From Ottowia testudinis (GTDB taxonomy: Bacteria; Pseudomonadota; Gammaproteobacteria; Burkholderiales; Burkholderiaceae_C), in assembly GCF_017498525.1 (NCBI RefSeq), contig NZ_CP071796.1, positions 3,720,001-3,784,000 of the forward strand: a DNA stretch of 64,000 nucleotides, written 5' to 3'. The notes under the pieces were generated by a model, which was not told where the DNA came from, made no database searches, and worked only from the letters and a program-made list of their open reading frames with translations. This document shows, one piece after another, positions 1 through 64,000 of the stretch. The position numbers and the translations under genes are program-made. Each line of letters begins with the position of its first letter. Positions within the stretch are counted from its first letter, which is position 1.

Positions 1-800
1 TCGGCCGCGCCGCTCATGGCCTGCACGGTGCGCACCGGGCGCTGCGCACGCTGGCCGGCGCGGTCGAAAATCCAGTGCTTGCCCAGTTGCACGTCGGCCA
101 CGTCACCCTCTTCCAGGTAGACGATCTGGTCGGTCACGCCGGCCAGCGCCATGGCGTCGCTGGCGAGGAAGTTCTCCTTGCCATCGGCACCGATGCCCAG
201 CACCAGCGGCGAACCCTCGCGCGCGCCGACGATGCGCTGCGGCTCGTCGCGGTGCAGCACGGCCAGCGAGTAGCTGCCGCGCAGGCGCCGCACCGCCGCC
301 TGCACCGCGGCCAGCAGATCGCCGTCGTACAGGCTGTCGATCAAATGCACGATGACTTCTGTGTCGGTCTGGCTGGCAAAGAAATAGCCGCGCGCCAGCA
401 GCTCGGCGCGCAGGGCCTCGTGGTTTTCGATGATGCCGTTGTGCACCAGCGTCACGCGGGCCGGCCGCGCGGCGGCTTCGCCGCCCGCCATGCCTTCAGG
501 CACCGGGCCGCGGCTGACGTGCGGGTGCGCGTTGCCGACCGCCGGCACGCCGTGCGTGGCCCAGCGCGTGTGGGCGATGCCGGTTTGGCCGGTCAGGTGC
601 TGGCTGTCAGCCTGCGCCGCCAGATCGGCCACGCGGGCGATGCCGCGCAGCCGTTGCAGGCGCGTGCCAGCACCCGACGGATCGGCCGCGTGCACCGCCA
701 CGCCGCACGAGTCGTAGCCGCGGTATTCAAGCCGCTGCAGCCCCTGCACCAGGATGGGAACGATGTTGCGCGTGGAGACTGCGCCGACGATGCCGCACAT
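1..800 (-). CDS. glmS: Glutamine--fructose-6-phosphate aminotransferase (isomerizing), N-terminal part
   Basis: Cytoplasmic enzyme that makes glucosamine-6-phosphate from fructose-6-phosphate and glutamine, the entry to UDP-GlcNAc for peptidoglycan and LPS. The visible 266 residues cover the class II glutaminase domain. Cys2 (MCGIVGAV) is the nucleophile exposed after Met removal, HTRWATHG is at residues 77-84 and NGIIEN at 121-126. A Gly/Ala/Pro-rich stretch at about residues 97-115, just before NGIIEN, looks longer than in most GlmS proteins. The gene runs off the left edge, so the SIS isomerase domains are not seen. An AAGGA box lies 9 bases before the ATG. It is divergent from the Lrp-type regulator at 958. 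Confidence 0.96.
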
Positions 801-870
801 GGGGAGATTTCCTTTTTTGACCAGCCGCCGCGCTGCGCGGCGAAGCGGCCATGGTACGGAAGTGGATTCA

Positions 871-907
871 AAATTTCATCATCAAATTCAGCTTCAAAAT
901 GAAATTT
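871..907. promoter_or_regulatory. AT-rich inverted repeat between glmS and the Lrp-type regulator
   Basis: The 157-bp divergent gap between glmS (start 800) and the regulator (start 958) changes sharply from GC-rich to AT-rich at about 865. It holds a perfect 9-bp inverted repeat, AAATTTCAT at 871-879 and ATGAAATTT at 899-907. Lrp/AsnC regulators commonly bind AT-rich dyads near their own genes, so this may be an operator. That is inference from position and symmetry only. Confidence 0.45.
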
Positions 908-957
908 ATCAAAATGTCTAAGAGGTTATGAATTTTTAAATCAAAATAAGATTTCAA

Positions 958-1437
958 ATGAAACCAGATAACACCGATTGGCAGCTTCTGTCCATGTTGC
1001 AGCGCGACGCGGGACAAAGCAACCAGGCGCTGGCCGAGCAGGCGCGCATCTCGCCACCCACTGCCCTGCGCCGCGTTAGGCGCCTGCACGAGGCGGGCCT
1101 GATCGAGCGCCAGGTGGCGCTGCTGGACGAAGACCGCATCGCCGCGCTGCAGGGCCATGGCCTGACCGCGCTCGTCGAGGTGACGCTGGACCGGCAAGGC
1201 GCCGAGCACCTGGACACCTTCGAGCGCCGCGCGGTGCGCGAGGACGCGGTGCGCCAGTGCTACCGCGTCGCGCCGGGGCCGGATTTCGTGCTGCTGGTGC
1301 GCGTGCCCGACATGCCGGCCTATCTGCAGCTTTCCGAGCGGCTGTTCACGCAGGATGCGAACGTGCGCAATGTGCGCTGCTTTTTTTCGACCAAGCGCGC
1401 CAAGTTCGATACGCAGGTGCCGCTGGCGCGAGGCTGA
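958..1437 (+). CDS. Lrp/AsnC family transcriptional regulator
   Basis: A 159-residue protein of normal Lrp length. Residues 1-60 form the winged helix-turn-helix (opening DNTDWQLLSMLQRDAGQSN, then ISPPTALRRVRRL). Residues about 70-150 form the RAM/AsnC ligand-binding fold (LVEVTLDRQG, then a beta-rich C-terminus). Such proteins usually assemble as octamers and respond to amino acids. No strong Shine-Dalgarno is visible before the ATG. The gene is divergent from glmS across an AT-rich gap with an inverted repeat, which suggests autoregulation. The ligand and targets cannot be read from the sequence. Confidence 0.92.
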   Translation: MKPDNTDWQLLSMLQRDAGQSNQALAEQARISPPTALRRVRRLHEAGLIERQVALLDEDRIAALQGHGLTALVEVTLDRQGAEHLDTFERRAVREDAVRQCYRVAPGPDFVLLVRVPDMPAYLQLSERLFTQDANVRNVRCFFSTKRAKFDTQVPLARG

Positions 1438-1590
1438 GGAACGGGGCGCGGCCGAACAGCCAAACAGCCGGACGCGAAGGACGCAAAAGAAGAAAAAAAG
1501 CAGCGATGTTCGGACTCCCTGGTCAGGTGCGCCGATTTTTTGCGCCGCCCGCAACATGGCGTGGGCAGCTCCGATACCGCGAATCCATGC

Positions 1591-1640
1591 AAAACAGCCG
1601 CTAGCGCTTGCCAGACAAGCGCAAGCAGCTATCGAATCAT
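1591..1640 (+). repeat. Family A palindromic repeat, intergenic
   Basis: This is a near-consensus copy with core AGCGCTTG-N5-CAAGCGC followed by AAGCAGCTAT. It sits between the convergent ends of the Lrp-type regulator and the DSD1-family enzyme, where the hairpin could act on transcripts from both sides. Confidence 0.85.
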
Positions 1641-1657
1641 GAGCATACGGCACCCAC

Positions 1658-2821
1658 TCACCACACCCCGCGCGCCTCCACCGTCACCACGGCCTCGACA
1701 CGGCCTGCGGCCAGGCCGCCACGCACGGCCACCAGCACTTCGTGCAAGTTCACCGTGGGATCGCAGTGCCCCGGAATGAGCCACACGGTTTCGCCCAGTT
1801 CGGGCAAGGGCGATAACGCGCCGCCGTAGTCGAGCGGCTTCAGCACGCCGTGTTCGTCGCCGCCGTTGGCAAACGCCAGCCGCGCCTGACCAGGCAAGGT
1901 GTGCACGGCGGGCAGGCCGCTGTCGATGGCGTGGCTCTTGTGCCCCGCGTCGCACACGGCGTGTTGTTCGCTCACGCTGATGACTTGCGTCTTGACGAAC
2001 AGCGCCGGCTCGAACTGCGGCTGCGCCGGGTCGCGTTCGTTTTGCAGGTAGTCGGCGTCCATGAACAAGAAACTGCCGGGCTGGATCTCGTTCCACAACC
2101 CGCTGGCGGCTTCGATCGAGAAGGTGCCGGTGCCGGCACCGGTGACCAGCGGCGGCGCCAGATCGGCCGCGGCCAGCGCCTCGCGCGTGCGCTGCAGACG
2201 CGAAGCCGCCTCGGTCAGCGCCTGGCGGCGCTCGGCCACGGTGCGCAGGTGCTGCGCCCCGCCATGGTAGGCGTGCAGCCCCGCATAGCGCAGGCTGCCC
2301 GAACGCCGCGCGATCAGCTGCGCCAGCTGCACCGCCGCCTCGGGCGTGGTGACGCCGCAGCGGCCCTGGCCGATGTCGGCCTCGATGAAGACGTCGATCG
2401 CCGCGCTGGTCAGCTGCATGGCCTGCGCCAGCCGCTCAACGCCTTCGAAGCTGTCGGCCGCGATGGCCAGCTGACCGCCTCGGGTTTTCAACTGGTGCGC
2501 CAGCGCGGCCACGCGGCGCAGCTTGCCAACGGCCAGCACCTGGTTGCTGATGAAGATGTCGTTGACCCCGCCGGCGGCCAGCGCCTCGGCCTCGGCGACG
2601 GTCTGCGCGCACAGGCCGACGGCGCCGGCCTGCAGTTGCAGGCGCGCGAATTCGGCGCTCTTGTGCATCTTGGCATGCGGGCGCAGGCGCAAGCGGTGCT
2701 TGGCGGCAAATTCGGCCATGCGCTGCAGATTGCGGTTGGCGGCGTCCAGGTCGACCACCAGCGCGGGGGTGTCGATGGCGTCGATCTCCTGACCGGCGAG
2801 GGCGCGCAGTCTTGGTGTCAT
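1658..2821 (-). CDS. DSD1-family PLP-dependent enzyme (D-threonine aldolase / D-serine dehydratase-like)
   Basis: A fold-type III PLP enzyme of 387 residues. The N-terminal alanine-racemase-like barrel opens with DTPALVVDLDAANRN, and Lys51 in RPHAKMHKS is the predicted PLP Schiff-base lysine. The C-terminal PGHCDPTVNL (His352, Cys353, Asp354) matches the HxCD divalent-metal motif of eukaryotic-type D-serine dehydratase and D-threonine aldolase. It probably acts on D-3-hydroxy or D-hydroxy amino acids, but the substrate cannot be assigned. The ATG at 2821 has GGGAGG seven bases upstream. An in-frame extension to 2875 is unlikely to be translated. Confidence 0.88.
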   Translation of the reverse strand: MTPRLRALAGQEIDAIDTPALVVDLDAANRNLQRMAEFAAKHRLRLRPHAKMHKSAEFARLQLQAGAVGLCAQTVAEAEALAAGGVNDIFISNQVLAVGKLRRVAALAHQLKTRGGQLAIAADSFEGVERLAQAMQLTSAAIDVFIEADIGQGRCGVTTPEAAVQLAQLIARRSGSLRYAGLHAYHGGAQHLRTVAERRQALTEAASRLQRTREALAAADLAPPLVTGAGTGTFSIEAASGLWNEIQPGSFLFMDADYLQNERDPAQPQFEPALFVKTQVISVSEQHAVCDAGHKSHAIDSGLPAVHTLPGQARLAFANGGDEHGVLKPLDYGGALSPLPELGETVWLIPGHCDPTVNLHEVLVAVRGGLAAGRVEAVVTVEARGVW

Positions 2822-2909
2822 TTCAATCCTCCCATGATTTTTTTCATTGTGTCCGTGCCACCCGCGGAGCCCCATGGACGCGGCGTTCGCGGGTAAAAAA
2901 GTCTTTCAT

Positions 2910-3557
2910 TCAAGCGCGCTCGTCCAACGCCTCGTCTTGCAGGTGGCCGGTGTCGGCCCAGCCGACCAGGGTCAGGCCGCCATCGGGTGTCCACAGCAGA
3001 CGATTGACGGCCGTGTTGCCCAACTGCCAGGTGCGCGCGTCCTGCAGGCCCAGGCCGGTGGCGGCGCGGTACAGCACGTCGAGCACGCCACCATGCGTGA
3101 ACAGGGCCAGATGCTTTCCAACGTTTTGGGCCGCCAGCGCTTGCACGGCGCGCGCGACGCGCTCTCGAAATTGAAGCAGCGACTCCGCCCCATTGCCCGG
3201 CGGCGACCACCCCGGCTCGCGCCGGCGCCAGCACTCGGCGTGCTCGGGCAGAGCAGCGCTGATCTCGGCGAAGGTGCGGCCCTGGAAATCACCAAAACAG
3301 CGCTCGCGCAGGCCGGGCTCGGTGGCCACCGGCAGGCCGAGCGCGCCGGCCACGGTGCGCGCGGTTTCGTGCGCACGGGCCAGGTCGCTGCTGACGATGA
3401 CGTCGATGTCCGCCTGGGCCGCCAGCGCCTGTGCCAGCCGGCTGGCCTGCTGCCGGCCGTGATCGGACAGCGGAATGTCCAGGTGGCCCTGCAGGCGGCC
3501 GTCCACGTTCCAGGCGGTTTCACCATGGCGAATGGCGAGTATGCGGGTGGCTTGCAT
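2910..3557 (-). CDS. Histidine phosphatase family protein
   Basis: A 215-residue member of the phosphoglycerate-mutase-like superfamily. The signature RHGETAWN at residues 10-17 supplies His11, the phosphohistidine nucleophile, with Arg10. A second histidine is in FTHGG near residue 153, and the acid/base Glu is expected in LRERCFGDFQGRTF. Related proteins include alpha-ribazole phosphatase (CobC) and GpmB-type phosphatases. No cobalamin genes are nearby, so the substrate is open. It lies upstream of the DSD1-family gene on the same strand with an 88-bp gap. Confidence 0.88.
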   Translation of the reverse strand: MQATRILAIRHGETAWNVDGRLQGHLDIPLSDHGRQQASRLAQALAAQADIDVIVSSDLARAHETARTVAGALGLPVATEPGLRERCFGDFQGRTFAEISAALPEHAECWRRREPGWSPPGNGAESLLQFRERVARAVQALAAQNVGKHLALFTHGGVLDVLYRAATGLGLQDARTWQLGNTAVNRLLWTPDGGLTLVGWADTGHLQDEALDERA

Positions 3558-3624
3558 GGCGTCATCATGCCATGAGGGCCGCCTCCGGCGGATGCCCGCA
3601 CGGGTATGTGGCGGCGGCCGAAAT

Positions 3625-4275
3625 TCAGCGCGGCGGCGCCGTGGCCGGCACGGCTTCGGGCACCACGGGCAGCAGCGGCACGCCGACGCGCCGCGCCGGC
3701 AGCGCGGGCCGCGGGTAGCCCTCGAGCGCGGCGACGAACAAGGCGGCCAGCACGTGCTCGGTGCCGTGCCAAGGGCCGTCGTGGCGCGCGCGGGTGTCGT
3801 AGACGATCTGGCCGGTCTGCAGGTCGCGCATCAGCAGGCTGACCTCGCTGATGTACGCGGGGATCGACGGATCCTGCAGCGGCCAGCCCATGCCGAGCCC
3901 GAAGCCGCCACCACCCCAGCCGCGGCCCACTCCGAGCGCGATGCGCGGGTTGCTGAGCCCCCCGTGGTAGCTGTCGTCCAGCCAGTAGGCGCTGACCTGG
4001 CCGCCCACCTGCACGCTGACGCGCGGCCGCGTGTCGTCGCGCACCGCGCCCACGCGCGCCAACGCGGCCTGGGCCATGGCTTCCAGCCGGGCGGGATCGG
4101 GCTGCCCCGCCACCAGGGGTGCGCGCTCGAAGCGGTAATGCGCGCCTTGCAGCACGGCGTCGCCCGGCGGCTGCGCGGCGTTGGTGCGCACCTGGGCATC
4201 CACCGTGCGCGGCCCGGTGGCGCAGGCGGTCAACATGCTTACTATCAAAACAAGAGCTGCCCGCGCAATCCACAT
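3625..4275 (-). CDS. Putative DUF4136-type lipoprotein
   Basis: A 216-residue exported lipoprotein. The start at 4275 gives MWIARAALVLIVSMLTAC, a hydrophobic signal ending in an LTAC lipobox. A longer reading frame begins at 4311 but would bury the signal. The mature part has alternating beta strands, a Gly-rich segment (GRGWGGGGFGLGMG) and a later ISEVSLLMRDLQTGQIVYD stretch, as in DUF4136 proteins. A probable envelope location is inferred, but no biochemical role is known. It sits between ttcA and the histidine phosphatase gene, all on the minus strand. Confidence 0.72.
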   Translation of the reverse strand: MWIARAALVLIVSMLTACATGPRTVDAQVRTNAAQPPGDAVLQGAHYRFERAPLVAGQPDPARLEAMAQAALARVGAVRDDTRPRVSVQVGGQVSAYWLDDSYHGGLSNPRIALGVGRGWGGGGFGLGMGWPLQDPSIPAYISEVSLLMRDLQTGQIVYDTRARHDGPWHGTEHVLAALFVAALEGYPRPALPARRVGVPLLPVVPEAVPATAPPR

Positions 4276-4307
4276 AAGCGCCTCCGTCGAAATAGATGCC
4301 CGAAAAC

Positions 4308-5252
4308 TCAAGCCCCCACCAGCGATACGCCAGCAAACGGTTGACCCACGGGCGCGGCAAAAGATTCCTCGTCAAAGGCCTTGTCACCGTCTTCATCCGG
4401 TACGCCGGTGGCTTTCAGGTGCTTGAAGTCGTGCAGGCTGGCGTCCATGAGGTGCGAGGGCACCACGTTCTGCAGCGCGGCAAACATGTTCTCGATGCGG
4501 CCGGGGTGCTTTTTCTGCCAATCGCGCAGCATGTCGCCCACCACCTGGCGCTGCAGGTTCTCCTGGCTGCCGCACAGGTTGCACGGGATGATGGGGAACT
4601 GCCGGTGATCGGCCCAGGCCACCAGATCACGCTCGTCCACGTAGGCCAGCGGGCGGATGACGATGAATTCGCCGTTGTCGCTGGTCAGCTTGGGCGGCAT
4701 GCCCTTCAGCTTGCCGCCGAAGAACATGTTGAGGAAAAACGTCTGCAGCATGTCGTCGCGGTGGTGGCCGAGCGCGATCTTGTTGCACTTCAGCCGCCGC
4801 GCCACGCTGTACAGAATGCCGCGGCGCAGGCGGCTGCACAGGCTGCAGGTGGTCTTGCCCTCGGGAATCTTGGCTTTGACGATGCTGTAGGTGTCCTGCG
4901 TCTCGATGTGATGCTCGATGCCCAGGTTGGCCAGGTAATTGGGCAGCACCTCGGCCGGAAAGCCGGGCTGCTTTTGATCGAGGTTGACGGCCACCAGTTC
5001 AAACCGCACCGGCGCGCGGGCTTGCAGCTTCATCAGCACGTCGAGCAGGCCATAGCTGTCCTTGCCGCCCGACAGGCACACCATCACGCGGTCGCCCTCT
5101 TCGATCATGTTGAAGTCGGCAATCGCCTGGCCGACCTGGCGGCACAGGCGTTTTTCGAGCTTGAGGGTTTCGCGCTCGGGCCTGCCGCGGGCCGCGGGGC
5201 CCAGGGGAGATGCTTCGGCGCCGGCTTCAGGAAAAAAGGAAATCGCGGTCAT
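4308..5252 (-). CDS. ttcA: tRNA 2-thiocytidine(32) synthetase TtcA
   Basis: An ATP- and iron-sulfur-dependent enzyme that thiolates cytidine 32 in certain tRNAs. The 314-residue protein has the PP-loop [13 protein letters not shown] near residues 62-74. It also has the two Cys pairs expected of TtcA ([12 protein letters not shown] and [12 protein letters not shown]) and the family segment [14 protein letters not shown]. The ATG at 5252 was chosen over a TTG at 5279 because it gives the usual N-terminus. The downstream lipoprotein gene lies close by, while folB is upstream. Confidence 0.95.
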
Positions 5253-5328
5253 GCCCGCGATTGTCCTATGGTGGGTCAAAGGCCGCTTCGGTGGTTCAAC
5301 CGCCCCCGCTCGGGCGCGCGCCGGCGGT

Positions 5329-5706
5329 TCACCAGCGCCCCGCCTCCATCCGGATCGCCACCGCGCAATCCTCGAAGATCTGCAGCTTGGTGATCTTGAC
5401 CCGCACGCCCTGCACGCCGGGCAGGCGCATCAGGCGGCCGCACAGCTTGCCGATCAGCGTCTCCAGCAGGTTGACGTGCTCGGCGGTGCATTCGTCGATG
5501 ATGATCTCGCGCACCTTGCGGTAGTCCAGCACATGGTGGATGTCGTCGTCCCGCGGGTGCAGCGGCTGCTGGCCCAGGCTCAGCTCGGCGTCGACCTGGA
5601 TCGGCTGCGTGCCCGTGCGCTCATGGTCAAGGATGCCCAGGGCGGCGTTGAAGCGCAGGCCGGTGAAGCTCAGGCTTTGCAGGCCTTCGGTCGGCAATGG
5701 GTTCAT
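5329..5706 (-). CDS. folB: Dihydroneopterin aldolase
   Basis: A 125-residue protein of FolB length. It cleaves 7,8-dihydroneopterin to 6-hydroxymethyl-dihydropterin in tetrahydrofolate synthesis. Typical segments are [19 protein letters not shown] at the N-terminus, the tyrosine-containing [15 protein letters not shown], and [13 protein letters not shown] carrying the conserved Glu. It is only 7 bases downstream of an SDR gene with a pteridine-reductase motif, which fits a small folate/pterin operon, and it is followed by ttcA. Confidence 0.93.
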
Positions 5707-5713
5707 GCGCGGC

Positions 5714-6514
5714 TCACATCAACGAAAAATCGCGCTCGAAGCGCATCAGGTGCTGGCCGCCGTCGACCAGCAGCGTGCTGCCGGTGATGCTGCGGTTGTC
5801 CAGCGCAAAGCACACGGCACTGGCCACGTCCTCAGGCGTCGACGAGCGGCCCAGCGGGCTTTGCGCGTGCAGCGCGGCAAAGCGCTCGTCGCTGAGCAGG
5901 TGGCTGGTCAGCGTCAGACCCGGCGCCACGCCCACCACGCGCACGCGCGGCGCCAGCGCCTGCGCCAGCAACGTGGTGGCGGCCTGCAGCGCCGCCTTGC
6001 TGAGCGTGTAGCTCAAGAAATCCGGGTTGGGGTTGAACAGCTTCTGATCGAGCAGATTGACCACGCAGCCGCTCGCCGGGCCGGTGCCGCGCGCGGCCAG
6101 GTGCTCGGCCAGCGCCTGCGCCAGCAGCACGGGCGCGGCGGTGTTGACGCGCCAGTGGCGCTCCATCCGCGCATGGCCAAAGCTGGCCGCGTCGTCGAAG
6201 TCGAACAGCGCGGCGCTGTTGACCACCGCATCCACCGCGCCCAACTCGGCCACCACGCGCGGCAGCAGCGCGCGGGCCGCGGCCTCGTCGCTCAGATCGG
6301 CATCAAACAAGGCCCCAGCGCTTGACTGGCGCGCGCAAGCAGCTAGCGTATCAATAGCACCCTGGCGCGAAGCCTGATAGTGCACGGCCACCCGCCAACC
6401 GGCGCGGGCCGCCGCCAGGGCGATCTCGCGCCCCAACCGGCGGCCGGCGCCGGTGACCAGCACGGTGCGGGGCGGGCGGGACACGCCGGGCGAGGCGGGA
6501 GAGGACGCATTCAC
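5714..6514 (-). CDS. SDR oxidoreductase, pteridine reductase / FolM-like
   Basis: A short-chain dehydrogenase of about 266 residues from a GTG at 6514, with an alternative TTG at 6520. The cofactor motif VTGAGRRLGREIA matches the TGxxxRxG form seen in PTR1/FolM pteridine reductases rather than the usual TGxxxGxG. The catalytic Tyr-Lys pair is in SYTLSKAAL, and VVNSAALFD is the NNAG-like strand. Its position directly before folB supports a dihydropterin or dihydromonapterin reductase role (inference). Residues about 52-69 are encoded by a family A palindromic repeat read in frame. It is divergent from the MidA-type gene across about 20 bp. Confidence 0.85.
   Translation of the reverse strand: MNASSPASPGVSRPPRTVLVTGAGRRLGREIALAAARAGWRVAVHYQASRQGAIDTLAACARQSSAGALFDADLSDEAAARALLPRVVAELGAVDAVVNSAALFDFDDAASFGHARMERHWRVNTAAPVLLAQALAEHLAARGTGPASGCVVNLLDQKLFNPNPDFLSYTLSKAALQAATTLLAQALAPRVRVVGVAPGLTLTSHLLSDERFAALHAQSPLGRSSTPEDVASAVCFALDNRSITGSTLLVDGGQHLMRFERDFSLM
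6309..6360 (-). repeat. Family A palindromic repeat inside the SDR gene
   Basis: This copy lies within the SDR coding sequence and is read antisense to the repeat consensus, giving the peptide AIDTLAACARQSSAG without a stop. It has the CAGCGCTTG arm, a CGCGCAAGC arm and the AGCAGCTA tail. Confidence 0.75.
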
Positions 6515-6534
6515 GGACAATCGGCCTGGTGCGA

Positions 6535-7707
6535 ATGAATGAACCCAGTGTAACCAGCGGCCCCACGGCGCCCCTTGCCGAGCGCATCGCGGACGCGATC
6601 ATGTCGGCCGGCGGCTGGCTGCCGTTTGACGACTTCATGCAGCGCGCGCTGTACACGCCGGGCGGCGGTTACTACGCGCGCGATGCGCGGCAGTTCGGCG
6701 TGCTGGCCAAGGACGGCAGCGACTTCGTGACGGCGCCCGAGCTGTCGCCTCTGTTTGCCCGCGCGCTGGCAGTCCAGGTGGCCCAGAGCCTGGCCGCCAC
6801 CGGCACGGACGAAGTGTGGGAATTCGGCGCCGGCTCGGGTGCGCTGGCGGCCGGGCTGATCGACGCGCTGGATGCGCTCGGCCAGCCGCTGGCGTGCTAC
6901 ACCATCGTCGATGTGTCGGGCGCGCTGCGCGCCCGCCAGCAGGCGCGGCTGGCGGCGCACGGCGACCGTGTGCGCTGGGCCAGCCGGCTGCCGGACGCCC
7001 TGCGCGGCGTGCTGGTGGGCAACGAGGTGCTGGACGCCATGCCGGTCAAGCTGCTGGCGCGGCGCGCTGGCGCATGGCATGAGCGCGGCGTGGCCCTTGC
7101 ATCCAATTGGCCGCCAGCGCTTGAAGGGCAAGCGCGAACAGCTATCAAAACAGAAGCAATCCGGTTCGGCTGGCAGGATCTCCCGAGCGCGCTGCGGCCG
7201 CCGGTCGAGGTGCCGGGCACGCACGGCTACGTGACCGAAATCCACCCGCAGGCGCGCGCCTTCGTGGCCACCGTGGCCGAGGCGCTGCAACGCGGCGGGG
7301 CCGGGGCGGCGTTTTTCATCGACTACGGGTTTCCCGAAACCGAATACTGGCACCCGCAGCGCGATGCCGGCACCCTGGTGTGCCACCGCGCGCACCGGGT
7401 GGACGATGACCCGCTGACCGGCGTGGGCGACAAGGACATCACCGCGCACGTCGATTTCACCGGCGTGGCGCTGGCCGGCCAGGACGCCGGGCTCGACGTG
7501 CTGGGCTACACCTCGCAAGCGCGCTTTTTGCTCAACTGCGGCATTGCCGAGCTGATGGCGGCGGCCGAGCTGCGCAAGCGCGCGATGGCGATGAAGCTGC
7601 TGGCCGAGCACGAGATGGGCGAGCTGTTCAAGGTCATCGGCTTCGCCACGCCGGGCCACCCGCCTGCGCTGGGCTTTGCAACGGGCGACCGCAGCCACAC
7701 CTTGTAA
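6535..7707 (+). CDS. MidA-type class I SAM-dependent methyltransferase
   Basis: A 390-residue protein of the COG1565/MidA (NDUFAF7-like) family. Motif I is EFGAGSGALAAGLIDAL near residue 100, and YTIVDVSGALRARQ follows as motif II. Further family segments are GNEVLDAMPVKLL, FFIDYGFPETEYWH and GVGDKDITAHVDFTGVA. The mitochondrial homologue methylates a complex I arginine, but the bacterial substrate is not established. The ATG at 6535 follows a GTG at 6529. Residues 189-208 are encoded by an in-frame family A repeat and form an insertion between MPVKLLARRAG and RFGWQDLP. Confidence 0.88.
   Translation: MNEPSVTSGPTAPLAERIADAIMSAGGWLPFDDFMQRALYTPGGGYYARDARQFGVLAKDGSDFVTAPELSPLFARALAVQVAQSLAATGTDEVWEFGAGSGALAAGLIDALDALGQPLACYTIVDVSGALRARQQARLAAHGDRVRWASRLPDALRGVLVGNEVLDAMPVKLLARRAGAWHERGVALASNWPPALEGQARTAIKTEAIRFGWQDLPSALRPPVEVPGTHGYVTEIHPQARAFVATVAEALQRGGAGAAFFIDYGFPETEYWHPQRDAGTLVCHRAHRVDDDPLTGVGDKDITAHVDFTGVALAGQDAGLDVLGYTSQARFLLNCGIAELMAAAELRKRAMAMKLLAEHEMGELFKVIGFATPGHPPALGFATGDRSHTL
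7101..7158 (+). repeat. Family A palindromic repeat inside the MidA-type gene
   Basis: CAGCGCTTG-N5-CAAGCGC followed by GAACAGCTATCAAAA lies inside the methyltransferase gene. It is read in phase as PALEGQARTAIK. The same frame is used by the copies in murG and dapF. Confidence 0.82.
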
Positions 7708-7752
7708 ACAATCCGGCCAACACCTGGATTCACTCGATCACGGATTTGAACG

Positions 7753-8652
7753 ATGAGAACCACATTGAAAAAAATCGCCAGAAGATTATTGGGCGCCGAT
7801 GCCATCGTCGCCTCGATCAACGCCTTGAGCGACAAAATAGACCGACACGCCGCCATTCCGGCTGGTGCGCCCTCGCCCCAGAGCGCCGCGCAACCAGCGC
7901 CCCCGTCATGCCGGGAGCTGATCGCGATCGAATATTTAAGCGGACAGGGTATCGAAATTGGCGCCTTCGCGTCACCATTGAAGGTTCCGGGCAATACCAA
8001 GGTGGCTTATCTTGACCGGTACCAGCCCGATCAAATGGAGGGCGAACTCAACGTCGCCGGGCTGACGCCCAAGGATTTTGGCTTTGACCCCGCCGCCTTG
8101 ATCGTGCCGGATATCGTCGATGACGGCGAATCACTGTCGAAAGTGGGTGACCTGACCCAGGATTTCGTGATCGCCAACCATGTGCTGGAGCATTTTGAAA
8201 ATCCCATCAAGGGTTTCAAGAACATGCTCAGGGTGCTCAAGCACGGGGGCATTCTGTATTTGGCGCTGCCAGAAATGCAGCACAGCTTTGACCGCATCCG
8301 CCGGCCCACGCCATTTGAGCATGTGTGGCGCGATTATTTGGAGGGGCCCGCTTGGTCCAGAAAACAGGCTTTTGACGAATTCGCGCGTGTTTTTGTCGAC
8401 AACGGCATGGCCAAAAACCTGTTTCCACAAAAATCAGGCGACGAGCGGGTGGCGTTTGAAAGCTATGTGGCGTCTGAATTGGAGCGCGCCAACTTCAGCA
8501 TTCATTTTCACGCCTGGCGGATGATCGACATGGTGGACATGTTCGTCAAATTGAAGGATCAGCTGGGCATTGCCTATCAAATCGAGCTGATCAAGGCCAA
8601 CGGGGACGAAGTGATCTTCATCTTCCGGAAAATCCCCAGCACCATCGTCTGA
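7753..8652 (+). CDS. Class I SAM-dependent methyltransferase, AT-richer than its neighbours
   Basis: A 299-residue protein with a Rossmann methyltransferase core. GIEIGAFASPL near residues 63-73 is motif I, YLDRYQPDQM holds the acidic residue after strand 2, and VIANHVLEHFENP with LRVLKHGGILYLALPE are motifs IV-VI. Proteins with this GxEIGA opening often occur with glycosyltransferases in surface-polysaccharide loci, but none is present here. Codon usage is visibly less GC-rich at third positions than in the flanking genes (for example AAAATC, GAATATTTAAGC), suggesting acquisition. It lies in the same direction as the MidA-type gene, with a 45-bp gap. The substrate is unknown. Confidence 0.82.
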   Translation: MRTTLKKIARRLLGADAIVASINALSDKIDRHAAIPAGAPSPQSAAQPAPPSCRELIAIEYLSGQGIEIGAFASPLKVPGNTKVAYLDRYQPDQMEGELNVAGLTPKDFGFDPAALIVPDIVDDGESLSKVGDLTQDFVIANHVLEHFENPIKGFKNMLRVLKHGGILYLALPEMQHSFDRIRRPTPFEHVWRDYLEGPAWSRKQAFDEFARVFVDNGMAKNLFPQKSGDERVAFESYVASELERANFSIHFHAWRMIDMVDMFVKLKDQLGIAYQIELIKANGDEVIFIFRKIPSTIV

Positions 8653-8668
8653 CGCACCGCCAGCCGCC

Positions 8669-8863
8669 ATGATCCGCTGGATGATCGTCGTCTTTCTGGC
8701 GCTGATGCTGATCAGTTGGTTCACGCCGCTGCTGCACAAGCTGGGCTTTGGCCGGCTGCCGGGCGACTTCCGGTTCAAGCTGTTCGGGCGCGAGTGGTTC
8801 ATCCCGCTCACCACCACCCTGCTGCTGAGCGCCGCAGCCAGTCTTGTCGCCAGGTTGCTTTAA
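8669..8863 (+). CDS. DUF2905 family small membrane protein
   Basis: A 64-residue protein with two predicted membrane helices (about residues 4-20 and 47-63). Between them lies the conserved DUF2905 segment LGFGRLPGDFRFKLFGREW. Its length and layout match the family, which has no established function. It begins 16 bases after the methyltransferase stop and is followed directly by a family A repeat, facing the convergent phospholipase D-like gene. Confidence 0.88.
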   Translation: MIRWMIVVFLALMLISWFTPLLHKLGFGRLPGDFRFKLFGREWFIPLTTTLLLSAAASLVARLL

Positions 8864-8911
8864 TTTTAATAGCTGCTTGCGCTTGTCAGACAAGCGCTAG
8901 CGCCCATTTTC
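8861..8911 (-). repeat. Family A palindromic repeat at a convergent junction
   Basis: This copy is in reverse orientation (ATAGCTGCTTGCGCTTG then CAAGCGCTAGCGCC). It begins at the DUF2905 stop codon and ends 10 bases before the stop of the convergent phospholipase D-like gene. It is one of the least degenerate copies here. Confidence 0.88.
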
Positions 8912-8921
8912 TTGTAAACCG

Positions 8922-10547
8922 CTACAACATCTCGTCGGGCGCCAGCGGCCCCAGCAGGTTGATCATCAGGCGCAGGCCCAGGCTGGCGTCGGGGTCGCGC
9001 GTGGCGTCGGAGAAGGCGGCGCCGGGCGGCGCGCGCCAGTGCAGGCGGCCTTCGGGTGTCAGCTCCATCTTCCAAACGCTGTCGTCGAAGGTGTCCTCGA
9101 TCTTGGCGGCCGCCTTGGCCGACAGCGCGCGGCTGCGGATGACCAGCGCGATCTCGGTGTTTTGCAGCTGCGAGCGCAGATCAAGGTTCATCGAGCCGAT
9201 GCTGATGATGCGGCCGTCGATGATGAGGATCTTCGAATGCAGGCTGGCCTTGGAGCCGCCAGCACCCGAACCGAACACGGTGCGGTCAAGGTTTTGGCCC
9301 TGCAGCGCGCGCATCTCGTACAGCTCGACGCCCAGGCGCAGCAAATCCTTGCGGTAGCGCGCGTAGCCGGCGTGCGCCAGCGGCGCGTCGTTGCTGGCCA
9401 GCGAATTGGTCAGCACGCGCACCCGCACGCTGCGCCGGCGCATGCCGGCGAACACCTGCATCATCTGCTCGCCCGGCACGAAGTACGGCGACACGATGAG
9501 CACCTCGCGCCGCGCGCCGCGCATCAACGACAGCATGCCGTCGACCACCGTGTCCTCGGTATAGGTGTCGTTCAGCTCGGGCACCAATTTCAGGGGCTCG
9601 TCCACCAGCAGGCGGCCGGGGGCCCAGGTCAGGGGCAGTGCCGCCAGGTCTTCGGCGGCGGGCAGCGCGGGCGGCGCCTCGTCCGGCGCGCGGGCGGCGG
9701 CCTCGGGCGGCCGCGGCGCGGCCTGGCTGGCGCCCGGAGCCGGCGCGCCGGCGGGGGCCAGCGTGCCGCGCAAGGTGCGCAACTCTTCGGCCGAGATCAG
9801 CGACTGCACCGGATAGGCCAACGGGTTGTTCCAGTAACGGTCGAAGCTGGCCGACATCTGCTGCACCACGGGGCCGACGGCCAGGATGTCCATGTCGACG
9901 AAATTGCTGCCGTCGGCGGTGCCGAAATACGCGTCGCCCAGGTTGCGCCCGCCGGTGATGCCCCAGGCGTTGTCGGCGATGTACAGCTTGTTGTGCATGC
10001 GGTGCTGCATGCGCTTGAAGTCGTGCAGCGAGCCCAGCACGCGCAACGCGGTCGAGCCGCGGCCGCCGGGCAGCGGGTTGTACATGCGCATCTCCACCCC
10101 GGGCACGAAGGCCATGCCCATGACCAGCGCGTTCTTGCCGGTGGAATTGAAGTCGTCCAGCAGGATGCGCACGCGCACGCCGCGCCGGGCGGCGGCGCGC
10201 ACCTCGCGCAGCAGCTGCGCGGTGCTGTGGTCGCCGTGGATCGCGTAGTACTGGATGTCCAGCGTCTTGCTGGCGCCCTGCGTCAGCGCCAGCCGGCTGC
10301 TGTAGGCCAGGTTGGCCGAGTCGATGAGCGCATAGCCCGAGGTGCCCGGCGCCGTGCCGCCCGGCCGGCGCGCCGCCGCCAGTTGACCGAGCAGTGTGGC
10401 GCCCGGCTCGGCCAGCGCCTGCGACACCGGCCCCGCAACGTCCGGCGGCAGGCTGGCGCAACCCCTGAGCCACGCGCGCGCCAGCAGCGCCGCCAAGGCC
10501 GGCAGCCAGCGCCCCACGCGATAAGCGGGGGTGGGCGGGCGGTTCAT
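8922..10547 (-). CDS. Phospholipase D family protein (cardiolipin synthase-like), putative lipoprotein
   Basis: A 541-residue protein with two HKD motifs: HNKLYIADN (H-x-K-x4-D) near residue 190 and HSKILIIDG near residue 440, the latter followed by SIGSMNLDLRS. This is the paired catalytic arrangement of PLD/cardiolipin synthases. The N-terminus has a hydrophobic stretch ending in LRGCASL, a possible lipobox, so the enzyme may be envelope-anchored. A Pro/Ala-rich linker of about 45 residues separates the two halves. Members of this group hydrolyse or transfer phosphatidyl groups, and the true substrate is not known. Confidence 0.87.
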   Translation of the reverse strand: MNRPPTPAYRVGRWLPALAALLARAWLRGCASLPPDVAGPVSQALAEPGATLLGQLAAARRPGGTAPGTSGYALIDSANLAYSSRLALTQGASKTLDIQYYAIHGDHSTAQLLREVRAAARRGVRVRILLDDFNSTGKNALVMGMAFVPGVEMRMYNPLPGGRGSTALRVLGSLHDFKRMQHRMHNKLYIADNAWGITGGRNLGDAYFGTADGSNFVDMDILAVGPVVQQMSASFDRYWNNPLAYPVQSLISAEELRTLRGTLAPAGAPAPGASQAAPRPPEAAARAPDEAPPALPAAEDLAALPLTWAPGRLLVDEPLKLVPELNDTYTEDTVVDGMLSLMRGARREVLIVSPYFVPGEQMMQVFAGMRRRSVRVRVLTNSLASNDAPLAHAGYARYRKDLLRLGVELYEMRALQGQNLDRTVFGSGAGGSKASLHSKILIIDGRIISIGSMNLDLRSQLQNTEIALVIRSRALSAKAAAKIEDTFDDSVWKMELTPEGRLHWRAPPGAAFSDATRDPDASLGLRLMINLLGPLAPDEML

Positions 10548-10657
10548 GGCGTGGGCGGGCGTGCTGCCGCGATGCTAAGGCAGCCGCTGGCGCCGGCGTG
10601 TCGGACGACGGCGCCAAACCTTGCGCGCGGCGTGATGTGGCCGGCCGCGCGGGCATG

Positions 10658-10679
10658 AAAAACCGCCCGCGGGCGGTTT
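10658..10679 (-). terminator. Rho-independent terminator after the YegP-type gene
   Basis: A perfect 20-bp palindrome (arms AAACCGCCCG and CGGGCGGTTT) is followed on the minus strand by a short T run. It lies 24 bases past the stop of the gene at 10703. Confidence 0.8.
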
Positions 10680-10702
10680 GTCCCGGCACAGGCCCGGCGC
10701 CT

Positions 10703-11038
10703 TCAGGCCGTCTGGTCGTCCACCGTGGCGCTGGGGGCGTTGGTCATCACCGACTGGATACCGTTGTCGCGCGCGGCCTCGCTGCTGTACATCTGGCTTT
10801 GGCCGATGACCTGGCCGTTGCCGGCCTTCAGGGTGAAATAGGGCGAGCCGTCCTTGCCCGTCAGCTTATCGAAGCGGCTGGCATCGCCGGCGTTCTTTTT
10901 GACCGACTCGATGCCATTGACCGCGCTGGCCTTGGCCTCGTACATCTCGCTGCTCAGGATGGTCTGGCCATTGCCGGCCAGCAGCGAGAAAAAGAACTTG
11001 TCGTTCTTGGATTTCTTCAGTTCGAACTTGCCTGCCAT
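10703..11038 (-). CDS. YegP family protein with two DUF1508 repeats
   Basis: A 111-residue protein made of two tandem DUF1508 units. The first is FELKKSKNDKFFFSLLAGNG with EMYEAKASAVNGIESVKKN. The second has SPYFTLKAGNGQVIGQSQMY with AARDNGIQSVMTN. These small beta-rich proteins are widespread and of unsettled function. The ATG at 11038 has AAGGAG upstream. The open frame continues further upstream, but that sequence does not look like protein. A terminator follows at 10658-10679. Confidence 0.9.
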   Translation of the reverse strand: MAGKFELKKSKNDKFFFSLLAGNGQTILSSEMYEAKASAVNGIESVKKNAGDASRFDKLTGKDGSPYFTLKAGNGQVIGQSQMYSSEAARDNGIQSVMTNAPSATVDDQTA

Positions 11039-11160
11039 GAAAACTCCTTGAGTGGTCGCCAAAGCACGGTTGGCTGGCGCGGATTGTGGCGCGTCAAAAG
11101 GCGCTTTACAACCGCGCCGCCTTGCAGCGTGCATTGGCGCACGCGGGCGGGGCGCACGCG

Positions 11161-12318
11161 TCAGCCGTGCATCAGCAGCCGCTTGGATTTGGCGATCGAC
11201 ATCAGCATGCCCAGCGCCAGCCCCAGCGTGACCATGGCCGTGCCGCCATAGCTGACAAACGGCAGCGGCACCCCCACCACCGGCAGCATGCCGCTGACCA
11301 TGCCCATGTTGACGAAGGCATAGGTGAAGAAGATGGTGGTCAGCGCGCCGGCCAGCAGGCGCGCGAACAGCGTGGGCGCATCGGCGGCGATCATCAGGCC
11401 GCGGAAGATCAGAAAGGCAAAGGCGACGATCAGCGTCAGGTTGCCGGCCAGCCCGAACTCCTCGGAAAACGCGGCGAAGATGAAGTCGGTGGTGCGCTCG
11501 GGGATGAACTCCAGGTGCGTCTGCGTGCCCTTCATGAACCCCTTGCCCCACCAGCCGCCGGAGCCGATGGCGATCATGCCCTGCAGGATGTGAAAACCCT
11601 TGCCCAGCGGATCGCGCGTGGGGTCGAGCAGCGTGCACACCCGCTGGCGCTGGTATTCGTGCAGCACGCGCCAGTCGACGCCGTCGGCGCATAGGCGCCC
11701 TTCGTAGGCCATGATGAAAGCCACCAACGCCCCGCCAATCACCACCGGCGGCAGCACCACCTTCCAGGGCAGGCCGGCAAAGAAAATAACGGCCAGTCCG
11801 GCGGCCATCACCAGCAAGGCGGTGCCCAGATCGGGCTGCTTCATGATCAAACCCACCGGCACCGCCAGCAGCACAAAGGCGCCGATGAAGTCGATGGGCC
11901 GCGTTTGCCCTTCGCGGCGGTGGAACCACCACGCCAGCATCAGCGGCGTGGCGATCTTGAGCAACTCGCTGGGCTGAATCACCACGCCGACGTTGATCCA
12001 GCGCTGCGCGCCCTTCTTGGTGATGCCAAACAGCGCCACGGCCACCAGCAGCACCACGCCCAGCGTGTACAGCGGCACCGCCAGCCGCATCAGCCGCTGC
12101 GGCGGAATCTGCGCCACCACGAACATGATGCCGGCCGCGATCAGCATGTTGCGCCCGTGGTCGGCAAAGCGCGATCCGTGGTCGTAGCCAGATGAATACA
12201 TGGCCAGCAACCCCATGCCCGCCAACACCAGCACGGCCGCCAGCAGCAGCAGATCAAACCCGCGCAGCATCGGCCAGATGCGCTGCCAGAGCGAGGGTTT
12301 TTCAAACACAACAGCCAT
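11161..12318 (-). CDS. rodA: Peptidoglycan glycosyltransferase RodA (SEDS family)
   Basis: An integral membrane SEDS polymerase of 385 residues with about ten predicted helices. It makes lateral-wall glycan strands in the elongasome with PBP2. Family segments include LAMYSSGYDHGSRF, FQ-type IQPSELLKIATPLMLAWW, LVMKQPDLGTALL and the loop ILQGMIAIGSGGWWGKGF. The C-terminal GVPLPFVSYGGTAM is diagnostic of FtsW/RodA/SpoVE. Its usual partners mreBCD and mrdA are not upstream here; a repeat-rich gap and a divergent esterase gene are found instead. Confidence 0.94.
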   Translation of the reverse strand: MAVVFEKPSLWQRIWPMLRGFDLLLLAAVLVLAGMGLLAMYSSGYDHGSRFADHGRNMLIAAGIMFVVAQIPPQRLMRLAVPLYTLGVVLLVAVALFGITKKGAQRWINVGVVIQPSELLKIATPLMLAWWFHRREGQTRPIDFIGAFVLLAVPVGLIMKQPDLGTALLVMAAGLAVIFFAGLPWKVVLPPVVIGGALVAFIMAYEGRLCADGVDWRVLHEYQRQRVCTLLDPTRDPLGKGFHILQGMIAIGSGGWWGKGFMKGTQTHLEFIPERTTDFIFAAFSEEFGLAGNLTLIVAFAFLIFRGLMIAADAPTLFARLLAGALTTIFFTYAFVNMGMVSGMLPVVGVPLPFVSYGGTAMVTLGLALGMLMSIAKSKRLLMHG

Positions 12319-12323
12319 GAGGA

Positions 12324-12425
12324 ATTATCCCCCCTGAGTCGGCCTGCGGCCGCCTTCCCCCCAAGGGGGACGCCGCGGGTCGCCGGGGGAACCCCGGCTC
12401 GCGCGGCCGCGCATGGCCTGCTCTG
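12324..12425. repeat. Family B GC-rich dispersed repeat
   Basis: CCCCCTGAGTCGG, a CTTCCCCCCAAGGGGG hairpin core and GCATGGCCTGCTCTGCGGCC occur just upstream of rodA. Related blocks lie at 16499, 19048, 20495, 29040, 39290 and the right end of the window. Confidence 0.65.
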
Positions 12426-12803
12426 CGGCCAACCGAAGGGCTTGCTGCGCAGCCCCAGTGCTGGGCCGAGCGCAGCGATGGCCCGTCCGGCTTTCTGCTC
12501 CCCTCTGGCCGTGCCGAGAAGCGCAGGGCGTGGGGCGGGCCGGCAGCGCAGCATGCCGGCTTCGTGCACTGACTCGCTGCGGTTGTTTGAACGGAGCGCG
12601 CAGCGCGCAGTGAGTTCGGCAGCGCCGCCCCACACCCGAGCATCGCAGGTTGCCCGCAGCATCGCTGCGGGACACGGCCAGTGGGGCCGCCTTTCTTTCC
12701 CTACTTTCTTTGGCGAGACAAAGCAAGTAGGTCGCCCGCCGGGGCGAACTCACGGCCAGCCGCGCCTCCAACCCCACCCCCGCACCACTAACATCAAAAC
12801 ACC
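12426..12803. other. Gene-free GC-rich spacer with a hairpin
   Basis: No convincing gene was found between the family B block and the esterase start at 12804. The open frames here lack recognisable protein. At about 12700-12730 a TACTTTCTTT/AAAGCAAGTA inverted pair flanks an 8-base loop and is followed by GGTCGCCCGCCGGGGCGA. Similar hairpin blocks are, as I recall, dispersed in Comamonadaceae genomes. Confidence 0.5.
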
Positions 12804-13390
12804 ATGACCACCACCCACCTCCTCTACCTCCACGGCTTCCGCTCCTCCCCCAATCCGCCAAAGCCCAGCTGATGGCAGCCCGGGTGCAAGCAAACCACCC
12901 CGGCGTCCAATGGTGGTGCCCCAACTCCCCCTTCCCCCGCGAAGCCATGGCCCTGATCGAGCGCGGCACCGCCAACTGGCCTGCCGACCGCATGGCCGTC
13001 GTCGGCTCGTCGCTCGGCGGTTTCTACGCCACCACCGTGGCCCAGCGGCGCGGCTGCCGCGCCGTGGTGCTGAACCCCGCGGTCGACCCCGCGCGCGACC
13101 TGGCCTCGCACATCGGCGAGCAGACCGCGTGGCACGATCCCGAGGCGCGCTTTTTCTTCCGCCCCGACTACATCGACGAGCTGCGCGCGCTGGAATCGGG
13201 GCCGCTGCGCCACCCCGAGCGCTTTTTCGCCGTCATCGCCAAGGGCGACGAGCTGCTGGATTGGCGCGAGATGACGGCGCGCTACCCCGGCGCCGCCCTC
13301 CGCCTGCTGGAAGGCAGCGACCACGGCCTCAGCGACTTCGACCAGCACATCGGCGCGGTGCTGACATTTTTGGCACTGCGCACCGGTTAG
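12804..13390 (+). pseudogene. YqiA-like alpha/beta-hydrolase esterase with a -1 frameshift
   Basis: The first frame opens MTTTHLLYLHGFRSSP, the classic YqiA/COG3150 N-terminus with its HGF oxyanion region, but stops after 22 residues. Reading one base over restores PQSAKAQLMAARVQ, and the frame then runs to 13390 with the nucleophile elbow GSSLGG, the acid region around FFAVIAKGDELLDW and the catalytic His in GSDHGLSDF. The break is at a run of five C (12847-12851); a sixth C would fuse both parts into one 196-residue protein. This may be a true mutation, a slippage site or a sequencing error. The part from 12872 alone would lack the first strand and oxyanion loop. Confidence 0.8.
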
Positions 13391-13391
13391 T

Positions 13392-13442
13392 CCTGTTTTG
13401 ATAGCTGCTCGCGCTTGACTGGCAAGCGCAAGCGGCGTTTTT
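13392..13442 (-). repeat. Family A palindromic repeat, intergenic
   Basis: TTTTGATAGCTGCTCGCGCTTG-N5-CAAGCGCAAGCGG begins two bases after the esterase stop, upstream of the RNase gene. Confidence 0.85.
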
Positions 13443-13523
13443 GACCACCAAACACCCCGGGCCACCAAGACAGCACCCCGCAGCCCCCGCGCGCACCGGC
13501 GGGATGGGACAATCGCCCCCTCT

Positions 13524-15602
13524 ATGCATCTTCTATTCGACGAGGCCGGCAAATTTCTCGCCGGCCGCATTCTTTCCGAGGCCGAGGCGTCGGCCCAGGT
13601 CGAGCTGGATTCGGGCAAGCGGGTCAAGGTCAAGGCGGCCAACCAGTTGCTGCGCTTTGAAAAACCCGCACCGGCCGAGCTGCTGACAGAGGCCCAGGCG
13701 CTGGCGGCCGAGGTCGAGCTGCCGCTGGCCTGGGAATTCGCCCCCGAGGACGAGTTCGGCTTTGCCGAGCTGGCGGCCGAATACTTTGGCGGCACGCCCG
13801 GCGTGCGCCAACAGGCCGCCATGCTGCTGGCACTGTTCGAGGCGCCGCACTACTTCCGCCGCGCCGGCAAGGGCCGCTTCAGAAAGGCGCCGGCCGACAT
13901 CGTGGCGCAGGCGCTGGCCGCGATCGAGAAAAAAAAGCAGATCGCCGCGCAGATCGAAGCCTGGGCGGGCGAGCTGGCGGCCGGCGCCACGCCCGCGCCG
14001 ATCCGCGAGCAGCTGTTCAAGATCCTGTTCAAGCCCGACAAGAACGCGCCCGAATACAAGGCCGTGGTCGAAGCCAGCCGCGCCACGCACCTGGCGCCGC
14101 TGGCGCTGCTGCAAAAGGCCGGCGCGATCGAATCGGCCTACCAGTTTCACTGGCAGCGCTTTTTGTTCGAGAACTTTCCCAAGGGAACCGGTTTTCCGGC
14201 GCTGGCCGCGCCCGCCATCACCGAAGACCTGCCGCTGGCGGACGTGCAGGCCTTTTCGATCGACGATTCATCGACCACCGAAATCGACGACGCGCTGTCG
14301 CTGCAAGGCTTGGGGCAGGGCACGGTGGTGCTGGGCATCCACATCGCGGCGCCGGGCCTGGCCATTCAGCCCGGCGACGCGCTGGACGAGACCAGCCGCG
14401 CGCGGCTGTCCACCGTTTACATGCCCGGCTACAAGATCACCATGCTGCCGGAGGACGTGGTCGACGCCTACACGCTGAGCGAAGGGCGGCCGGTGCCCGC
14501 GGTGTCGCTGTACGTCACGCTGGACGAAGCCACGCTGGAGGTGAAGGCCAGTGAGACCCGGCTGGAGCGCGTGCCCATCGCCGCCAACCTGCGGCACGAC
14601 CACCTTGACCACCTGATCACCGCCGGTTGGCTCGATGGCCATGATGCTTCAAACGAAATCGAGGCCCAACGCTTGCCCATCCAGCGCGAGCAGCTATCAT
14701 TTTTATACCGACTCGCCAAGCAACTGAAGGCGCGCCGCGAGGTGGTGCGCGGCAAGCCGGAGACCTTCAACCGGCCGGACTACAACTTCAAGCTGGTCGA
14801 TCATGACGGAAGCGTGCCCTCGGGCGGCGAGCAGGTTGCCATCACCACCCGCGCACGCGGCGCGCCGCTGGATTTGATCGTCTCCGAGCTGATGATCCTG
14901 GCCAACAGCACCTGGGGCGAGTGGCTCAAGTCCCTGGGCGTGCCCGCCATCTACCGCAGCCAGGCCAGCCTGCTGCCGGGCATCAAGGTGCGCATGGGGG
15001 CCAAGGCGCTGCCCCACGCCGGCCTGGGCGTGCCCAGCTACGCATGGAGCACTTCGCCCTTGCGCCGCTACGTCGATCTGGTCAACCAGTGGCAGATCAT
15101 CGCCGCCGCGCGCCATGGCAAGACGGCGGCGCTGGCCGCGCCCTTCAAGCCCAAGGACGCGCAGCTGTTCGCCATCATCAGCGCTTTCGACGCCGCCTAC
15201 GGCGCCTACAACGCACACCAAGGCAGCATGGAGCGGTTCTGGACGCTGCACTATCTGCGCCAGCAAGGCGTCACCGAGCTGACGGCCAGCCTCATCAAGG
15301 AGCAGGCCGGCGGCGCTTGGCTGGCGCGCGCCGACGAGTTGCCGCTGGTGTTCACCGTGCTGGGCGCCCAAGGCCTGCCGCGCGGCACGCGGGTGCGGGT
15401 GAAGCTGGGCGCCATCGACGACATCGCGCTCGACGTCGGCGGCACCGTGCTGGAGGTGCTGGACGCCGGCGCGCCAGCGGCCGACGGCGCGCCCGGCGAC
15501 GACGAAGACGAGGCCGCCGCCGGCCCGATCGCCATCGCCGTCGACGTGAGCGACGCCGAGGGTGCGAAAGACGGCGGCAGCGCCGATAATCCCGCCCCGT
15601 AA
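13524..15602 (+). CDS. RNB-domain ribonuclease (RNase II/R family)
   Basis: A 692-residue 3'-5' exoribonuclease-type protein. The RNB catalytic motif IDDSSTTEIDDALSL near residues 246-260 carries the acidic metal ligands. Further family segments are PGYKITMLPEDVVDAYTLSE, ISELM-type LIVSELMILANSTWGEWL and AWSTSPLRRYVDLVNQWQI. It lacks the long cold-shock and S1 regions of full RNase R, and it has an acidic, Gly-rich tail after about residue 650. Residues 377-395 are encoded by an in-frame family A repeat. The stop overlaps the next start (TAATG), indicating coupling to the TonB-like gene. Confidence 0.9.
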   Translation: MHLLFDEAGKFLAGRILSEAEASAQVELDSGKRVKVKAANQLLRFEKPAPAELLTEAQALAAEVELPLAWEFAPEDEFGFAELAAEYFGGTPGVRQQAAMLLALFEAPHYFRRAGKGRFRKAPADIVAQALAAIEKKKQIAAQIEAWAGELAAGATPAPIREQLFKILFKPDKNAPEYKAVVEASRATHLAPLALLQKAGAIESAYQFHWQRFLFENFPKGTGFPALAAPAITEDLPLADVQAFSIDDSSTTEIDDALSLQGLGQGTVVLGIHIAAPGLAIQPGDALDETSRARLSTVYMPGYKITMLPEDVVDAYTLSEGRPVPAVSLYVTLDEATLEVKASETRLERVPIAANLRHDHLDHLITAGWLDGHDASNEIEAQRLPIQREQLSFLYRLAKQLKARREVVRGKPETFNRPDYNFKLVDHDGSVPSGGEQVAITTRARGAPLDLIVSELMILANSTWGEWLKSLGVPAIYRSQASLLPGIKVRMGAKALPHAGLGVPSYAWSTSPLRRYVDLVNQWQIIAAARHGKTAALAAPFKPKDAQLFAIISAFDAAYGAYNAHQGSMERFWTLHYLRQQGVTELTASLIKEQAGGAWLARADELPLVFTVLGAQGLPRGTRVRVKLGAIDDIALDVGGTVLEVLDAGAPAADGAPGDDEDEAAAGPIAIAVDVSDAEGAKDGGSADNPAP
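14652..14709 (+). repeat. Family A palindromic repeat inside the RNB ribonuclease gene
   Basis: CAACGCTTG-N5-CAGCGCGAGCAGCTATCATTTTT is read as QRLPIQREQLSFLY, in the same phase as the copy in murF ([12 protein letters not shown]). Confidence 0.8.
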
Positions 15603-16498
15603 TGCTGCGTTTTTTCAAGTCCTTATCGACGCTGCAATGGGCGCTCGGGCTGTCGGTGCTGCTGCACGCGGTGCTGCTCACGGTGCGCTTTGTCGATCCT
15701 GAAGGCTTCCAGCGGGTGTTCCAGGACACCACGCTCGACGTCATCCTGGTCAACGCCGAATCCGACGAAAAACCCGAGAAAGCGCAGGCCCTGGCTCAGG
15801 CCACGCTGGCCGGCGGCGGCGAGGCGAAGGACCACCGCATCGTCAGCACGCCGCTGCCGCCCAGCCCGGTGCAGTCGGACGGCGACGCGGCCGTCAACCA
15901 GAATCAGCGCCGCATCGACAACATGCTGGAGCAGCAAGAGCAGCTGCTGGCCCAGGTGCGCCAGCAGCTGGCCACCATCCCAAAGGTCGATCCACGGAAA
16001 TTGGCCGACGATCCCGAAGCCCAGGCCCAGGAAGAGCGGCGCCAGCAGCTGTCGAACCTGCTGGCGGCCATCGAGCGGCGGGTGGAGGAAGAAAACTCGC
16101 GCCCGCGCAAGCGCTACCTGAGCCCGGCGACACTGGGCACCACCTACGCGGTCTATTACGACGAGATGCGCCGCAAGATCGAGGCCGAGGGCACCGCCAA
16201 CTTCCCGCAGGTGGCTGGCCGCAAGCTGTACGGCGAGCTGCTGATGGCCCTGCTCATCAACCACGACGGCCGCATCCTCGATGCGCGCGTGGTGCACGGA
16301 TCGGGCAACCGCATGCTCGATAGGCTGGCCGAACTCATCGCCAGCCGCGCGGCGCCGTTCGGCAATTTCACCGCCGCCATGCGCAAGGACACGGATCAGT
16401 TCGACGTCACCGCGCGCTTCAAATTCACGCGCGACATGACTCTGGAGACCACGCTGCAGACCGACTCCTTGAGCAGCGCCGTGCAGCAGGTGAAATGA
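15602..16498 (+). CDS. Energy transducer TonB family protein
   Basis: A 298-residue protein with one N-terminal membrane anchor (about residues 13-31). A periplasmic linker follows, rich in Gln/Glu and likely coiled-coil around residues 100-160 (NMLEQQEQLLAQVRQQL). The C-terminal domain is TonB-like: YYDEMRRKIEAEGTANFPQ, ELLMALLINHDGRILDARVV and a closing beta region. TonB couples the proton motive force to outer-membrane transporters; no exbBD or receptor is adjacent, so the partner is unknown. The ATG shares a base with the RNase stop. Confidence 0.83.
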   Translation: MLRFFKSLSTLQWALGLSVLLHAVLLTVRFVDPEGFQRVFQDTTLDVILVNAESDEKPEKAQALAQATLAGGGEAKDHRIVSTPLPPSPVQSDGDAAVNQNQRRIDNMLEQQEQLLAQVRQQLATIPKVDPRKLADDPEAQAQEERRQQLSNLLAAIERRVEEENSRPRKRYLSPATLGTTYAVYYDEMRRKIEAEGTANFPQVAGRKLYGELLMALLINHDGRILDARVVHGSGNRMLDRLAELIASRAAPFGNFTAAMRKDTDQFDVTARFKFTRDMTLETTLQTDSLSSAVQQVK

Positions 16499-16556
16499 AG
16501 CCCCCCCTGAGTCGCCTTCGGCGCCTGCGCATGGCCTGCTCCGCGGCCGTTCGATC
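16499..16556. repeat. Family B GC-rich dispersed repeat
   Basis: CCCCCCTGAGTCGCC, CTTCGGCGCC and GCATGGCCTGCTCCGCGGCC directly follow the TonB-like stop codon. The same tail occurs upstream of rodA at about 12407-12426. Confidence 0.7.
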
Positions 16557-16573
16557 CCACATCGCCCACGGCA

Positions 16574-17299
16574 ATGCGTAGTTTCGGCCGTTGGCTGCTG
16601 TTGGTGGTGCTGGGCGCGCTGGCGTTGCAGCTGTTCTTCATCGGCCGCATCGCATTGATGGCGCTGGCCGATCCACAATCCACCGCCTTCCAGCGCTCCG
16701 AGGCGTGGCGCCTGGTCACCGTGGGCGCGCCCCGATGGCGGCAAGACTGGCGCGATTACGATCAAATTTCGGACCACCTCAAGCGCGCCGTGATCGCCTC
16801 GGAGGACGACGACTTCGTCAACCACGAAGGCGTGGACTGGGAAGCCATCGACAAAGCCTGGCAGCGCAACGCCAAGGCCGAGGAAGCCGCCGCCCAGCGT
16901 GCAGCCCAGAACCGCCCCGTGCGGCCGGTCAAAATTCGCGGCGGCTCGACCATCACCCAGCAGCTGGCCAAGAACCTGCTGCTGTCGGGCGAGCGCACGC
17001 TGCTCCGCAAGGGGCAAGAGCTGGTGCTGACCTACGCGCTGGAGCACCTGCTGTCCAAGCGCCGCATCCTTGAGATCTACCTGAACAACGTCGAATGGGG
17101 CGAAGGCGTGTTTGGCGCCGAGGCGGCGGCGCAGCACTACTTCAAGAAAAGCGCCGCGCAGCTGACCGCCTGGGAAGCCGCCCGCTTGGCCGTCATGCTG
17201 CCGCGGCCGCGCTACTTCGAGAAGCAGCCGCGCTCGGCCTACCTCAACAGCCGTACCAACACCATCGCGCTGCGCATGCGCAGCGCGGAGCTGCCGTGA
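16574..17299 (+). CDS. mtgA: Monofunctional biosynthetic peptidoglycan transglycosylase
   Basis: A 241-residue GT51 glycosyltransferase with one N-terminal membrane anchor (residues about 8-30). It polymerises lipid II into glycan strands in the periplasm. It has the catalytic Glu region [17 protein letters not shown], then [17 protein letters not shown] and [19 protein letters not shown], all standard GT51 motifs. There is no transpeptidase domain, which separates it from class A PBPs. Confidence 0.95.
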
Positions 17300-17324
17300 A
17301 CACCGGCGGCACGGCCTGAAATTT

Positions 17325-17383
17325 GCATGGTTTTGGCCTGGAGCGCTTGCACATCAAGCGCAAACAGCTACCATTAATATAGC
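17325..17383 (+). repeat. Family A palindromic repeat forming the ruvC leader
   Basis: GAGCGCTTG-N5-CAAGCGCAAACAGCTA and an AT-rich tail reach to the base before the ruvC ATG at 17385. No clear Shine-Dalgarno remains between them. Confidence 0.82.
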
Positions 17384-17384
17384 A

Positions 17385-17921
17385 ATGAGAATTCTAGGCA
17401 TCGATCCCGGCCTGCGCACCACGGGCTTTGGCGTGCTCGATGTCGAGGGACCGGCGCTGCGTTACGTGGCCAGCGGCGTGATCCAGACCGCGCAGGCCAA
17501 CCAGGGCGATCTGCCAGCGCGGCTGAAGATTTTGTTCGACGGCATCCATGAACTCCAGGCGCGCTACCGGCCCGACGCGGCGGCGGTGGAGATCGTCTTC
17601 GTCAACGTCAACCCGCAGGCCACGCTGCTGCTGGGCCAGGCGCGCGGCGCCTGCGTCACGGCGCTGGTCTCGTGCGAACTGCCGGTGGCCGAATACACCG
17701 CGCTGCAGATGAAGCAAGCCGTGGCCGGCCACGGCAAGGCCGCCAAGGCGCAGGTGCAGGCGATGGTGCAGCGCCTGCTGCACCTGCCCGCCGCCCCTCG
17801 CGCCGACGCCGCCGACGCCCTGGGCCTGGCGATCACGCACGCGCATGCGGGCCGGGCGGTGGCGCTGCTGCAGGCAGCGGGCTTGGGGCGCAGTACGAGC
17901 AGCATGTACCGTCGCCGTTGA
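17385..17921 (+). CDS. ruvC: Holliday junction resolvase RuvC
   Basis: A 178-residue endonuclease that cuts four-way junctions moved by RuvAB. Acidic residues are in place: Asp7 in [13 protein letters not shown], Glu in [20 protein letters not shown], and the Asp pair in [16 protein letters not shown]. The start is set by the conserved [10 protein letters not shown]. The upstream DNA is a family A repeat without an evident ribosome-binding site. ruvA and ruvB are far away at 51.6-55.4 kb. Confidence 0.95.
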
Positions 17922-17930
17922 ATTTTTATG

Positions 17931-17982
17931 AAATGCGGCGCTAGCGCTCGTCCAGAAAGCGCGAGCAGCTATGATTTTTAAA
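17931..17982 (+). repeat. Family A palindromic repeat at the ruvC/lpxC convergent junction
   Basis: GCTAGCGCTCG-N5-AAGCGCGAGCAGCTATGATTTTTA sits between the ends of ruvC and lpxC and could form a hairpin in both transcripts. Confidence 0.83.
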
Positions 17983-17999
17983 GTACCCAGCGCCGCGAT

Positions 18000-18929
18000 T
18001 CACCAGGCGCGCGCCAACTGTGCAAAGCCGGCCGGCGCTTTCTTCTCGTCATCGAAGCTGACGATTTCATGCGCGCCTTCTTGCGCCAGCAGGGCGCGCA
18101 GCAACTTGTTGTTCAGCGCGTGGCCCGAGCGGAAGGCGCTGTAGGCGGCCAGCATGGGTTTGCCGACGCAATACAGGTCGCCGATGGCATCCAGCATCTT
18201 GTGCTTGGCGAATTCCTCCGCGTAGCGCAGGCCGTCGGCGTTGAGCACCTTGGTGTCGTCCATGACGATGGCGTTGTCGAGCCCGCCGCCCAGCGCCAGA
18301 CCGTTGGCGCGCATCATGTCCAGATCCTTGCTGAAAGCAAAGGTGCGGGCGCGCGCGATGTCTCGGCTATAGCGGCCCGAGGCCATGTCAAACTCCACCC
18401 GCTGCACGGTGGCATCGACCACCGGGTGCTGAAAATCGATCTCGAAGCTGAGCGTGAAGCCGTGGTGCGGATCAAGCCGAGCCCACTTGAGCTGATCGCC
18501 CTCGCCCTCGCGCACTTCCACCGGCTGCTTGACGCGCAAAAACTTCTTGGGGGCTTTTTGCAGCTCGATGCCCGCGCTTTGCAACAGGTAGACGAAAGAT
18601 GAAGCCGAGCCGTCGAGGATGGGCACCTCTTCGGCAGTGATGTCGATGTAGAGGTTGTCCAGACCCAAGCCGGCGCAAGCCGACATGAGGTGTTCGACGG
18701 TGCGCACCTTGGCATCGCCCGCCGACAGGGTGGAGGCCAGGCGCGTGTCGGTCACCGCCAGCGCGCGCACCGGAATATCCACCGGCTGCGGCAGATCAAT
18801 GCGGCGGAACACGATGCCGGTGTCTGGCGGCGCCGGGCGCAGCGTCAGCTCCACCCGCTCGCCGCTGTGCAGGCCCACGCCGACGGCGCGGGTGAGGGAC
18901 TTGAGGGTGCGTTGCGCAAGCATGGGCAT
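18000..18929 (-). CDS. lpxC: UDP-3-O-acyl-N-acetylglucosamine deacetylase
   Basis: A zinc amidase of 309 residues that commits precursors to lipid A. Zinc ligands are in [17 protein letters not shown] (His) and [17 protein letters not shown] (His and Asp), and the catalytic His is in [15 protein letters not shown]. It is the last gene of the dcw cluster, 204 bp past ftsZ, with a family A repeat and a family B block in the gap. The start may be the ATG at 18929 or the one two codons later. Confidence 0.96.
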
Positions 18930-18965
18930 ATTCTAAATTCGGTCACGCCAGCCCGCTTGGGAAGG

Positions 18966-19020
18966 AAATCGGCCCCCAGCCCTTGCAAATCAAGCGCAAG
19001 AAGCTACCGATTCAATAGCG
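18966..19020 (+). repeat. Family A palindromic repeat between ftsZ and lpxC
   Basis: CCAGCCCTTG-N5-CAAGCGCAAGAAGCTACCGATTCAATAG is a slightly decayed copy upstream of lpxC. Confidence 0.72.
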
Positions 19021-19047
19021 CCCAAGCTGTCATCTGGTACGCTGCCA

Positions 19048-19131
19048 TCGCCAGGGCACCCGCGGAAGGCTTTGCCGCCCGCTGGGTGCGCCCCCTTGAG
19101 GGGGAGGCGCGCAGCGCCTCGGGGGTGAGCC
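19048..19131. repeat. Family B GC-rich dispersed repeat after ftsZ
   Basis: CGCCCCCTTGAGGGGGAGGCGCGC and GCGCCTCGGGGG form strong hairpins ending 3 bases from the ftsZ stop codon. They may attenuate or stabilise the ftsZ message. Confidence 0.6.
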
Positions 19132-19133
19132 AA

Positions 19134-20360
19134 TCAATCCGCTTGCTTGCGCAAGAAAGCCGGAATCTCGAAGTCGTCCATGCCGCCGGAAGACAGCGCA
19201 TCGACCTTGGCCGCGGCCTGCGTGCGGTTGGTGCGCCACACGCTGGGCACGGCCATGTTGCCGTAGTCCGGCTGCTGTTGCGCGGTGTGGCCCATGCCGC
19301 CGCCCACCGGCTGGTTCAGCGTCGGCACGTGGAACGGCACGTTGTCGGTGCCGGTGCGCAGGCCGCCCTGCACCACGGTGATGGGCTGGCGGCGCACGCC
19401 CTGGCGCGACAGGCCAGTGGCCAGGACGGTGACACGGATCTCATCGCCCAGCGAATCGTCGTAGGCGGCGCCATAGATCACATGCGCCTCGGGCGAGGCA
19501 TAGGCGCGGATGGTGTTCATGGCCTCTTTCGACTCGTTCAGCTTGAGCGTGCCCTTGGAAGCGGTGACCAGCACCAGCACGCCCTTGGCGCCCGACAGGT
19601 CGATGCCTTCCAGCAGCGGGCAAGCCACGGCCTGCTCGGCGGCGATACGGGCGCGATCGGGGCCGCTGGCGGTGGCCGTGCCCATCATGGCCTTGCCGGG
19701 CTCGCCCATCACGGTGCGGACGTCCTCGAAGTCGACGTTGACGTTGCCGTAGTTGTTGATGATCTCGGCAATGCCGCCCACGGCGTTTTTCAATACATCG
19801 TTGGCTTGGGCAAACGCTTCTTCCTGGGTGATGTCGTCGCCCAGCACTTCGAGCAGCTTTTCGTTCAGCACCACGACCAAAGAATCGACGTTGGCTTCCA
19901 GCTCGGTCAGGCCAGCTTCGGCGTTGGTCATGCGGCGGCCGCCTTCCCAGTCGAACGGCTTGGTGACCACGGCGACGGTGAGGATACCCATGTCCTTGGC
20001 GATGCGCGCGATGACCGGCGCCGCGCCGGTACCGGTGCCCCCACCCATGCCGGCGGTGATGAACAGCATGTGCGCGCCGCGAATCGCCTGGCGAATGTCG
20101 TCGGACGCCGCTTCGGCGGCCTCGCGCCCCTTGTCGGGCTTGCTGCCCGCGCCCAGCCCGCTGTTGCCCAGCTGGATCGATGCGCTGGCCAGCGTGCGGC
20201 TGAGCGCCTGCGCATCGGTATTGGCACACACGAAGTCGACGCCCTGCACCTGGCGCGAAATCATGTGGTCGACCGCGTTGCTGCCGCCGCCGCCGACGCC
20301 GATCACCTTGATCAGCGTGCCCGCATGAAAACCGTCCGTCTCAATCATCTCGATGCTCAT
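19134..20360 (-). CDS. ftsZ: Cell division protein FtsZ
   Basis: A tubulin-like GTPase of 408 residues that forms the Z ring. The N-terminal nucleotide motif is IKVIGVGGGGSNAVDHM, the tubulin signature is AGMGGGTGTGAAPVIA and the T7-loop-like NNYGNVNVDFEDV follows. After a variable linker (Gly/Gln-rich, about residues 325-390) the protein ends DDFEIPAFLRKQAD, the conserved peptide that binds FtsA and ZipA. The ATG is preceded by AAGGAGTG. ftsA lies 250 bp upstream, with a family B block between. Confidence 0.97.
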   Translation of the reverse strand: MSIEMIETDGFHAGTLIKVIGVGGGGSNAVDHMISRQVQGVDFVCANTDAQALSRTLASASIQLGNSGLGAGSKPDKGREAAEAASDDIRQAIRGAHMLFITAGMGGGTGTGAAPVIARIAKDMGILTVAVVTKPFDWEGGRRMTNAEAGLTELEANVDSLVVVLNEKLLEVLGDDITQEEAFAQANDVLKNAVGGIAEIINNYGNVNVDFEDVRTVMGEPGKAMMGTATASGPDRARIAAEQAVACPLLEGIDLSGAKGVLVLVTASKGTLKLNESKEAMNTIRAYASPEAHVIYGAAYDDSLGDEIRVTVLATGLSRQGVRRQPITVVQGGLRTGTDNVPFHVPTLNQPVGGGMGHTAQQQPDYGNMAVPSVWRTNRTQAAAKVDALSSGGMDDFEIPAFLRKQAD

Positions 20361-20494
20361 GATGTCACTCCTTGTCTGCCTGCAGTTGCCGTGAATGGAA
20401 AGAAATTGAATGTGCTGTTGTGTTGGTCCGACCTGATGCGCTCGTCAAAACGGGCCCAGATCGGCGGCCCCGTGCTTTGCCAATGACAGGAAGA

Positions 20495-20610
20495 GGCTCG
20501 AGAGGCTGCGGAGCAAGCCGCACGCGAAACGCCGTGGAACAGGCCTGGCCCGGCCACTGGCGTTGTCCTCCCTGCAGGGGGGAAGGCGCGTAAGCGACTC
20601 AGGGGGGTCA
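20495..20610. repeat. Family B GC-rich dispersed repeat between ftsA and ftsZ
   Basis: GGCTGCGGAGCAAGCCGC, CCACTGGCGTTGTCC and GGGGGGAAGGCGCGTAAG then CGACTCAGGGGGG. It is closely similar to the block at 29040-29150 and ends at the ftsA stop codon. Confidence 0.72.
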
Positions 20611-21840
20611 TCAAAAATTCCCCACGATGAAGTCCTTGAAGCGCCCAAAGGCACTTTTGACGCCACTGGTCTTTTGCGCCACCTTGTAGCCGCGCAGCCG
20701 TGCCTCGCGCGCCTCTTCCATCAGCCCCATGACGGTGGCCGCGCGCGGCTGCGCCACCATGTCGGACAAGGCGCGCGAATACTTCGGCACCCCGCGCCGC
20801 ACGGGCTTGAGGAAGATGTCTTCGCCCAGCTCGACCATGCCCGGCATGACGGCGCTGCCCCCCGTCAGCACCACGCCCGACGACAGCACCTCTTCAAAAC
20901 CCGAGTCGCGGATCACCTGCTGCACCAGGGAAAAAATCTCTTCCACGCGCGGCTCGATCACGCCGGCCAACGCCTGGCGGCTCAGCATGCGCGGCGTGCG
21001 GTCGCCCAGGCCCGGCACCTCGACCTGCGTGTCGGCGTCGGCCAGCAACTGCTTGGCGCAGCCGCTGGCCACCTTGATCTCCTCGGCGTCCATGGTCGGC
21101 GTGCGCAGGGCCATGGCGATGTCGCTGGTGATGAGGTCGCCGGCGATCGGGATCACCGCCGTGTGGCGGATCGATCCGCCGGTGAAGATGGCCACGTCGG
21201 TGGTGCCGGCGCCGATGTCGACACAGACCACGCCCAGCTCGCGCTCGTCGTCGGTCAGCACCGCCTGGCTCGATGCCAGCGGGTTGAGCATGAGCTGATC
21301 GACGTCCAGCCCGCAGCGGCGCACGCACTTGATGATGTTCTCGGCCGCACTTTGCGCGCCGGTGACGATGTGCACCTTGGCTTCCAGCCGCATGCCGCTC
21401 ATGCCCACCGGCTCGCGCACGTCCTGGCCGTCGATGACGAATTCCTGCGGCTCGACCAGCAGCAGGCGCTGGTCGCTGGAGATGTTGATGGCCTTGGCCG
21501 TTTCGACCACGCGCGCCACGTCGATCGGCGTCACTTCCCGGTCCTTCACGGCCACCATGCCGCTGGAGTTGATGCCGCGGATGTGGCTGCCGGTGATGCC
21601 GGTGTAGACGCGGCCGATCTTGCAGTCGGCCATCAGCTCGGCCTCTTTCAGCGCCTGCTGGATGCTGGCCACCGTGGCGTCGATGTTGACCACCACGCCG
21701 CGCTTGAGGCCGTTGCTGGGCGCCACGCCCAGGCCGGCGAGCTTCAGGTCGCCGCCAGCCAGCACCTCGCCCACCACCACCATGATCTTGGCGGTGCCGA
21801 TGTCGAGGCCGACGATCAAGTCCTTGTACTCTTTTGCCAT
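20611..21840 (-). CDS. ftsA: Cell division protein FtsA
   Basis: An actin-like ATPase of 409 residues that tethers FtsZ to the inner membrane and recruits later divisome proteins. LIVGLDIGTAKIMVVVGE opens the protein (phosphate 1), VCVDIGAGTTDVAIFTGG is phosphate 2, and VVLTGGSAVMPGMVELGE is the adenosine motif. The C-terminal SAFGRFKDFIVGNF is an amphipathic membrane-targeting helix. It lies 34 bp after ftsQ in the same operon. Confidence 0.97.
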   Translation of the reverse strand: MAKEYKDLIVGLDIGTAKIMVVVGEVLAGGDLKLAGLGVAPSNGLKRGVVVNIDATVASIQQALKEAELMADCKIGRVYTGITGSHIRGINSSGMVAVKDREVTPIDVARVVETAKAINISSDQRLLLVEPQEFVIDGQDVREPVGMSGMRLEAKVHIVTGAQSAAENIIKCVRRCGLDVDQLMLNPLASSQAVLTDDERELGVVCVDIGAGTTDVAIFTGGSIRHTAVIPIAGDLITSDIAMALRTPTMDAEEIKVASGCAKQLLADADTQVEVPGLGDRTPRMLSRQALAGVIEPRVEEIFSLVQQVIRDSGFEEVLSSGVVLTGGSAVMPGMVELGEDIFLKPVRRGVPKYSRALSDMVAQPRAATVMGLMEEAREARLRGYKVAQKTSGVKSAFGRFKDFIVGNF

Positions 21841-21874
21841 GGGGTCACCCGCTGCCTGTGCTCTCTTTTTTATA

Positions 21875-22669
21875 TCAACGTTTGGCTGCCGGCTGAGCGT
21901 CGGGCCGCACGGTGGTCACACCGCGCAAGCGCAGGGCGTAACCGCCGGCGTGCCTGAGATCCGCCGCCTCGACCGCATCCACGGCGCGTTGATGGCGCGC
22001 CGCCACTTCCTTCACCGTTCCCACGAATTGCGTCAATCGCGCAGCCAGCGCCTGCGGCGTGCCATGGCCCAGTTCGACGACGGCGCCGCTGTCCAGCTCA
22101 ACCTGCCAGTTGCCGCGTGGCCGCAAGGCAAGCTGCGCGACATGCGTGTCCAGTGGCGCCACAAGCGGGTTCAGCATGCGGTGCATTTCGATCAACCGGG
22201 GCGCCTGGCCTTCGGGGCCCACCAGCACGGGCATATCGCGCTCGTCCAGGTCGTTGCCGCCGGCGGCATCGAATACTTCGCCAAAACTGTTGACCAGGCG
22301 CGTGTCGTCCTCGCCCCAATGCGCGACCGCCCTGTGCTCCTGCAGCCTGACGTTGAGCCGGCCAGGAAACTCGCGCTGCACCACGGCTTGGCGCACCCAC
22401 GGCGCCGACTGGAAGGCCACCTGCGCGGCCGACAGATCAAGCGTGAAGAAGTTGCCAGTGAGCGAAGGCACCACGGCGGCGCGCAGGCTGGCGGCGCTGT
22501 TGTGCGTGGTGTCGCCCGCGACCACGATCTGCCGGATGGCGAACGCTGGGTTGCGCAACACCCACCACAGGCCTGCCGACACACCGGCCAGCACCAAGCC
22601 GGTGACGAGCAGCGCGGTCGTCGCGTTCATCAACCGAACGTCGATCGGCAAGGGCAGCGTGCTCGTCAT
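21875..22669 (-). CDS. ftsQ: Cell division protein FtsQ
   Basis: A 264-residue bitopic membrane protein linking FtsL/FtsB to other divisome parts. It has a short cytoplasmic start, a helix at about residues 16-35, and a periplasmic POTRA domain opening [19 protein letters not shown]. FtsQ-type segments follow ([40 protein letters not shown]). The ATG at 22669 overlaps the ddl stop by four bases (ATGA), so the start is well supported. Confidence 0.93.
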
Positions 22670-23643
22670 GCGCGCGGCTCCACGGCCGGCGCGTAGTCCA
22701 GCGAGGCGCCCGCCAGCAATTGCAGGCACAGCGTTTCGTAGTCGATGCCGGCCGCCTTGGCGGCCATGGGCACCAGCGAATGGCTGGTCATGCCAGGCGA
22801 GGTGTTGATCTCCAGCAAATAGGGCAGGCGCGTGGCGGCATCGATCATCACGTCGAGCCGGCCCCAACCGCGGCAACCCAGCACGCGATACGCCTTGAGC
22901 ACCAGCGCCTGGATGGCCGCCTCTTCGCCCGGCGGCAGATCGCACGGCACGCGGTATTCGGTGTCGTCGGTGTAGTACTTGTTCTGGAAGTCGTAATTGC
23001 CTTCCGGCGCCACGATGTGGATCACCGGCAGCGCACGCGCGCTGACGCCTTCGCCCAACACCGGGCAGGTCACTTCGTCGCCGGCAATGAACTGCTCGCA
23101 CAGGATGTCGGCATCCAACTCGGCTGCGGCCGCGACTGCATCCTGCATCTGCGAGTAGCCCATGACCTTGGTCACGCCCAGCGACGAGCCCTCGCGCACC
23201 GGCTTGACGATCAGCGGCAGCCCCAGTTCATCTGGAATGGTGCGCACCTCATTGCGGGTGTAATGACCACGGTGCAGCAACGCATAGCGCGGCGTCGGCA
23301 GCCCCTCGGCCAGCCACACGCGCTTGGTCATCACCTTGTCGATCGCCATGCTGGAGGCCATGACGCCAGCGCCGGTGTACGGAATGCCGAGCAGCTCCAG
23401 CGCGCCCTGCACCGTGCCGTCTTCACCGTAGCGGCCGTGCAGCGCGATGAAGCAGCGCGCGAAGCCCTGGCGTTTCAACTCGTCCATGGATTGCTCGGCC
23501 GGATCGAACGCGTGCGCATCCACCGCGCGCGCGCGCAGCGCGGTCAGCACGCCCTGGCCGGACATCAGCGAAACCTCCCGTTCCGCCGACTTGCCGCCCA
23601 TCAGCACCGCCACTTTTCCGAATTGAACGCCTGCTTGCAACAT
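22666..23643 (-). CDS. ddl: D-alanine--D-alanine ligase
   Basis: An ATP-grasp ligase of 325 residues that makes the D-Ala-D-Ala used by MurF. Landmarks are [58 protein letters not shown] and [20 protein letters not shown] ending in [20 protein letters not shown]. Its gene position between murC and ftsQ indicates the DdlB form. The gene overlaps ftsQ by four bases and is separated from murC by 11. Confidence 0.96.
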
Positions 23644-23654
23644 GGTGTTTTGAA

Positions 23655-25073
23655 TCAGCCGGGATTATGCTCAGTTTTTTGTAGCATTTCAACGATTTTT
23701 GCCGAAATCGCACCGATCGTTCCGGCACCCATGCACATCACGACGTCACCGCCTCGCGCCTGGGCCGCAATCAGCTGCGGCAGATCGGTCACGTCATCGA
23801 CGAAAAGCGGCTCCACCCTGCCCGCCACGCGCACCGCGCGCGCCAGCGAGCGGCCGTCGGCGGCGACGATGGGCTCTTCGCCAGCGGCATAGACCTCGGT
23901 CAGCACCACGTGGTCGGCGCTGCCCAGCACCTTGACGAAATCCTCGAAGCAGTCGCGCGTGCGGCTGTAGCGGTGCGGCTGAAACGCCAACACCAGGCGC
24001 CGGCCGGGGAAGGCCCCGCGCGCGGCCGCCAGCGTGGCCGCCATCTCGACCGGGTGGTGGCCATAGTCGTCGATCACCGTGAACGTGCCGCCGCCCGGCG
24101 CCGGCACGTCGCCATAACGCTGGAAGCGCCGGCCCACGCCCTTGAAGTCGGCCAGCGCCTTTTGCACCGCGGCATCGGGGATGCTCAGCTCGACCGCGAC
24201 GGCGATGGCCGACAGCGCGTTCAGCACGTTGTGCTCGCCCGCCAGGTTGAGCACGATGGGCAGATCGGGCAGCGTGACGCCGTTGCGGCGCTGCACGGTG
24301 AAGCGCATCTGGCCGTCCACGGCGCGCACATCGATGGCGCGCACCTGCGCGTCCTCGGCAAAGCCGTAGGTGGTCACCGGGCAGGCCAGGTTGCCGGCGA
24401 TCTCGCGCACCGCCGGGCTTTCGAGACACAGGATGGCGGTGCCGTAGAACGGCATGCGGTGCAGGAAGTCGACAAACGCCTTTTTCAGGTTGCCGAAATC
24501 GTGCCCATAGGTCTCCATGTGGTCGGCGTCGATGTTGGTGACGACCGCCATGACGGGCAGCAGGTTGAGAAAGGACGCATCGGACTCATCCGCCTCGACC
24601 ACGATGTAGTCGCCCGAGCCCAGGCGCGCGTTGGCGCCGGCGGAATTGAGGCGCCCGCCGATGACGAAGGTCGGGTCGAGCCCCGCCTCGGCCAGCACGC
24701 TAGCGACCAGGCTGGTGGTGGTGGTCTTGCCGTGCGTGCCGGCAATCGCGATGCCTTGCTTGAGACGCATCAGCTCGGCCAGCATCATGGCGCGCGGCAC
24801 CACGGGGATGCGCTTTTCGCGCGCGATCAGCACCTCGGGGTTGTCGTCCTTGACGGCGGTCGATGTCACGACCGCGTCGGCACCCTCGACATGCGCGGCG
24901 GCGTGCCCCACGAACGTGCGGATGCCCATGCCACCCAGCCGGCGCAGCGTGGAGCTGTCGGCCAGGTCGGAGCCGGAGATGACGTAGCCCAGGTTGTGCA
25001 GCACCTCGGCGATGCCGCTCATGCCGGAGCCGCCCACGCCGACGAAATGGATGTGACGGATGGCGTGTTTCAT
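23655..25073 (-). CDS. murC: UDP-N-acetylmuramate--L-alanine ligase
   Basis: A Mur ligase of 472 residues that adds L-Ala to UDP-MurNAc in the cytoplasm. [18 protein letters not shown] is the N-terminal UDP site, [17 protein letters not shown] the ATP P-loop, [12 protein letters not shown] the central acidic motif and [18 protein letters not shown] the C-terminal domain. The ATG at 25073 has GGAGG upstream. The first 36 bases of the gene are duplicated upstream at 25123-25158, so murC no longer overlaps murG directly. Confidence 0.96.
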
Positions 25074-25158
25074 CGGACGGCCTCCGTGCATCCGGAAGAC
25101 ACGTCGGCGTCTTGCCAGCATGCGACGAAATGGATTTGACGGATGGCGTGTTTCATCG
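25040..25158 (-). repeat. 83-bp-offset direct repeat of the murC start
   Basis: Bases 25040-25075 (around the murC start) and 25123-25158 (at the murG stop) are a 36-bp direct repeat with one mismatch. The upstream copy contains its own ATG at 25156 that overlaps the murG stop as ATGA. It opens a 28-codon frame starting [19 protein letters not shown], whose TGA overlaps the true murC ATG. This looks like a tandem duplication at the old murG/murC junction. Confidence 0.85.
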
Positions 25159-26229
25159 CGCAGTCAACTCCTCGCAAGCTGCCACCACATCCTCCACGGC
25201 ATGAATTTTTTGCATCATTTTGGCTGCCAGCGCTTGCTGGACAAGCGCGGGGCGCTCTGTTTTTTGAAGCATATCAGCCAACCCTTCAGGGGTCAGGTCG
25301 CGCTGCTGGACGAGCCGGCCGGCCCCCTGATCGACCAGGAATTTCGCGTTGGTGGTCTGGTGATCGTCCACCGCGTGCGGAAAGGGCACGAACAGCGCGG
25401 CGGCGCCGATGGCGGCGATCTCCGTCACCGTGGTCGCGCCGGCGCGGCAGATCACCAGGTCGGCATCGGCATAAGCCTGCGCCATGTCGTCGATGAAAGG
25501 CACCAGCTCGGCCTGCACGCTGGCGGCTTGATAGTTGGCGCGCAGGGCATCGATCTGCCTGGCGCCGCTCTGGTGCACCACCTGCGGGCGCCGGTCGGGC
25601 GGCATCAACGCCAGCGCCTTGGGCACCACGTCGTTCAGCGCCTGCGCGCCCAGGCTGCCGCCCACCACCAGCACCTTCAGTGGCCCGCTGCGGCCGGCGA
25701 AGCGCGTGGCCGGATCGGGCACCTGCTTGAACGCCTCGCGCAATGGGTTGCCCACCCATTGCACCTTGCGCGCCTTCGGCAAGACGCCGGGAAACGCCGT
25801 GAACACGCGGTCGGCGATGTGCGCCAGCACCTTGTTGGCCATGCCGGGGATGGAGTTCTGCTCGTGCAGCACCAGCGGCTTGTTCAAGGCCACGCCCATC
25901 AAGCCGCCGGGAAAGGTGATGTAGCCGCCAAAGGCGACCAGCACGTCGGGCTTGACGCGGCGGATCACGCCGACGCTCTGGGCGAAGGCTTTGAGCAGGC
26001 GCAACGGCAGCATGAACAGCGTGGCCGCGCCCTTGCCGCGCACGCCGCCGAACTCGACCGGCTCGAAGGCGTAGCCGCGCGGCGGCACGAGTTGCGCCTC
26101 CATGCTGCCGGGCACGCCCAGCCAGTGCACGCGCCAGCCGCGCGCGCGCAAGCCATCGGCCACGGCCAGGCCGGGGAAGATGTGGCCGCCCGTGCCGCCG
26201 GCCATGACCAGGGCGCATTTCTGGCTCAT
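25153..26229 (-). CDS. murG: UDP-GlcNAc:lipid I N-acetylglucosaminyltransferase
   Basis: A GT28 glycosyltransferase of 358 residues that converts lipid I to lipid II on the inner membrane face. [20 protein letters not shown] is the first Gly-rich loop, [14 protein letters not shown] the second, [15 protein letters not shown] the third, and [16 protein letters not shown] with [15 protein letters not shown] line the UDP site. The ATG at 26229 overlaps the ftsW stop (ATGA). Residues about 322-337 ([13 protein letters not shown]) are encoded by a family A repeat. Confidence 0.96.
25218..25265 (-). repeat. Family A palindromic repeat inside murG
   Basis: In the coding direction it reads GCGCTTG-N5-CAAGCGCTGGCAGCC, giving [10 protein letters not shown] in the same phase as the MidA-type and dapF copies. 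It lies close to the murG C-terminus. Confidence 0.7.
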
Positions 26230-27500
26230 GTGCGCCCTCCGCGCATCAATCGCCGGTTCTCCACGTCGACCCGCAGCACGATGGCGATCGCCACCATGTT
26301 GGCCAAAATGGCCGAGCCGCCGTAGCTCATGAAGGGCAGCGTCAGTCCCTTGGTCGGCAGCGCGCCCAGGTTGACGCCGATGTTGATGAAGGCCTGAAAG
26401 CCCAGCCACAGGCCGATGCCTTGCGCCACCAGCCCCGAGAACACGCGATCCAGCGCGATGGCCTGGCGGCCGATGTGCATGATGCGGCGCGTGAGCCAGA
26501 AGAACAGCAGGATCACGCACACCAGGCCGATGAGTCCGAACTCTTCGCCGATCACCGCCAGCAGAAAATCGGTGTGCGCCTCGGGCAGCCAGTGCAGTTT
26601 CTCGATGCTGCCGCCCAGGCCAACGCCGAACACCTCGCCGCGCCCGATGGCGATCAGCGCGTGCGACAGCTGGTAGCCCTTGCCCAGCGCGTGCTCCTCG
26701 CTCCAGGGGTCAAGGTAGGCAAAGATCCTGTCGCGCCGCCAGGGCGAAGCCCAGATCATCATCGCAAAGGCCACCACCAGCACGGCGGCGATCATGAAGA
26801 ACATGCGCGCGTTGACACCACCCAGAAACAAAATGCCCATGGCGATGACCGCGATCACCATGAAGGCGCCCATATCGGGCTGCGCCAGCAGCAGCGCCCC
26901 CACCACACCGACCGCCACGCCCATCGGCAGCACGGCCCGGAAAAAGCGCTCCTTGACCTCCATCTTGCGCACCATGTAGTCGGCGGCGTAGAGCAGCACG
27001 GTGATCTTGGCCACCTCGGACGGCTGAAAACTCATGGGGCCGAGCGCTATCCAGCGCCGCGCGCCGTTGACCACGCTGCCGACGTGCGGTATCAGCACCG
27101 CGATCAGCAGCCCCAGCGAGCCGACAAACAGCCACGGCGCGGCCTTTTCCCACCAGTCCATGCGCACCTGGAAGGCGATCAACGCGGCCACGAAAGACAG
27201 ACCGATCCACATCGCGTGCCGCATCACGAAGTAGTGAGGCGAGTAGCGCGCGAAGCGTGGGCTGTCCGGCAGCGCGATGCTGGCCGAATACACCATCACC
27301 AAACCCCACGCCATCAGCGCGACGCAAGCCCAGATGAGCGCCTGATCGAAGCCCAGCACGCGCGCGGGCGTGCTGGCGGTGCGCGCGTATTCCATGCCGC
27401 CGATGCGCACCGGCAGCTCATCGGCCGGGCGCTTCTTGGCGCGCGAGGCGCGCGGCTTCTTGCCGCCGGGCGGATGCATGGCGTCGGTGACGGCGGTCAT
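26226..27500 (-). CDS. ftsW: Septal peptidoglycan polymerase FtsW (SEDS family)
   Basis: A 424-residue integral membrane glycosyltransferase that works with FtsI at the septum. A basic cytoplasmic extension of about 50 residues ([14 protein letters not shown]) precedes ten predicted helices. Motifs are [52 protein letters not shown] and the C-terminal [18 protein letters not shown]. Both ends overlap neighbours by four bases (murD and murG). Confidence 0.96.
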
Positions 27501-29023
27501 GCCAGCAGCTCCAGGCCGGTGCCGGCGGCCAGCGCCAGATCGCGCACGGCGGCGCGGAACACCTCGGCGCGCTCGGCGTAATTTTTGTACATATCGAGGC
27601 TGGCGCAGGCGGGTGACAGCAGCACGGCGTCGCCGCTGTGGGCACGGGCCCGCGCCTGAGCCACTGCGTCGGCCATGCCGGTGGCGTCCAGCAGCGGCAC
27701 GCCAGCGTCCACCAAGGACGCGCGCAGCTGCGGCGCGTCGCGGCCGATCAGCACCACGGCGCGCACGAAGCGCGATACCGGCGCGGCGAGTGGCGAAAAG
27801 TCTTGCCCCTTGCCGTCACCGCCCAGGATCACGACCAGCTTGCGCTCGGCGCCCAGGCCCTCCAGCGCGGCCACGGTGGCGCCCACGTTGGTGCCCTTGC
27901 TGTCGTCGAAATATTCCACGCCATCGAGCAGGCCGATGGACTCGACGCGGTGCGGCTCGCCACGGTATTCGCGCAGTCCATACAGCATGGGCCCGAGCGC
28001 GCAACCAGCGCTGGCGGCCAGCGCCAATGCGGCAAGCGCGTTGACAGCGTTGTGGCGCCCGCGGATGCGCAGTGCGTCGGCAGGCATCAGCCGCTGGATG
28101 TGCAGCTCGGGCTCGGCGCCCTTGCGACGGCGCTGCGTTTCGTCGGCTTCCAGCGCGCGCACCAGCCAGGCCATGCCACCCACCACTTCGATGCCGAAGT
28201 CGCCCGGCGCGGCCGGCATGCCGGCGCCGAAAGTCAGCACCGTGCGCGGCTCGGATTTCGGCATGCCCTTGGGCGCCTTGACCGGGGGTGCGGGACGCAT
28301 GGACATCACGGCGGCATCGTCACGGTTGAGCAGCATGACGCCGTGGTCGCCAAAGATGCGCGCCTTGGCCGCCGCATAGGCCGCCATGCCGCCGTGCCAG
28401 TCCAGATGGTCTTGCGTGACGTTGAGCACCGTGGCGGCGGTGGGCTCGAAATTTTCCACGCCGTCGAGTTGGAAGCTCGACAGCTCCAGCACCCACACCT
28501 CGGGCAAGGTGCCGGCCGACAGGTGCGCCTGCAGCGTGTCCAGCAGCGTCGGCCCGATGTTGCCGGCCACGACCACCGAACGGCCGGCGCGCGCCACCAG
28601 CTGCCCGGTCAGCGCCGTCACCGTCGTCTTGCCGTTGGTGCCCGTGATGGCCAGCAGCGCAGGCTGGTAGCCTGCGGTTTGCTTCAAATCAGATAGCGCC
28701 TGGGTGAACAGATCCAGCTCGCCACCTACCGGCAGCCCGCGCTCTCGCGCGGCCTGCACCACGCCCGCGATGCTGGCCGGCGCCAAGCCAGGGCTGCGGT
28801 ACACGGCGCGCAGGCTGGGATCATGGAGCAGCGATGCATCCATCGCGCCGTGAACGAAGCGCGCGGCGGGCACCTGCTGGCGCAGCGCGTCCAGCTGCGG
28901 TGGCGCCTCGCGCGTATCGACCACGGTGACTTGCGCACCTTGCCCCGCGCACCAGCGCGCCATGGCCAGGCCCGACAGGCCCAGGCCAAGAATCAGCACG
29001 TGACGGTCTTGCAACAAGCTCAC
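27497..29023 (-). CDS. murD: UDP-N-acetylmuramoyl-L-alanine--D-glutamate ligase
   Basis: A Mur ligase of 508 residues, longer than the usual 440 or so. It adds D-Glu to UDP-MurNAc-L-Ala. Motifs are [48 protein letters not shown] and [19 protein letters not shown]. Extra length comes mainly from a loop at about residues 245-310 ([14 protein letters not shown] and [13 protein letters not shown]). A family B block separates it from mraY, breaking the run of overlaps. Confidence 0.95.
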
Positions 29024-29039
29024 GCCGCGATCTCCATGA

Positions 29040-29150
29040 TCTGCAGGCTGCGGAGCAAGCCGCGCCAGAACGCCGTCGCCGGACCTGCGCCGGCGACTGG
29101 CGTTGTCCCCCTCAGGGGGAAGGCGCGTAAGCGACTCAGGGGGGTACTCA
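29040..29150. repeat. Family B GC-rich dispersed repeat between mraY and murD
   Basis: GGCTGCGGAGCAAGCCGC, GCGACTGGCGTTGTCCCCC, TCAGGGGGAAGGCGCGTAAG then CGACTCAGGGGGG. It ends at the mraY stop and interrupts an otherwise overlapping operon. Confidence 0.72.
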
Positions 29151-29152
29151 TT

Positions 29153-30331
29153 TCACCGCAGCTTCAGTGAAGACAAACCCACCAGGCACAGCAGCATGGT
29201 GATGATCCAGAAGCGCACCACGACCTGCGTCTCGGCCCAGCCGCTTTTCTCGAAGTGGTGGTGCAGCGGCGCCATCTTGAGCAGCCGCCGCCCCTCGCCG
29301 AAGCGGCGCCTGGTGTACTTGAAGTACGTCACCTGCAGCATCACCGACAGCGCCTCGACCACGAAGATGCCGCCCATGATGGCCAGCACGATTTCCTGCC
29401 GCACGATGACCGCTATGGTTCCAAGAGCGCCACCCAGCGCCAGCGCGCCGACGTCGCCCATGAACACCTGCGCCGGATGGGCGTTGAACCACAGAAAGGC
29501 CAGCCCGGCGCCCGCCATGGCGGCGCAGAAGATCAGCAGCTCGCCCGTGCCCGGAATGTGCGGAAAAAGCAGGTACTTGGCATACACCGAGCTGCCCGTG
29601 ACGTAGGCAAAGATGCCCAGCGCCGAGCCGACCATGATGACCGGCATGATGGCCAGCCCGTCCAGCCCGTCGGTCAGGTTCACGGCATTGCTGGAGCCCA
29701 CGATGACCAGGTAGCTCAGGATCACGAAGCCCGCCACGCCGAGCGGATAGGTGATCTCCTTGAAAAACGGCAGCAGCAGGCCCGCGGCGTGGGGCAGGTC
29801 GATGGTGAAGCCGGACGACACCCAGCCCACGAACAACGCCCACACCTGCGCGTTGGATGCGCCCGAGATGGCAAAGGCCAGGTACAGCGCCGCCAGCAGG
29901 CCGATCACCGACTGCCAGAAGTACTTCTCGCGCGAGCGCATGCCCTCCGGGTCCTTGCGCACCACCTTGCGCCAGTCGTCGGCCCAGCCAATGGCGCCAA
30001 AGCCGAAGGTGACCACCATCACGATCCACACGAAGCGGTTGGACCAGTCGAACCACAGCAGGGTCGAGATGGCGATCGACAGCAGGATCAGCACCCCCCC
30101 CATGGTGGGCGTGCCGCTTTTCGACAGGTGCGTCTCCATGGCGTAGCCGCGCACCGGCTGACCGATTTTCAACTCGGTCAGCTTGCGGATCACCCAAGGC
30201 CCGGCCGCGATGCCGATGACCAGCGCCGTCATGGCCGCCATCACGGCGCGGAAGGTGAGGTACTGGAAGACGCGAAAAAACCCGAACTCGGGTGACAGCG
30301 CCTGCAGCCAAGTGGCCAGACTAAGCAGCAT
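29153..30331 (-). CDS. mraY: Phospho-N-acetylmuramoyl-pentapeptide-transferase
   Basis: A polytopic membrane enzyme of 392 residues that makes lipid I from UDP-MurNAc-pentapeptide and undecaprenyl phosphate. Key segments are [36 protein letters not shown] (acidic pair), [16 protein letters not shown] and [16 protein letters not shown], with [15 protein letters not shown] near the C-terminus. The ATG at 30331 has GGAGGG five bases upstream and overlaps the end of murF by 11 bases. A GTG two codons earlier is an alternative. Confidence 0.96.
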
Positions 30332-31748
30332 GGACACCCTCCGCTTTGCCGCTGGCGGGCACCGACAAGGCGTCCACCACGCGCTCCATGCGCATTAAGC
30401 GCGAGCCCTTGACGGCGATGGCGCCGCACTGCGGCAGGTGGGTACGCACGGCGTCGGTCAATGCCGCCATGTCGTCGAAGTGCCTGCCGCCGCCGAAGGC
30501 CATGGCGGCGTGGATCGCCTGCGGCCCGTGCGCCAGCAGGCGTTCGATGCCGCGCTCGCGCGCGTAGGCGCCCACCTCGGCGTGAAATGCCGGGCCTTGG
30601 CCGCCCACCTCGCCCATGTCCCCCAGCACCAAGAGGCGCGGGCCGGGCAACTCGGCCAACACGTCGATGACGGCGCGCACCGAATCGGGGTTGGCGTTAT
30701 AGGTGTCGTCCACCAGCGTGATGGCGCGGCCGCGGTGGCGCAACAGCAGCGTGCGCGAGCGGCCTTTCACGGGGCGGAAGGCGCTCAAACCTTGGGCGAT
30801 GGCGGCCAGCGGGGCGCCAGCGGCCATGGCGCAGGCGATGGCGGCCAGTGCGTTGCGCAGGTTGTGGCGGCCGGCTGCATGCAAATCGAACGCCAGGCCC
30901 CCCGCCGGCGTGCGGGCCGTGGCTTGCCAATGCTCGGCACGCCAGGCAGCGCTTTCCAGAGACACATGGGCGCCGCCGGATTGCTCTCCAAACAATAGCT
31001 GCTCGCGCTTGCCAGAAAAGCGCTGCCACGTTTTTTCATATTGATCACCGGCGGGAAACACGGCCGTGCCGCGTTCGCCCAGCGCGGCCAGCACGGCGCC
31101 GTTTTCCTCGGCCACGGCCTGCACGCTGGCCATGAATTCCTGATGCTCGCGCTGCGCGTTGTTGACCAGCGCCACCGTCGGCTGGGTCATGGCAGCCAAC
31201 TGCGCGATTTCGCCCGGGTGGTTCATGCCCAGCTCAACCACCGCCACTTGCGTGGACGGCCGCAAGCGCAGCAGCGTCAGCGGCACGCCGATGTCGTTGT
31301 TGAAATTGCCCTGCGTGGCCAGCGCCGCCTCGGCCTTCCAGGCATGCAGGATGGACGCGATCATTTGCGTGACGGTGGTCTTGCCGTTGCTGCCGGTGAC
31401 GGCGATCAGCGGGCCGGCAAAGCGCTGGCGCCAGGCGTGCGCCAGCTCGCCCAGCGCACGGCGCGCGTCGGGCACCAGCACGCCGGGCAGACCGGCCGCG
31501 AGCAGCTGCTCCTCAGCCGTTTCGTCGCACAGAACGCCCGCCGCGCCCCCCTCGGCGGCGGTGGACAGAAACGCGGCGGCGTCGAAACGCTCGCCCCTCA
31601 GCGCCACGAACAAATCGCCCGGCTGCAGCGTGCGCGTGTCGGTGTGCACGCGCGCGCAGCGCACGGCGGCATCGCCCACCAGACGCGCGCCCGTGAGCCA
31701 GGGGGCGATGTCGCCGAGCAAAAGGTTCATGCCGCTCATGCCGCTCAT
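30321..31748 (-). CDS. murF: UDP-MurNAc-tripeptide--D-alanyl-D-alanine ligase
   Basis: A Mur ligase of 475 residues that attaches D-Ala-D-Ala to complete the pentapeptide. Motifs are [65 protein letters not shown] and [19 protein letters not shown]. The start at 31748 overlaps the murE stop (ATGA). It is followed by two tandem ATGAGCGGC units, so three in-frame ATGs lie within seven codons. Residues 236-253 ([12 protein letters not shown] region) come from a family A repeat. Confidence 0.96.
30990..31041 (-). repeat. Family A palindromic repeat inside murF
   Basis: In the coding direction it reads CAGCGCTTT-N5-AAGCGCGAGCAGCTATTGTTT. The encoded [12 protein letters not shown] matches the peptide made by the copy in the RNB ribonuclease (QRLPIQREQLSF). 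Confidence 0.8.
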
Positions 31749-33247
31749 GCCGATGCCTCCGCCGAGGCGGCACGCTGGGCAAGCACGCGGCGCGCCACGG
31801 CCTGGTCGGAGAACGGCAGGCGCTGGCCGCGCACTTCCTGGTAGTCCTCATGTCCCTTGCCGGCGATCAACACCACGTCCACCGGAGCCGCCTGCGCGAG
31901 CGCCAGCGCGATGGCCTCGGCGCGGTCGATCTGCACCAGCGCGGCCTCGGCGCGCCGCAGGCCGGCGCGCATGGCGTCGATGATGGCGCGCGGCTCTTCG
32001 TCGCGCGGGTTGTCGCTGGTCAGCACCACGCGGTCGGCTTGACGTTCGGCGGCGGCGGCCATCAGCGGGCGCTTGGCGCTATCGCGGTTGCCGCCGCAGC
32101 CCAGCACGCACCACAGGCGGCCGCCGCGCCGAGCGGCTAGCGGGCGCAGCGCCTGCAGGGCCTGATCAACCGCATCGGGTGTGTGCGCGTAGTCGACCAC
32201 GGCGAGCGGTGCGCCAGCCACGTCTATGCGCTCCATGCGGCCAGGCACGGCGGGCAGGCCGGTGCAGGCGGCCACGGCCTGCGTCAGATCCATCCCCAGC
32301 GCGCGCAGCGTGCCCAGCACGCACATCAGGTTGGCGACGTTGTAGCCGCCAACGAGTTCGGTATGCAGAGGTTCAGTTCGTTCGCCTTCCCGGACACCCC
32401 ACGCCAGCCCGCACTCGCCATAGCTCACATCCACCGCCCGCAGGCGCGCCGGGTGCTGTCGCGACACCGTCCAGACGTCGAGCCCACGTGCCTCGGCCTG
32501 CCGCGCCAACTCAGCGCCACGCGGGTCGTCAAGACAAATGACGGCCGCCCGCAGGTCCGGCCAGTTGAACAGCTCGGCCTTGGCGCGCCAATAAGCGTCC
32601 ATGCTGCCGTGGTAGTCGAGGTGATCCTGCGTGAAGTTGGTGAAGACGGCGACGCGGATCGCCGTGCCGTCGAGCCGCCGCTCTACGATGCCGATCGACG
32701 AGGCCTCGATCGCGCACGAGCGAGCTCCCGCGTCGACGAAGCCGCGCAGACGCTGCTGCAGCAAAACGGGGTCAGGCGTGGTCATGCCGGTGGCCTCGAG
32801 ACGAACCGGAAGACCAACACCCAAAGTACCCACCAGAGCGCACGGAGCAAGCGCAGTCAGCTCACTTTTCGATAGTGCCCAGGCCAACCACCAGGCGGTG
32901 GATGTCTTGCCGTTGGTGCCGGTGATGGCGACGACGTTGAGCGATTCCGACGGCGTCTGGTAGTACGCGGCGGCGATCGGGCCGGTGGCGGCCTTCAGTT
33001 GTGCGTAAGTGGCGACTTCGGGCTGATCAAAGCCGAAGGCTTCGGCGCCCACCTGCTCGACCACGCAGGCGCTGGCGCCTTGCGTGAGCGCGGCGTTCAC
33101 ATATCGACGGCCGTCGGCCGCAGCGCCCGGCCAGGCAATGAAGCCATCGCCCGCTTCCACGCGCCGGCTGTCGGCATGCAGCACGCCGGTGACGCGCGCG
33201 CGCAACCAGCGCGCCGCGTCTTGGGGGGTATGCAGCGCCGTGGTCAA
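31745..33247 (-). CDS. murE: UDP-MurNAc-L-Ala-D-Glu--2,6-diaminopimelate ligase
   Basis: A Mur ligase of 500 residues that adds the third peptide residue. [18 protein letters not shown] is the P-loop region, NFTQDHLDYHGSMDAYWRAK the central motif and DYAHTPDAVDQALQALRPLA the C-terminal domain. TSDNPRDEEPRAIIDAM matches the DNPR motif of meso-diaminopimelate-specific MurE. The gene overlaps both ftsI and murF by four bases. Residues about 123-138 may derive from a decayed family A repeat. Confidence 0.96.
   Translation of the reverse strand: MTTALHTPQDAARWLRARVTGVLHADSRRVEAGDGFIAWPGAAADGRRYVNAALTQGASACVVEQVGAEAFGFDQPEVATYAQLKAATGPIAAAYYQTPSESLNVVAITGTNGKTSTAWWLAWALSKSELTALAPCALVGTLGVGLPVRLEATGMTTPDPVLLQQRLRGFVDAGARSCAIEASSIGIVERRLDGTAIRVAVFTNFTQDHLDYHGSMDAYWRAKAELFNWPDLRAAVICLDDPRGAELARQAEARGLDVWTVSRQHPARLRAVDVSYGECGLAWGVREGERTEPLHTELVGGYNVANLMCVLGTLRALGMDLTQAVAACTGLPAVPGRMERIDVAGAPLAVVDYAHTPDAVDQALQALRPLAARRGGRLWCVLGCGGNRDSAKRPLMAAAAERQADRVVLTSDNPRDEEPRAIIDAMRAGLRRAEAALVQIDRAEAIALALAQAAPVDVVLIAGKGHEDYQEVRGQRLPFSDQAVARRVLAQRAASAEASA
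32833..32880 (-). repeat. Possible decayed family A repeat inside murE
   Basis: GAGCGCACGGAGCAAGCGC, AGTCAGCT and a TTTTCGATAG tail resemble family A but have lost much of the palindrome. The protein here is only about four residues longer than E. coli MurE by eye, so chance similarity is possible. Confidence 0.4.
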
Positions 33248-34980
33248 AACGACTCCTCGACCTGCTGGGCCACGATGGCGGGCTTCACGGCCATGTCGGG
33301 CTGCACGCCCATGATGCGCAGCGTCTGCTGCACCACTTCGCTGAACACGGGGGCAGCCACCGCACCGCCGTAATAGACGCCGTTGCTGGGCTCATCGACC
33401 ATCACCGCGACGATCACGCGCGGCTTGTCGATCGGCGCCATGCCGGTGAACCAGGCGCGGTACTTGTTGCTGGCGTAGCCCTTGCCCTGCTGCTTGCGCG
33501 CGGTGCCGGACTTGCCGCCGACCGAGTAGCCCACGGTCTGCGCGCGCTGGCCAGTGCCACCGGGGCCGGCGGCCATCTCCAGCATCTTGCGCACGGCGCG
33601 GGCGTTTTTCTCGGAGAACACGCGCAGGCCATCGACCACGGCGCCCTCTGGCGCCTTGACCAGCGTGGCGGGGATGACGCGGCCATCGTGCGAGAACGCG
33701 GTGTATGAGTGCGCCATCTGGAACAGCGAGGCCGACAGCCCGTAGCCGTAGGCCATGGTGGCCTGCTCGACGGGGCGCCAGCTCTTCCAATGGCGCACGC
33801 GGCCGATGGCCGCGCCGGGAAAGGTCAAATCCGGTTTGCGGCCATAGCCCAGCGCCGCGTAGGTCTCCCACATCTGCTGCGCCGTCAGGCGCTGCGCAAT
33901 CTTCAGTGAGCCGACGTTGCTTGACTTCTGCACCACGCCCTCAACGGTGAGCGTGCCGTAGTTGTGCGTGTCGCGGATGGTGAACTTGTCTAGCTTGTAG
34001 CTGCCCGGCGCGGTGGGTATCTGGGTCTGTGGCGTCACCTTGCCAGCTTCGAGCGCCATGGCAACGGTGATCGGCTTCATGGTCGAGCCGGGCTCGAAGG
34101 TGTCGGTCAGCGCGATGTTGCGCAGCTGCGCGCCACTCAGGCTGCGGCGGTTGTCGGGCGAGTAGCTGGGATAGTTGGCCAGCGCCAGCACCTCGCCGGT
34201 CTGCGCGTCCAGCACCACCACGCTGCCGGATTTGGCCTTGTGCTCGGCCACGGCGTCGCGCAGCTTTTGGTAGGCAAAGAACTGCACCTTGGAGTCGATC
34301 GACAGCTGCACGTCCTGGCCGTCGACCGGCGGCACCTCGTCGCCCACCGCCTCGACCACGCGGCCCAGGCGATCCTTGATGACGCGGCGCGAACCGGCCT
34401 TGCCGGCGAGCTGCTTCTCGAAAGACAGTTCGGCGCCTTCCTGCCCCTTGTTTTCGACGTTGGCAAAGCCCACCACGTGCGCGGCGGCTTCGCCTTCAGG
34501 GTACTTGCGCTTGTATTCCTTGCGCTGGTGGACGCCGGCGATCTTCAGCTCGGCGATCTGCTTGGCCACCGGCTCGTCGACCTGGCGCTTGAGCCAGACG
34601 AAGGTCTTGTCCTCGTCGCTGAGCTTCTTGTTCAGCTCGGACATCGGCATGCCCAGCAGCTTGGCAAGCTGCTGCAGCTTGGCGGGATGGCGCTCCACAT
34701 CATCTGGAATCGCCCAGATGCTGGGCGCCACCACGCTGGAGGCCAGCAGCAGGCCGTTGCGGTCGAAGATGCGGCCGCGGCTGGCCGGCATCTCGAGCGT
34801 GCGGGCAAAACGCACCTCGCCCTGGCGCTGGAAGAACGCATTGCCAATCACCTGCACGTAGGCCGCGCGGCCGACCAGCACGATGAAGGCCAGCGCCAGC
34901 ATCGCCACGATGAACTTGCTGCGCCACACCGGCGTCTTGGACGCCAGCAGCGGGCTGGAGGTGTATCGGATGTCCCTCAT
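33244..34980 (-). CDS. ftsI: Septal transpeptidase FtsI (PBP3)
   Basis: A class B penicillin-binding protein of 578 residues that cross-links septal peptidoglycan with FtsW. One membrane anchor (residues about 22-44) is followed by the pedestal (PASRGRIFDRNGLLLAS). The transpeptidase has EPGSTMKPI (Ser299 nucleophile), KSSNVGSLK and VGGKSGTARK. The ATG at 34980 overlaps ftsL by four bases and the stop overlaps murE by four. Confidence 0.97.
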   Translation of the reverse strand: MRDIRYTSSPLLASKTPVWRSKFIVAMLALAFIVLVGRAAYVQVIGNAFFQRQGEVRFARTLEMPASRGRIFDRNGLLLASSVVAPSIWAIPDDVERHPAKLQQLAKLLGMPMSELNKKLSDEDKTFVWLKRQVDEPVAKQIAELKIAGVHQRKEYKRKYPEGEAAAHVVGFANVENKGQEGAELSFEKQLAGKAGSRRVIKDRLGRVVEAVGDEVPPVDGQDVQLSIDSKVQFFAYQKLRDAVAEHKAKSGSVVVLDAQTGEVLALANYPSYSPDNRRSLSGAQLRNIALTDTFEPGSTMKPITVAMALEAGKVTPQTQIPTAPGSYKLDKFTIRDTHNYGTLTVEGVVQKSSNVGSLKIAQRLTAQQMWETYAALGYGRKPDLTFPGAAIGRVRHWKSWRPVEQATMAYGYGLSASLFQMAHSYTAFSHDGRVIPATLVKAPEGAVVDGLRVFSEKNARAVRKMLEMAAGPGGTGQRAQTVGYSVGGKSGTARKQQGKGYASNKYRAWFTGMAPIDKPRVIVAVMVDEPSNGVYYGGAVAAPVFSEVVQQTLRIMGVQPDMAVKPAIVAQQVEESF

Positions 34981-35282
34981 GGCCGCGCCCCCCGCGGTGC
35001 CGAGGCAACGGGCAGCGCCACGGCCGACGTCACGTATTCTGTGATGGCGGGCGTGACGGTGCGCATGGCCAGCTTGTCCTTGGCCAGTTTCTCGACGCGC
35101 AGCGAAGTGGCCTCGGCCCGCTTTTCGACTTCGAGCCGGCCGCGCTCGACCTCCAGCCGGCGCGCTTCGGCGTTGGCGTGATCCAGCTCGGTGAACAGAC
35201 GGCGCGAATCGTATTGCACGCGCACCAGGTACATGGCCGAGAAGATCACGGCCGCCAGCAGGACGATGGAAAGGCGCGTCAT
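34977..35282 (-). CDS. ftsL: Cell division protein FtsL
   Basis: A 101-residue bitopic protein with a short cytoplasmic start, a membrane helix at about residues 4-22, then a coiled-coil ([19 protein letters not shown]) that pairs with FtsB. Its position between rsmH and ftsI, the size and the [18 protein letters not shown] segment identify it. Both ends overlap neighbours as ATGA. Confidence 0.94.
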
Positions 35283-36205
35283 GCCGCGCTCCCCACTGGC
35301 GCATCGGTGCGCTCGGCCACCCGCATCACGGCGCTGCGCGCGCGCGGGTTGGCGGCCACCTCGGCCGCGCTGGCGCGCACGCGGCCCAATGCGCGCAACA
35401 AGGTCGGCGGCGGCTCGGCAAACGGCGCGCGGCGGTCCACCACCGCCTTTGAATGGCGGGCGATGAACTGCTTGACGATGCGGTCTTCCAGCGAGTGGAA
35501 GCTGATCACCACGAGCCGGCCTCCGGGTTGCAGCACATGCAGGCTCGCCCCTAACGCCTGTTCGAGCTCTTCAAGCTCGGCGTTGACGAAAATCCGAACA
35601 GCCTGAAATGTGCGCGTTGCAGGGTTCTGGCCCGGCTCGCGGGTTTTGACCGCGCCAGCCACGAGTTCGGCCAGCTCAAGGGTGGTTGCAACAGGGCCCC
35701 GTTCCTGTCGGCGCGACACAATCGCCTTTGCAATGGGGCCAGCAAACCGTTCTTCGCCGTAATCACGAATCACCTCCGCGATGTGCCGTTGATCGGCCAC
35801 CGCCAGCCAGCCGGCCGCGCTCTGGCCGCGCGTGGGGTCCATGCGCATGTCCAGCGGGCCATCGGCACGAAAAGAAAAACCCCGGGCGGGGTTGTCGATC
35901 TGCGGCGAACTTATCCCTAAGTCCATCAGCACCCCAGCCGCGCTGCCCGGCGGCAACTCGCCCAGCGCGGCAAAGCCCTGGTGGCGAATCGAGAAGCGCG
36001 CGTCCTGGATGCGCGCCGCCTCGGCCAGCGCCTCGGGATCTTTGTCGTAAGCCATCAAGGCGCCGCGCGCACCCAGCCGCTGCAGGATCAGGCGCGCATG
36101 CCCGCCACGGCCAAACGTGGCATCCACGTACTGGCCTTGCGGGTCCGTGAGCAAGGCATCTGTCGCCTCGTTCAGCAAGACCGTGGTGTGTGACCATGCG
36201 TTCAC
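35279..36205 (-). CDS. rsmH: 16S rRNA (cytosine(1402)-N(4))-methyltransferase RsmH
   Basis: A SAM-dependent methyltransferase of 308 residues that modifies C1402 in the ribosomal P site. [19 protein letters not shown] opens the protein; [15 protein letters not shown] is the SAM motif, [20 protein letters not shown] the family signature, and [17 protein letters not shown] follows near the end. The GTG at 36205 was chosen because it gives the conserved start, with AAAGGA nine bases upstream. It begins 14 bases after mraZ. Confidence 0.95.
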
Positions 36206-36219
36206 CCGCCTTCGTCCTT

Positions 36220-36648
36220 TTAGAACACCAATTCCTCGAACGCCTGCGTCATGCCGGCCTGGATGGCTTCGGCTTCCTTGGCGTCGTAGGTGTCCTTGTC
36301 CCAAAGCTCGAAATGGCTGCCCATGCCCAGCAGCATGGCGTCGCGGGCCAAGCCGGCGGCCTGGCGCAGCTCGGGCGACACGAGCACGCGGCCGGTGCCG
36401 TCCATCTCCACGTCCATGGCGCTGCCCAGAAAAATGCGCTTGAGCCATTGGGCCGACATCGGCATGTGGGCGATGCGCTCACGGAACTTCTCCCACTCAG
36501 GGCGCGGGAACACCATCAAACAGCCGTGCGGATGCTTGGTGATGGTGAGTTGGCCCGATGCCGTCGCCGCCAGGACGTCACGATGCCGGGTGGGCACGGA
36601 AAGCCTCCCCTTTGCATCCAGACTGAGCGACGATGCCCCTTGAAACAC
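36220..36648 (-). CDS. mraZ: Transcriptional regulator MraZ
   Basis: A 142-residue AbrB-fold DNA-binding protein, first gene of the dcw cluster, known in E. coli to repress its own operon. Two MraZ units are seen: [20 protein letters not shown], then [20 protein letters not shown]. The GTG at 36648 gives the canonical start and has AGGGG six bases upstream. Four 10-bp direct repeats lie upstream at 36689-36723. The longer in-frame extension to 36702 would overlap those repeats and is not favoured. Confidence 0.95.
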
Positions 36649-36688
36649 GCGTTTCCCCTGTTGTGAGTGCCGCAATCCATAAGTGATG

Positions 36689-36748
36689 GCACTTTTCACC
36701 ACTTAATTGCACTTTTTTGCACTGTAGCAGGAAATGCAGGAGGTGCAA
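36689..36748 (-). promoter_or_regulatory. mraZ: Probable dcw promoter and MraZ operator
   Basis: On the minus strand, AGTG(C/G) occurs four times at exact 10-bp spacing (36689-36723): AGTGC, AGTGC, AGTGG, AGTGC, each followed by five bases. E. coli MraZ binds tandem 10-bp TGGGN5 repeats before its gene, so this is the expected layout with a shifted core. A possible promoter lies just upstream: TTGCAC at 36748-36743 and TACAGT at 36726-36721 with 16-bp spacing, the -10 touching the first repeat. Repeat spacing is seen directly, while the promoter is inference. Confidence 0.75.
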
Positions 36749-36994
36749 GGCGGCCTACAAATTATTTCAATGAAATCAAGAGCTTAGCTGGGTTTTCCAT
36801 CAGATATCCACATCAAAATCTCTTTGAAATGAGCAACTTAGCGCGCATAGTCAAAGTAACGTGCATGGCCATTGTGGATAAGTCCTCGGCAACGCCCGGC
36901 GTTGGCGGACGAGCTCGAGCAGCCGGTCGACCGCCGGCACTGGAGCGCTATTTTTCAGCAGCTGGCTGCGCTTATCCAGAAACGTTTTCAAGCT

Positions 36995-37046
36995 AAAAAA
37001 GCTTGAAACTGTTACCAGGCAAGCGCGAGCAGCTATTGTTTTTTTC
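36995..37046 (+). repeat. Family A palindromic repeat, intergenic
   Basis: AAAAAGCTTG with CAGGCAAGCGCGAGCAGCTATTG and a T run. The left arm is degenerate, the right arm and tail are intact. Confidence 0.68.
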
Positions 37047-37064
37047 TTGATTGGCAGGCTGCCT

Positions 37065-37229
37065 CAGAGGGTATCCACGATCTCGGCGTGAGGCGGCCGG
37101 GAGCGGATGGGGATGCCAGGCGCAATTCGCAGGCAGCGGCCTGCACCATTGGCAAGAATTGCAACGCTGCAGCCCTTCATGAGTTCGCGCCCGAATGCCC
37201 GTGACGGGATCGTAGACACGCTCTCAGAC
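37065..37229 (+). repeat. Family C dispersed element, copy 1
   Basis: An approximately 165-bp block similar to 56410-56581. Shared landmarks in order are GATCTCGGCG, GGCGGCCGGGA, GCGCAATTCGCAGGCA, CATTGGCAAGAATTGC and GGGATCGTAGACACGCTCTC. It lies just downstream of hslU. Confidence 0.75.
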
Positions 37230-37255
37230 ATCGGCGCGTGGAGCAGCCCAACGCT

Positions 37256-38593
37256 TCAGAGGATGTAGCGCGACAAATCCTCGTCGCGGCTGAGCGCCGC
37301 CAGACGCGCATCGACGTAGGCCGCGTCGATGGTCACGGTCTGGCCTTCGAGCTTGGTGGCGTCGAAGCTGACCTCGTCCAGCAGCCGCTCCATCACGGTG
37401 GAAAGCCGCCGCGCACCGATGTTCTCGGTCGATTCGTTGACCGCGCAGGCGATCTCGGCCAGGCGCGAGATGCCTTCGGGCGTGAAGGTGAGCGTAACGC
37501 CCTCGGTGGCCAGCAGCGCCTGGTACTGGCGCACCAGGCTGGCGTCGGTCTGCGTCAGGATGGCTTCGAAATCCTGCACCGACAGCGAACTCAGCTCGAC
37601 GCGGATCGGCAGGCGCCCCTGCAGCTCGGGGATCAGATCGCTCGGCTTGGACAGGTGGAACGCACCCGAGGCGATGAACAGGATGTGATCGGTGCGCACC
37701 ATGCCGTATTTGGTGCTCACCGTGGTGCCTTCTACCAGCGGCAGCAGGTCGCGCTGCACGCCCTGGCGCGACACCTCGGCGCCGCTGCCGCCGCCCTCGT
37801 GCCCGCGCGAGGCCACCTTGTCGATCTCGTCGATGAAGACGATGCCGTTTTGCTCCAGGTTCTGAATGGCGAGCACGCGGATCTCGTCCTCGTTGACCAG
37901 CTTGCCCGCCTCTTCATCGACCAGCAGCTTCATCGCCTCGCCGATCTTCACGCGCCGCAGCTTGCGGCGCCCGGCGCCCAGGTTGGCGAACATGCCCTTG
38001 AGCTGCTCGGCCATCTCTTCCATGCCGGCCGGGCCCATGATCTCCATGGTGGGCGCGGGCTGCGCCAGCTCCAGCTCGATCTCCTTGTCGTCCAGCTGGC
38101 CTTCGCGCAGTTTCTTGCGGAAGGCCTGGCGCGCCGCGCTGTCGCTGTTGGCCGCATCGCTGCCGTCGGCGTTGCGCGCGGGCGGGATCAGCACGTCGAG
38201 GATGCGGTCTTCGGCCAAATCCTCGGCGCGCGTGCGCTGCGCCTTCATGGCCTGCTCGCGCTGCTGCTTGACGGCCATCTCGGCCAGGTCGCGGATGATC
38301 GAATCGACGTCCTTGCCGACGTAGCCGACCTCGGTGAACTTGGTCGCCTCGACCTTGATGAAGGGCGCGCCCGCCAGCCGCGCCAGCCGGCGCGCGATCT
38401 CGGTCTTGCCGACGCCGGTGGGGCCGATCATCAGGATGTTCTTGGGCGTGATCTCGGGCCGCAGCTTTTCATCGACCTGCTGGCGCCGCCAGCGGTTGCG
38501 CAGCGCGATGGCGACGGCGCGCTTGGCGTCTTTCTGGCCGACGATGTGGCGGTCGAGTTCGGAGACGATCTCCTGCGGGGTCATCGATGACAT
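37256..38593 (-). CDS. hslU: ATP-dependent protease ATPase subunit HslU
   Basis: An AAA+ unfoldase of 445 residues that feeds substrates to Hsl[20 protein letters not shown] opens the protein, [18 protein letters not shown] is Walker A, and [16 protein letters not shown] is Walker [16 protein letters not shown] contains sensor/arginine-finger regions and the C-terminus ends in LSRYIL, which docks into HslV. An intermediate I-domain fills residues about 110-240. It lies 79 bp after hslV, with a family A repeat in the gap. Confidence 0.96.
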
Positions 38594-38605
38594 GGCAAAG
38601 GAATT

Positions 38606-38662
38606 TATAAGAAATCGGCCCGCTGCGCTTGTCTATCAATCGCGAGCAGCTATCAATTTGAT
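38606..38662 (+). repeat. Family A palindromic repeat between hslV and hslU
   Basis: CCGCTGCGCTTG-N5-AATCGCGAGCAGCTATCAATTTG sits within the hslVU operon gap, immediately upstream of the hslU start. Confidence 0.78.
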
Positions 38663-38672
38663 TGCAAACCGT

Positions 38673-39221
38673 TCAGAGCGATTCAACCGTGTGGTGCATG
38701 TTGGTGTAGATGCACAGCTCGCCGGCGATCTCCAGCGCCTTCTTGACGATCTGGTCGGCGGGCAGTTCGGTGTGGTCGAGCAGCGCCTTGGCCGCCGCGT
38801 GCGCGTAGGCGCCGCCGGAGCCGATGGCGACCAGGCCGTGCTCGGGCTCCAGCACGTCGCCGTTGCCGGTGATGATGAGAGACGCTTCCTTGTCGGCCAC
38901 CGCCAGCATGGCTTCGAGCCGGCGCAGCACGCGGTCGGTGCGCCAGTCCTTGGTGAGCTCGATGGCGGCGCGCGTCAGGTGGCCCTGGTGCTTTTCGAGC
39001 TTGGCCTCGAAGCGCTCGAACAGCGTGAAAGCGTCGGCCGTGGCGCCGGCAAAACCCGCCAACACCTTGCCGTGGTACAGCCGGCGCACCTTGCGGGCCG
39101 AGCCCTTGACGACGATGTTGCCCAGCGTGACCTGTCCGTCGCCGCCAATGGCGACTTGCCAGCCTTCGGGCGTCTGGCGCCGCACACTGACGATGGTGGT
39201 GCCGTGAAATGATTCCATCAT
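38673..39221 (-). CDS. hslV: ATP-dependent protease subunit HslV
   Basis: A threonine peptidase of 182 residues resembling proteasome beta subunits. The catalytic Thr is the first of GTTIVSVRR (Thr8 from the first ATG) and is exposed by removal of a short propeptide. Further motifs are [45 protein letters not shown] and [16 protein letters not shown]. Two ATGs adjoin at the start; the second gives the more usual propeptide length. Confidence 0.96.
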
Positions 39222-39289
39222 CCACAGATGGGGGTTGCGGCGACGTTATTCAAGGCAATCAGGAGCCCCAAGTGATCGGCGCTGCGCAT

Positions 39290-39374
39290 CAAGCGCCCCA
39301 TGGGCTGCGGAGCAGGCCGCACGGGAACGCCGCGCTCTCCCCCCGCGCGCCAGCGTTGTCCCGCAGGCGCAGGT
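39290..39374. repeat. Family B GC-rich dispersed repeat after the STAS-like gene
   Basis: GGGCTGCGGAGCAGGCCGCA, GGGAACGCCGCG and CGCCAGCGTTGTCCCGCAGG lie between hslV and the end of the STAS-like gene. It lacks the terminal C-rich hairpin of other copies. Confidence 0.6.
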
Positions 39375-41144
39375 TCAGTCAGTCCGCAGCATCACCCGCG
39401 CGGAGTCGTTGATGCCGATCACGCCAAAGAACGCCGCCACCAGCCGGTTGACCTGCTTGAAGGTCACTTGGTGGCCGCGCGTTTGCTGCTCCATCGACCA
39501 ATTCAGCAAGTCGCCAGCGGCCCCAAAGTCGACGCGCAGCAACTTGCGGCAGTTGATCTCAAAGGCCGTGGCCTCGCGCGCGGCGATCAGCGGCTTGAGC
39601 GCCGCCTCGGCGGTGCCCAGGTATTCGCCCTCCAGCTTGGCCTTGACCACGCCGCTGTCGGCCGCCGCGCTGGCCGCGGCGTGCGGCTGCCCGAAATCGC
39701 CGGCCGGCAGCGTGCTCACCGCGTCTTCGGTGGCCTCGGGGCCGAACTCGCTGGGCAGCAGCGTTTGGCCGTCCTCGGACAGCTTGCCATAGGTGTTCTT
39801 GGGGGCTTCCCAGGCTGGCGGCGACACCTCGTAGGTGACGCAGTAATTGAGCGCCACCAGCTCGAATTCGTCCATCTCGCCCAATATGCGCAGCAGCGCC
39901 AGACGCGCATCCCACCACCGCGGGTCGGCGCCGCGGTCGTCGGTGGGGGAGCGTTCGGCGAGCACCTGCAGCAGCCGGTCGGCGCTCAGGAACTTCAGCC
40001 CCGCCGGGCTTTCTCCCCAGCGCTTGAGCACCTCGATCAGGGCCGGCAAGGCGGCAGGGTCGATCGCCTTCAGGTGCCGCCAGTCGATGCGCCACGGCGG
40101 CGCGAGCCGATCCAGCGTGGCCTTGAGCGCGGCCATCGACTGCGTGCCCATCGTGGAGGGACAAGTCCAATGGAACGGCCCGGTGCTGACCGCCGCCGGC
40201 GCCGCCGCCGCGATGGGCGCTGGCGCGGAGGCCGGGTCGGTCACCAACGCCCACTGCGGCGCCGAGCGGCCAAACAGCGCGGCAAACCCGAAGGCCGCGT
40301 CATCGAACTTGGTCGGATCGCCCATGCAGCGGTAGAGATCGAACAGCGTCAGCCAGGTGTAGACGTCCTCGCGCCGGCTGCCGCCCTCGGCCACCAGGTC
40401 CAGCAGCACCGCTTCGGCGCCGGCGGCGTCGCCGTTGGCGAAGCGGATGGCTGCCTCTTCGATCTCTGGATCTTGCTTGGCCGCCGCCAATACCTCGACG
40501 TTGAATTCCGGCACGTCGCCGATGAGGTTTGTGGCTGGCTTCGGCACGGGCTTGGGCACCGGCTTCGACACGGGGGCCGGCGCCTGGGCGGCCGGCGCAG
40601 GCGGCGCGGCCCGCACGATATCACCCAGCGGAAGCGTCGGGGCAAAGGCCTGAGGAGGCTGCGTCGGCGCGCTTTGCGCCCGTTCGGCGAGCCGCTGCGG
40701 CTGGGTCGGGGCGTGGCTGCGCGCGGCCGGAGCCGGTGCGGCAGCGGGCGCGCCCTCGACGGGCGCCGCGGCGCTGCCGCCTTGGCGCTTGAACCAGGCG
40801 GTCGACATCTGTGCCTCGATCTCGTCGATCTTCTTGAGCGTGCGCGCGCGCTCGCCAGTATTGGCCGGCTGGCTGCTGGGGTAGAACGAGGGGCCGCCAA
40901 CGGCGCCCTCGACACCCTTGAGCGACTCGCGGCGCCGCGCCTTGCGCAGCATGTCGAACTCGCGGTTGCGCACAAAGTCGTTGCGGCGCTTGCGTTCGAT
41001 CATCTCCTTGAGCGCGAGACGGGATTCACTGTCGCCGCCATCGCCCGTGGGACGGTCGAGGTCAGACCAGTGCGTGGTCGGGCTCTTGACGAACTTGACC
41101 ACCTTCGACAACAGGCCACCGCTGGAGACTGGATCCTTGCTCAT
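39375..41144 (-). CDS. STAS-domain-like protein with a long Pro/Ala linker
   Basis: A 589-residue protein of unknown role. Residues 1-125 are charged and helical (SRLALKEMIERKRRNDFVRN). Residues about 130-215 are a Pro/Ala-rich linker with KPVPKPVPKP. Residues about 235-300 resemble a tetratricopeptide-like segment (EAAIRFANGDAAGAEAVLLD). Residues about 335-400 and 500-589 look like two STAS (anti-sigma-factor antagonist) folds, the last ending QVNRLVAAFFGVIGINDSAR. No membrane segment is evident. It lies between hslV and dksA on the minus strand. The STAS assignment is by eye. Confidence 0.65.
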   Translation of the reverse strand: MSKDPVSSGGLLSKVVKFVKSPTTHWSDLDRPTGDGGDSESRLALKEMIERKRRNDFVRNREFDMLRKARRRESLKGVEGAVGGPSFYPSSQPANTGERARTLKKIDEIEAQMSTAWFKRQGGSAAAPVEGAPAAAPAPAARSHAPTQPQRLAERAQSAPTQPPQAFAPTLPLGDIVRAAPPAPAAQAPAPVSKPVPKPVPKPATNLIGDVPEFNVEVLAAAKQDPEIEEAAIRFANGDAAGAEAVLLDLVAEGGSRREDVYTWLTLFDLYRCMGDPTKFDDAAFGFAALFGRSAPQWALVTDPASAPAPIAAAAPAAVSTGPFHWTCPSTMGTQSMAALKATLDRLAPPWRIDWRHLKAIDPAALPALIEVLKRWGESPAGLKFLSADRLLQVLAERSPTDDRGADPRWWDARLALLRILGEMDEFELVALNYCVTYEVSPPAWEAPKNTYGKLSEDGQTLLPSEFGPEATEDAVSTLPAGDFGQPHAAASAAADSGVVKAKLEGEYLGTAEAALKPLIAAREATAFEINCRKLLRVDFGAAGDLLNWSMEQQTRGHQVTFKQVNRLVAAFFGVIGINDSARVMLRTD

Positions 41145-41180
41145 GGCTGATGATCACCTATGCGCTGGGCGATGCTTGGG

Positions 41181-41930
41181 TCAATCGCCAAACATCTTCT
41201 GCTTGAGTTCGCGCCGCTGCTGGGCCTCGAGCGACAGCGTGGCGGTGGGCCGTGCCAGCAGGCGCGGCACGCCGATCGGCTCGCCGGTCTCGTCGCAATA
41301 GCCGTAATCGCCGGAGTCAACGCGGTCGATGGACTGCTCGATCTTCTTCAGCAGCTTGCGTTCGCGATCGCGCGTGCGCAGCTCCAGCGCGTGTTCTTCC
41401 TCGATGGTGGCGCGATCGGCCGGATCGGGCACCACCACCGTATCGTCGCGCAGGTTCTCGGCCGTCTGGCCTGCGTTGGCGAGGATGTCGTCCTTCAACT
41501 GAACCAGCTTCATGCGGAAGAACGCCAGTTGCTTGTCGTTCATGTACTCGCTGTCTGGCATGGCAATGACCTCGGCATCGCTCCATTGGTCGACAGACTT
41601 GGTTTTCCAGTTATTGGCGAGTTTGGGATCTTTTTTGACGGGCATCGGCACGGGTGGCGCGGCAACAGTGGGCATGGGCAATAGTTTGGGCGCGGACATC
41701 GGCGGATGCGCCGGTGCACGCGAGGATGAGGCAACAGGTTTCTTGGTGGCCGCAGGCCGCGCCCGCGCGGGCGCCTTGGCAACCGCTGGCACAGCAGCCT
41801 TGGAAGGCGCTGCGCTCGATTTGGACGCCGGCTGGCCCACGGCCGAGGGCGCCGCGGCAGCCGCACGGGCGGCGGGGGCTTTGGCAGGCTTGGCCTTGGG
41901 GGCCGGGCTCTTGGCAGCCGCAGATTTCAC
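41181..41930 (-). CDS. dksA: RNA polymerase-binding transcription factor DksA, N-terminally extended
   Basis: A 249-residue DksA that binds the RNA polymerase secondary channel and mediates the stringent response with ppGpp. The core begins at about residue 110 and has the coiled-coil tip DPADRA (169-174, DxxDxA) followed by ELRTRDRERKLLKKIEQ. The zinc-finger position reads YCDETGEPIGVPRLLARPTA with only Cys212, so it should not bind zinc through four cysteines. About 100 residues of Ala/Pro/Lys-rich, probably disordered, sequence precede the core; E. coli DksA is 151 residues. Confidence 0.92.
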   Translation of the reverse strand: MKSAAAKSPAPKAKPAKAPAARAAAAAPSAVGQPASKSSAAPSKAAVPAVAKAPARARPAATKKPVASSSRAPAHPPMSAPKLLPMPTVAAPPVPMPVKKDPKLANNWKTKSVDQWSDAEVIAMPDSEYMNDKQLAFFRMKLVQLKDDILANAGQTAENLRDDTVVVPDPADRATIEEEHALELRTRDRERKLLKKIEQSIDRVDSGDYGYCDETGEPIGVPRLLARPTATLSLEAQQRRELKQKMFGD

Positions 41931-42188
41931 TGACGTCTCCTATCGGCACTGCGCCCCAGGGCGCGGCAGCCGACCGCATGGCGAGTGGATGAAGCAGGGT
42001 CTTTTTTCATCCGACAAGCGCCCTTGTTATAGACCTTCTTGGGCGACACGTGCAAACCGCCTGGCCACGGCCGACGGTTCGTGCGAAGGCGGCGATTGTA
42101 GCCAGCCCAGGCGAAAGCGCGCGCCAAGGCCCTGCGCAAACCCGACAATTGACGCCATTGTGGGGAAAATTCGCATCAAAAGCCGCGT

Positions 42189-43244
42189 TCAGGGAGTGGT
42201 TTCGGTCTGCTGCAGGCACTGTTGCAGCCCCTGCAGCAGGATGTCGCGGGGCAGATCGATGCCGATGAACACCATCTTGCTGGTGCGCGGCTCGCCCTCT
42301 TTCCAGGCCGGCCCCAGGTCGCTGCCCATCAACTGGTGCACGCCCTGAAAGATGACCTTGCGCTCGGTGCCCTGCATCCACAACACGCCCTTGTAGCGCA
42401 GCATGCGCGGGCCGTAAATGTTGACGATGGCGCCCAGAAAATCCTCCAATTTGGCAGGGTCGAACGGCCGGCCGGCACGGAACACAAAGCTCTTGACGTC
42501 ATCGTCGTGGTGATGATGGTGGCCATGCGCGTGCTTGTGCGAGGGGTGGTCGCAGTGCGCGCTGTCGTGATCGTGATCGTGCGCTTCCTCGCCCAGAAAC
42601 TCAGGGTTGATGTCCAGCCTGGCATTCAGGTTGAAGCCGCGCAGGTCGAATACGTCCTTCAACGGCACTTCGCCGAAATGCACCACGCGCTGCGGCGCGC
42701 GCGGATTCATGTGCTTGAGGCGGTGCTGCAGCGCATCCAGCGTCTGGGCGTCCACCAGGTCGGCCTTGCTGATGAAGATCTGGTCGGCAAAGCCCACCTG
42801 GCGTTGCGCCTCGACGCGGTCGTTGAGTTGCTGCGCGGCGTGCTTGGCATCCACCAGGGTGATGATGGAGTCCAGCAAAAAAGCTTCAGCGATCTCGTCG
42901 TCCATGAAAAAGGTCTGAGCCACCGGCCCAGGATCGGCCAGGCCGGTGGTCTCGATCACCACGCGCTCGAAGTCGAGTTCACCTTTGCGCTTTTTGGCCG
43001 CCAGATCGGCCAGCGTGGCGCGCAGATCCTCGCGAATGGTGCAGCAGATGCAGCCGTTGCTCATCTGGATGATCTGCTCGTCCTGGTCGTTGACGAGGAT
43101 GTCGTTGTCGATGTTTTCCTCGCCAAACTCGTTTTCGATCACGGCGATCTTCTGGCCGTGCGCCTCGGTCAGCACGCGCTTGAGAAGCGTCGTCTTGCCC
43201 GAGCCCAGAAAGCCGGTGAGGATGGTCGCGGGAATGAGTGACAT
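42189..43244 (-). CDS. COG0523 / CobW-family G3E GTPase, probable metallochaperone
   Basis: A 351-residue GTPase. Walker A is [15 protein letters not shown] (11-25), the metal-binding CxCC is GCICC (Cys65, 67, 68), and [27 protein letters not shown] are the remaining G motifs. A His/Asp-rich loop near residues 225-260 ([16 protein letters not shown]) is typical of zinc-handling members such as YjiA/ZigA. The CobW C-terminal domain closes the protein. The ATG at 43244 gives the canonical [12 protein letters not shown] start. Its stop lies 258 bp from dksA. Confidence 0.9.
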
Positions 43245-43406
43245 GGCGGCGGCGTGCACGCCTAGCGGGCCGGGCGCGCGAAAACTTGAAGAAAAAGCAG
43301 TGTAGCCCGCCGCGCGCCCACCACGCACCAAAGCGGGGCGATGTGACGAAATGCCTAGCCGCTCGACGGACGGCATGTTGTACTCGGCAGCGTGTTGTCC
43401 ACGTCG

Positions 43407-45149
43407 ATGTCAGGGAGAAACGCCGCGGCCCAGGCATGGGGCTGCGCGCCGTGCCGCTGGGTGCGCGCACTGTTGCTTTTGCTGGCCCTGGCGGTGCCAG
43501 CCGCGGTCTGGGCGATCCATCCGCTGACGCTGGACGCGCGCGCGCCGCTGCCCGATCAATTGGGCGCGCGCGGCGCATATTGGCTCGACCCGGGCGGCCG
43601 CGCCACCGTCGACGAAGTGGCCGCCCAGGCCGCCACCGCCTGGCGGCCGGCCGGGCAGGACCAGGTCTATCCGCTCGGCAACGGCCAGACGCTGTGGCTG
43701 CGTTTCGTGCTGGCTCCGCAGCCTGGACATGCGCACTGGTACGCCGAGATTCCATTGGCCAACCTGGATCACGCCACCCTGTATGCGCGCGGCGCCGATG
43801 GCCGCTGGCGGTCCCACAGCGCTGGCGATCACCTGCCGGTGAGCGACTGGGCGGTGCCCGGCCGCCAGCCGGTGCTGCCCCTCACCACGTCGGACACCGC
43901 GCCGGTGGAGCACCTGCTGCGCATCGAGCACGCCTTTCCCACCTCGGTGCCGCTGCTGCTGACCGAGGAGCACCAGTTGCTGATGCGTGAACGCGGGGTG
44001 GCCATGGGCCTGGGCGTGTATTTCGGGATCACGCTGCTCGGCTGCGTGATCGCGCTGGCGGCGGCGGTGTGGATGCGCGATGTGGCAGCGGCCCTGTTCG
44101 TGCCACCCACCGTGCTGCTCGGCCTATCGGCCGCCAGCTTCGCGGGCGTCAGTGGCTGGCTGCTGTGGCCGCGCCACGCCATCTGGAACGACCTGTCGGC
44201 CTTCGCCATCCCCACGCTCGCGTTGGTGACGATGCTGATCTTCGTGTACGTTGCCACCGCATTCGGCACGCGCGCGCCGCGCGCCCGGCTGTGGCCGCTT
44301 GCCTTGGCCGCGGTGGGGGTGACAGTGATCGTGGCCATGCCTTTCGCGCCAGACGCGGTTTCGGCACGGGCGATGGCGCTGATCTGCTCCTTGCTGCTGC
44401 TGACTTGCATCGCGCTGCCCGCCTGGACCTGGTGGCGCGGCGGCGACCGCCACGCGCTGGGTCTGTTGGTGGGCATGGTCTGCCTGGCGGCGCCAGCAAG
44501 CACGCACATATTGCGGCTGCTGGCGATCATGCCCACGGGCTTGATCTCGCGCTTCGTTCTGCTGTCCGGCGCCGCGCTTCAGCTGTCGGTGGTGTTGGTC
44601 ACGCTGATGTGGCGCGGGCGCGACCGCGGCCTGACGCGCCAGCGCATGCGCGGCCTCGGCCGCGCCGACCCGGCCACCGGCCTGGCCACCCAGGCCGCGG
44701 TGCGCGAGCAGCTGAGGCGCATGACAGCGCGCGCGCAGCGCCAGCAACACGCCTACGCGGTGCTGCTGATCGACCTGGTGAACCTGGCGCAAGTGCGCCA
44801 AAAGTTTGGCCGCCGCGCCTGGCAGGAGCTGCCGCTGCACCTGGCCGACCGCCTGCTGGACAGCCGGCGCGAAGTCGACACCATCGGGCGCCTGGGCGAC
44901 ACGCGCTTTGTGATGCTGATCGACGGCCCGATCAGCGCCGACGCGGCCAGCCGCCTGGCGCAGCAGGTGCTGGCGCATTGCCGGCGCCCGATCGGCGGCC
45001 GGCCAGAAGGCTGGACACCGCGCCTGCGCATGGCACTGGCCGTGCTGCCGCGCGATGGGCAAAACCCCGAGGTGGTATTGGACGAGCTGGCCGTGATGCT
45101 GAACACCGTCGCGCCTGGGGACACGCGCGCGCTGTTCCAGCGCACATAG
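43407..45149 (+). CDS. 7TM-DISM receptor with a degenerate GGDEF domain
   Basis: A membrane protein of about 580 residues. After a signal peptide ending near AVWA, residues about 40-190 form a beta-rich periplasmic domain like 7TMR-DISMED2 ([20 protein letters not shown]). Seven helices follow at about 195-400. The C-terminal 160 residues resemble a GGDEF fold ([30 protein letters not shown]), but the active loop reads GRLGDTRF, not GGDEF, so cyclase activity is unlikely. It may sense a ligand and signal through the degenerate domain. A GTG at 43392 is an alternative start. Confidence 0.83.
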
Positions 45150-45182
45150 ACGCGGCCCCGGCAGTCTTGCGAGCCTTTCGGA

Positions 45183-45230
45183 CCACTCGCGCTTGTCAGA
45201 CAAGCGTTAACAGCTATTGTTTGTATAGCA
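45183..45230 (-). repeat. Family A palindromic repeat before the PhnD-like gene
   Basis: ACTCGCGCTTG-N5-CAAGCGTTAACAGCTATTG with TATAGCA lies in the 262-bp gap upstream of the substrate-binding-protein gene. The rest of the gap shows no gene. Confidence 0.78.
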
Positions 45231-45411
45231 TCCCGCGGGCAGCAACGCGCTGCGGGCCGCGCCAAGCAGCGATGGGCGGGGCGTGGTCATCGTCCGAGAG
45301 AAACGCCCGCGAACAGCACTCCACCGCAACGCTGGTGTATGGCTCCTTCTGGCCCTTTTTGGCACGCTGCACACGGATTTAGTTTATTCTTGAAGTATTT
45401 AAGGATCCACC

Positions 45412-46254
45412 ATGAGCCTGCTGCTTCGCTGCCTGCCGCTTCTGCTCGCCATGGCCCCCACGCCAGGGTTTTCTCGCGACCTGCTCCTCGGCGTGAGCGA
45501 AGGCACCTCGGGTGGCACCGATCACGCGCGCGTGATCCTCAAATACGGCGGTCTCGCCAAGGCGCTTGGCGGCGCGCTCAAGGCCGATGTGCATGTGGTC
45601 TTCGTGCGCGAATTCGCGCAACTGGAGGACGGCATGAAAACCGGCCGGCTTGACCTGGCCATGGCGCGGCCGAGCGACTTCCCGGCACGCGGACTGCGCG
45701 ATTACGGCTACCAGTACGTCGCCACCGCCAAGCCCGATGGCCAGTGCTTCATCGTCGTGCCCAAGGGCTCGCCGATCAAGTCACTCGACCAAGTGAAGGG
45801 CCAGAAAATCGCGATGCCTGAAAAGGTGTCCTACATGAGCAAGTTCTGCGCCGCCGAGTTGCGCCACAACGGCATCGACGCCGACAAACAGGCGGTGACC
45901 TATGTGCGCGAGCAAGAAGCCGTGATCTTCTACATCACCAACGGCTTTACCCAGGCGGGTGCCATTGCCTCTTATTCCGGCGCGGCGCGCAAGTGGATCA
46001 AGGACGGCGGCCAGATCCTGCACAAGAGCGTGACGCAGCCGTACTTCCCGATGATCGCGAAGAAGGACTTCACCAAGGCCGAGATCGCGGCCATGCAAAA
46101 GGCCTTGAGCGAGCTGTCCCAGTCACCCGATGGCGAGGCCGTGCTGAAGTCGATCGGCATCACCGGTTTCGACATCACCAATGAGGCCAAATTGCGCCAG
46201 CTGCTGAATTGGCTGGGCTGCACGGACGGCGGCTGCGCGGCCGCCAAGAAATAG
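45412..46254 (+). CDS. PhnD-like periplasmic substrate-binding protein
   Basis: A 280-residue exported protein with a signal peptide of about 21 residues (LLLRCLPLLLAMAPTPGFS). The mature protein matches phosphate/phosphite/phosphonate binding proteins: GVSEGTSGGTDHARVILKYG, LDLAMARPSDFPARG, CFIVVPKGSPIKSLDQVKG and a closing helical lobe ending with two nearby Cys. No ABC permease or ATPase gene is adjacent, so this is an orphan receptor and its ligand is unknown. A terminator follows. Confidence 0.85.
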   Translation: MSLLLRCLPLLLAMAPTPGFSRDLLLGVSEGTSGGTDHARVILKYGGLAKALGGALKADVHVVFVREFAQLEDGMKTGRLDLAMARPSDFPARGLRDYGYQYVATAKPDGQCFIVVPKGSPIKSLDQVKGQKIAMPEKVSYMSKFCAAELRHNGIDADKQAVTYVREQEAVIFYITNGFTQAGAIASYSGAARKWIKDGGQILHKSVTQPYFPMIAKKDFTKAEIAAMQKALSELSQSPDGEAVLKSIGITGFDITNEAKLRQLLNWLGCTDGGCAAAKK

Positions 46255-46274
46255 CGCTGACGGGCGCTTTTTTT
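46253..46274 (+). terminator. Rho-independent terminator after the PhnD-like gene
   Basis: AGCGC/GCGCT arms with a 6-base loop are followed by a run of seven T. The stem overlaps the TAG stop codon. Confidence 0.65.
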
Positions 46275-46419
46275 CGCACCGCTGCTTCAACCCACGGCGC
46301 GGCGCCCCATCCGCGGCCGATAAAGTCCAAATGGCCCATGTACGCGCGCCTTGGCTGGGCTTGTCCCGGCTACGGCGCCAGCGAAGACGCCGCAGGCAGC
46401 TCATCAGGAAGGGGCCGCC

Positions 46420-47370
46420 TCAGCGCCGCCGCGCCCGAGGGTGCGCCGCGTCGTACGCCTTGGCCAGATGCTGAAAATCCAGCCGCGTGTAGACCTGGGT
46501 GGTGCCGATGTGCGCGTGGCCCAGCAACTCCTGCACCGCGCGCAGATCGCTGCTGGACTGCAGCACGTGGCTGGCAAAAGAGTGGCGCAGCATGTGCGGA
46601 TGCACCGGCGTGGCCAGGCCGGCCAGCTGGCTGCGGCGCTTCAGGCGCTGCCAGACGGATTGCGGCGTCAGCCGCGTGCCGCGCCGGCCAATAAAGAGCG
46701 CGGCGGCCGCGTCGCCCATGCCCGCCACCTGGCCGCGCACCGTCAGCCAATGGTGCAGTGCCGCCACCGCCTTTCCGCCCAGCGGCACGGCGCGCCGCTT
46801 GCCGCCCTTGCCCAGCACCTGCACTTCGTCCGCCTGCAGGTCGATCCAGCCACGGCCGGCGCGCTGCGCGGCGTCGGTCTCGGCCACGTCAAGACCGACC
46901 AGTTCGCCCACGCGCAGGCCGCTGCCATAAAGCAGCTCGACCATGGCGGCATCGCGCGCCTCGAGCCAGGAGCCGTCTTCCTCGGCCACATGCTCGGCCA
47001 GCTGCACCGCCTCGTCCACCCCCAACGCCTTGGGCAGCGGGCGCGCCTGCCGCGGCGCACGCACATCCTGCACCGGGTTGACGGTGACCAGCCCCTCGCG
47101 GCCGAGCCAGCGGTAAAAGCCGCGCCAACCCGACAGGATGAGCGCGATGCCGCGCCCGCTGCGGTCCGCGCCGTGCATGCGCGCGACCCAGCCACGCACA
47201 TGGTGGGGTTGCACGGCGGCCAAGGCCACGCCGGCCTGCGCGGCGAACTGCGCGAGCTTGTCCAGATCAAGGCTGTAAAGCGTCAGCGTGCGCGCGGCCA
47301 GCCGCCGTTCGGTGCGGGCGTGTTCCAGATAGCGCTCGATCAGGCCACGGCCGGTGTCGGACAGGTTCAT
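46420..47370 (-). CDS. xerC: Site-specific tyrosine recombinase XerC
   Basis: A 316-residue recombinase that with XerD resolves chromosome dimers at dif. The N-terminal SAM-like domain covers about 1-100. The catalytic set is present: Arg153 (SGLRVGEL), His259 and Arg262 (HPHMLRHSFASH), His285 and nucleophile Tyr294 (GHAHIGTTQVYTRL). It follows dapF and the DUF484 gene on the same strand, the usual dapF-DUF484-xerC order in proteobacteria. A dif site was not seen in the window. Confidence 0.95.
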   Translation of the reverse strand: MNLSDTGRGLIERYLEHARTERRLAARTLTLYSLDLDKLAQFAAQAGVALAAVQPHHVRGWVARMHGADRSGRGIALILSGWRGFYRWLGREGLVTVNPVQDVRAPRQARPLPKALGVDEAVQLAEHVAEEDGSWLEARDAAMVELLYGSGLRVGELVGLDVAETDAAQRAGRGWIDLQADEVQVLGKGGKRRAVPLGGKAVAALHHWLTVRGQVAGMGDAAAALFIGRRGTRLTPQSVWQRLKRRSQLAGLATPVHPHMLRHSFASHVLQSSSDLRAVQELLGHAHIGTTQVYTRLDFQHLAKAYDAAHPRARRR

Positions 47371-47546
47371 GGCTTTCAGGCTCGGTCAGTGTTCAGGGCC
47401 GTGCCTGGCGGCATCGAGACGACCGCGCGGCGGCGGGCTGGCCAGCGGTGCGGTCGAGCGCGGCCTGCCGCGCCCAGACTCTGGCGCCCCCCGGAGCGCC
47501 TCCATGTCAAAGGAGCCGAGAAGCCGGGGACCAGGGGAGCCCTCAT

Positions 47547-48218
47547 CTAGTCCCTCACCCGGGACAGCGCCGCGCTGGCCAACTCACCGATGCGTTCAAG
47601 AAAATCCGTCGCCATGCCGGCCTGGTAGCGCTGGCTGTCGGGCGAGGCCAGGATCAGCAGCCCAAAGGCTGGCCCCGATGCCCCCGCGCGCAGCGGAATC
47701 AGCGCCAGCGAAGCGGCGGCCTCGGGGTCGTCCAACCACCGCACGGCGTCGAAGCCGGCGTTGACGCCACAATATGGCGTGGTGAGCGAGCCGGCCAGGC
47801 TTTTCACGTCGTCGCTGGCGCCCTGCGCGAACGGCTCGCCCGCGTAAACCTCGGCCACTTCCCACAATTTCAGCGCCGCCTGCGGCACGCTGAACTGCGC
47901 CTTCATCTCACTGATCAGCACGGCCGGCAGATCGACCGGGCGCGCCACCAGGAACATCTGGCGCGACCAGCGCAGCAGCTTGTCGGCGATCAGCATGTTT
48001 TCGTTGCCGTGGCGCATCATCTCCATCAGGCGATGCTCCAACAGCTTGATCTTCTCGCGCAGCATCTCGGCCTGGCGCTCCTGCAGGCTGACGGCACGCC
48101 CGCCGTGCGGGCTGGTCAGCTGCACGGCGCCCAGCAGGTCGGCGTGGCGCTCGAAAAAATCGGGCGTGTGGATCAGGAACTGGGCGATGTCTTCTTCGGT
48201 GATCGGTTGGGGTTGCAT
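47547..48218 (-). CDS. DUF484 family protein
   Basis: A 223-residue protein of DUF484 length. It opens PITEEDIAQFLIHTPDFFERH, the family's N-terminal signature. A central helix RQAEMLREKIKLLEHRLMEM follows, then a GAF-like C-terminal part (SLALIPLRAGASGPAFGLLIL, SPDSQRYQAGMATDFLERIG). It lies 7 bases after dapF and 176 before xerC. Its function is not established, though the conserved neighbourhood suggests a link to Xer recombination or cell division. Confidence 0.9.
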   Translation of the reverse strand: MQPQPITEEDIAQFLIHTPDFFERHADLLGAVQLTSPHGGRAVSLQERQAEMLREKIKLLEHRLMEMMRHGNENMLIADKLLRWSRQMFLVARPVDLPAVLISEMKAQFSVPQAALKLWEVAEVYAGEPFAQGASDDVKSLAGSLTTPYCGVNAGFDAVRWLDDPEAAASLALIPLRAGASGPAFGLLILASPDSQRYQAGMATDFLERIGELASAALSRVRD

Positions 48219-48225
48219 AGGGGGC

Positions 48226-49170
48226 TCAATGGCCGCTGGCGGCCTGGTCGAATAAGTCGTCGGGCAGGTCGATGCTGCCCTCGAACACGGTGGTGGCGGG
48301 GCCAGTCATGACAACGTGGTCTTGCGCGCCGCCAGCCCAGGCGACGGTGAGCTGCCCGCCGCGGGTCTGCACATCAACGCGCGCATCCAGCAGCCCGAGG
48401 CGAATGCCCGCCACCGCCGCCGCGCAGGCGCCGGTGCCGCAGGCCAGCGTCTCGCCAGCGCCGCGCTCGTGCACGCGCAGCCGCGCGTGGCCGCGATCCA
48501 TGATCTGCATGAAGCCAGCGTTGACGCGGTTGGGGAAAGCCGGGTGGCGCTCGATCAAGGGGCCATGAGTGGCCACCGGCGCAGTCTCCACATCGCCCAC
48601 CAGCAGCACCGCGTGCGGGTTTCCCATGGACAAAACCGCTACATTAACAATAGCTTCCTGCGCTTGACTGTCAAGCGCCGAGGGCTGATTTGGCTTCAAA
48701 CTCAACGGCCAGAGCCGCCACACGTGATCGGGCGTGGCACCCGCCGGCACGGGCGTCAAATCAGCGGGGTTGAAGGGAATCTGCGCCAAGTCGAACACCG
48801 GCGCGCCCATGTCGACGCTGACGCGGCCGTCATCATGTTCCGCCAGCTCGATCACGCCGCGTTGAACCTTGACGCGCACCTGGCGTTTGTCGGTCAGCCC
48901 GTGCTCGCGCACATAGCGCACGAAGCAGCGCGCGCCGTTGCCGCAATGCTCCACCTCGCCGCCGTCGGCGCCGTTGTGGATCACGTACTCGAAATCGACA
49001 TCGGGCGACGGCGCTGGCCGCACTGTCAGGATTTGGTCGGCACCCACCCCGAAGTGCCGGTCGCCCAGAAAGCGGTACTGGGCGGGCGTCAAATGCAGCC
49101 GCTCGCGTGTCTCGTCGAGCACCACGAAATCGTTGCCCGCGCCCTGCATCTTGGTAAAGCGAATGCGCAT
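48226..49170 (-). CDS. dapF: Diaminopimelate epimerase
   Basis: A PLP-independent racemase of 314 residues that makes meso-diaminopimelate for lysine and peptidoglycan. The two catalytic cysteines are in [14 protein letters not shown] and [34 protein letters not shown] opens the protein and [13 protein letters not shown] is conserved. It is about 35-40 residues longer than E. coli DapF, in part because residues about 158-177 ([14 protein letters not shown]) come from a family A repeat. The product feeds MurE in the dcw cluster. Confidence 0.95.
48639..48699 (-). repeat. Family A palindromic repeat inside dapF
   Basis: In the coding direction it reads TCGGCGCTTG-N5-CAAGCGCAGGAAGCTATTG, giving [12 protein letters not shown]. 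This is the same phase as the MidA-type and murG copies. Confidence 0.82.
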
Positions 49171-49247
49171 GGCGACGAATTATCCCCTCTATCACTCGGC
49201 CGCCATGCCCCCGCGCGAATGACGCGCGATGCGCGAGTCACAGACAC

Positions 49248-49282
49248 AAAAAAAGCTCTTGACTGCTATGCAATCAAGAGCT
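49248..49282 (-). terminator. Rho-independent terminator after aqpZ, next to a family A repeat
   Basis: On the minus strand, AGCTCTTGA and TCAAGAGCT pair around an 11-base loop, followed by seven T. It lies 54 bases beyond the aqpZ stop and overlaps the outer part of a family A repeat. Confidence 0.8.
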
Positions 49283-49328
49283 GCCTGCGCTTACCCCAAA
49301 GGAGCAAGCGCTGGATTTGACTTGTATT
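49261..49328 (-). repeat. Family A palindromic repeat after aqpZ
   Basis: GAGCTGCCTGCGCTTA with GAGCAAGCGCTGGATTTGACTTG is a variant copy with a longer spacer between arms. Its outer sequence forms the aqpZ terminator stem. Confidence 0.68.
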
Positions 49329-49335
49329 TTCTGGC

Positions 49336-50025
49336 TCAGGCGCGCTGCGGGCCTGCCACCGCCTTGTAGATCACCGCGCCGATGATGCCGCCCACGATCG
49401 GGGCCACCCAAAACAGCCACAGCTGGCTCAGGGCGCCCGTGCTGGCAAACAGCGCCACGCCGGTCGAGCGGGCTGGGTTCACCGAGGTGTTCGACACCGG
49501 AATGCTGACCAGGTGAATCAGCGTCAGGCACAGGCCAATGGCGATTGGGGCAAAACCAGCCGGCGCGCGCTTGTCGGTCGCGCCCATGATGACGAACAGG
49601 AAGATCGCCGTCATCACCACCTCGCACACCAGCACGGCCATCATCGAGTACTTGCCAGGCGACAGCTCGCCAAAGCCGTTGGTGGCGAAGTTGCCCGGCT
49701 GCCAGCCCGGTTGGCCGCTGGCGATGACGAACAGCACGGCGGCGGCGGCAACGGCCCCCACCACCTGCGCGACAACGTAGGGCACCAGGTCCTTGGCGTC
49801 GAAGCGTCCGCCCGCCCACAGGCCGAAGCTCACCGCCGGATTCAGATGGCAACCCGAGATGTGGCCAATGGCGAACGCCATCGTCAGCACCGTCAGGCCA
49901 AACGCCAGCGCCACGCCGGCAAAGCCGATGCCCAATTGCGGAAACGCCGCCGCCAGCACGGCGCTGCCGCAACCGCCCAACACCAGCCAGAAGGTGCCGA
50001 TCAATTCGGCCAGATACTTGTTCAT
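49336..50025 (-). CDS. aqpZ: Aquaporin Z
   Basis: A six-helix water channel of 229 residues. Both pore motifs are present: [11 protein letters not shown] and [15 protein letters not shown]. The Arg after the second NPA and the surrounding His/Cys-type residues ([20 protein letters not shown]) indicate a water-selective rather than glycerol pore. [20 protein letters not shown] is the AqpZ-type start; GGGAG lies upstream of the ATG at 50025. A terminator follows. Confidence 0.95.
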
Positions 50026-50226
50026 GAGGAATGCTCCCATCGTCCAAAGTGGTACACAGCACGAATGCTAATGACTTATTGTTTCGGCCATCGAAGTCGG
50101 TTTCACCAACGTGACCTATGACCGGTCGTTGTGGCTGCCATCGCACACTCCGGCGGCGTCAATTGCGACCAAACGTATGACTTTGTTTCCAACCCGTACA
50201 AGTTGGCCGGCAGCGGGCCGCTCGCG

Positions 50227-50919
50227 ATGAGCATGGCGCCCCGCGCGCAGGCCTGCCTGCAGCTGATCGACAGCCAGCGCCACGGCGCCGGCTGCGAGCT
50301 GTTCATGGTCGAGGGCGAATCCGCCGCCGGTGCCGTCAGCGCGGTGCGCGACGCCCGCACGCAGGCCGTGCTGGCCTGCCAAGGCAAGCCGCTGAACGCC
50401 TGGCGCGCCAGCGCCGCGCGCGTGGCGGCCTACCCGTTGTACGCGCAACTGGCGGCGGCGCTGGGCTGGCCCTCGCCCGTGGCGACGGACGGCATGGCGC
50501 CCGCCGCCCTGCGCTTCGAGCGCGTGCTGCTGCTGCTTGACCCGGATGCCGACGGCATCCATATCGGCGCACTTTTGCTACTCTATTTGCAGCGATTCGC
50601 GCACGTCCTGCTTGCCCAAGACCGTGTTTTTATGGTCAGAGCACCCATGGCCGGACTGCGCGTGGCGGCGCGCGACACGGGCGAGGTGGAGGACGTGTGG
50701 GCCTACACACCCGAGCAGGCCCGCGCCCTGCGCGAGCGCGCCGCCGCGCAGGGCGATCGGTGGGTGGTGCTGCGCGAATGGGGTTTTCGCGGCCTGGCCA
50801 GCCTGCCGCCCGAGGTACTGCGTGAAACCTGTGTCGAAGCGGTCACCCGCCGCGCCGATGTGGTGACGGCGGCGCAGATGCAAGCGGTAATGGATGTTTT
50901 TGGGGGAAGCCCCTCCTGA
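50227..50919 (+). CDS. Stand-alone GyrB/ParE-like toprim protein
   Basis: About 230 residues resembling only the toprim segment of type IIA topoisomerase B subunits. CELFMVEGESAAGAVSAVRD parallels the GyrB EGDSAGG motif, ACQGKPLNAWRAS the KGKILNV stretch, and LLLLDPDADGIHIGALLL the metal-binding D-x-D-x-D loop with all three Asp kept. No GHKL ATPase, transducer or C-terminal domain is present, and the C-terminal half (VWAYTPEQARALRERAAAQG) is unlike GyrB. An in-frame GTG at 50131 would add 32 residues of poor coding character. Role unknown. Confidence 0.72.
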   Translation: MSMAPRAQACLQLIDSQRHGAGCELFMVEGESAAGAVSAVRDARTQAVLACQGKPLNAWRASAARVAAYPLYAQLAAALGWPSPVATDGMAPAALRFERVLLLLDPDADGIHIGALLLLYLQRFAHVLLAQDRVFMVRAPMAGLRVAARDTGEVEDVWAYTPEQARALRERAAAQGDRWVVLREWGFRGLASLPPEVLRETCVEAVTRRADVVTAAQMQAVMDVFGGSPS

Positions 50920-50955
50920 GCCCGACACGCCCCGTGCATCCACGGCCGCAGACGA

Positions 50956-51489
50956 TCAAGGCACGGCGCAAAAATCAGGTCGCGCGAAGCTTGGCGGCAC
51001 ACGGCGAACGCTGGCTTCGCGCTGCCATTGCGTGGCGCCTGGCGCCATGGTTCGCATGACCATGGCGCACTGCTCGCCGCTTTGCGAATAGACGTATTCC
51101 AACTCATAGTCGTCGCCCGCCTTCGGATCAAAGCGAAACGCGATATCGCAGTTGGTCTGTCGCCGGGGAGTGACCCGCACCGACCCCGTCGTCATGCCCA
51201 GCGGCTTGTTGGCCGGTATCACGAGCTCGGAATAAGTGCGCGTGCCGGGCGCCGGGGGGTGAGGCATCCCGAGGCGCCCCGGGGCATCTACAACCGCGCC
51301 ATACGCCAACCGGGCAGGTTCGGCGGGGCAGTTATCGAGTGCACTGACGGAATAACCGTACGAGCCGGGGGCACTGGCCGGGTACACGAGGCGAAGCCGC
51401 GCGGTTGGCTCGCCGGGCTGGGGCGTGTACACCGACGCGCAACCGGCGATCAGGGAGGGCAGCAGCCAAAGGAGATACGACTGTCTCAT
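50956..51489 (-). CDS. Putative lipoprotein of unknown function
   Basis: A 177-residue exported protein whose signal MRQSYLLWLLPSLIAGCAS ends in an LIAGC lipobox. The mature part is beta-rich with several Cys (LDNCPAEP, QTNCDIAFRFD, SGEQCAMVMR, PDFCAVP), possibly forming disulfides. I do not recognise a family. The start at 51489 is set by the signal peptide, although the frame stays open upstream. It lies 86 bases past ruvB on the same strand. Confidence 0.68.
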   Translation of the reverse strand: MRQSYLLWLLPSLIAGCASVYTPQPGEPTARLRLVYPASAPGSYGYSVSALDNCPAEPARLAYGAVVDAPGRLGMPHPPAPGTRTYSELVIPANKPLGMTTGSVRVTPRRQTNCDIAFRFDPKAGDDYELEYVYSQSGEQCAMVMRTMAPGATQWQREASVRRVPPSFARPDFCAVP

Positions 51490-51575
51490 AGGTCGAAATG
51501 TCAGCCAAAAAGGAAGAGCGCGGCACCGCCGCGGGTGGCCCGCGCCTGCACCCAGCCGCTCTGGCGTTTGAGCGC

Positions 51576-52646
<1,071 letters not shown>

Positions 52647-52682
52647 CAGGCTTGACGCGCGGGAGGTCTCGAATGGTTGGCT

Positions 52683-54275
52683 CTAACGCGTCAGCCAATC
52701 CTTGACCCCGTCCGCGAACGACCATTCGAACCGGCCATAGGAGTCCGTTCCGGTGGGATTTTGGCAAGTGCTGCTGCCGGAGCTGAGAGCGCCAACCACG
52801 TAGCGCGTGCTTCCTCCAGCCTGCGCGAAGATGGCCGAGCCGCTGCTGCCGCCCTCGGTGACGCCCTCGCGCCAGCGCACGCTGAACATGGCTCCGGTAT
52901 CGCGGGTCGCGTCGTCGCAATTTGTGGTTCCCGCGCTGTCGAATCGCGAGCAACTGACAAACGCGCGAACCGAACCCAGGCTCATCTTCTGCAGATCGCC
53001 AGAAGGGTGATGCACGCCCAGGACGTCGGCACCCGGCCCCACGCCCGCGCCGAAGTATGAACCTGCATAGACGACACCCGCTGGCGGTTGCGCGCGGAGC
53101 TTGAGCAAGGTTGTGTCGACGGTCCTGCGCGTGTAGAGCAGATGCGCGCCACCGTCGAGTTCAAAGGCGTTGGAATCAAACTTGGGCGAGCTGTTGCACG
53201 ACTGAGCCCGGAAAAACCAGTACGTCAGCAATGTGGAGGCCGTGGCCTGATCCGCAATGCAATGTGCCGCCGTCAGCAAATAGGGGGTCTGGCTGTTGCG
53301 CGTGTCGTTCAGCAGTGTACCGGTGCAGAGGTAGGTGTTCCCAAGCTCGGTGTACACCATTTTCGCCACCGAGCGGCTCTCGGATTGGTAGTTGCTGCTG
53401 CACGTGATGTCGACGTTGCAGCGGCCAGCGTCCCCGATGTCCGATGTGGCCTTGACCAAGCCATCGCTGGCCTGGGCCACGGTCTGCGTCAAGTGCGACA
53501 GCTGTGGGACGGCCAGACGCAGTTGGTCGACGCTTGCGCCCGCAGGCAACTGCACTTCCAGAGTGCTCAGCTCGCCCGTGGTGTCGGGCCCCCAGACCAT
53601 GCGCGCCGCATCTCCGGCCAGGCCAGCCGCCTCGTTGGTCTGGCGAAGCGCGGCAAGATCGGCTGCCCGCATTTCGCGCACTTTGCCGTCGCTGCCATAA
53701 AAACGAAGCACGGCGCCCTCGGGCAGTGACTGCACCAAGACGCCCAAACGAAGCGCCTGCGCCCCTTCAGCGGCGAAAGCAATCGCCGCCACCTTGGAAC
53801 CATCGGGCAGACGATGCCAACGCCACCGCTGTGCCATGTCAAGAGGCTCGGCGGTGGCGCGCACATCGCGGCCGGACCCGATCTGCAGCGGCGTGCCTTT
53901 GCTGGCCGATACCGCTCGTTTGGCCTCGATCAACGGACCGAGCGCTACACGCGGCACGCTGGCACCGGCAGGCAACCGGCTCGCTGCCTTTGCCTCGGTC
54001 TTGCCCTGCGCGCTGCGTGGCAGATTGGCGGTGTCGAGCGGCTCGATGCGATCGCGTGCGGGTGCGGGTGCGGGCGCAGGCGCGGGTGCGGGTGCGGGTG
54101 CGGGTGCGGGTGCGGGCGCAGGCGCAGGCGCGGGTGCGGGTGCGGGCGCAGGCGCAGGTGCGGGTGCGGGTGCAGGTGCAGGCGCAGGTGCAGGTGCGGG
54201 CGAATCGCTGCCCCCACAAGCGGCCAAGCCCAGGGTGGCGGCAAAAGCAACGCCTAGAAAATACTGATTCGCCAT
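52683..54275 (-). CDS. Secreted trypsin-like serine protease lipoprotein with an (Ala-Pro)n linker
   Basis: A 530-residue lipoprotein with lipobox Cys20 in MANQYFLGVAFAATLGLAAC. It is followed by about 24 Ala-Pro units (residues 26-73), a beta-rich region, then an S1-type peptidase. The triad is visible as YLLTAAHCIADQ (His near 335), VDTTLLKLRA (Asp near 386) and TEGGSSGSAIF (Ser near 475). VLGVHHPSGDLQKMSLG resembles lysyl-endopeptidase-like proteases. The linker is encoded by a hexanucleotide tandem array. The next gene upstream encodes an I78-type inhibitor, suggesting a controlled pair. Confidence 0.85.
   Translation of the reverse strand: MANQYFLGVAFAATLGLAACGGSDSPAPAPAPAPAPAPAPAPAPAPAPAPAPAPAPAPAPAPAPAPAPAPAPARDRIEPLDTANLPRSAQGKTEAKAASRLPAGASVPRVALGPLIEAKRAVSASKGTPLQIGSGRDVRATAEPLDMAQRWRWHRLPDGSKVAAIAFAAEGAQALRLGVLVQSLPEGAVLRFYGSDGKVREMRAADLAALRQTNEAAGLAGDAARMVWGPDTTGELSTLEVQLPAGASVDQLRLAVPQLSHLTQTVAQASDGLVKATSDIGDAGRCNVDITCSSNYQSESRSVAKMVYTELGNTYLCTGTLLNDTRNSQTPYLLTAAHCIADQATASTLLTYWFFRAQSCNSSPKFDSNAFELDGGAHLLYTRRTVDTTLLKLRAQPPAGVVYAGSYFGAGVGPGADVLGVHHPSGDLQKMSLGSVRAFVSCSRFDSAGTTNCDDATRDTGAMFSVRWREGVTEGGSSGSAIFAQAGGSTRYVVGALSSGSSTCQNPTGTDSYGRFEWSFADGVKDWLTR
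54058..54200. repeat. Hexanucleotide tandem array encoding Ala-Pro repeats
   Basis: About 24 copies of GGTGCG/GGCGCA-type 6-mers encode alternating Ala-Pro in the protease. Unit changes never shift the frame, so slippage would alter only linker length. Confidence 0.9.
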
Positions 54276-54330
54276 TCTTTTTTCCTTCAGCACGTTTGTC
54301 TTCGATCTTGTTACGGTTGCCAACAATTTT

Positions 54331-54687
54331 TCAGCCGCAATGCACGCGGGTGATGCGGTTGTCCGCGCCCACCACGACATTAAGCCGGCCGACTTTGTAC
54401 TCCTTCGTGATCATGCTGTCGGGGCGCAGCATGCGCGCCTCGTCCGCGCCGGCCGCGGCCCGCGCCTGCTCGAGCGTGGCCGGGCCAAAGGGCTGACCCA
54501 CCCATGATTGCGCGGCCTGGGCGTCGCAGCGGTTGGCCGGCGGTTGGCCGCTGTTCACCTGGCGGACGGTGGGCGGCTCAGGGGCGGCGCCGGTGCCGTT
54601 GCCGGCCGGCGCTCCGGAGCCGCTGCAAGCAGCGAGCGCCAGCAGCGGGCCGCAGGCCAGGGGCCAGGAAATCAGGGTGAATCGCAT
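54331..54687 (-). CDS. I78-family peptidase inhibitor-like lipoprotein
   Basis: A 118-residue exported protein with signal MRFTLISWPLACGPLLALAAC (lipobox LAAC, Cys21). The mature part matches the I78 inhibitor fold: CDAQAAQSWVGQPFGP, ATLEQARAAAGADEARMLRP and a closing MITKEYKVGRLNVVVGADN with RITRVHCG. I78 members inhibit S1 serine proteases. The gene lies immediately upstream of a secreted S1-type protease on the same strand. The ATG at 54687 has GAGGAG upstream. Confidence 0.85.
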   Translation of the reverse strand: MRFTLISWPLACGPLLALAACSGSGAPAGNGTGAAPEPPTVRQVNSGQPPANRCDAQAAQSWVGQPFGPATLEQARAAAGADEARMLRPDSMITKEYKVGRLNVVVGADNRITRVHCG

Positions 54688-54800
54688 GGGGAAAAGCTCC
54701 TCGGATGATGGGGACCAGCGCTGGCCACCGGGGTGCCACGCGCCGCTTCGCGATCCTACCGAGCTGGGCATGACGAAATTGAAACAGTCGCAAGCTCCCG

Positions 54801-55373
54801 TTACCGCGCCAACGACTTCAGCGCCAACTTGATGCCCTCGCTCACGCCGACATCGGGTGCCAGGCCCTTGAGCGCGGCGGCGGCTTCCTTGTCGCTGTAG
54901 CCCAGCGCCAGCAAGGCCTGCTGGATGTCGGCCTGAGCATCGCTGGCGGGCGCTTGCGGCGTGCCCAGGTCGGCGCCAAGCTTGCCCTTGAGCTCCAGCA
55001 GCAAGCGTTCGGCCGTTTTCTTGCCGATGCCGGGCACCTTGACGAGGCGCGCGGCGTCCTGTGCCGTGATGGCATGCGCCAGATCGGCCACGCTCATGCC
55101 CGAGAGCACCGCCAGCGCCATGCGGGGGCCGATACCACTGATCTTGATCAGTTCGCGAAACGCCGCGCGCTCGCCCTGGCTGCCGAAGCCGTACAGCAAC
55201 TGGGCGTCCTCGCGCACCACGAAGTGCGTCAGCAGCGCGAGCTTTTCGCCCAGCACCGGAAGGTTGTAGAAGGTGCTCATCGGCACCCACACCTCATAGC
55301 CGACGCCTTGACAGTCGATCAGGATTTGGGGTGGATTCTTCTCGGCCAACTGGCCGGTGAGGCGTCCGATCAC
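54801..55373 (-). CDS. ruvA: Holliday junction branch migration protein RuvA
   Basis: A 190-residue protein that binds four-way junctions as a tetramer and loads Ruv[21 protein letters not shown] is the OB-fold start, [20 protein letters not shown] follows, and [16 protein letters not shown] with [16 protein letters not shown] are the two helix-hairpin-helix motifs. The C-terminal RuvB-binding domain is present ([18 protein letters not shown]). It is separated from ruvB by the inhibitor and protease genes. Confidence 0.96.
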
Positions 55374-55431
55374 GGCGTGCTTTCAAGGGAGACCAAGGGG
55401 AGCGCGATGCCACGCGCCAGACGGCTTCAAT

Positions 55432-55490
55432 GATAAATCAGCCTCTAGCGCTTGCCTGGCAAGCGCGAGCAGCTTCTATTTTCATAGTAT
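55432..55490 (+). repeat. Family A palindromic repeat upstream of ruvA
   Basis: CTCTAGCGCTTG-N5-CAAGCGCGAGCAGCTTCTATTTTCATAG is a good copy between ruvA and the response-regulator gene. The rest of the gap shows no gene. Confidence 0.85.
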
Positions 55491-55639
55491 TCGTCAGGGG
55501 TGCCGAAAACGGCCCACCCCACCATCAGGGCCACGTGCCAGCGCCTTGGACGGCGCGGCGCGGGCCATTCGGCCGCCGCATGGCCCGGGGCCGCACCGGC
55601 CGCCAGCATGGAAAGCGGACGCGGCCGCGAACCGGAAGG

Positions 55640-56296
55640 CTATCTCACCAGCCCGCGCCGCGCCGCCTCCAGCGCCGCCTCGGCGCGTGACGAGACGTTG
55701 AGCTTGCGGTAAATCTGCTTGACGTAATCGGCCACCGTGTGGCGCGACAGGCCCAGTTGGCCAGCGATTTCGGGCAGCGTGTAGCCCTTGGCCACGCGCT
55801 GCAGAATCTCCGTCTCGCGCGCGTTGAGCGCCACCTCCTCGGCGTCGAAGCGCCCCAGCTCGAAGCCGCGCGGGCCGCCGCTGCTGAAATAGTTCAGCAC
55901 CCGCCGCGCGATCGAGGGCGACAGCGGCGGCTCGCCCTGGGTCATGCGCTGCAATTGCACCACCAGCGCATCGCGCGGCGACTCTTTCAGCAGGTAGCCA
56001 AAGGCACCGGCCTGCAAGGCCGGAAACAGGTGATCGTCGTCGTCGTGGATGGTGACCACCACCGATACCGCCTGCGGCTGGTGGTTGCGCAGCGCCTGGA
56101 TGACGGCGACACCGCTGCCATCGGGCAGCTCCAGATCGATCAGTGCAACGTTGAAGCGGCGCGCCATGACCTCGGCCACGCCTTCTCGGCAGCGCCCCAC
56201 GGCCACCACCTCGCAATCCGGAAAGGCGATGCGCGCGGCATCGACCAGCCAAGCGCGAATATCCGGCAGATCCTCAACGACAAGCAATGCATTCAT
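55640..56296 (-). CDS. NarL/FixJ-family response regulator
   Basis: A 218-residue two-component regulator. The receiver domain (residues 1-120) has the acidic pair in VVEDLPD, the phospho-acceptor Asp54 in ALIDLELPDGSG and a Lys in GYLLKESPRDAL. The LuxR-type helix-turn-helix is at about 152-218 (LNARETEILQRVAKGYTLPE, IAGQLGLSRHTVADYVKQIY). The ATG at 56296 gives MNALLVVEDLPD. The kinase gene 281 bp upstream has the HisKA_3 type expected for such regulators, so they are probably a pair. Confidence 0.9.
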   Translation of the reverse strand: MNALLVVEDLPDIRAWLVDAARIAFPDCEVVAVGRCREGVAEVMARRFNVALIDLELPDGSGVAVIQALRNHQPQAVSVVVTIHDDDDHLFPALQAGAFGYLLKESPRDALVVQLQRMTQGEPPLSPSIARRVLNYFSSGGPRGFELGRFDAEEVALNARETEILQRVAKGYTLPEIAGQLGLSRHTVADYVKQIYRKLNVSSRAEAALEAARRGLVR

Positions 56297-56409
56297 ATGA
56301 AAGCATGCTACGTAAACCCGGCCCGCCGCCGCCCGCCCCAGCCCCGCGCCAGGCGCCGTTGCGAGAAATATGCCCGCACTTCGTCGCTGGCAGCGCACGG
56401 CCGGGCTGT

Positions 56410-56581
56410 CAGAACGTGTCTGCGATCTCGGCGCAAGGCGGCCGGGATGCAGATTGGGATTCGGATTGCCAAGGCGCGATACGCAGGCAATGGCTCGTGC
56501 CATTGACAAGAATCGCCACACCGCAGCCTTTGCTGAGCTCGCGGCCATCCGTTCGCGGTGGGATCGTGGACGCGCTCTCAG
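56410..56581 (+). repeat. Family C dispersed element, copy 2
   Basis: An approximately 170-bp block related to 37065-37229, with GATCTCGGCG, GGCGGCCGGGA, CGATACGCAGGCA, CATTGACAAGAATCGC and GGGATCGTGGACGCGCTCTC. It ends over the stop codon of the kinase gene and separates it from the regulator gene. Confidence 0.75.
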
Positions 56582-58833
56582 TCTTCCATCAGCAGCAGCG
56601 GTGCGGCCGGCTCCAGCGGTACGCGCATCAACAGCAAGGTGCCGCCCAGCGCGCCGGTGACGAAACGGTGCGAGCCGCCCAGGCGGCGCACGCGGCGTTC
56701 GATGTTGGCCAAGCCGTGGCCCACAGAAAGTGCCACGGCGACCGGATCCATGCCGCGCCCGTTGTCCTCCAGCTCCAGTTGCAACTCGGCTTCGGTGACT
56801 TGCAGCAGCACGCGGCAATGGCTGGCGCCGCTGTGGCGGATGAGGTTGGACACCGTCTCGCGCAGCACGCGCGTCAGCTGCGACGAGGTGCGCGCCGAGA
56901 AGACCTGCGGGCGCCCCGGCAGATGGGCGTCCCAATCGACGTCGATGCCCGCGGCGGTCAGACGCGCCACCGTCTCGGAGCGCCAATCGGCCAGCACGTC
57001 GGCCAGAGGGGCCGGTTGGGCCTTCAGATGGCGCACCGAGAGCCGCATTTCCTCCAGCGCCTCGCGCGCCAGCCGCGCCACGCCGGCAGCACCGGACGGC
57101 GCGTCACTGGCGTGCACCAGCGACAAGAGCTTGGCGCCCAGGTCGTCGTGCAGGTCGTCGGCGATGCGCAGCCGTTCGTCATTGGCGCCGCGCCCGTAGG
57201 CCTCGCGCGTGGCGATCAACTGGCCCACCAGGCCGCACAGGCGCTGTGCCAGGCGCCGGTCTTGCTCGTTGAAGCGGCGCCTAACTTGGCCGCGCTCGCG
57301 CAACAGCACGGCCGGCATGCCGGCCGTCGGCGGCACCCAAAGCATCTCGCCACCCGGCAACAACGCCGCCTTGGACAGATTCGCGCGCGCCTCATGCGCC
57401 GCGGCGTCCGCCTCCTCGCACAGACTGTTGAACAAGCGCGCCAGCATCCAGCGCCAGGCGGCCAAGCGCTCCACGGGACGCATCAAGCCGATCAGCAGGA
57501 CGTCGCCGGTCAGGTCTTCCAGGCTGGGCTGCGCACGCCGCAAGTAGGTGCGGCTGAGCCAACGGTACAGCGGCACGTAGGCCAGCCAGCAGACGAGCAG
57601 CACCACGATCAGCGCCGTCGAGTCCTCCATGATCCGCAGCACCACCAGGCCGCGGTGCAAGGCCCACACGCCGGCGGCGCCAGCCAGCGCGGCAAACGCC
57701 TGCAGCGTCCATTCGTCCAGGTCGTAGGGCCGCAGATGGCGCGTGCTCCAGACAATGCCCAGGTTGGACAGCAACACCAGGGTGTAAATGAGCGCTTGCG
57801 ACGCTGGCGGCATGGCGCCGAACATGGGCAGCACCTCCAGCAACACCACAAGCAGCGTCGTGCCGCACAACAGCAATATGGCGGTGCCGCACACGGCGCG
57901 CAGCAACCGCGGCTCGCCGCGCGCGATCCCGAACTGCCGCGCCAAATTAACCAGCGTGGCGCCGATCATCAGCGTCTGGATCGCGCGGCTGCCCCAGTTG
58001 GGCGAGGGCAGCCACCAGGCGGCGTCGGCCGCGATCCACGCCAGCAGCGTGGGGGCCAGCACGAATATCCCCGTCAGCGGCAAGCTCCCTCGCGGCAGGC
58101 GCCTGGGGTAATTCGCCAGCAGCAGCACCAGCGCCACCAGCGCCAGCACCGAGCTGGCGTGATTGACCACCGACAGCGCATGGAACAGGCCGCTGGGCAA
58201 TGCCAGTTCACGGCTGCTGAAAACCGCCGCCGAATGCGCGGCCGTCATCACGAAGAAACTGGACAGGGCGGTGAAGAGCGTGCTCGGCGAGCCCGGGTAC
58301 ACGCTGACCACCCAGCCGGCGGCCAGCATCGCCAGCGCGCCGATCAACAACTGGCCCCAAAAAGACCACGGCAGGCTGCCCAGCAGCCGGTAGGTTCGCG
58401 GCTGCAGCGTCACGCGCTCGGGCGGTTGATCCGGACGCACCACGGTCACCAGTACCTGCGGCGCGCGCATGATGCTGGCCAGCCGATCCTGCCGCGCGTA
58501 AAAATCCCCCCAGTCGCTGTAGCTGTGCAGCAAGTCCGGGTCTTCCATCTTGTCGCGTGCCATCAGGGTGAGCGGCTCCGCCTCTGGCAGACCGAGCGCC
58601 AGCACCACCATGCCGGGGGTCAGGCCCGCCGCCTCGGAGCGGCCGCGCATGACGACTGCGTGAATTTCCAGCCCGGCCGGCGCCGTGGCGGCAACGCCGG
58701 GCACCGGCTGTAAGCGCCAGCCGACCGAAGGTTGCGCCAGGCTGAGCACCAAGCACACCAGGCTTGATGCCAGCGACAGCAGCAGCGCCACATACAACGC
58801 GTTGCGGCGCAGCCAGCCAAACGCCGTCTTCAA
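56578..58833 (-). CDS. Membrane sensor histidine kinase with PDZ-like segment (HisKA_3 type)
   Basis: About 751 residues from a TTG at 58833; the frame is open further upstream and the start is uncertain. One helix (residues about 12-34) leads to a periplasmic PDZ-like segment at about 55-90 (VMRGRSEAAGLTPGMVVLAL). Six to eight further helices lie between about 180 and 430. The kinase core has the phospho-acceptor His562 in RIADDLHDDLGAKLLSLV, the N box in RETVSNLIRHSGASH and the G box LEDNGRGMD. This HisKA_3 form pairs with LuxR-type regulators such as the one at 55640. Confidence 0.85.
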   Translation of the reverse strand: MKTAFGWLRRNALYVALLLSLASSLVCLVLSLAQPSVGWRLQPVPGVAATAPAGLEIHAVVMRGRSEAAGLTPGMVVLALGLPEAEPLTLMARDKMEDPDLLHSYSDWGDFYARQDRLASIMRAPQVLVTVVRPDQPPERVTLQPRTYRLLGSLPWSFWGQLLIGALAMLAAGWVVSVYPGSPSTLFTALSSFFVMTAAHSAAVFSSRELALPSGLFHALSVVNHASSVLALVALVLLLANYPRRLPRGSLPLTGIFVLAPTLLAWIAADAAWWLPSPNWGSRAIQTLMIGATLVNLARQFGIARGEPRLLRAVCGTAILLLCGTTLLVVLLEVLPMFGAMPPASQALIYTLVLLSNLGIVWSTRHLRPYDLDEWTLQAFAALAGAAGVWALHRGLVVLRIMEDSTALIVVLLVCWLAYVPLYRWLSRTYLRRAQPSLEDLTGDVLLIGLMRPVERLAAWRWMLARLFNSLCEEADAAAHEARANLSKAALLPGGEMLWVPPTAGMPAVLLRERGQVRRRFNEQDRRLAQRLCGLVGQLIATREAYGRGANDERLRIADDLHDDLGAKLLSLVHASDAPSGAAGVARLAREALEEMRLSVRHLKAQPAPLADVLADWRSETVARLTAAGIDVDWDAHLPGRPQVFSARTSSQLTRVLRETVSNLIRHSGASHCRVLLQVTEAELQLELEDNGRGMDPVAVALSVGHGLANIERRVRRLGGSHRFVTGALGGTLLLMRVPLEPAAPLLLMED

Positions 58834-58957
58834 GCGCGCGCCGTGCCCCCCGCGCCGGACAGCCCGAGCGACACCGGGCCGCTGTCCAATGCGACCTGCA
58901 GGCTGGGGGCAACGAGAGATTCGGGGTTCACGGGCGGGATTGGGCGACAATCGTCCG

Positions 58958-59908
58958 GTGATTCTCCGGCATACCTTCACCCCGCTCAACAACACGCGCC
59001 TGGCCAATCTGTGCGGCCCGACCGACGAACACCTGCGCAGTATCGAAGCGGGACTTCAAGTAGGCATCGCGCATCGGCATGAGCAGTTCAAGATCGACGG
59101 CCCCAAGAAAGCCGCCGAGCGCGCCCTGACGGTGCTGCAAGCCCTCTACGAACTGGCCGACCGCCCGATCAAGCCCGACACCGTGCAGTTGATGCTGGCC
59201 GGCGATGGCGCACCCCTGCGCGAGGGGCCGGACGGCGCCCTGGTGCTGGGCACCCGCCGCAGCGACCTCAAGGCCCGCACGCCCAACCAGAGCGTTTACC
59301 TGGACCACATCGCCACGCACGACATCACCTTCGGCATTGGCCCGGCCGGCACCGGCAAGACCTATCTGGCGGTAGCCTGCGCGGTCGATGCGCTGGAGCG
59401 GCAAAGCGTGCAGCGCATCGTGCTCACGCGCCCGGCGGTCGAGGCCGGCGAGCGTCTGGGCTTTCTGCCTGGCGATTTGACGCAGAAGGTCGATCCTTAT
59501 CTGCGCCCGCTGTACGACGCGCTGTACGACCTGATGGGCTTTGACCGCGTGCAAAAGGCTTTCGAGCGCAACCAGCTCGAAATCGCGCCGCTGGCCTTCA
59601 TGCGTGGGCGCACGCTGAACCACGCCTTCATCATCCTCGACGAAGCGCAAAACACCACGCCCGAGCAGATGAAAATGTTCCTCACCCGCATCGGCTTTGG
59701 CAGCAAGTGCGTGGTGACGGGCGATGTGAGCCAGATCGACCTGCCCAAGGGCGCGACCAGCGGCTTGGTGGATGCCGAGCGGGTGCTCAAGCGCGTCAAG
59801 GGCCTGGCGTTCACGCGCTTCACCTCGGCCGACGTGGTGCGCCATCCGCTCGTGGCGCGCATCGTTGACGCATACGACGCGCAGCGGCGGCCCGCCCGGG
59901 CGGGCTGA
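58958..59908 (+). CDS. PhoH family ATPase
   Basis: A 316-residue YbeZ/PhoH-like protein. The N-terminal region (FTPLNNTRLANLCGPTDEHL) precedes a P-loop domain with GIGPAGTGKTYLAVACAVDA (Walker A) and HAFIILDEAQNTTPEQMKMF (Walker B). RIVLTRPAVEAGERLGFLPG and VVTGDVSQIDLPKGATSGL are PhoH signatures. In other proteobacteria the gene is usually followed by ybeY, but here the next gene is an acyltransferase. The GTG start is inferred from homology. It is divergent from the kinase gene, 124 bp apart. Confidence 0.92.
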   Translation: MILRHTFTPLNNTRLANLCGPTDEHLRSIEAGLQVGIAHRHEQFKIDGPKKAAERALTVLQALYELADRPIKPDTVQLMLAGDGAPLREGPDGALVLGTRRSDLKARTPNQSVYLDHIATHDITFGIGPAGTGKTYLAVACAVDALERQSVQRIVLTRPAVEAGERLGFLPGDLTQKVDPYLRPLYDALYDLMGFDRVQKAFERNQLEIAPLAFMRGRTLNHAFIILDEAQNTTPEQMKMFLTRIGFGSKCVVTGDVSQIDLPKGATSGLVDAERVLKRVKGLAFTRFTSADVVRHPLVARIVDAYDAQRRPARAG

Positions 59909-60051
59909 GCAGCGCGCCGGGGGTCGCGCCGAGGCGCGTTCTCTATGTTTTTGATAGCAAATCGCGCGATGCATGCGCGGCGCCACCTGTGGGCCGTTGC
60001 GGTGCAATCGGTTGTCGCGGCCGTCACGCGCCTTGTGTTTACATTTGCACC

Positions 60052-60807
60052 ATGAGCGAACACCTCCCCGTGCCGATCCAGGCGCCGGACTCTCCTGCCA
60101 AGGTACGCATCCTGGCGCGCCGCGCGGCCGCCTGGTGCACGGGCCAGGCCATCATCGGCTTTGCGCGGCTGCTGACCGGCGTGCGTGCGCTGCTGGCGCC
60201 CGGCGCCAGTTTGCAGGCCGTGCCCACGCTGTACTTCGCCAACCACAGCAGCCACGGCGATTTCGTGCTGCTGTGGGCCACCCTGCCGCCCGAGCTGCGC
60301 GACAACACGCGTCCGGTGGCGGGCGAGGACTATTGGTTGGCGTCGCGGCTGCGCCGCTTCATCGGGCACGACGTGTTCAACGCGCTGATGATCCGCCGCC
60401 AGCCGGCCACCGCCGACGCGCCCGAAGCGCCCGCCGACCCGGTGGCGCAAATGGTCCGGGCGCTGGAAGCAGGCTCCTCGCTCATCATGTTTCCCGAGGG
60501 CACGCGCAACACCACCGACGCGGTGATGCTGCCGCTGAAAAGCGGGCTGTTTCACTTGGCGCGCCAGTGCCCGCAAGCGCGGCTGGTGCCGGTGTGGATA
60601 GAGAACCTGCGCCGCGTGCTGCCCAAGGGCGAGTTGCTGCCGATTCCGCTGGCCTGCTCGGTGCGCTACGGCGCGCCCATTGTTCTGGGCGCGGACGAGG
60701 ACAAAGCCGCTTTTCTGGCGCGCGCTCGGCAGGCCATGCTGGATCTGCGGCCCGATCATCAGCGCCAGGCCGAGCACGGCGACGCCGCCCAGGAGGAGGC
60801 CGCATGA
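60052..60807 (+). CDS. 1-acyl-sn-glycerol-3-phosphate acyltransferase-like protein (PlsC type)
   Basis: A 251-residue acyltransferase. It has the HX4D catalytic motif NHSSHGDFVLLW near residues 64-75 and the glycerophosphate-binding LIMFPEGTRNTTDAV. Another conserved block is LPLKSGLFHLARQ. It probably converts lysophosphatidic acid to phosphatidic acid at the inner membrane. Its stop overlaps the cdsA start by four bases, so product and substrate enzymes are co-transcribed. ATG chosen at 60052 as the first Met with clear coding sequence. Confidence 0.88.
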   Translation: MSEHLPVPIQAPDSPAKVRILARRAAAWCTGQAIIGFARLLTGVRALLAPGASLQAVPTLYFANHSSHGDFVLLWATLPPELRDNTRPVAGEDYWLASRLRRFIGHDVFNALMIRRQPATADAPEAPADPVAQMVRALEAGSSLIMFPEGTRNTTDAVMLPLKSGLFHLARQCPQARLVPVWIENLRRVLPKGELLPIPLACSVRYGAPIVLGADEDKAAFLARARQAMLDLRPDHQRQAEHGDAAQEEAA

Positions 60808-61739
60808 GCACGACGGCTTGGCTTTTTCTGAGCGCAACTGCCCTGCTGCTGCTGGCGTCGCTGGCCGGCGCGGCACTGAAGTGGCGCGTGGCTGAAGGGC
60901 AGCCCAACGCCACCATCGACCACCTGAACGCCCGCATTCGCGCCTGGTGGATCACGGTGGGCGTGCTGGGGTTGGCTTTTGCGTTTGGCAAGGGCGGCGT
61001 GATCGTGTTGTTTTTTCTGATCTCGTTCTACGCGCTGCGCGAGTTCTACAGCCTGACCGACACACGGCAGGGCGATCACCTGGCGCTGGCCGCCGCGTTC
61101 TACATCGGGCTGCCGGCACAGTACTACCTGATTGGGATCGAGTGGTATGGCCTCTACAGCATCTTTATCCCGGTGTACGCCTTTTTGGTGCTGCCCATCC
61201 TGGCGTCGGCCGGCGGCGACACCACGCGCTTTTTGGAGCGCACGGCCAAGGTGCAATGGGGCCTGATGGTGTGCGTGTTCTGCATCAGCCACGTGCCCGC
61301 GCTGCTGACGCTGGAAATTCCTGGCTACGAAGGCCGCAATCTGCTGTTGATTGCCTTTCTGGTCATCGTGGTGCAGGGCAGCGACGCTTTGCAATACATG
61401 TGGGGCAAACTGCTTGGCCGCCGCAAGCTGGCACCCACGCTGTCACCCTCAAAGACGTGGGAGGGGGTGATTGGCGGGGTGGCCAGCGCTTCGGTATTGG
61501 GCGCCCTGCTGTGGTGGATCACGCCCTTCGCCCCCTGGCAAGCGGCACTGATGGCGCTGACGATTTGCATGATGGGCTTGTTCGGCGGGCTGGTCATGTC
61601 GGCCATCAAGCGCGACCGCGGCGTGAAGGACTGGGGCGACCTGATCGAAGGCCACGGCGGCATGCTCGACCAGGTGGATTCGGTCATCTTCGCCGCGCCG
61701 GTTTTCTTTCACTTGCTGCGTTATGGCTGGGTGACTTGA
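60804..61739 (+). CDS. cdsA: Phosphatidate cytidylyltransferase
   Basis: An integral membrane enzyme of 311 residues with about eight helices that makes CDP-diacylglycerol from phosphatidic acid and CTP. The CdsA signature is present: LSPSKTWEGVIGGVASAS, then SAIKRDRGVKDWG followed by GHGGMLDQVDSVIFAAPVFF. It overlaps the upstream acyltransferase as ATGA, giving a two-step phospholipid operon. A family A repeat follows. Confidence 0.95.
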   Translation: MSTTAWLFLSATALLLLASLAGAALKWRVAEGQPNATIDHLNARIRAWWITVGVLGLAFAFGKGGVIVLFFLISFYALREFYSLTDTRQGDHLALAAAFYIGLPAQYYLIGIEWYGLYSIFIPVYAFLVLPILASAGGDTTRFLERTAKVQWGLMVCVFCISHVPALLTLEIPGYEGRNLLLIAFLVIVVQGSDALQYMWGKLLGRRKLAPTLSPSKTWEGVIGGVASASVLGALLWWITPFAPWQAALMALTICMMGLFGGLVMSAIKRDRGVKDWGDLIEGHGGMLDQVDSVIFAAPVFFHLLRYGWVT

Positions 61740-62054
61740 GCAGCGCCCAACGCCACGGAACAATGGCTCAAAAACCATAGCTGCTTGCGCGCGTCTGGAA
61801 GGCGCTAGGAGCCTGTGCGACAGCAGGAACGTCGGCCGCCACGCGCGAGAAACCGGTATCGCTTGGCATCACCTCATGCGCTCAAGAGTTTGTGCCCCTG
61901 CGGCGCCACGCCGCACCACGACGCAGTCCGCCCTGAGGCGCGCTGGACACGCCGCGATGAAATACCCGGCCCAGCCATTGTGTCGGCCGCGTCGGCGGGT
62001 GCAAAGCCAGCGCCTGTCGCCCACGTGCCAGCGGCCGCGCGTAAGATGCGGGCC
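61740..62054. other. Gene-free spacer between cdsA and the creatininase-family gene
   Basis: Apart from the family A repeat at 61767-61815 no gene, terminator or clear promoter was recognised. The continuous reading frame running into the next gene lacks protein-like features and a ribosome-binding site. Confidence 0.5.
61767..61815 (-). repeat. Family A palindromic repeat after cdsA
   Basis: ACCATAGCTGCTTGCGCGC with GGAAGGCGCTAGGAGCC is a decayed reverse-oriented copy 28 bases past the cdsA stop. Confidence 0.68.
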
Positions 62055-62894
62055 ATGACTGCCCGCCCGCACCTGCCACCGCGCAGCCGCCAGTGGTCCG
62101 ACCTGATCACCACCGACTTCGCGTCGATCGACCTGGCGCGCGCCATTGCCGTGCTGCCACTGGGCGCGACCGAGCAGCACGGCCCGCATCTGCCACTGTC
62201 GGTCGACGCCAACCTGGCGCACAGCATGGTGCACGTGGCCACCACGCACCTGCCGCCCGATCTGCCAGCGCTGTTTCTGCCGGTGCAACGCATTGGCCAC
62301 AGCCCCGAGCACGCGGGCTTTGCCGGCACGCTGAGCCTGAAGGCCGAGACCGTGATGCGTCTGTGGACGGACATTGCCGAAAGCGTGTCGGCCAGCGGCG
62401 TGAACAAGCTGGTGCTGTTCAACACCCACGGCGGCAATGTCGGCCTGATGGACGTGGTCGCGCGCGAGTTGCGCACGCGGATGGGCATGCTGGTGTACAG
62501 CGTGAGCTGGTTCAACCTGCCCCTGAAAAACGCCAGCGGCGAAGACCTGATGGCGCGCTTTTCGGCCGACGAACAGCGCTTTGGCGTGCACGGCGGCCAG
62601 ATCGAAACGGCCATGATGCTGGCGCTCAAGCCCCGGCTGGTGCGGCAATCGAAGGCGCAGGATTTCAAATCCGCCTCGCAGCAGCGGGCGGCCGACTTTG
62701 CCATCCTCGGCGATGGAAAAAGCGCCAAGCTCGCGTGGGCGGCGCAGGACTTGAACACCGAGGGCGCGGCTGGCAACGCCGCGGCCGCCAAGGTCGACGA
62801 CGGTCTGGCGCTGGTCGACGCCGCCGGCCGCGCGCTGGCCGCGCTGCTGGTCGAGATCGACCGCCTGCCGCCCCATACACTGCGCAGGCGCTGA
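62055..62894 (+). CDS. Creatininase family protein
   Basis: A 279-residue metal-dependent amidohydrolase-like protein. AVLPLGATEQHGPHLPLSVD supplies Glu, His and Asp ligands, IGHSPEHAGFAGTLSLKAET follows, LFNTHGGNVGLMDVV is the central motif and FGVHGGQIETAMMLAL carries the final Glu. Relatives hydrolyse creatinine or act on cofactor precursors (MftE, ArfB-like); substrate here is unknown. An ATG at 62046 is also possible. A Bug-type binding-protein gene follows in the same direction. Confidence 0.9.
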   Translation: MTARPHLPPRSRQWSDLITTDFASIDLARAIAVLPLGATEQHGPHLPLSVDANLAHSMVHVATTHLPPDLPALFLPVQRIGHSPEHAGFAGTLSLKAETVMRLWTDIAESVSASGVNKLVLFNTHGGNVGLMDVVARELRTRMGMLVYSVSWFNLPLKNASGEDLMARFSADEQRFGVHGGQIETAMMLALKPRLVRQSKAQDFKSASQQRAADFAILGDGKSAKLAWAAQDLNTEGAAGNAAAAKVDDGLALVDAAGRALAALLVEIDRLPPHTLRRR

Positions 62895-62981
62895 CGGCGG
62901 CGCTGGCGCGGCGGCGCAGCCGCGCGATGCACTTGACTCTAGAATCGCGCGCTGTCTTCGTTGATCCTTGGGAGTGCCGTG

Positions 62982-63956
62982 ATGATCAGACGCCGCCGCT
63001 TTACCGCCACCCTGCTTGCCGCCGCATCGTCCGCCGCGCTGCCCCGTGCCTGGGCGGCGGACGAGCGCCCGGTGCGCCTTCTGGTCGGGTTTCCCGCCGG
63101 AGGCGGCTCGGACGCCATCGCGCGCCTGCTGGCCGACAAGCTGAAAGACCAGTTGCAGCGCGCCGTGCTGGTCGAGAACCGCCCTGGCGCCGGCGGCCAG
63201 CTCGCGGCGCAGCAGCTGAAGGCCGCGCCGGCCGACGGCACCACGGTGTTCTTGTCGCACGACCACACCATCTCGATCCTGCCGCAGGTGGTGGCGCGCC
63301 CGGGCTATGCGCCGCACGACGACTTTGTGCCGCTGGGCGGCTTTGCCACCTTCGTCAACGGGCTGGCGGTGTCGCCGGGCACGCCGGCCAAGTCGGTGGC
63401 TGAATATGTGCAGTGGGTCAAATCGCAAGGCGGCGGCAAGAGCGCGGTGGGCATCCCGGCGCCGGCCTCGACGCCCGAGTTTCTGGTGCAGCTGCTGGCC
63501 AAGCGCTACGGGCTCGACCTGACGCCCGTGCCCTACAAAGGCAGCGCGCCCATGATGGCCGACATGCTGGGCAACCAGATCCCGGCCGGCATCGGCTCGG
63601 TGCAGGATTTCATCGAATACCAGCGCGCCGGCAAGCTGCACATGATCGCCGTGCTGGGCGCCCAGCGCCAGGCCGCCATGCCCGATGTGCCGACGCTGGC
63701 CGAGCTGGGCTTCAAGGGGCTGGAGGACACCCCCTTCTACGGCATCTGGGCGCCCAAGGGCACGCCCGCCGGCTTCATCAACAGCTTCAGCCACGCGCTG
63801 GAAAAAGTGGTGGCGCTGCCCGAGGTGCGCAAGCCGCTCACCGACATGGGCCTGACCGTGGGTTACATGAACCCGCAGCAGCTCGACCAGCGCGAGCGTG
63901 CGTACACCAAGGTGTGGGCGCGGATCATCGCGGAAAGCGGGTTCAAGCCGTTGTAA
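62982..63956 (+). CDS. Bug family tripartite tricarboxylate transporter substrate-binding protein
   Basis: A 324-residue periplasmic receptor. The signal MIRRRRFTATLLAAASSAAL has four Arg before a hydrophobic stretch, so Tat export is possible. The mature protein shows Bug motifs: RLLVGFPAGGGSDAIARLLA, VENRPGAGGQLAAQQLK and VPYKGSAPMMADMLGNQIPA. No TctA/TctB partners are adjacent. Bug proteins are highly expanded in Burkholderiales and often orphan. GGGAG lies before the start. Proximity to the creatininase-family gene may hint at the ligand. Confidence 0.92.
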   Translation: MIRRRRFTATLLAAASSAALPRAWAADERPVRLLVGFPAGGGSDAIARLLADKLKDQLQRAVLVENRPGAGGQLAAQQLKAAPADGTTVFLSHDHTISILPQVVARPGYAPHDDFVPLGGFATFVNGLAVSPGTPAKSVAEYVQWVKSQGGGKSAVGIPAPASTPEFLVQLLAKRYGLDLTPVPYKGSAPMMADMLGNQIPAGIGSVQDFIEYQRAGKLHMIAVLGAQRQAAMPDVPTLAELGFKGLEDTPFYGIWAPKGTPAGFINSFSHALEKVVALPEVRKPLTDMGLTVGYMNPQQLDQRERAYTKVWARIIAESGFKPL

Positions 63957-63957
63957 A

Positions 63958-64000
63958 AGCTCCCCCTGTAGCGTTGCGCGCCTTCGCCCAGAGGGGGACA
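63958..64000. repeat. Family B GC-rich repeat, cut by the window edge
   Basis: CTCCCCCTGTAGCG and CTTCGCCCAGAGGGGG immediately follow the Bug-type gene. Its right limit is outside the window. Confidence 0.55.

What the first reader, a model, noticed from the sequence alone, without database searches (positions are those of the whole stretch)
36689..36748. Four exact 10-bp-spaced AGTG(C/G) repeats upstream of mraZ
MraZ proteins in E. coli bind 10-bp-spaced TGGG repeats before their own gene. Here the repeat core is AGTG(C/G), four copies, starting at a possible -10 element. This predicts autorepression of the whole dcw cluster and a shifted MraZ recognition word in this lineage.
Basis: partly seen in the sequence, partly recalled or inferred. 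Interest (0 to 1): 0.6.

Follow-up and report, generated by a model that had tools for sequence, protein, structure and literature searches.

The report
MraZ operator before dcw cluster
[quoted passage not shown] coli, Burkholderia and mycoplasmas, here with a one-base variation typical of this bacterial family.

Summary
On the minus strand, 36726-36687, four AGTG words lie exactly 10 bp apart (TACAGTGCAA AAAAGTGCAA TTAAGTGGTG AAAAGTGCCA). The first shares AGT with an extended -10 (TGC-TACAGT); mraZ starts at GTG 36648. It is the only such array in the 4.3-Mb genome, even allowing two mismatches. 142 of 155 distinct mraZ leaders have at least three GTG at period 10; no other period from 6 to 19 exceeds 5. 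So it is a real, conserved operator. The reading as an MraZ site is supported by conservation and by published work: B. cenocepacia MraZ binds a fragment carrying four 7-nt GTG repeats before mraZ. The 'shifted word' claim is only partly right: the GTG core is shared, and E. coli itself reads AGTGGG/TGTGGG/AGTGGG. What differs is the base after GTG: in Comamonadaceae C, C, G, C/T across boxes 1-4, against mostly G elsewhere. An ordinary new member of a known kind with a small family-specific twist. A possibly more interesting by-product is a second conserved element, CTAAG-N3-TTGATTTCATTG, about 55 bp upstream of the -10, single-copy where found; I saw no report of it in the papers I searched.

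The parts
36743..36748 (-). -35-like hexamer TTGCAC
   Evidence: Sequence. TTG at this place is conserved in the family consensus at >=80%.
36721..36729 (-). extended -10, TGC-TACAGT; its last AGT is the start of box 1
   Evidence: TGN-TANAGT in 98 of 99 family leaders with an array, 0 of 43 other order leaders and 0 of 25 class leaders.
36717..36726 (-). MraZ box 1: TACAGTGCAA
   Evidence: 10-bp register
36707..36716 (-). MraZ box 2: AAAAGTGCAA, at the expected transcription start
   Evidence: 10-bp register; start site inferred from -10 position
36697..36706 (-). MraZ box 3: TTAAGTGGTG; G after GTG is invariant in the family (88/88)
36687..36696 (-). MraZ box 4: AAAAGTGCCA
36220..36648 (-). 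mraZ, GTG start, 142 aa, SD-like AGGGG upstream
   Evidence: TIGR00242 112.5 bits, above cut-off; GTG start at the same place in 105 of 159 leaders
18000..36184 (-). rest of dcw cluster: rsmH (mraW), ftsL, ftsI, murE, murF, mraY, murD, ftsW, murG, murC, ddl, ftsQ, ftsA, ftsZ, lpxC order
   Evidence: rsmH; ftsL, ftsI, murF, murD, ftsW, murC, ftsA, ftsZ, lpxC by NCBIfam; murE, mraY, murG, ddl, ftsQ inferred from position only. The 29148-30311 ORF (mraY position) had no NCBIfam match.
36758..36787 (-). second conserved element CTAAGCTCTTGATTTCATTGAAATAATTTG, function unknown
   Evidence: One copy in the genome; 53-56 bp upstream of the -10 in nearly all of the 84 of 102 family leaders that have it

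Best explanation
The repeats are the operator of MraZ, a ring-forming (octameric) AbrB-fold regulator. Each 10-bp unit presents one AGTG(C/G) word on the same face of the helix, so neighbouring subunits of one ring can each dock on one box. Because box 1 overlaps the -10 and box 2 the expected start site, bound MraZ should exclude RNA polymerase, giving negative feedback on mraZ and the dcw genes behind it. Shown here: array, register, uniqueness, conservation, gene identity, overlap with a promoter-like sequence. Inferred: binding, oligomer docking, start site and sign of regulation.
For: Array unique in the genome. 142 of 155 distinct leaders have at least three GTG at period 10, against at most 5 at any other period from 6 to 19, and 54 of 31,000 in shuffles. 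99 of 102 family leaders have the array, all with box 1 sharing AGT with a TANAGT hexamer. The same layout stands before E. coli mraZ, where MraZ represses from repeats upstream (Eraso et al. as cited in PMC7761207). MraZ of B. cenocepacia, same order, shifts a fragment with four 7-nt GTG repeats separated by 3 nt in front of mraZ (PMC7761207). Mollicute MraZ sites are AAAGTG[T/G] repeats (PMC8475190). MraZ of the window matches solved MraZ structures by sequence.
Against: No binding or expression data for this species. MraZ was reported as an activator in M. gallisepticum (cited in PMC7761207), so repression is not certain. Two same-genus genomes (G001, G005) keep mraZ but have a decayed array. 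The promoter scanner did not call this promoter because TTGCAC/TACAGT is a weak consensus match.
Confidence: 0.9

Rival explanations
1. Same MraZ operator, but net effect is activation or dual control rather than autorepression.
For: MraZ was reported as an activator in M. gallisepticum (cited in PMC7761207).
Against: Box 1 overlaps the -10 and box 2 the expected start site, which favours occlusion. MraZ represses in E. coli and M. genitalium (PMC7761207, PMC8475190).
Confidence: 0.07
2. The conserved stretch is kept as core promoter and initial transcribed sequence or by another regulator; the 10-bp repeats are not read by MraZ.
For: In the family the between-box bases (AAAAA, AATTA) are conserved too, and box 1 is part of the -10.
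Against: The GTG register persists in lineages where between-box bases, distance to the start codon and -10 sequence differ. MraZ binding to the equivalent fragment is published in the same order.
Confidence: 0.03
3. Chance repeat.
For: None.
Against: Shuffles never reach three AGTG in register in the window leader; unique in genome; conserved.
Confidence: 0.001

Closest known systems
E. coli MraZ boxes at Pmra
   Same: Words AGTGGG, TGTGGG, AGTGGG and a fourth degenerate word (AGGGGT) at exactly 10-bp spacing just before mraZ; MraZ represses mraZ and downstream genes (literature, via PMC7761207).
   Different: In E. coli the first good box starts a few bases after the -10 (TAAACT); here box 1 shares AGT with the -10. 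E. coli has G after GTG; here mostly C.
Burkholderia cenocepacia PmraBc MraZ site (PMC7761207)
   Same: Same order; four 7-nt GTG repeats with 3-nt spacers, overlapping the start site; one promoter for the operon; MraZ binds by EMSA.
   Different: The paper places the repeats downstream of its putative -10. The exact words were not available as text, so a base-by-base comparison was not made.
Mollicute MraZ box AAAGTG[T/G] (Fisunov et al. 2016, as cited in PMC8475190)
   Same: AAAGTG core, direct repeats before mraZ.
   Different: T/G rather than C/G after GTG; activator role reported in M. gallisepticum.

Membership tests
MraZ (TIGR00242 / PF02381) | Protein scores above the curated cut-off, two MraZ domains | tested here: met
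   TIGR00242 112.5 bits, cut-off 98.35; two PF02381 domains
MraZ operator (MraZ box array) | Three or more GTG-core words at about 10-bp direct-repeat spacing immediately upstream of mraZ | tested here: met
   Four words, exact 10-bp register
MraZ operator (MraZ box array) | Overlaps or follows the promoter -10 / start site | tested here: met
   Box 1 shares AGT with TACAGT; the promoter is predicted from sequence and the start site is not mapped
MraZ operator (MraZ box array) | G-rich word TGGG as quoted for E. coli | tested here: not met
   Words are GTGC, GTGC, GTGG, GTGC. The GTG core is met; the Mollicute consensus also lacks TGGG, so TGGG is not taken as definitional.
MraZ operator (MraZ box array) | Conserved in relatives | tested here: met
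   99 of 102 family, 43 of 54 order, 25 of 28 class leaders with at least three in register
MraZ operator (MraZ box array) | Bound by the cognate MraZ | not testable with these tools
   Needs EMSA or footprint; published for B. cenocepacia (PMC7761207)
dcw cluster | mraZ followed by division and peptidoglycan genes in order | tested here: met
   (rsmH, ftsL, ftsI, murF, murD, ftsW, murC, ftsA, ftsZ, lpxC identified)

The most novel reading that the evidence does not exclude
Comamonadaceae MraZ and its operator have co-evolved to a family-specific, unequal array (C, C, G, C/T after GTG in boxes 1-4) fused with an extended -10, so the four boxes are not equivalent for the ring. A second, family-wide element (CTAAG-N3-TTGATTTCATTG, about 55 bp upstream of the -10) is the site of an undescribed further regulator of the dcw promoter.
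Probability: 0.3. Interest if true: 0.4.

Novelty: new member of a known kind. Interest (0 to 1): 0.2.

Why it matters
It confirms that the MraZ feedback site of the division gene cluster is kept across Burkholderiales and shows which parts are fixed (GTG, 10-bp phase, overlap with the -10 in most leaders) and which drift (base after GTG). The family-level change gives a natural test of what MraZ reads beyond GTG, and the upstream element gives a concrete lead to further control of division genes.

Tried and rejected
DnaA boxes: one exact TTATCCACA (36873) and near-matches upstream, but exact boxes are present in only 2 of 92 family leaders, so not part of the system. A single MraZ residue explaining the G-to-C shift: about sixty columns separate family from non-family proteins, so phylogeny hides any causal residue; S17 and T20, near the DAKGR motif, also occur in E. 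coli, which uses GTGG, and so do not explain it. Rfam: only weak chance-level hits. Spacing 9/10/9 in Ottowia beijingensis (L022, L032) lies in A and G runs and may be an assembly error; not pursued. Eraso et al. 2014 is not held, so it is cited through PMC7761207 and PMC8475190. Nine leaders of the first set and seven of the second were not found by the start-motif search and were left out.

Full report
What is there. The window lies in a 4.32-Mb single-contig genome; the closest named record is Ottowia beijingensis, Comamonadaceae, with 87% MraZ identity. mraZ is on the minus strand, with conserved GTG start at 36648 and stop at 36220. Reading the minus strand towards mraZ gives TTGCAC (36748-36743), 16 nt ending in TGC, TACAGT (36726-36721), and four AGTG words with A at 36723, 36713, 36703 and 36693. 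The words are AGTGC, AGTGC, AGTGG, AGTGC. The AGT of the first is the end of the -10. The protein passes the MraZ equivalog model and heads a dcw cluster; ten further members were identified by profile and the others are assigned by position.

Chance. In 20,000 dinucleotide-preserving shuffles of the 200-nt leader, two AGTG in register is the most ever seen. In the whole genome there is no other triple AGTG at this spacing and no other quadruple even with two mismatches.

Conservation. In 155 distinct leaders from relatives, named Comamonadaceae and E. coli, 142 have three or more GTG at period 10, 121 of them four or more; other periods from 6 to 19 give 0-5. With further genomes: family 99 of 102, order 43 of 54, class 25 of 28. 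The first word is preceded by TAN in 99 of 99 family, 37 of 43 order and 17 of 25 class leaders, so overlap with the -10 is common. The TG extension is confined to the family in this sample (98 of 99; 0 of 68 outside). Two same-genus genomes have decayed arrays (G001, G005).

The word. E. coli K-12 has AGTGGG, TGTGGG, AGTGGG, AGGGGT in 10-bp register. The real family-level difference is the base after GTG: box 1 C in 79 of 88, box 2 C in 85 of 88, box 3 G in 88 of 88, box 4 C or T in 85 of 87. The order-level figures are G 27/29, 28/29, 28/29 and 16/21. In Mollicutes the same position is T/G (PMC8475190). The position is therefore variable between lineages, but it is kept unequal between boxes within this family. 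Whether that reflects MraZ specificity or promoter needs is open. The MraZ proteins differ at too many sites to name a cause.

Mechanism. MraZ is an AbrB-like regulator, described as an octameric ring (PMC7761207, citing Fisunov et al.). Ten-bp phasing puts all words on one face of the helix, which fits several subunits of one ring docking in a row (inference). Box 1 on the -10 and box 2 on the expected start site imply that bound MraZ blocks RNA polymerase (inference). In B. cenocepacia, MraZ binds the corresponding fragment, with four 7-nt GTG repeats and 3-nt spacers overlapping the mapped start, and one promoter serves 15 genes (PMC7761207). Repression is shown in E. coli and M. genitalium; activation was reported in M. 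gallisepticum.

By-product. CTAAG-N3-TTGATTTCATTG lies at 36787-36768. TTGATTTCATTGAAA is found with at most two mismatches in 84 of 102 family leaders, nearly always 53-56 bp upstream of the -10, in 1 of 54 order leaders (at the same distance, 56) and in 0 of 28 class leaders. A pattern search found exactly one copy in each of the 16 of 30 family genomes that match. It is not the MraZ array, it has no credible Rfam match, and I saw no mention of it in the few papers read here, which is weak evidence of novelty. It may be a site for an activator or other regulator, or an upstream promoter element; this is untested.

Verdict. A correctly seen, well-conserved MraZ operator: known kind, new member, with a small family-specific word change.

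Noticed in passing
window 36758-36787 (minus): Conserved element CTAAG-N3-TTGATTTCATTG(A/C)AA about 55 bp upstream of the mraZ -10, with inverted repeat ATTTCA-T-TGAAAT in the window; by pattern search one copy per genome where found (16 of 30 family genomes), 84 of 102 family leaders, almost absent outside the family.
   Followed up: partly
window 36873-36881 and about 36804-36812: Exact DnaA box TTATCCACA and a near-match TGTGGATAT in the mraZ upstream region; shared with one close relative (L010) but not conserved in the family.
   Followed up: yes
L022 and L032 (Ottowia beijingensis): Box spacing reads 9/10/9 instead of 10/10/10 through one base fewer in A and G runs; either assembly error or a real phase change.
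   Followed up: no
L190 (G005) and L189 (G001), same genus: mraZ kept but operator array decayed; possible loss of MraZ control in these lineages.
   Followed up: partly
MraZ of Comamonadaceae, alignment: Three-residue shorter linker (MPM-SAQW) and many family-specific residues compared with other Burkholderiales and gammaproteobacteria.
   Followed up: no
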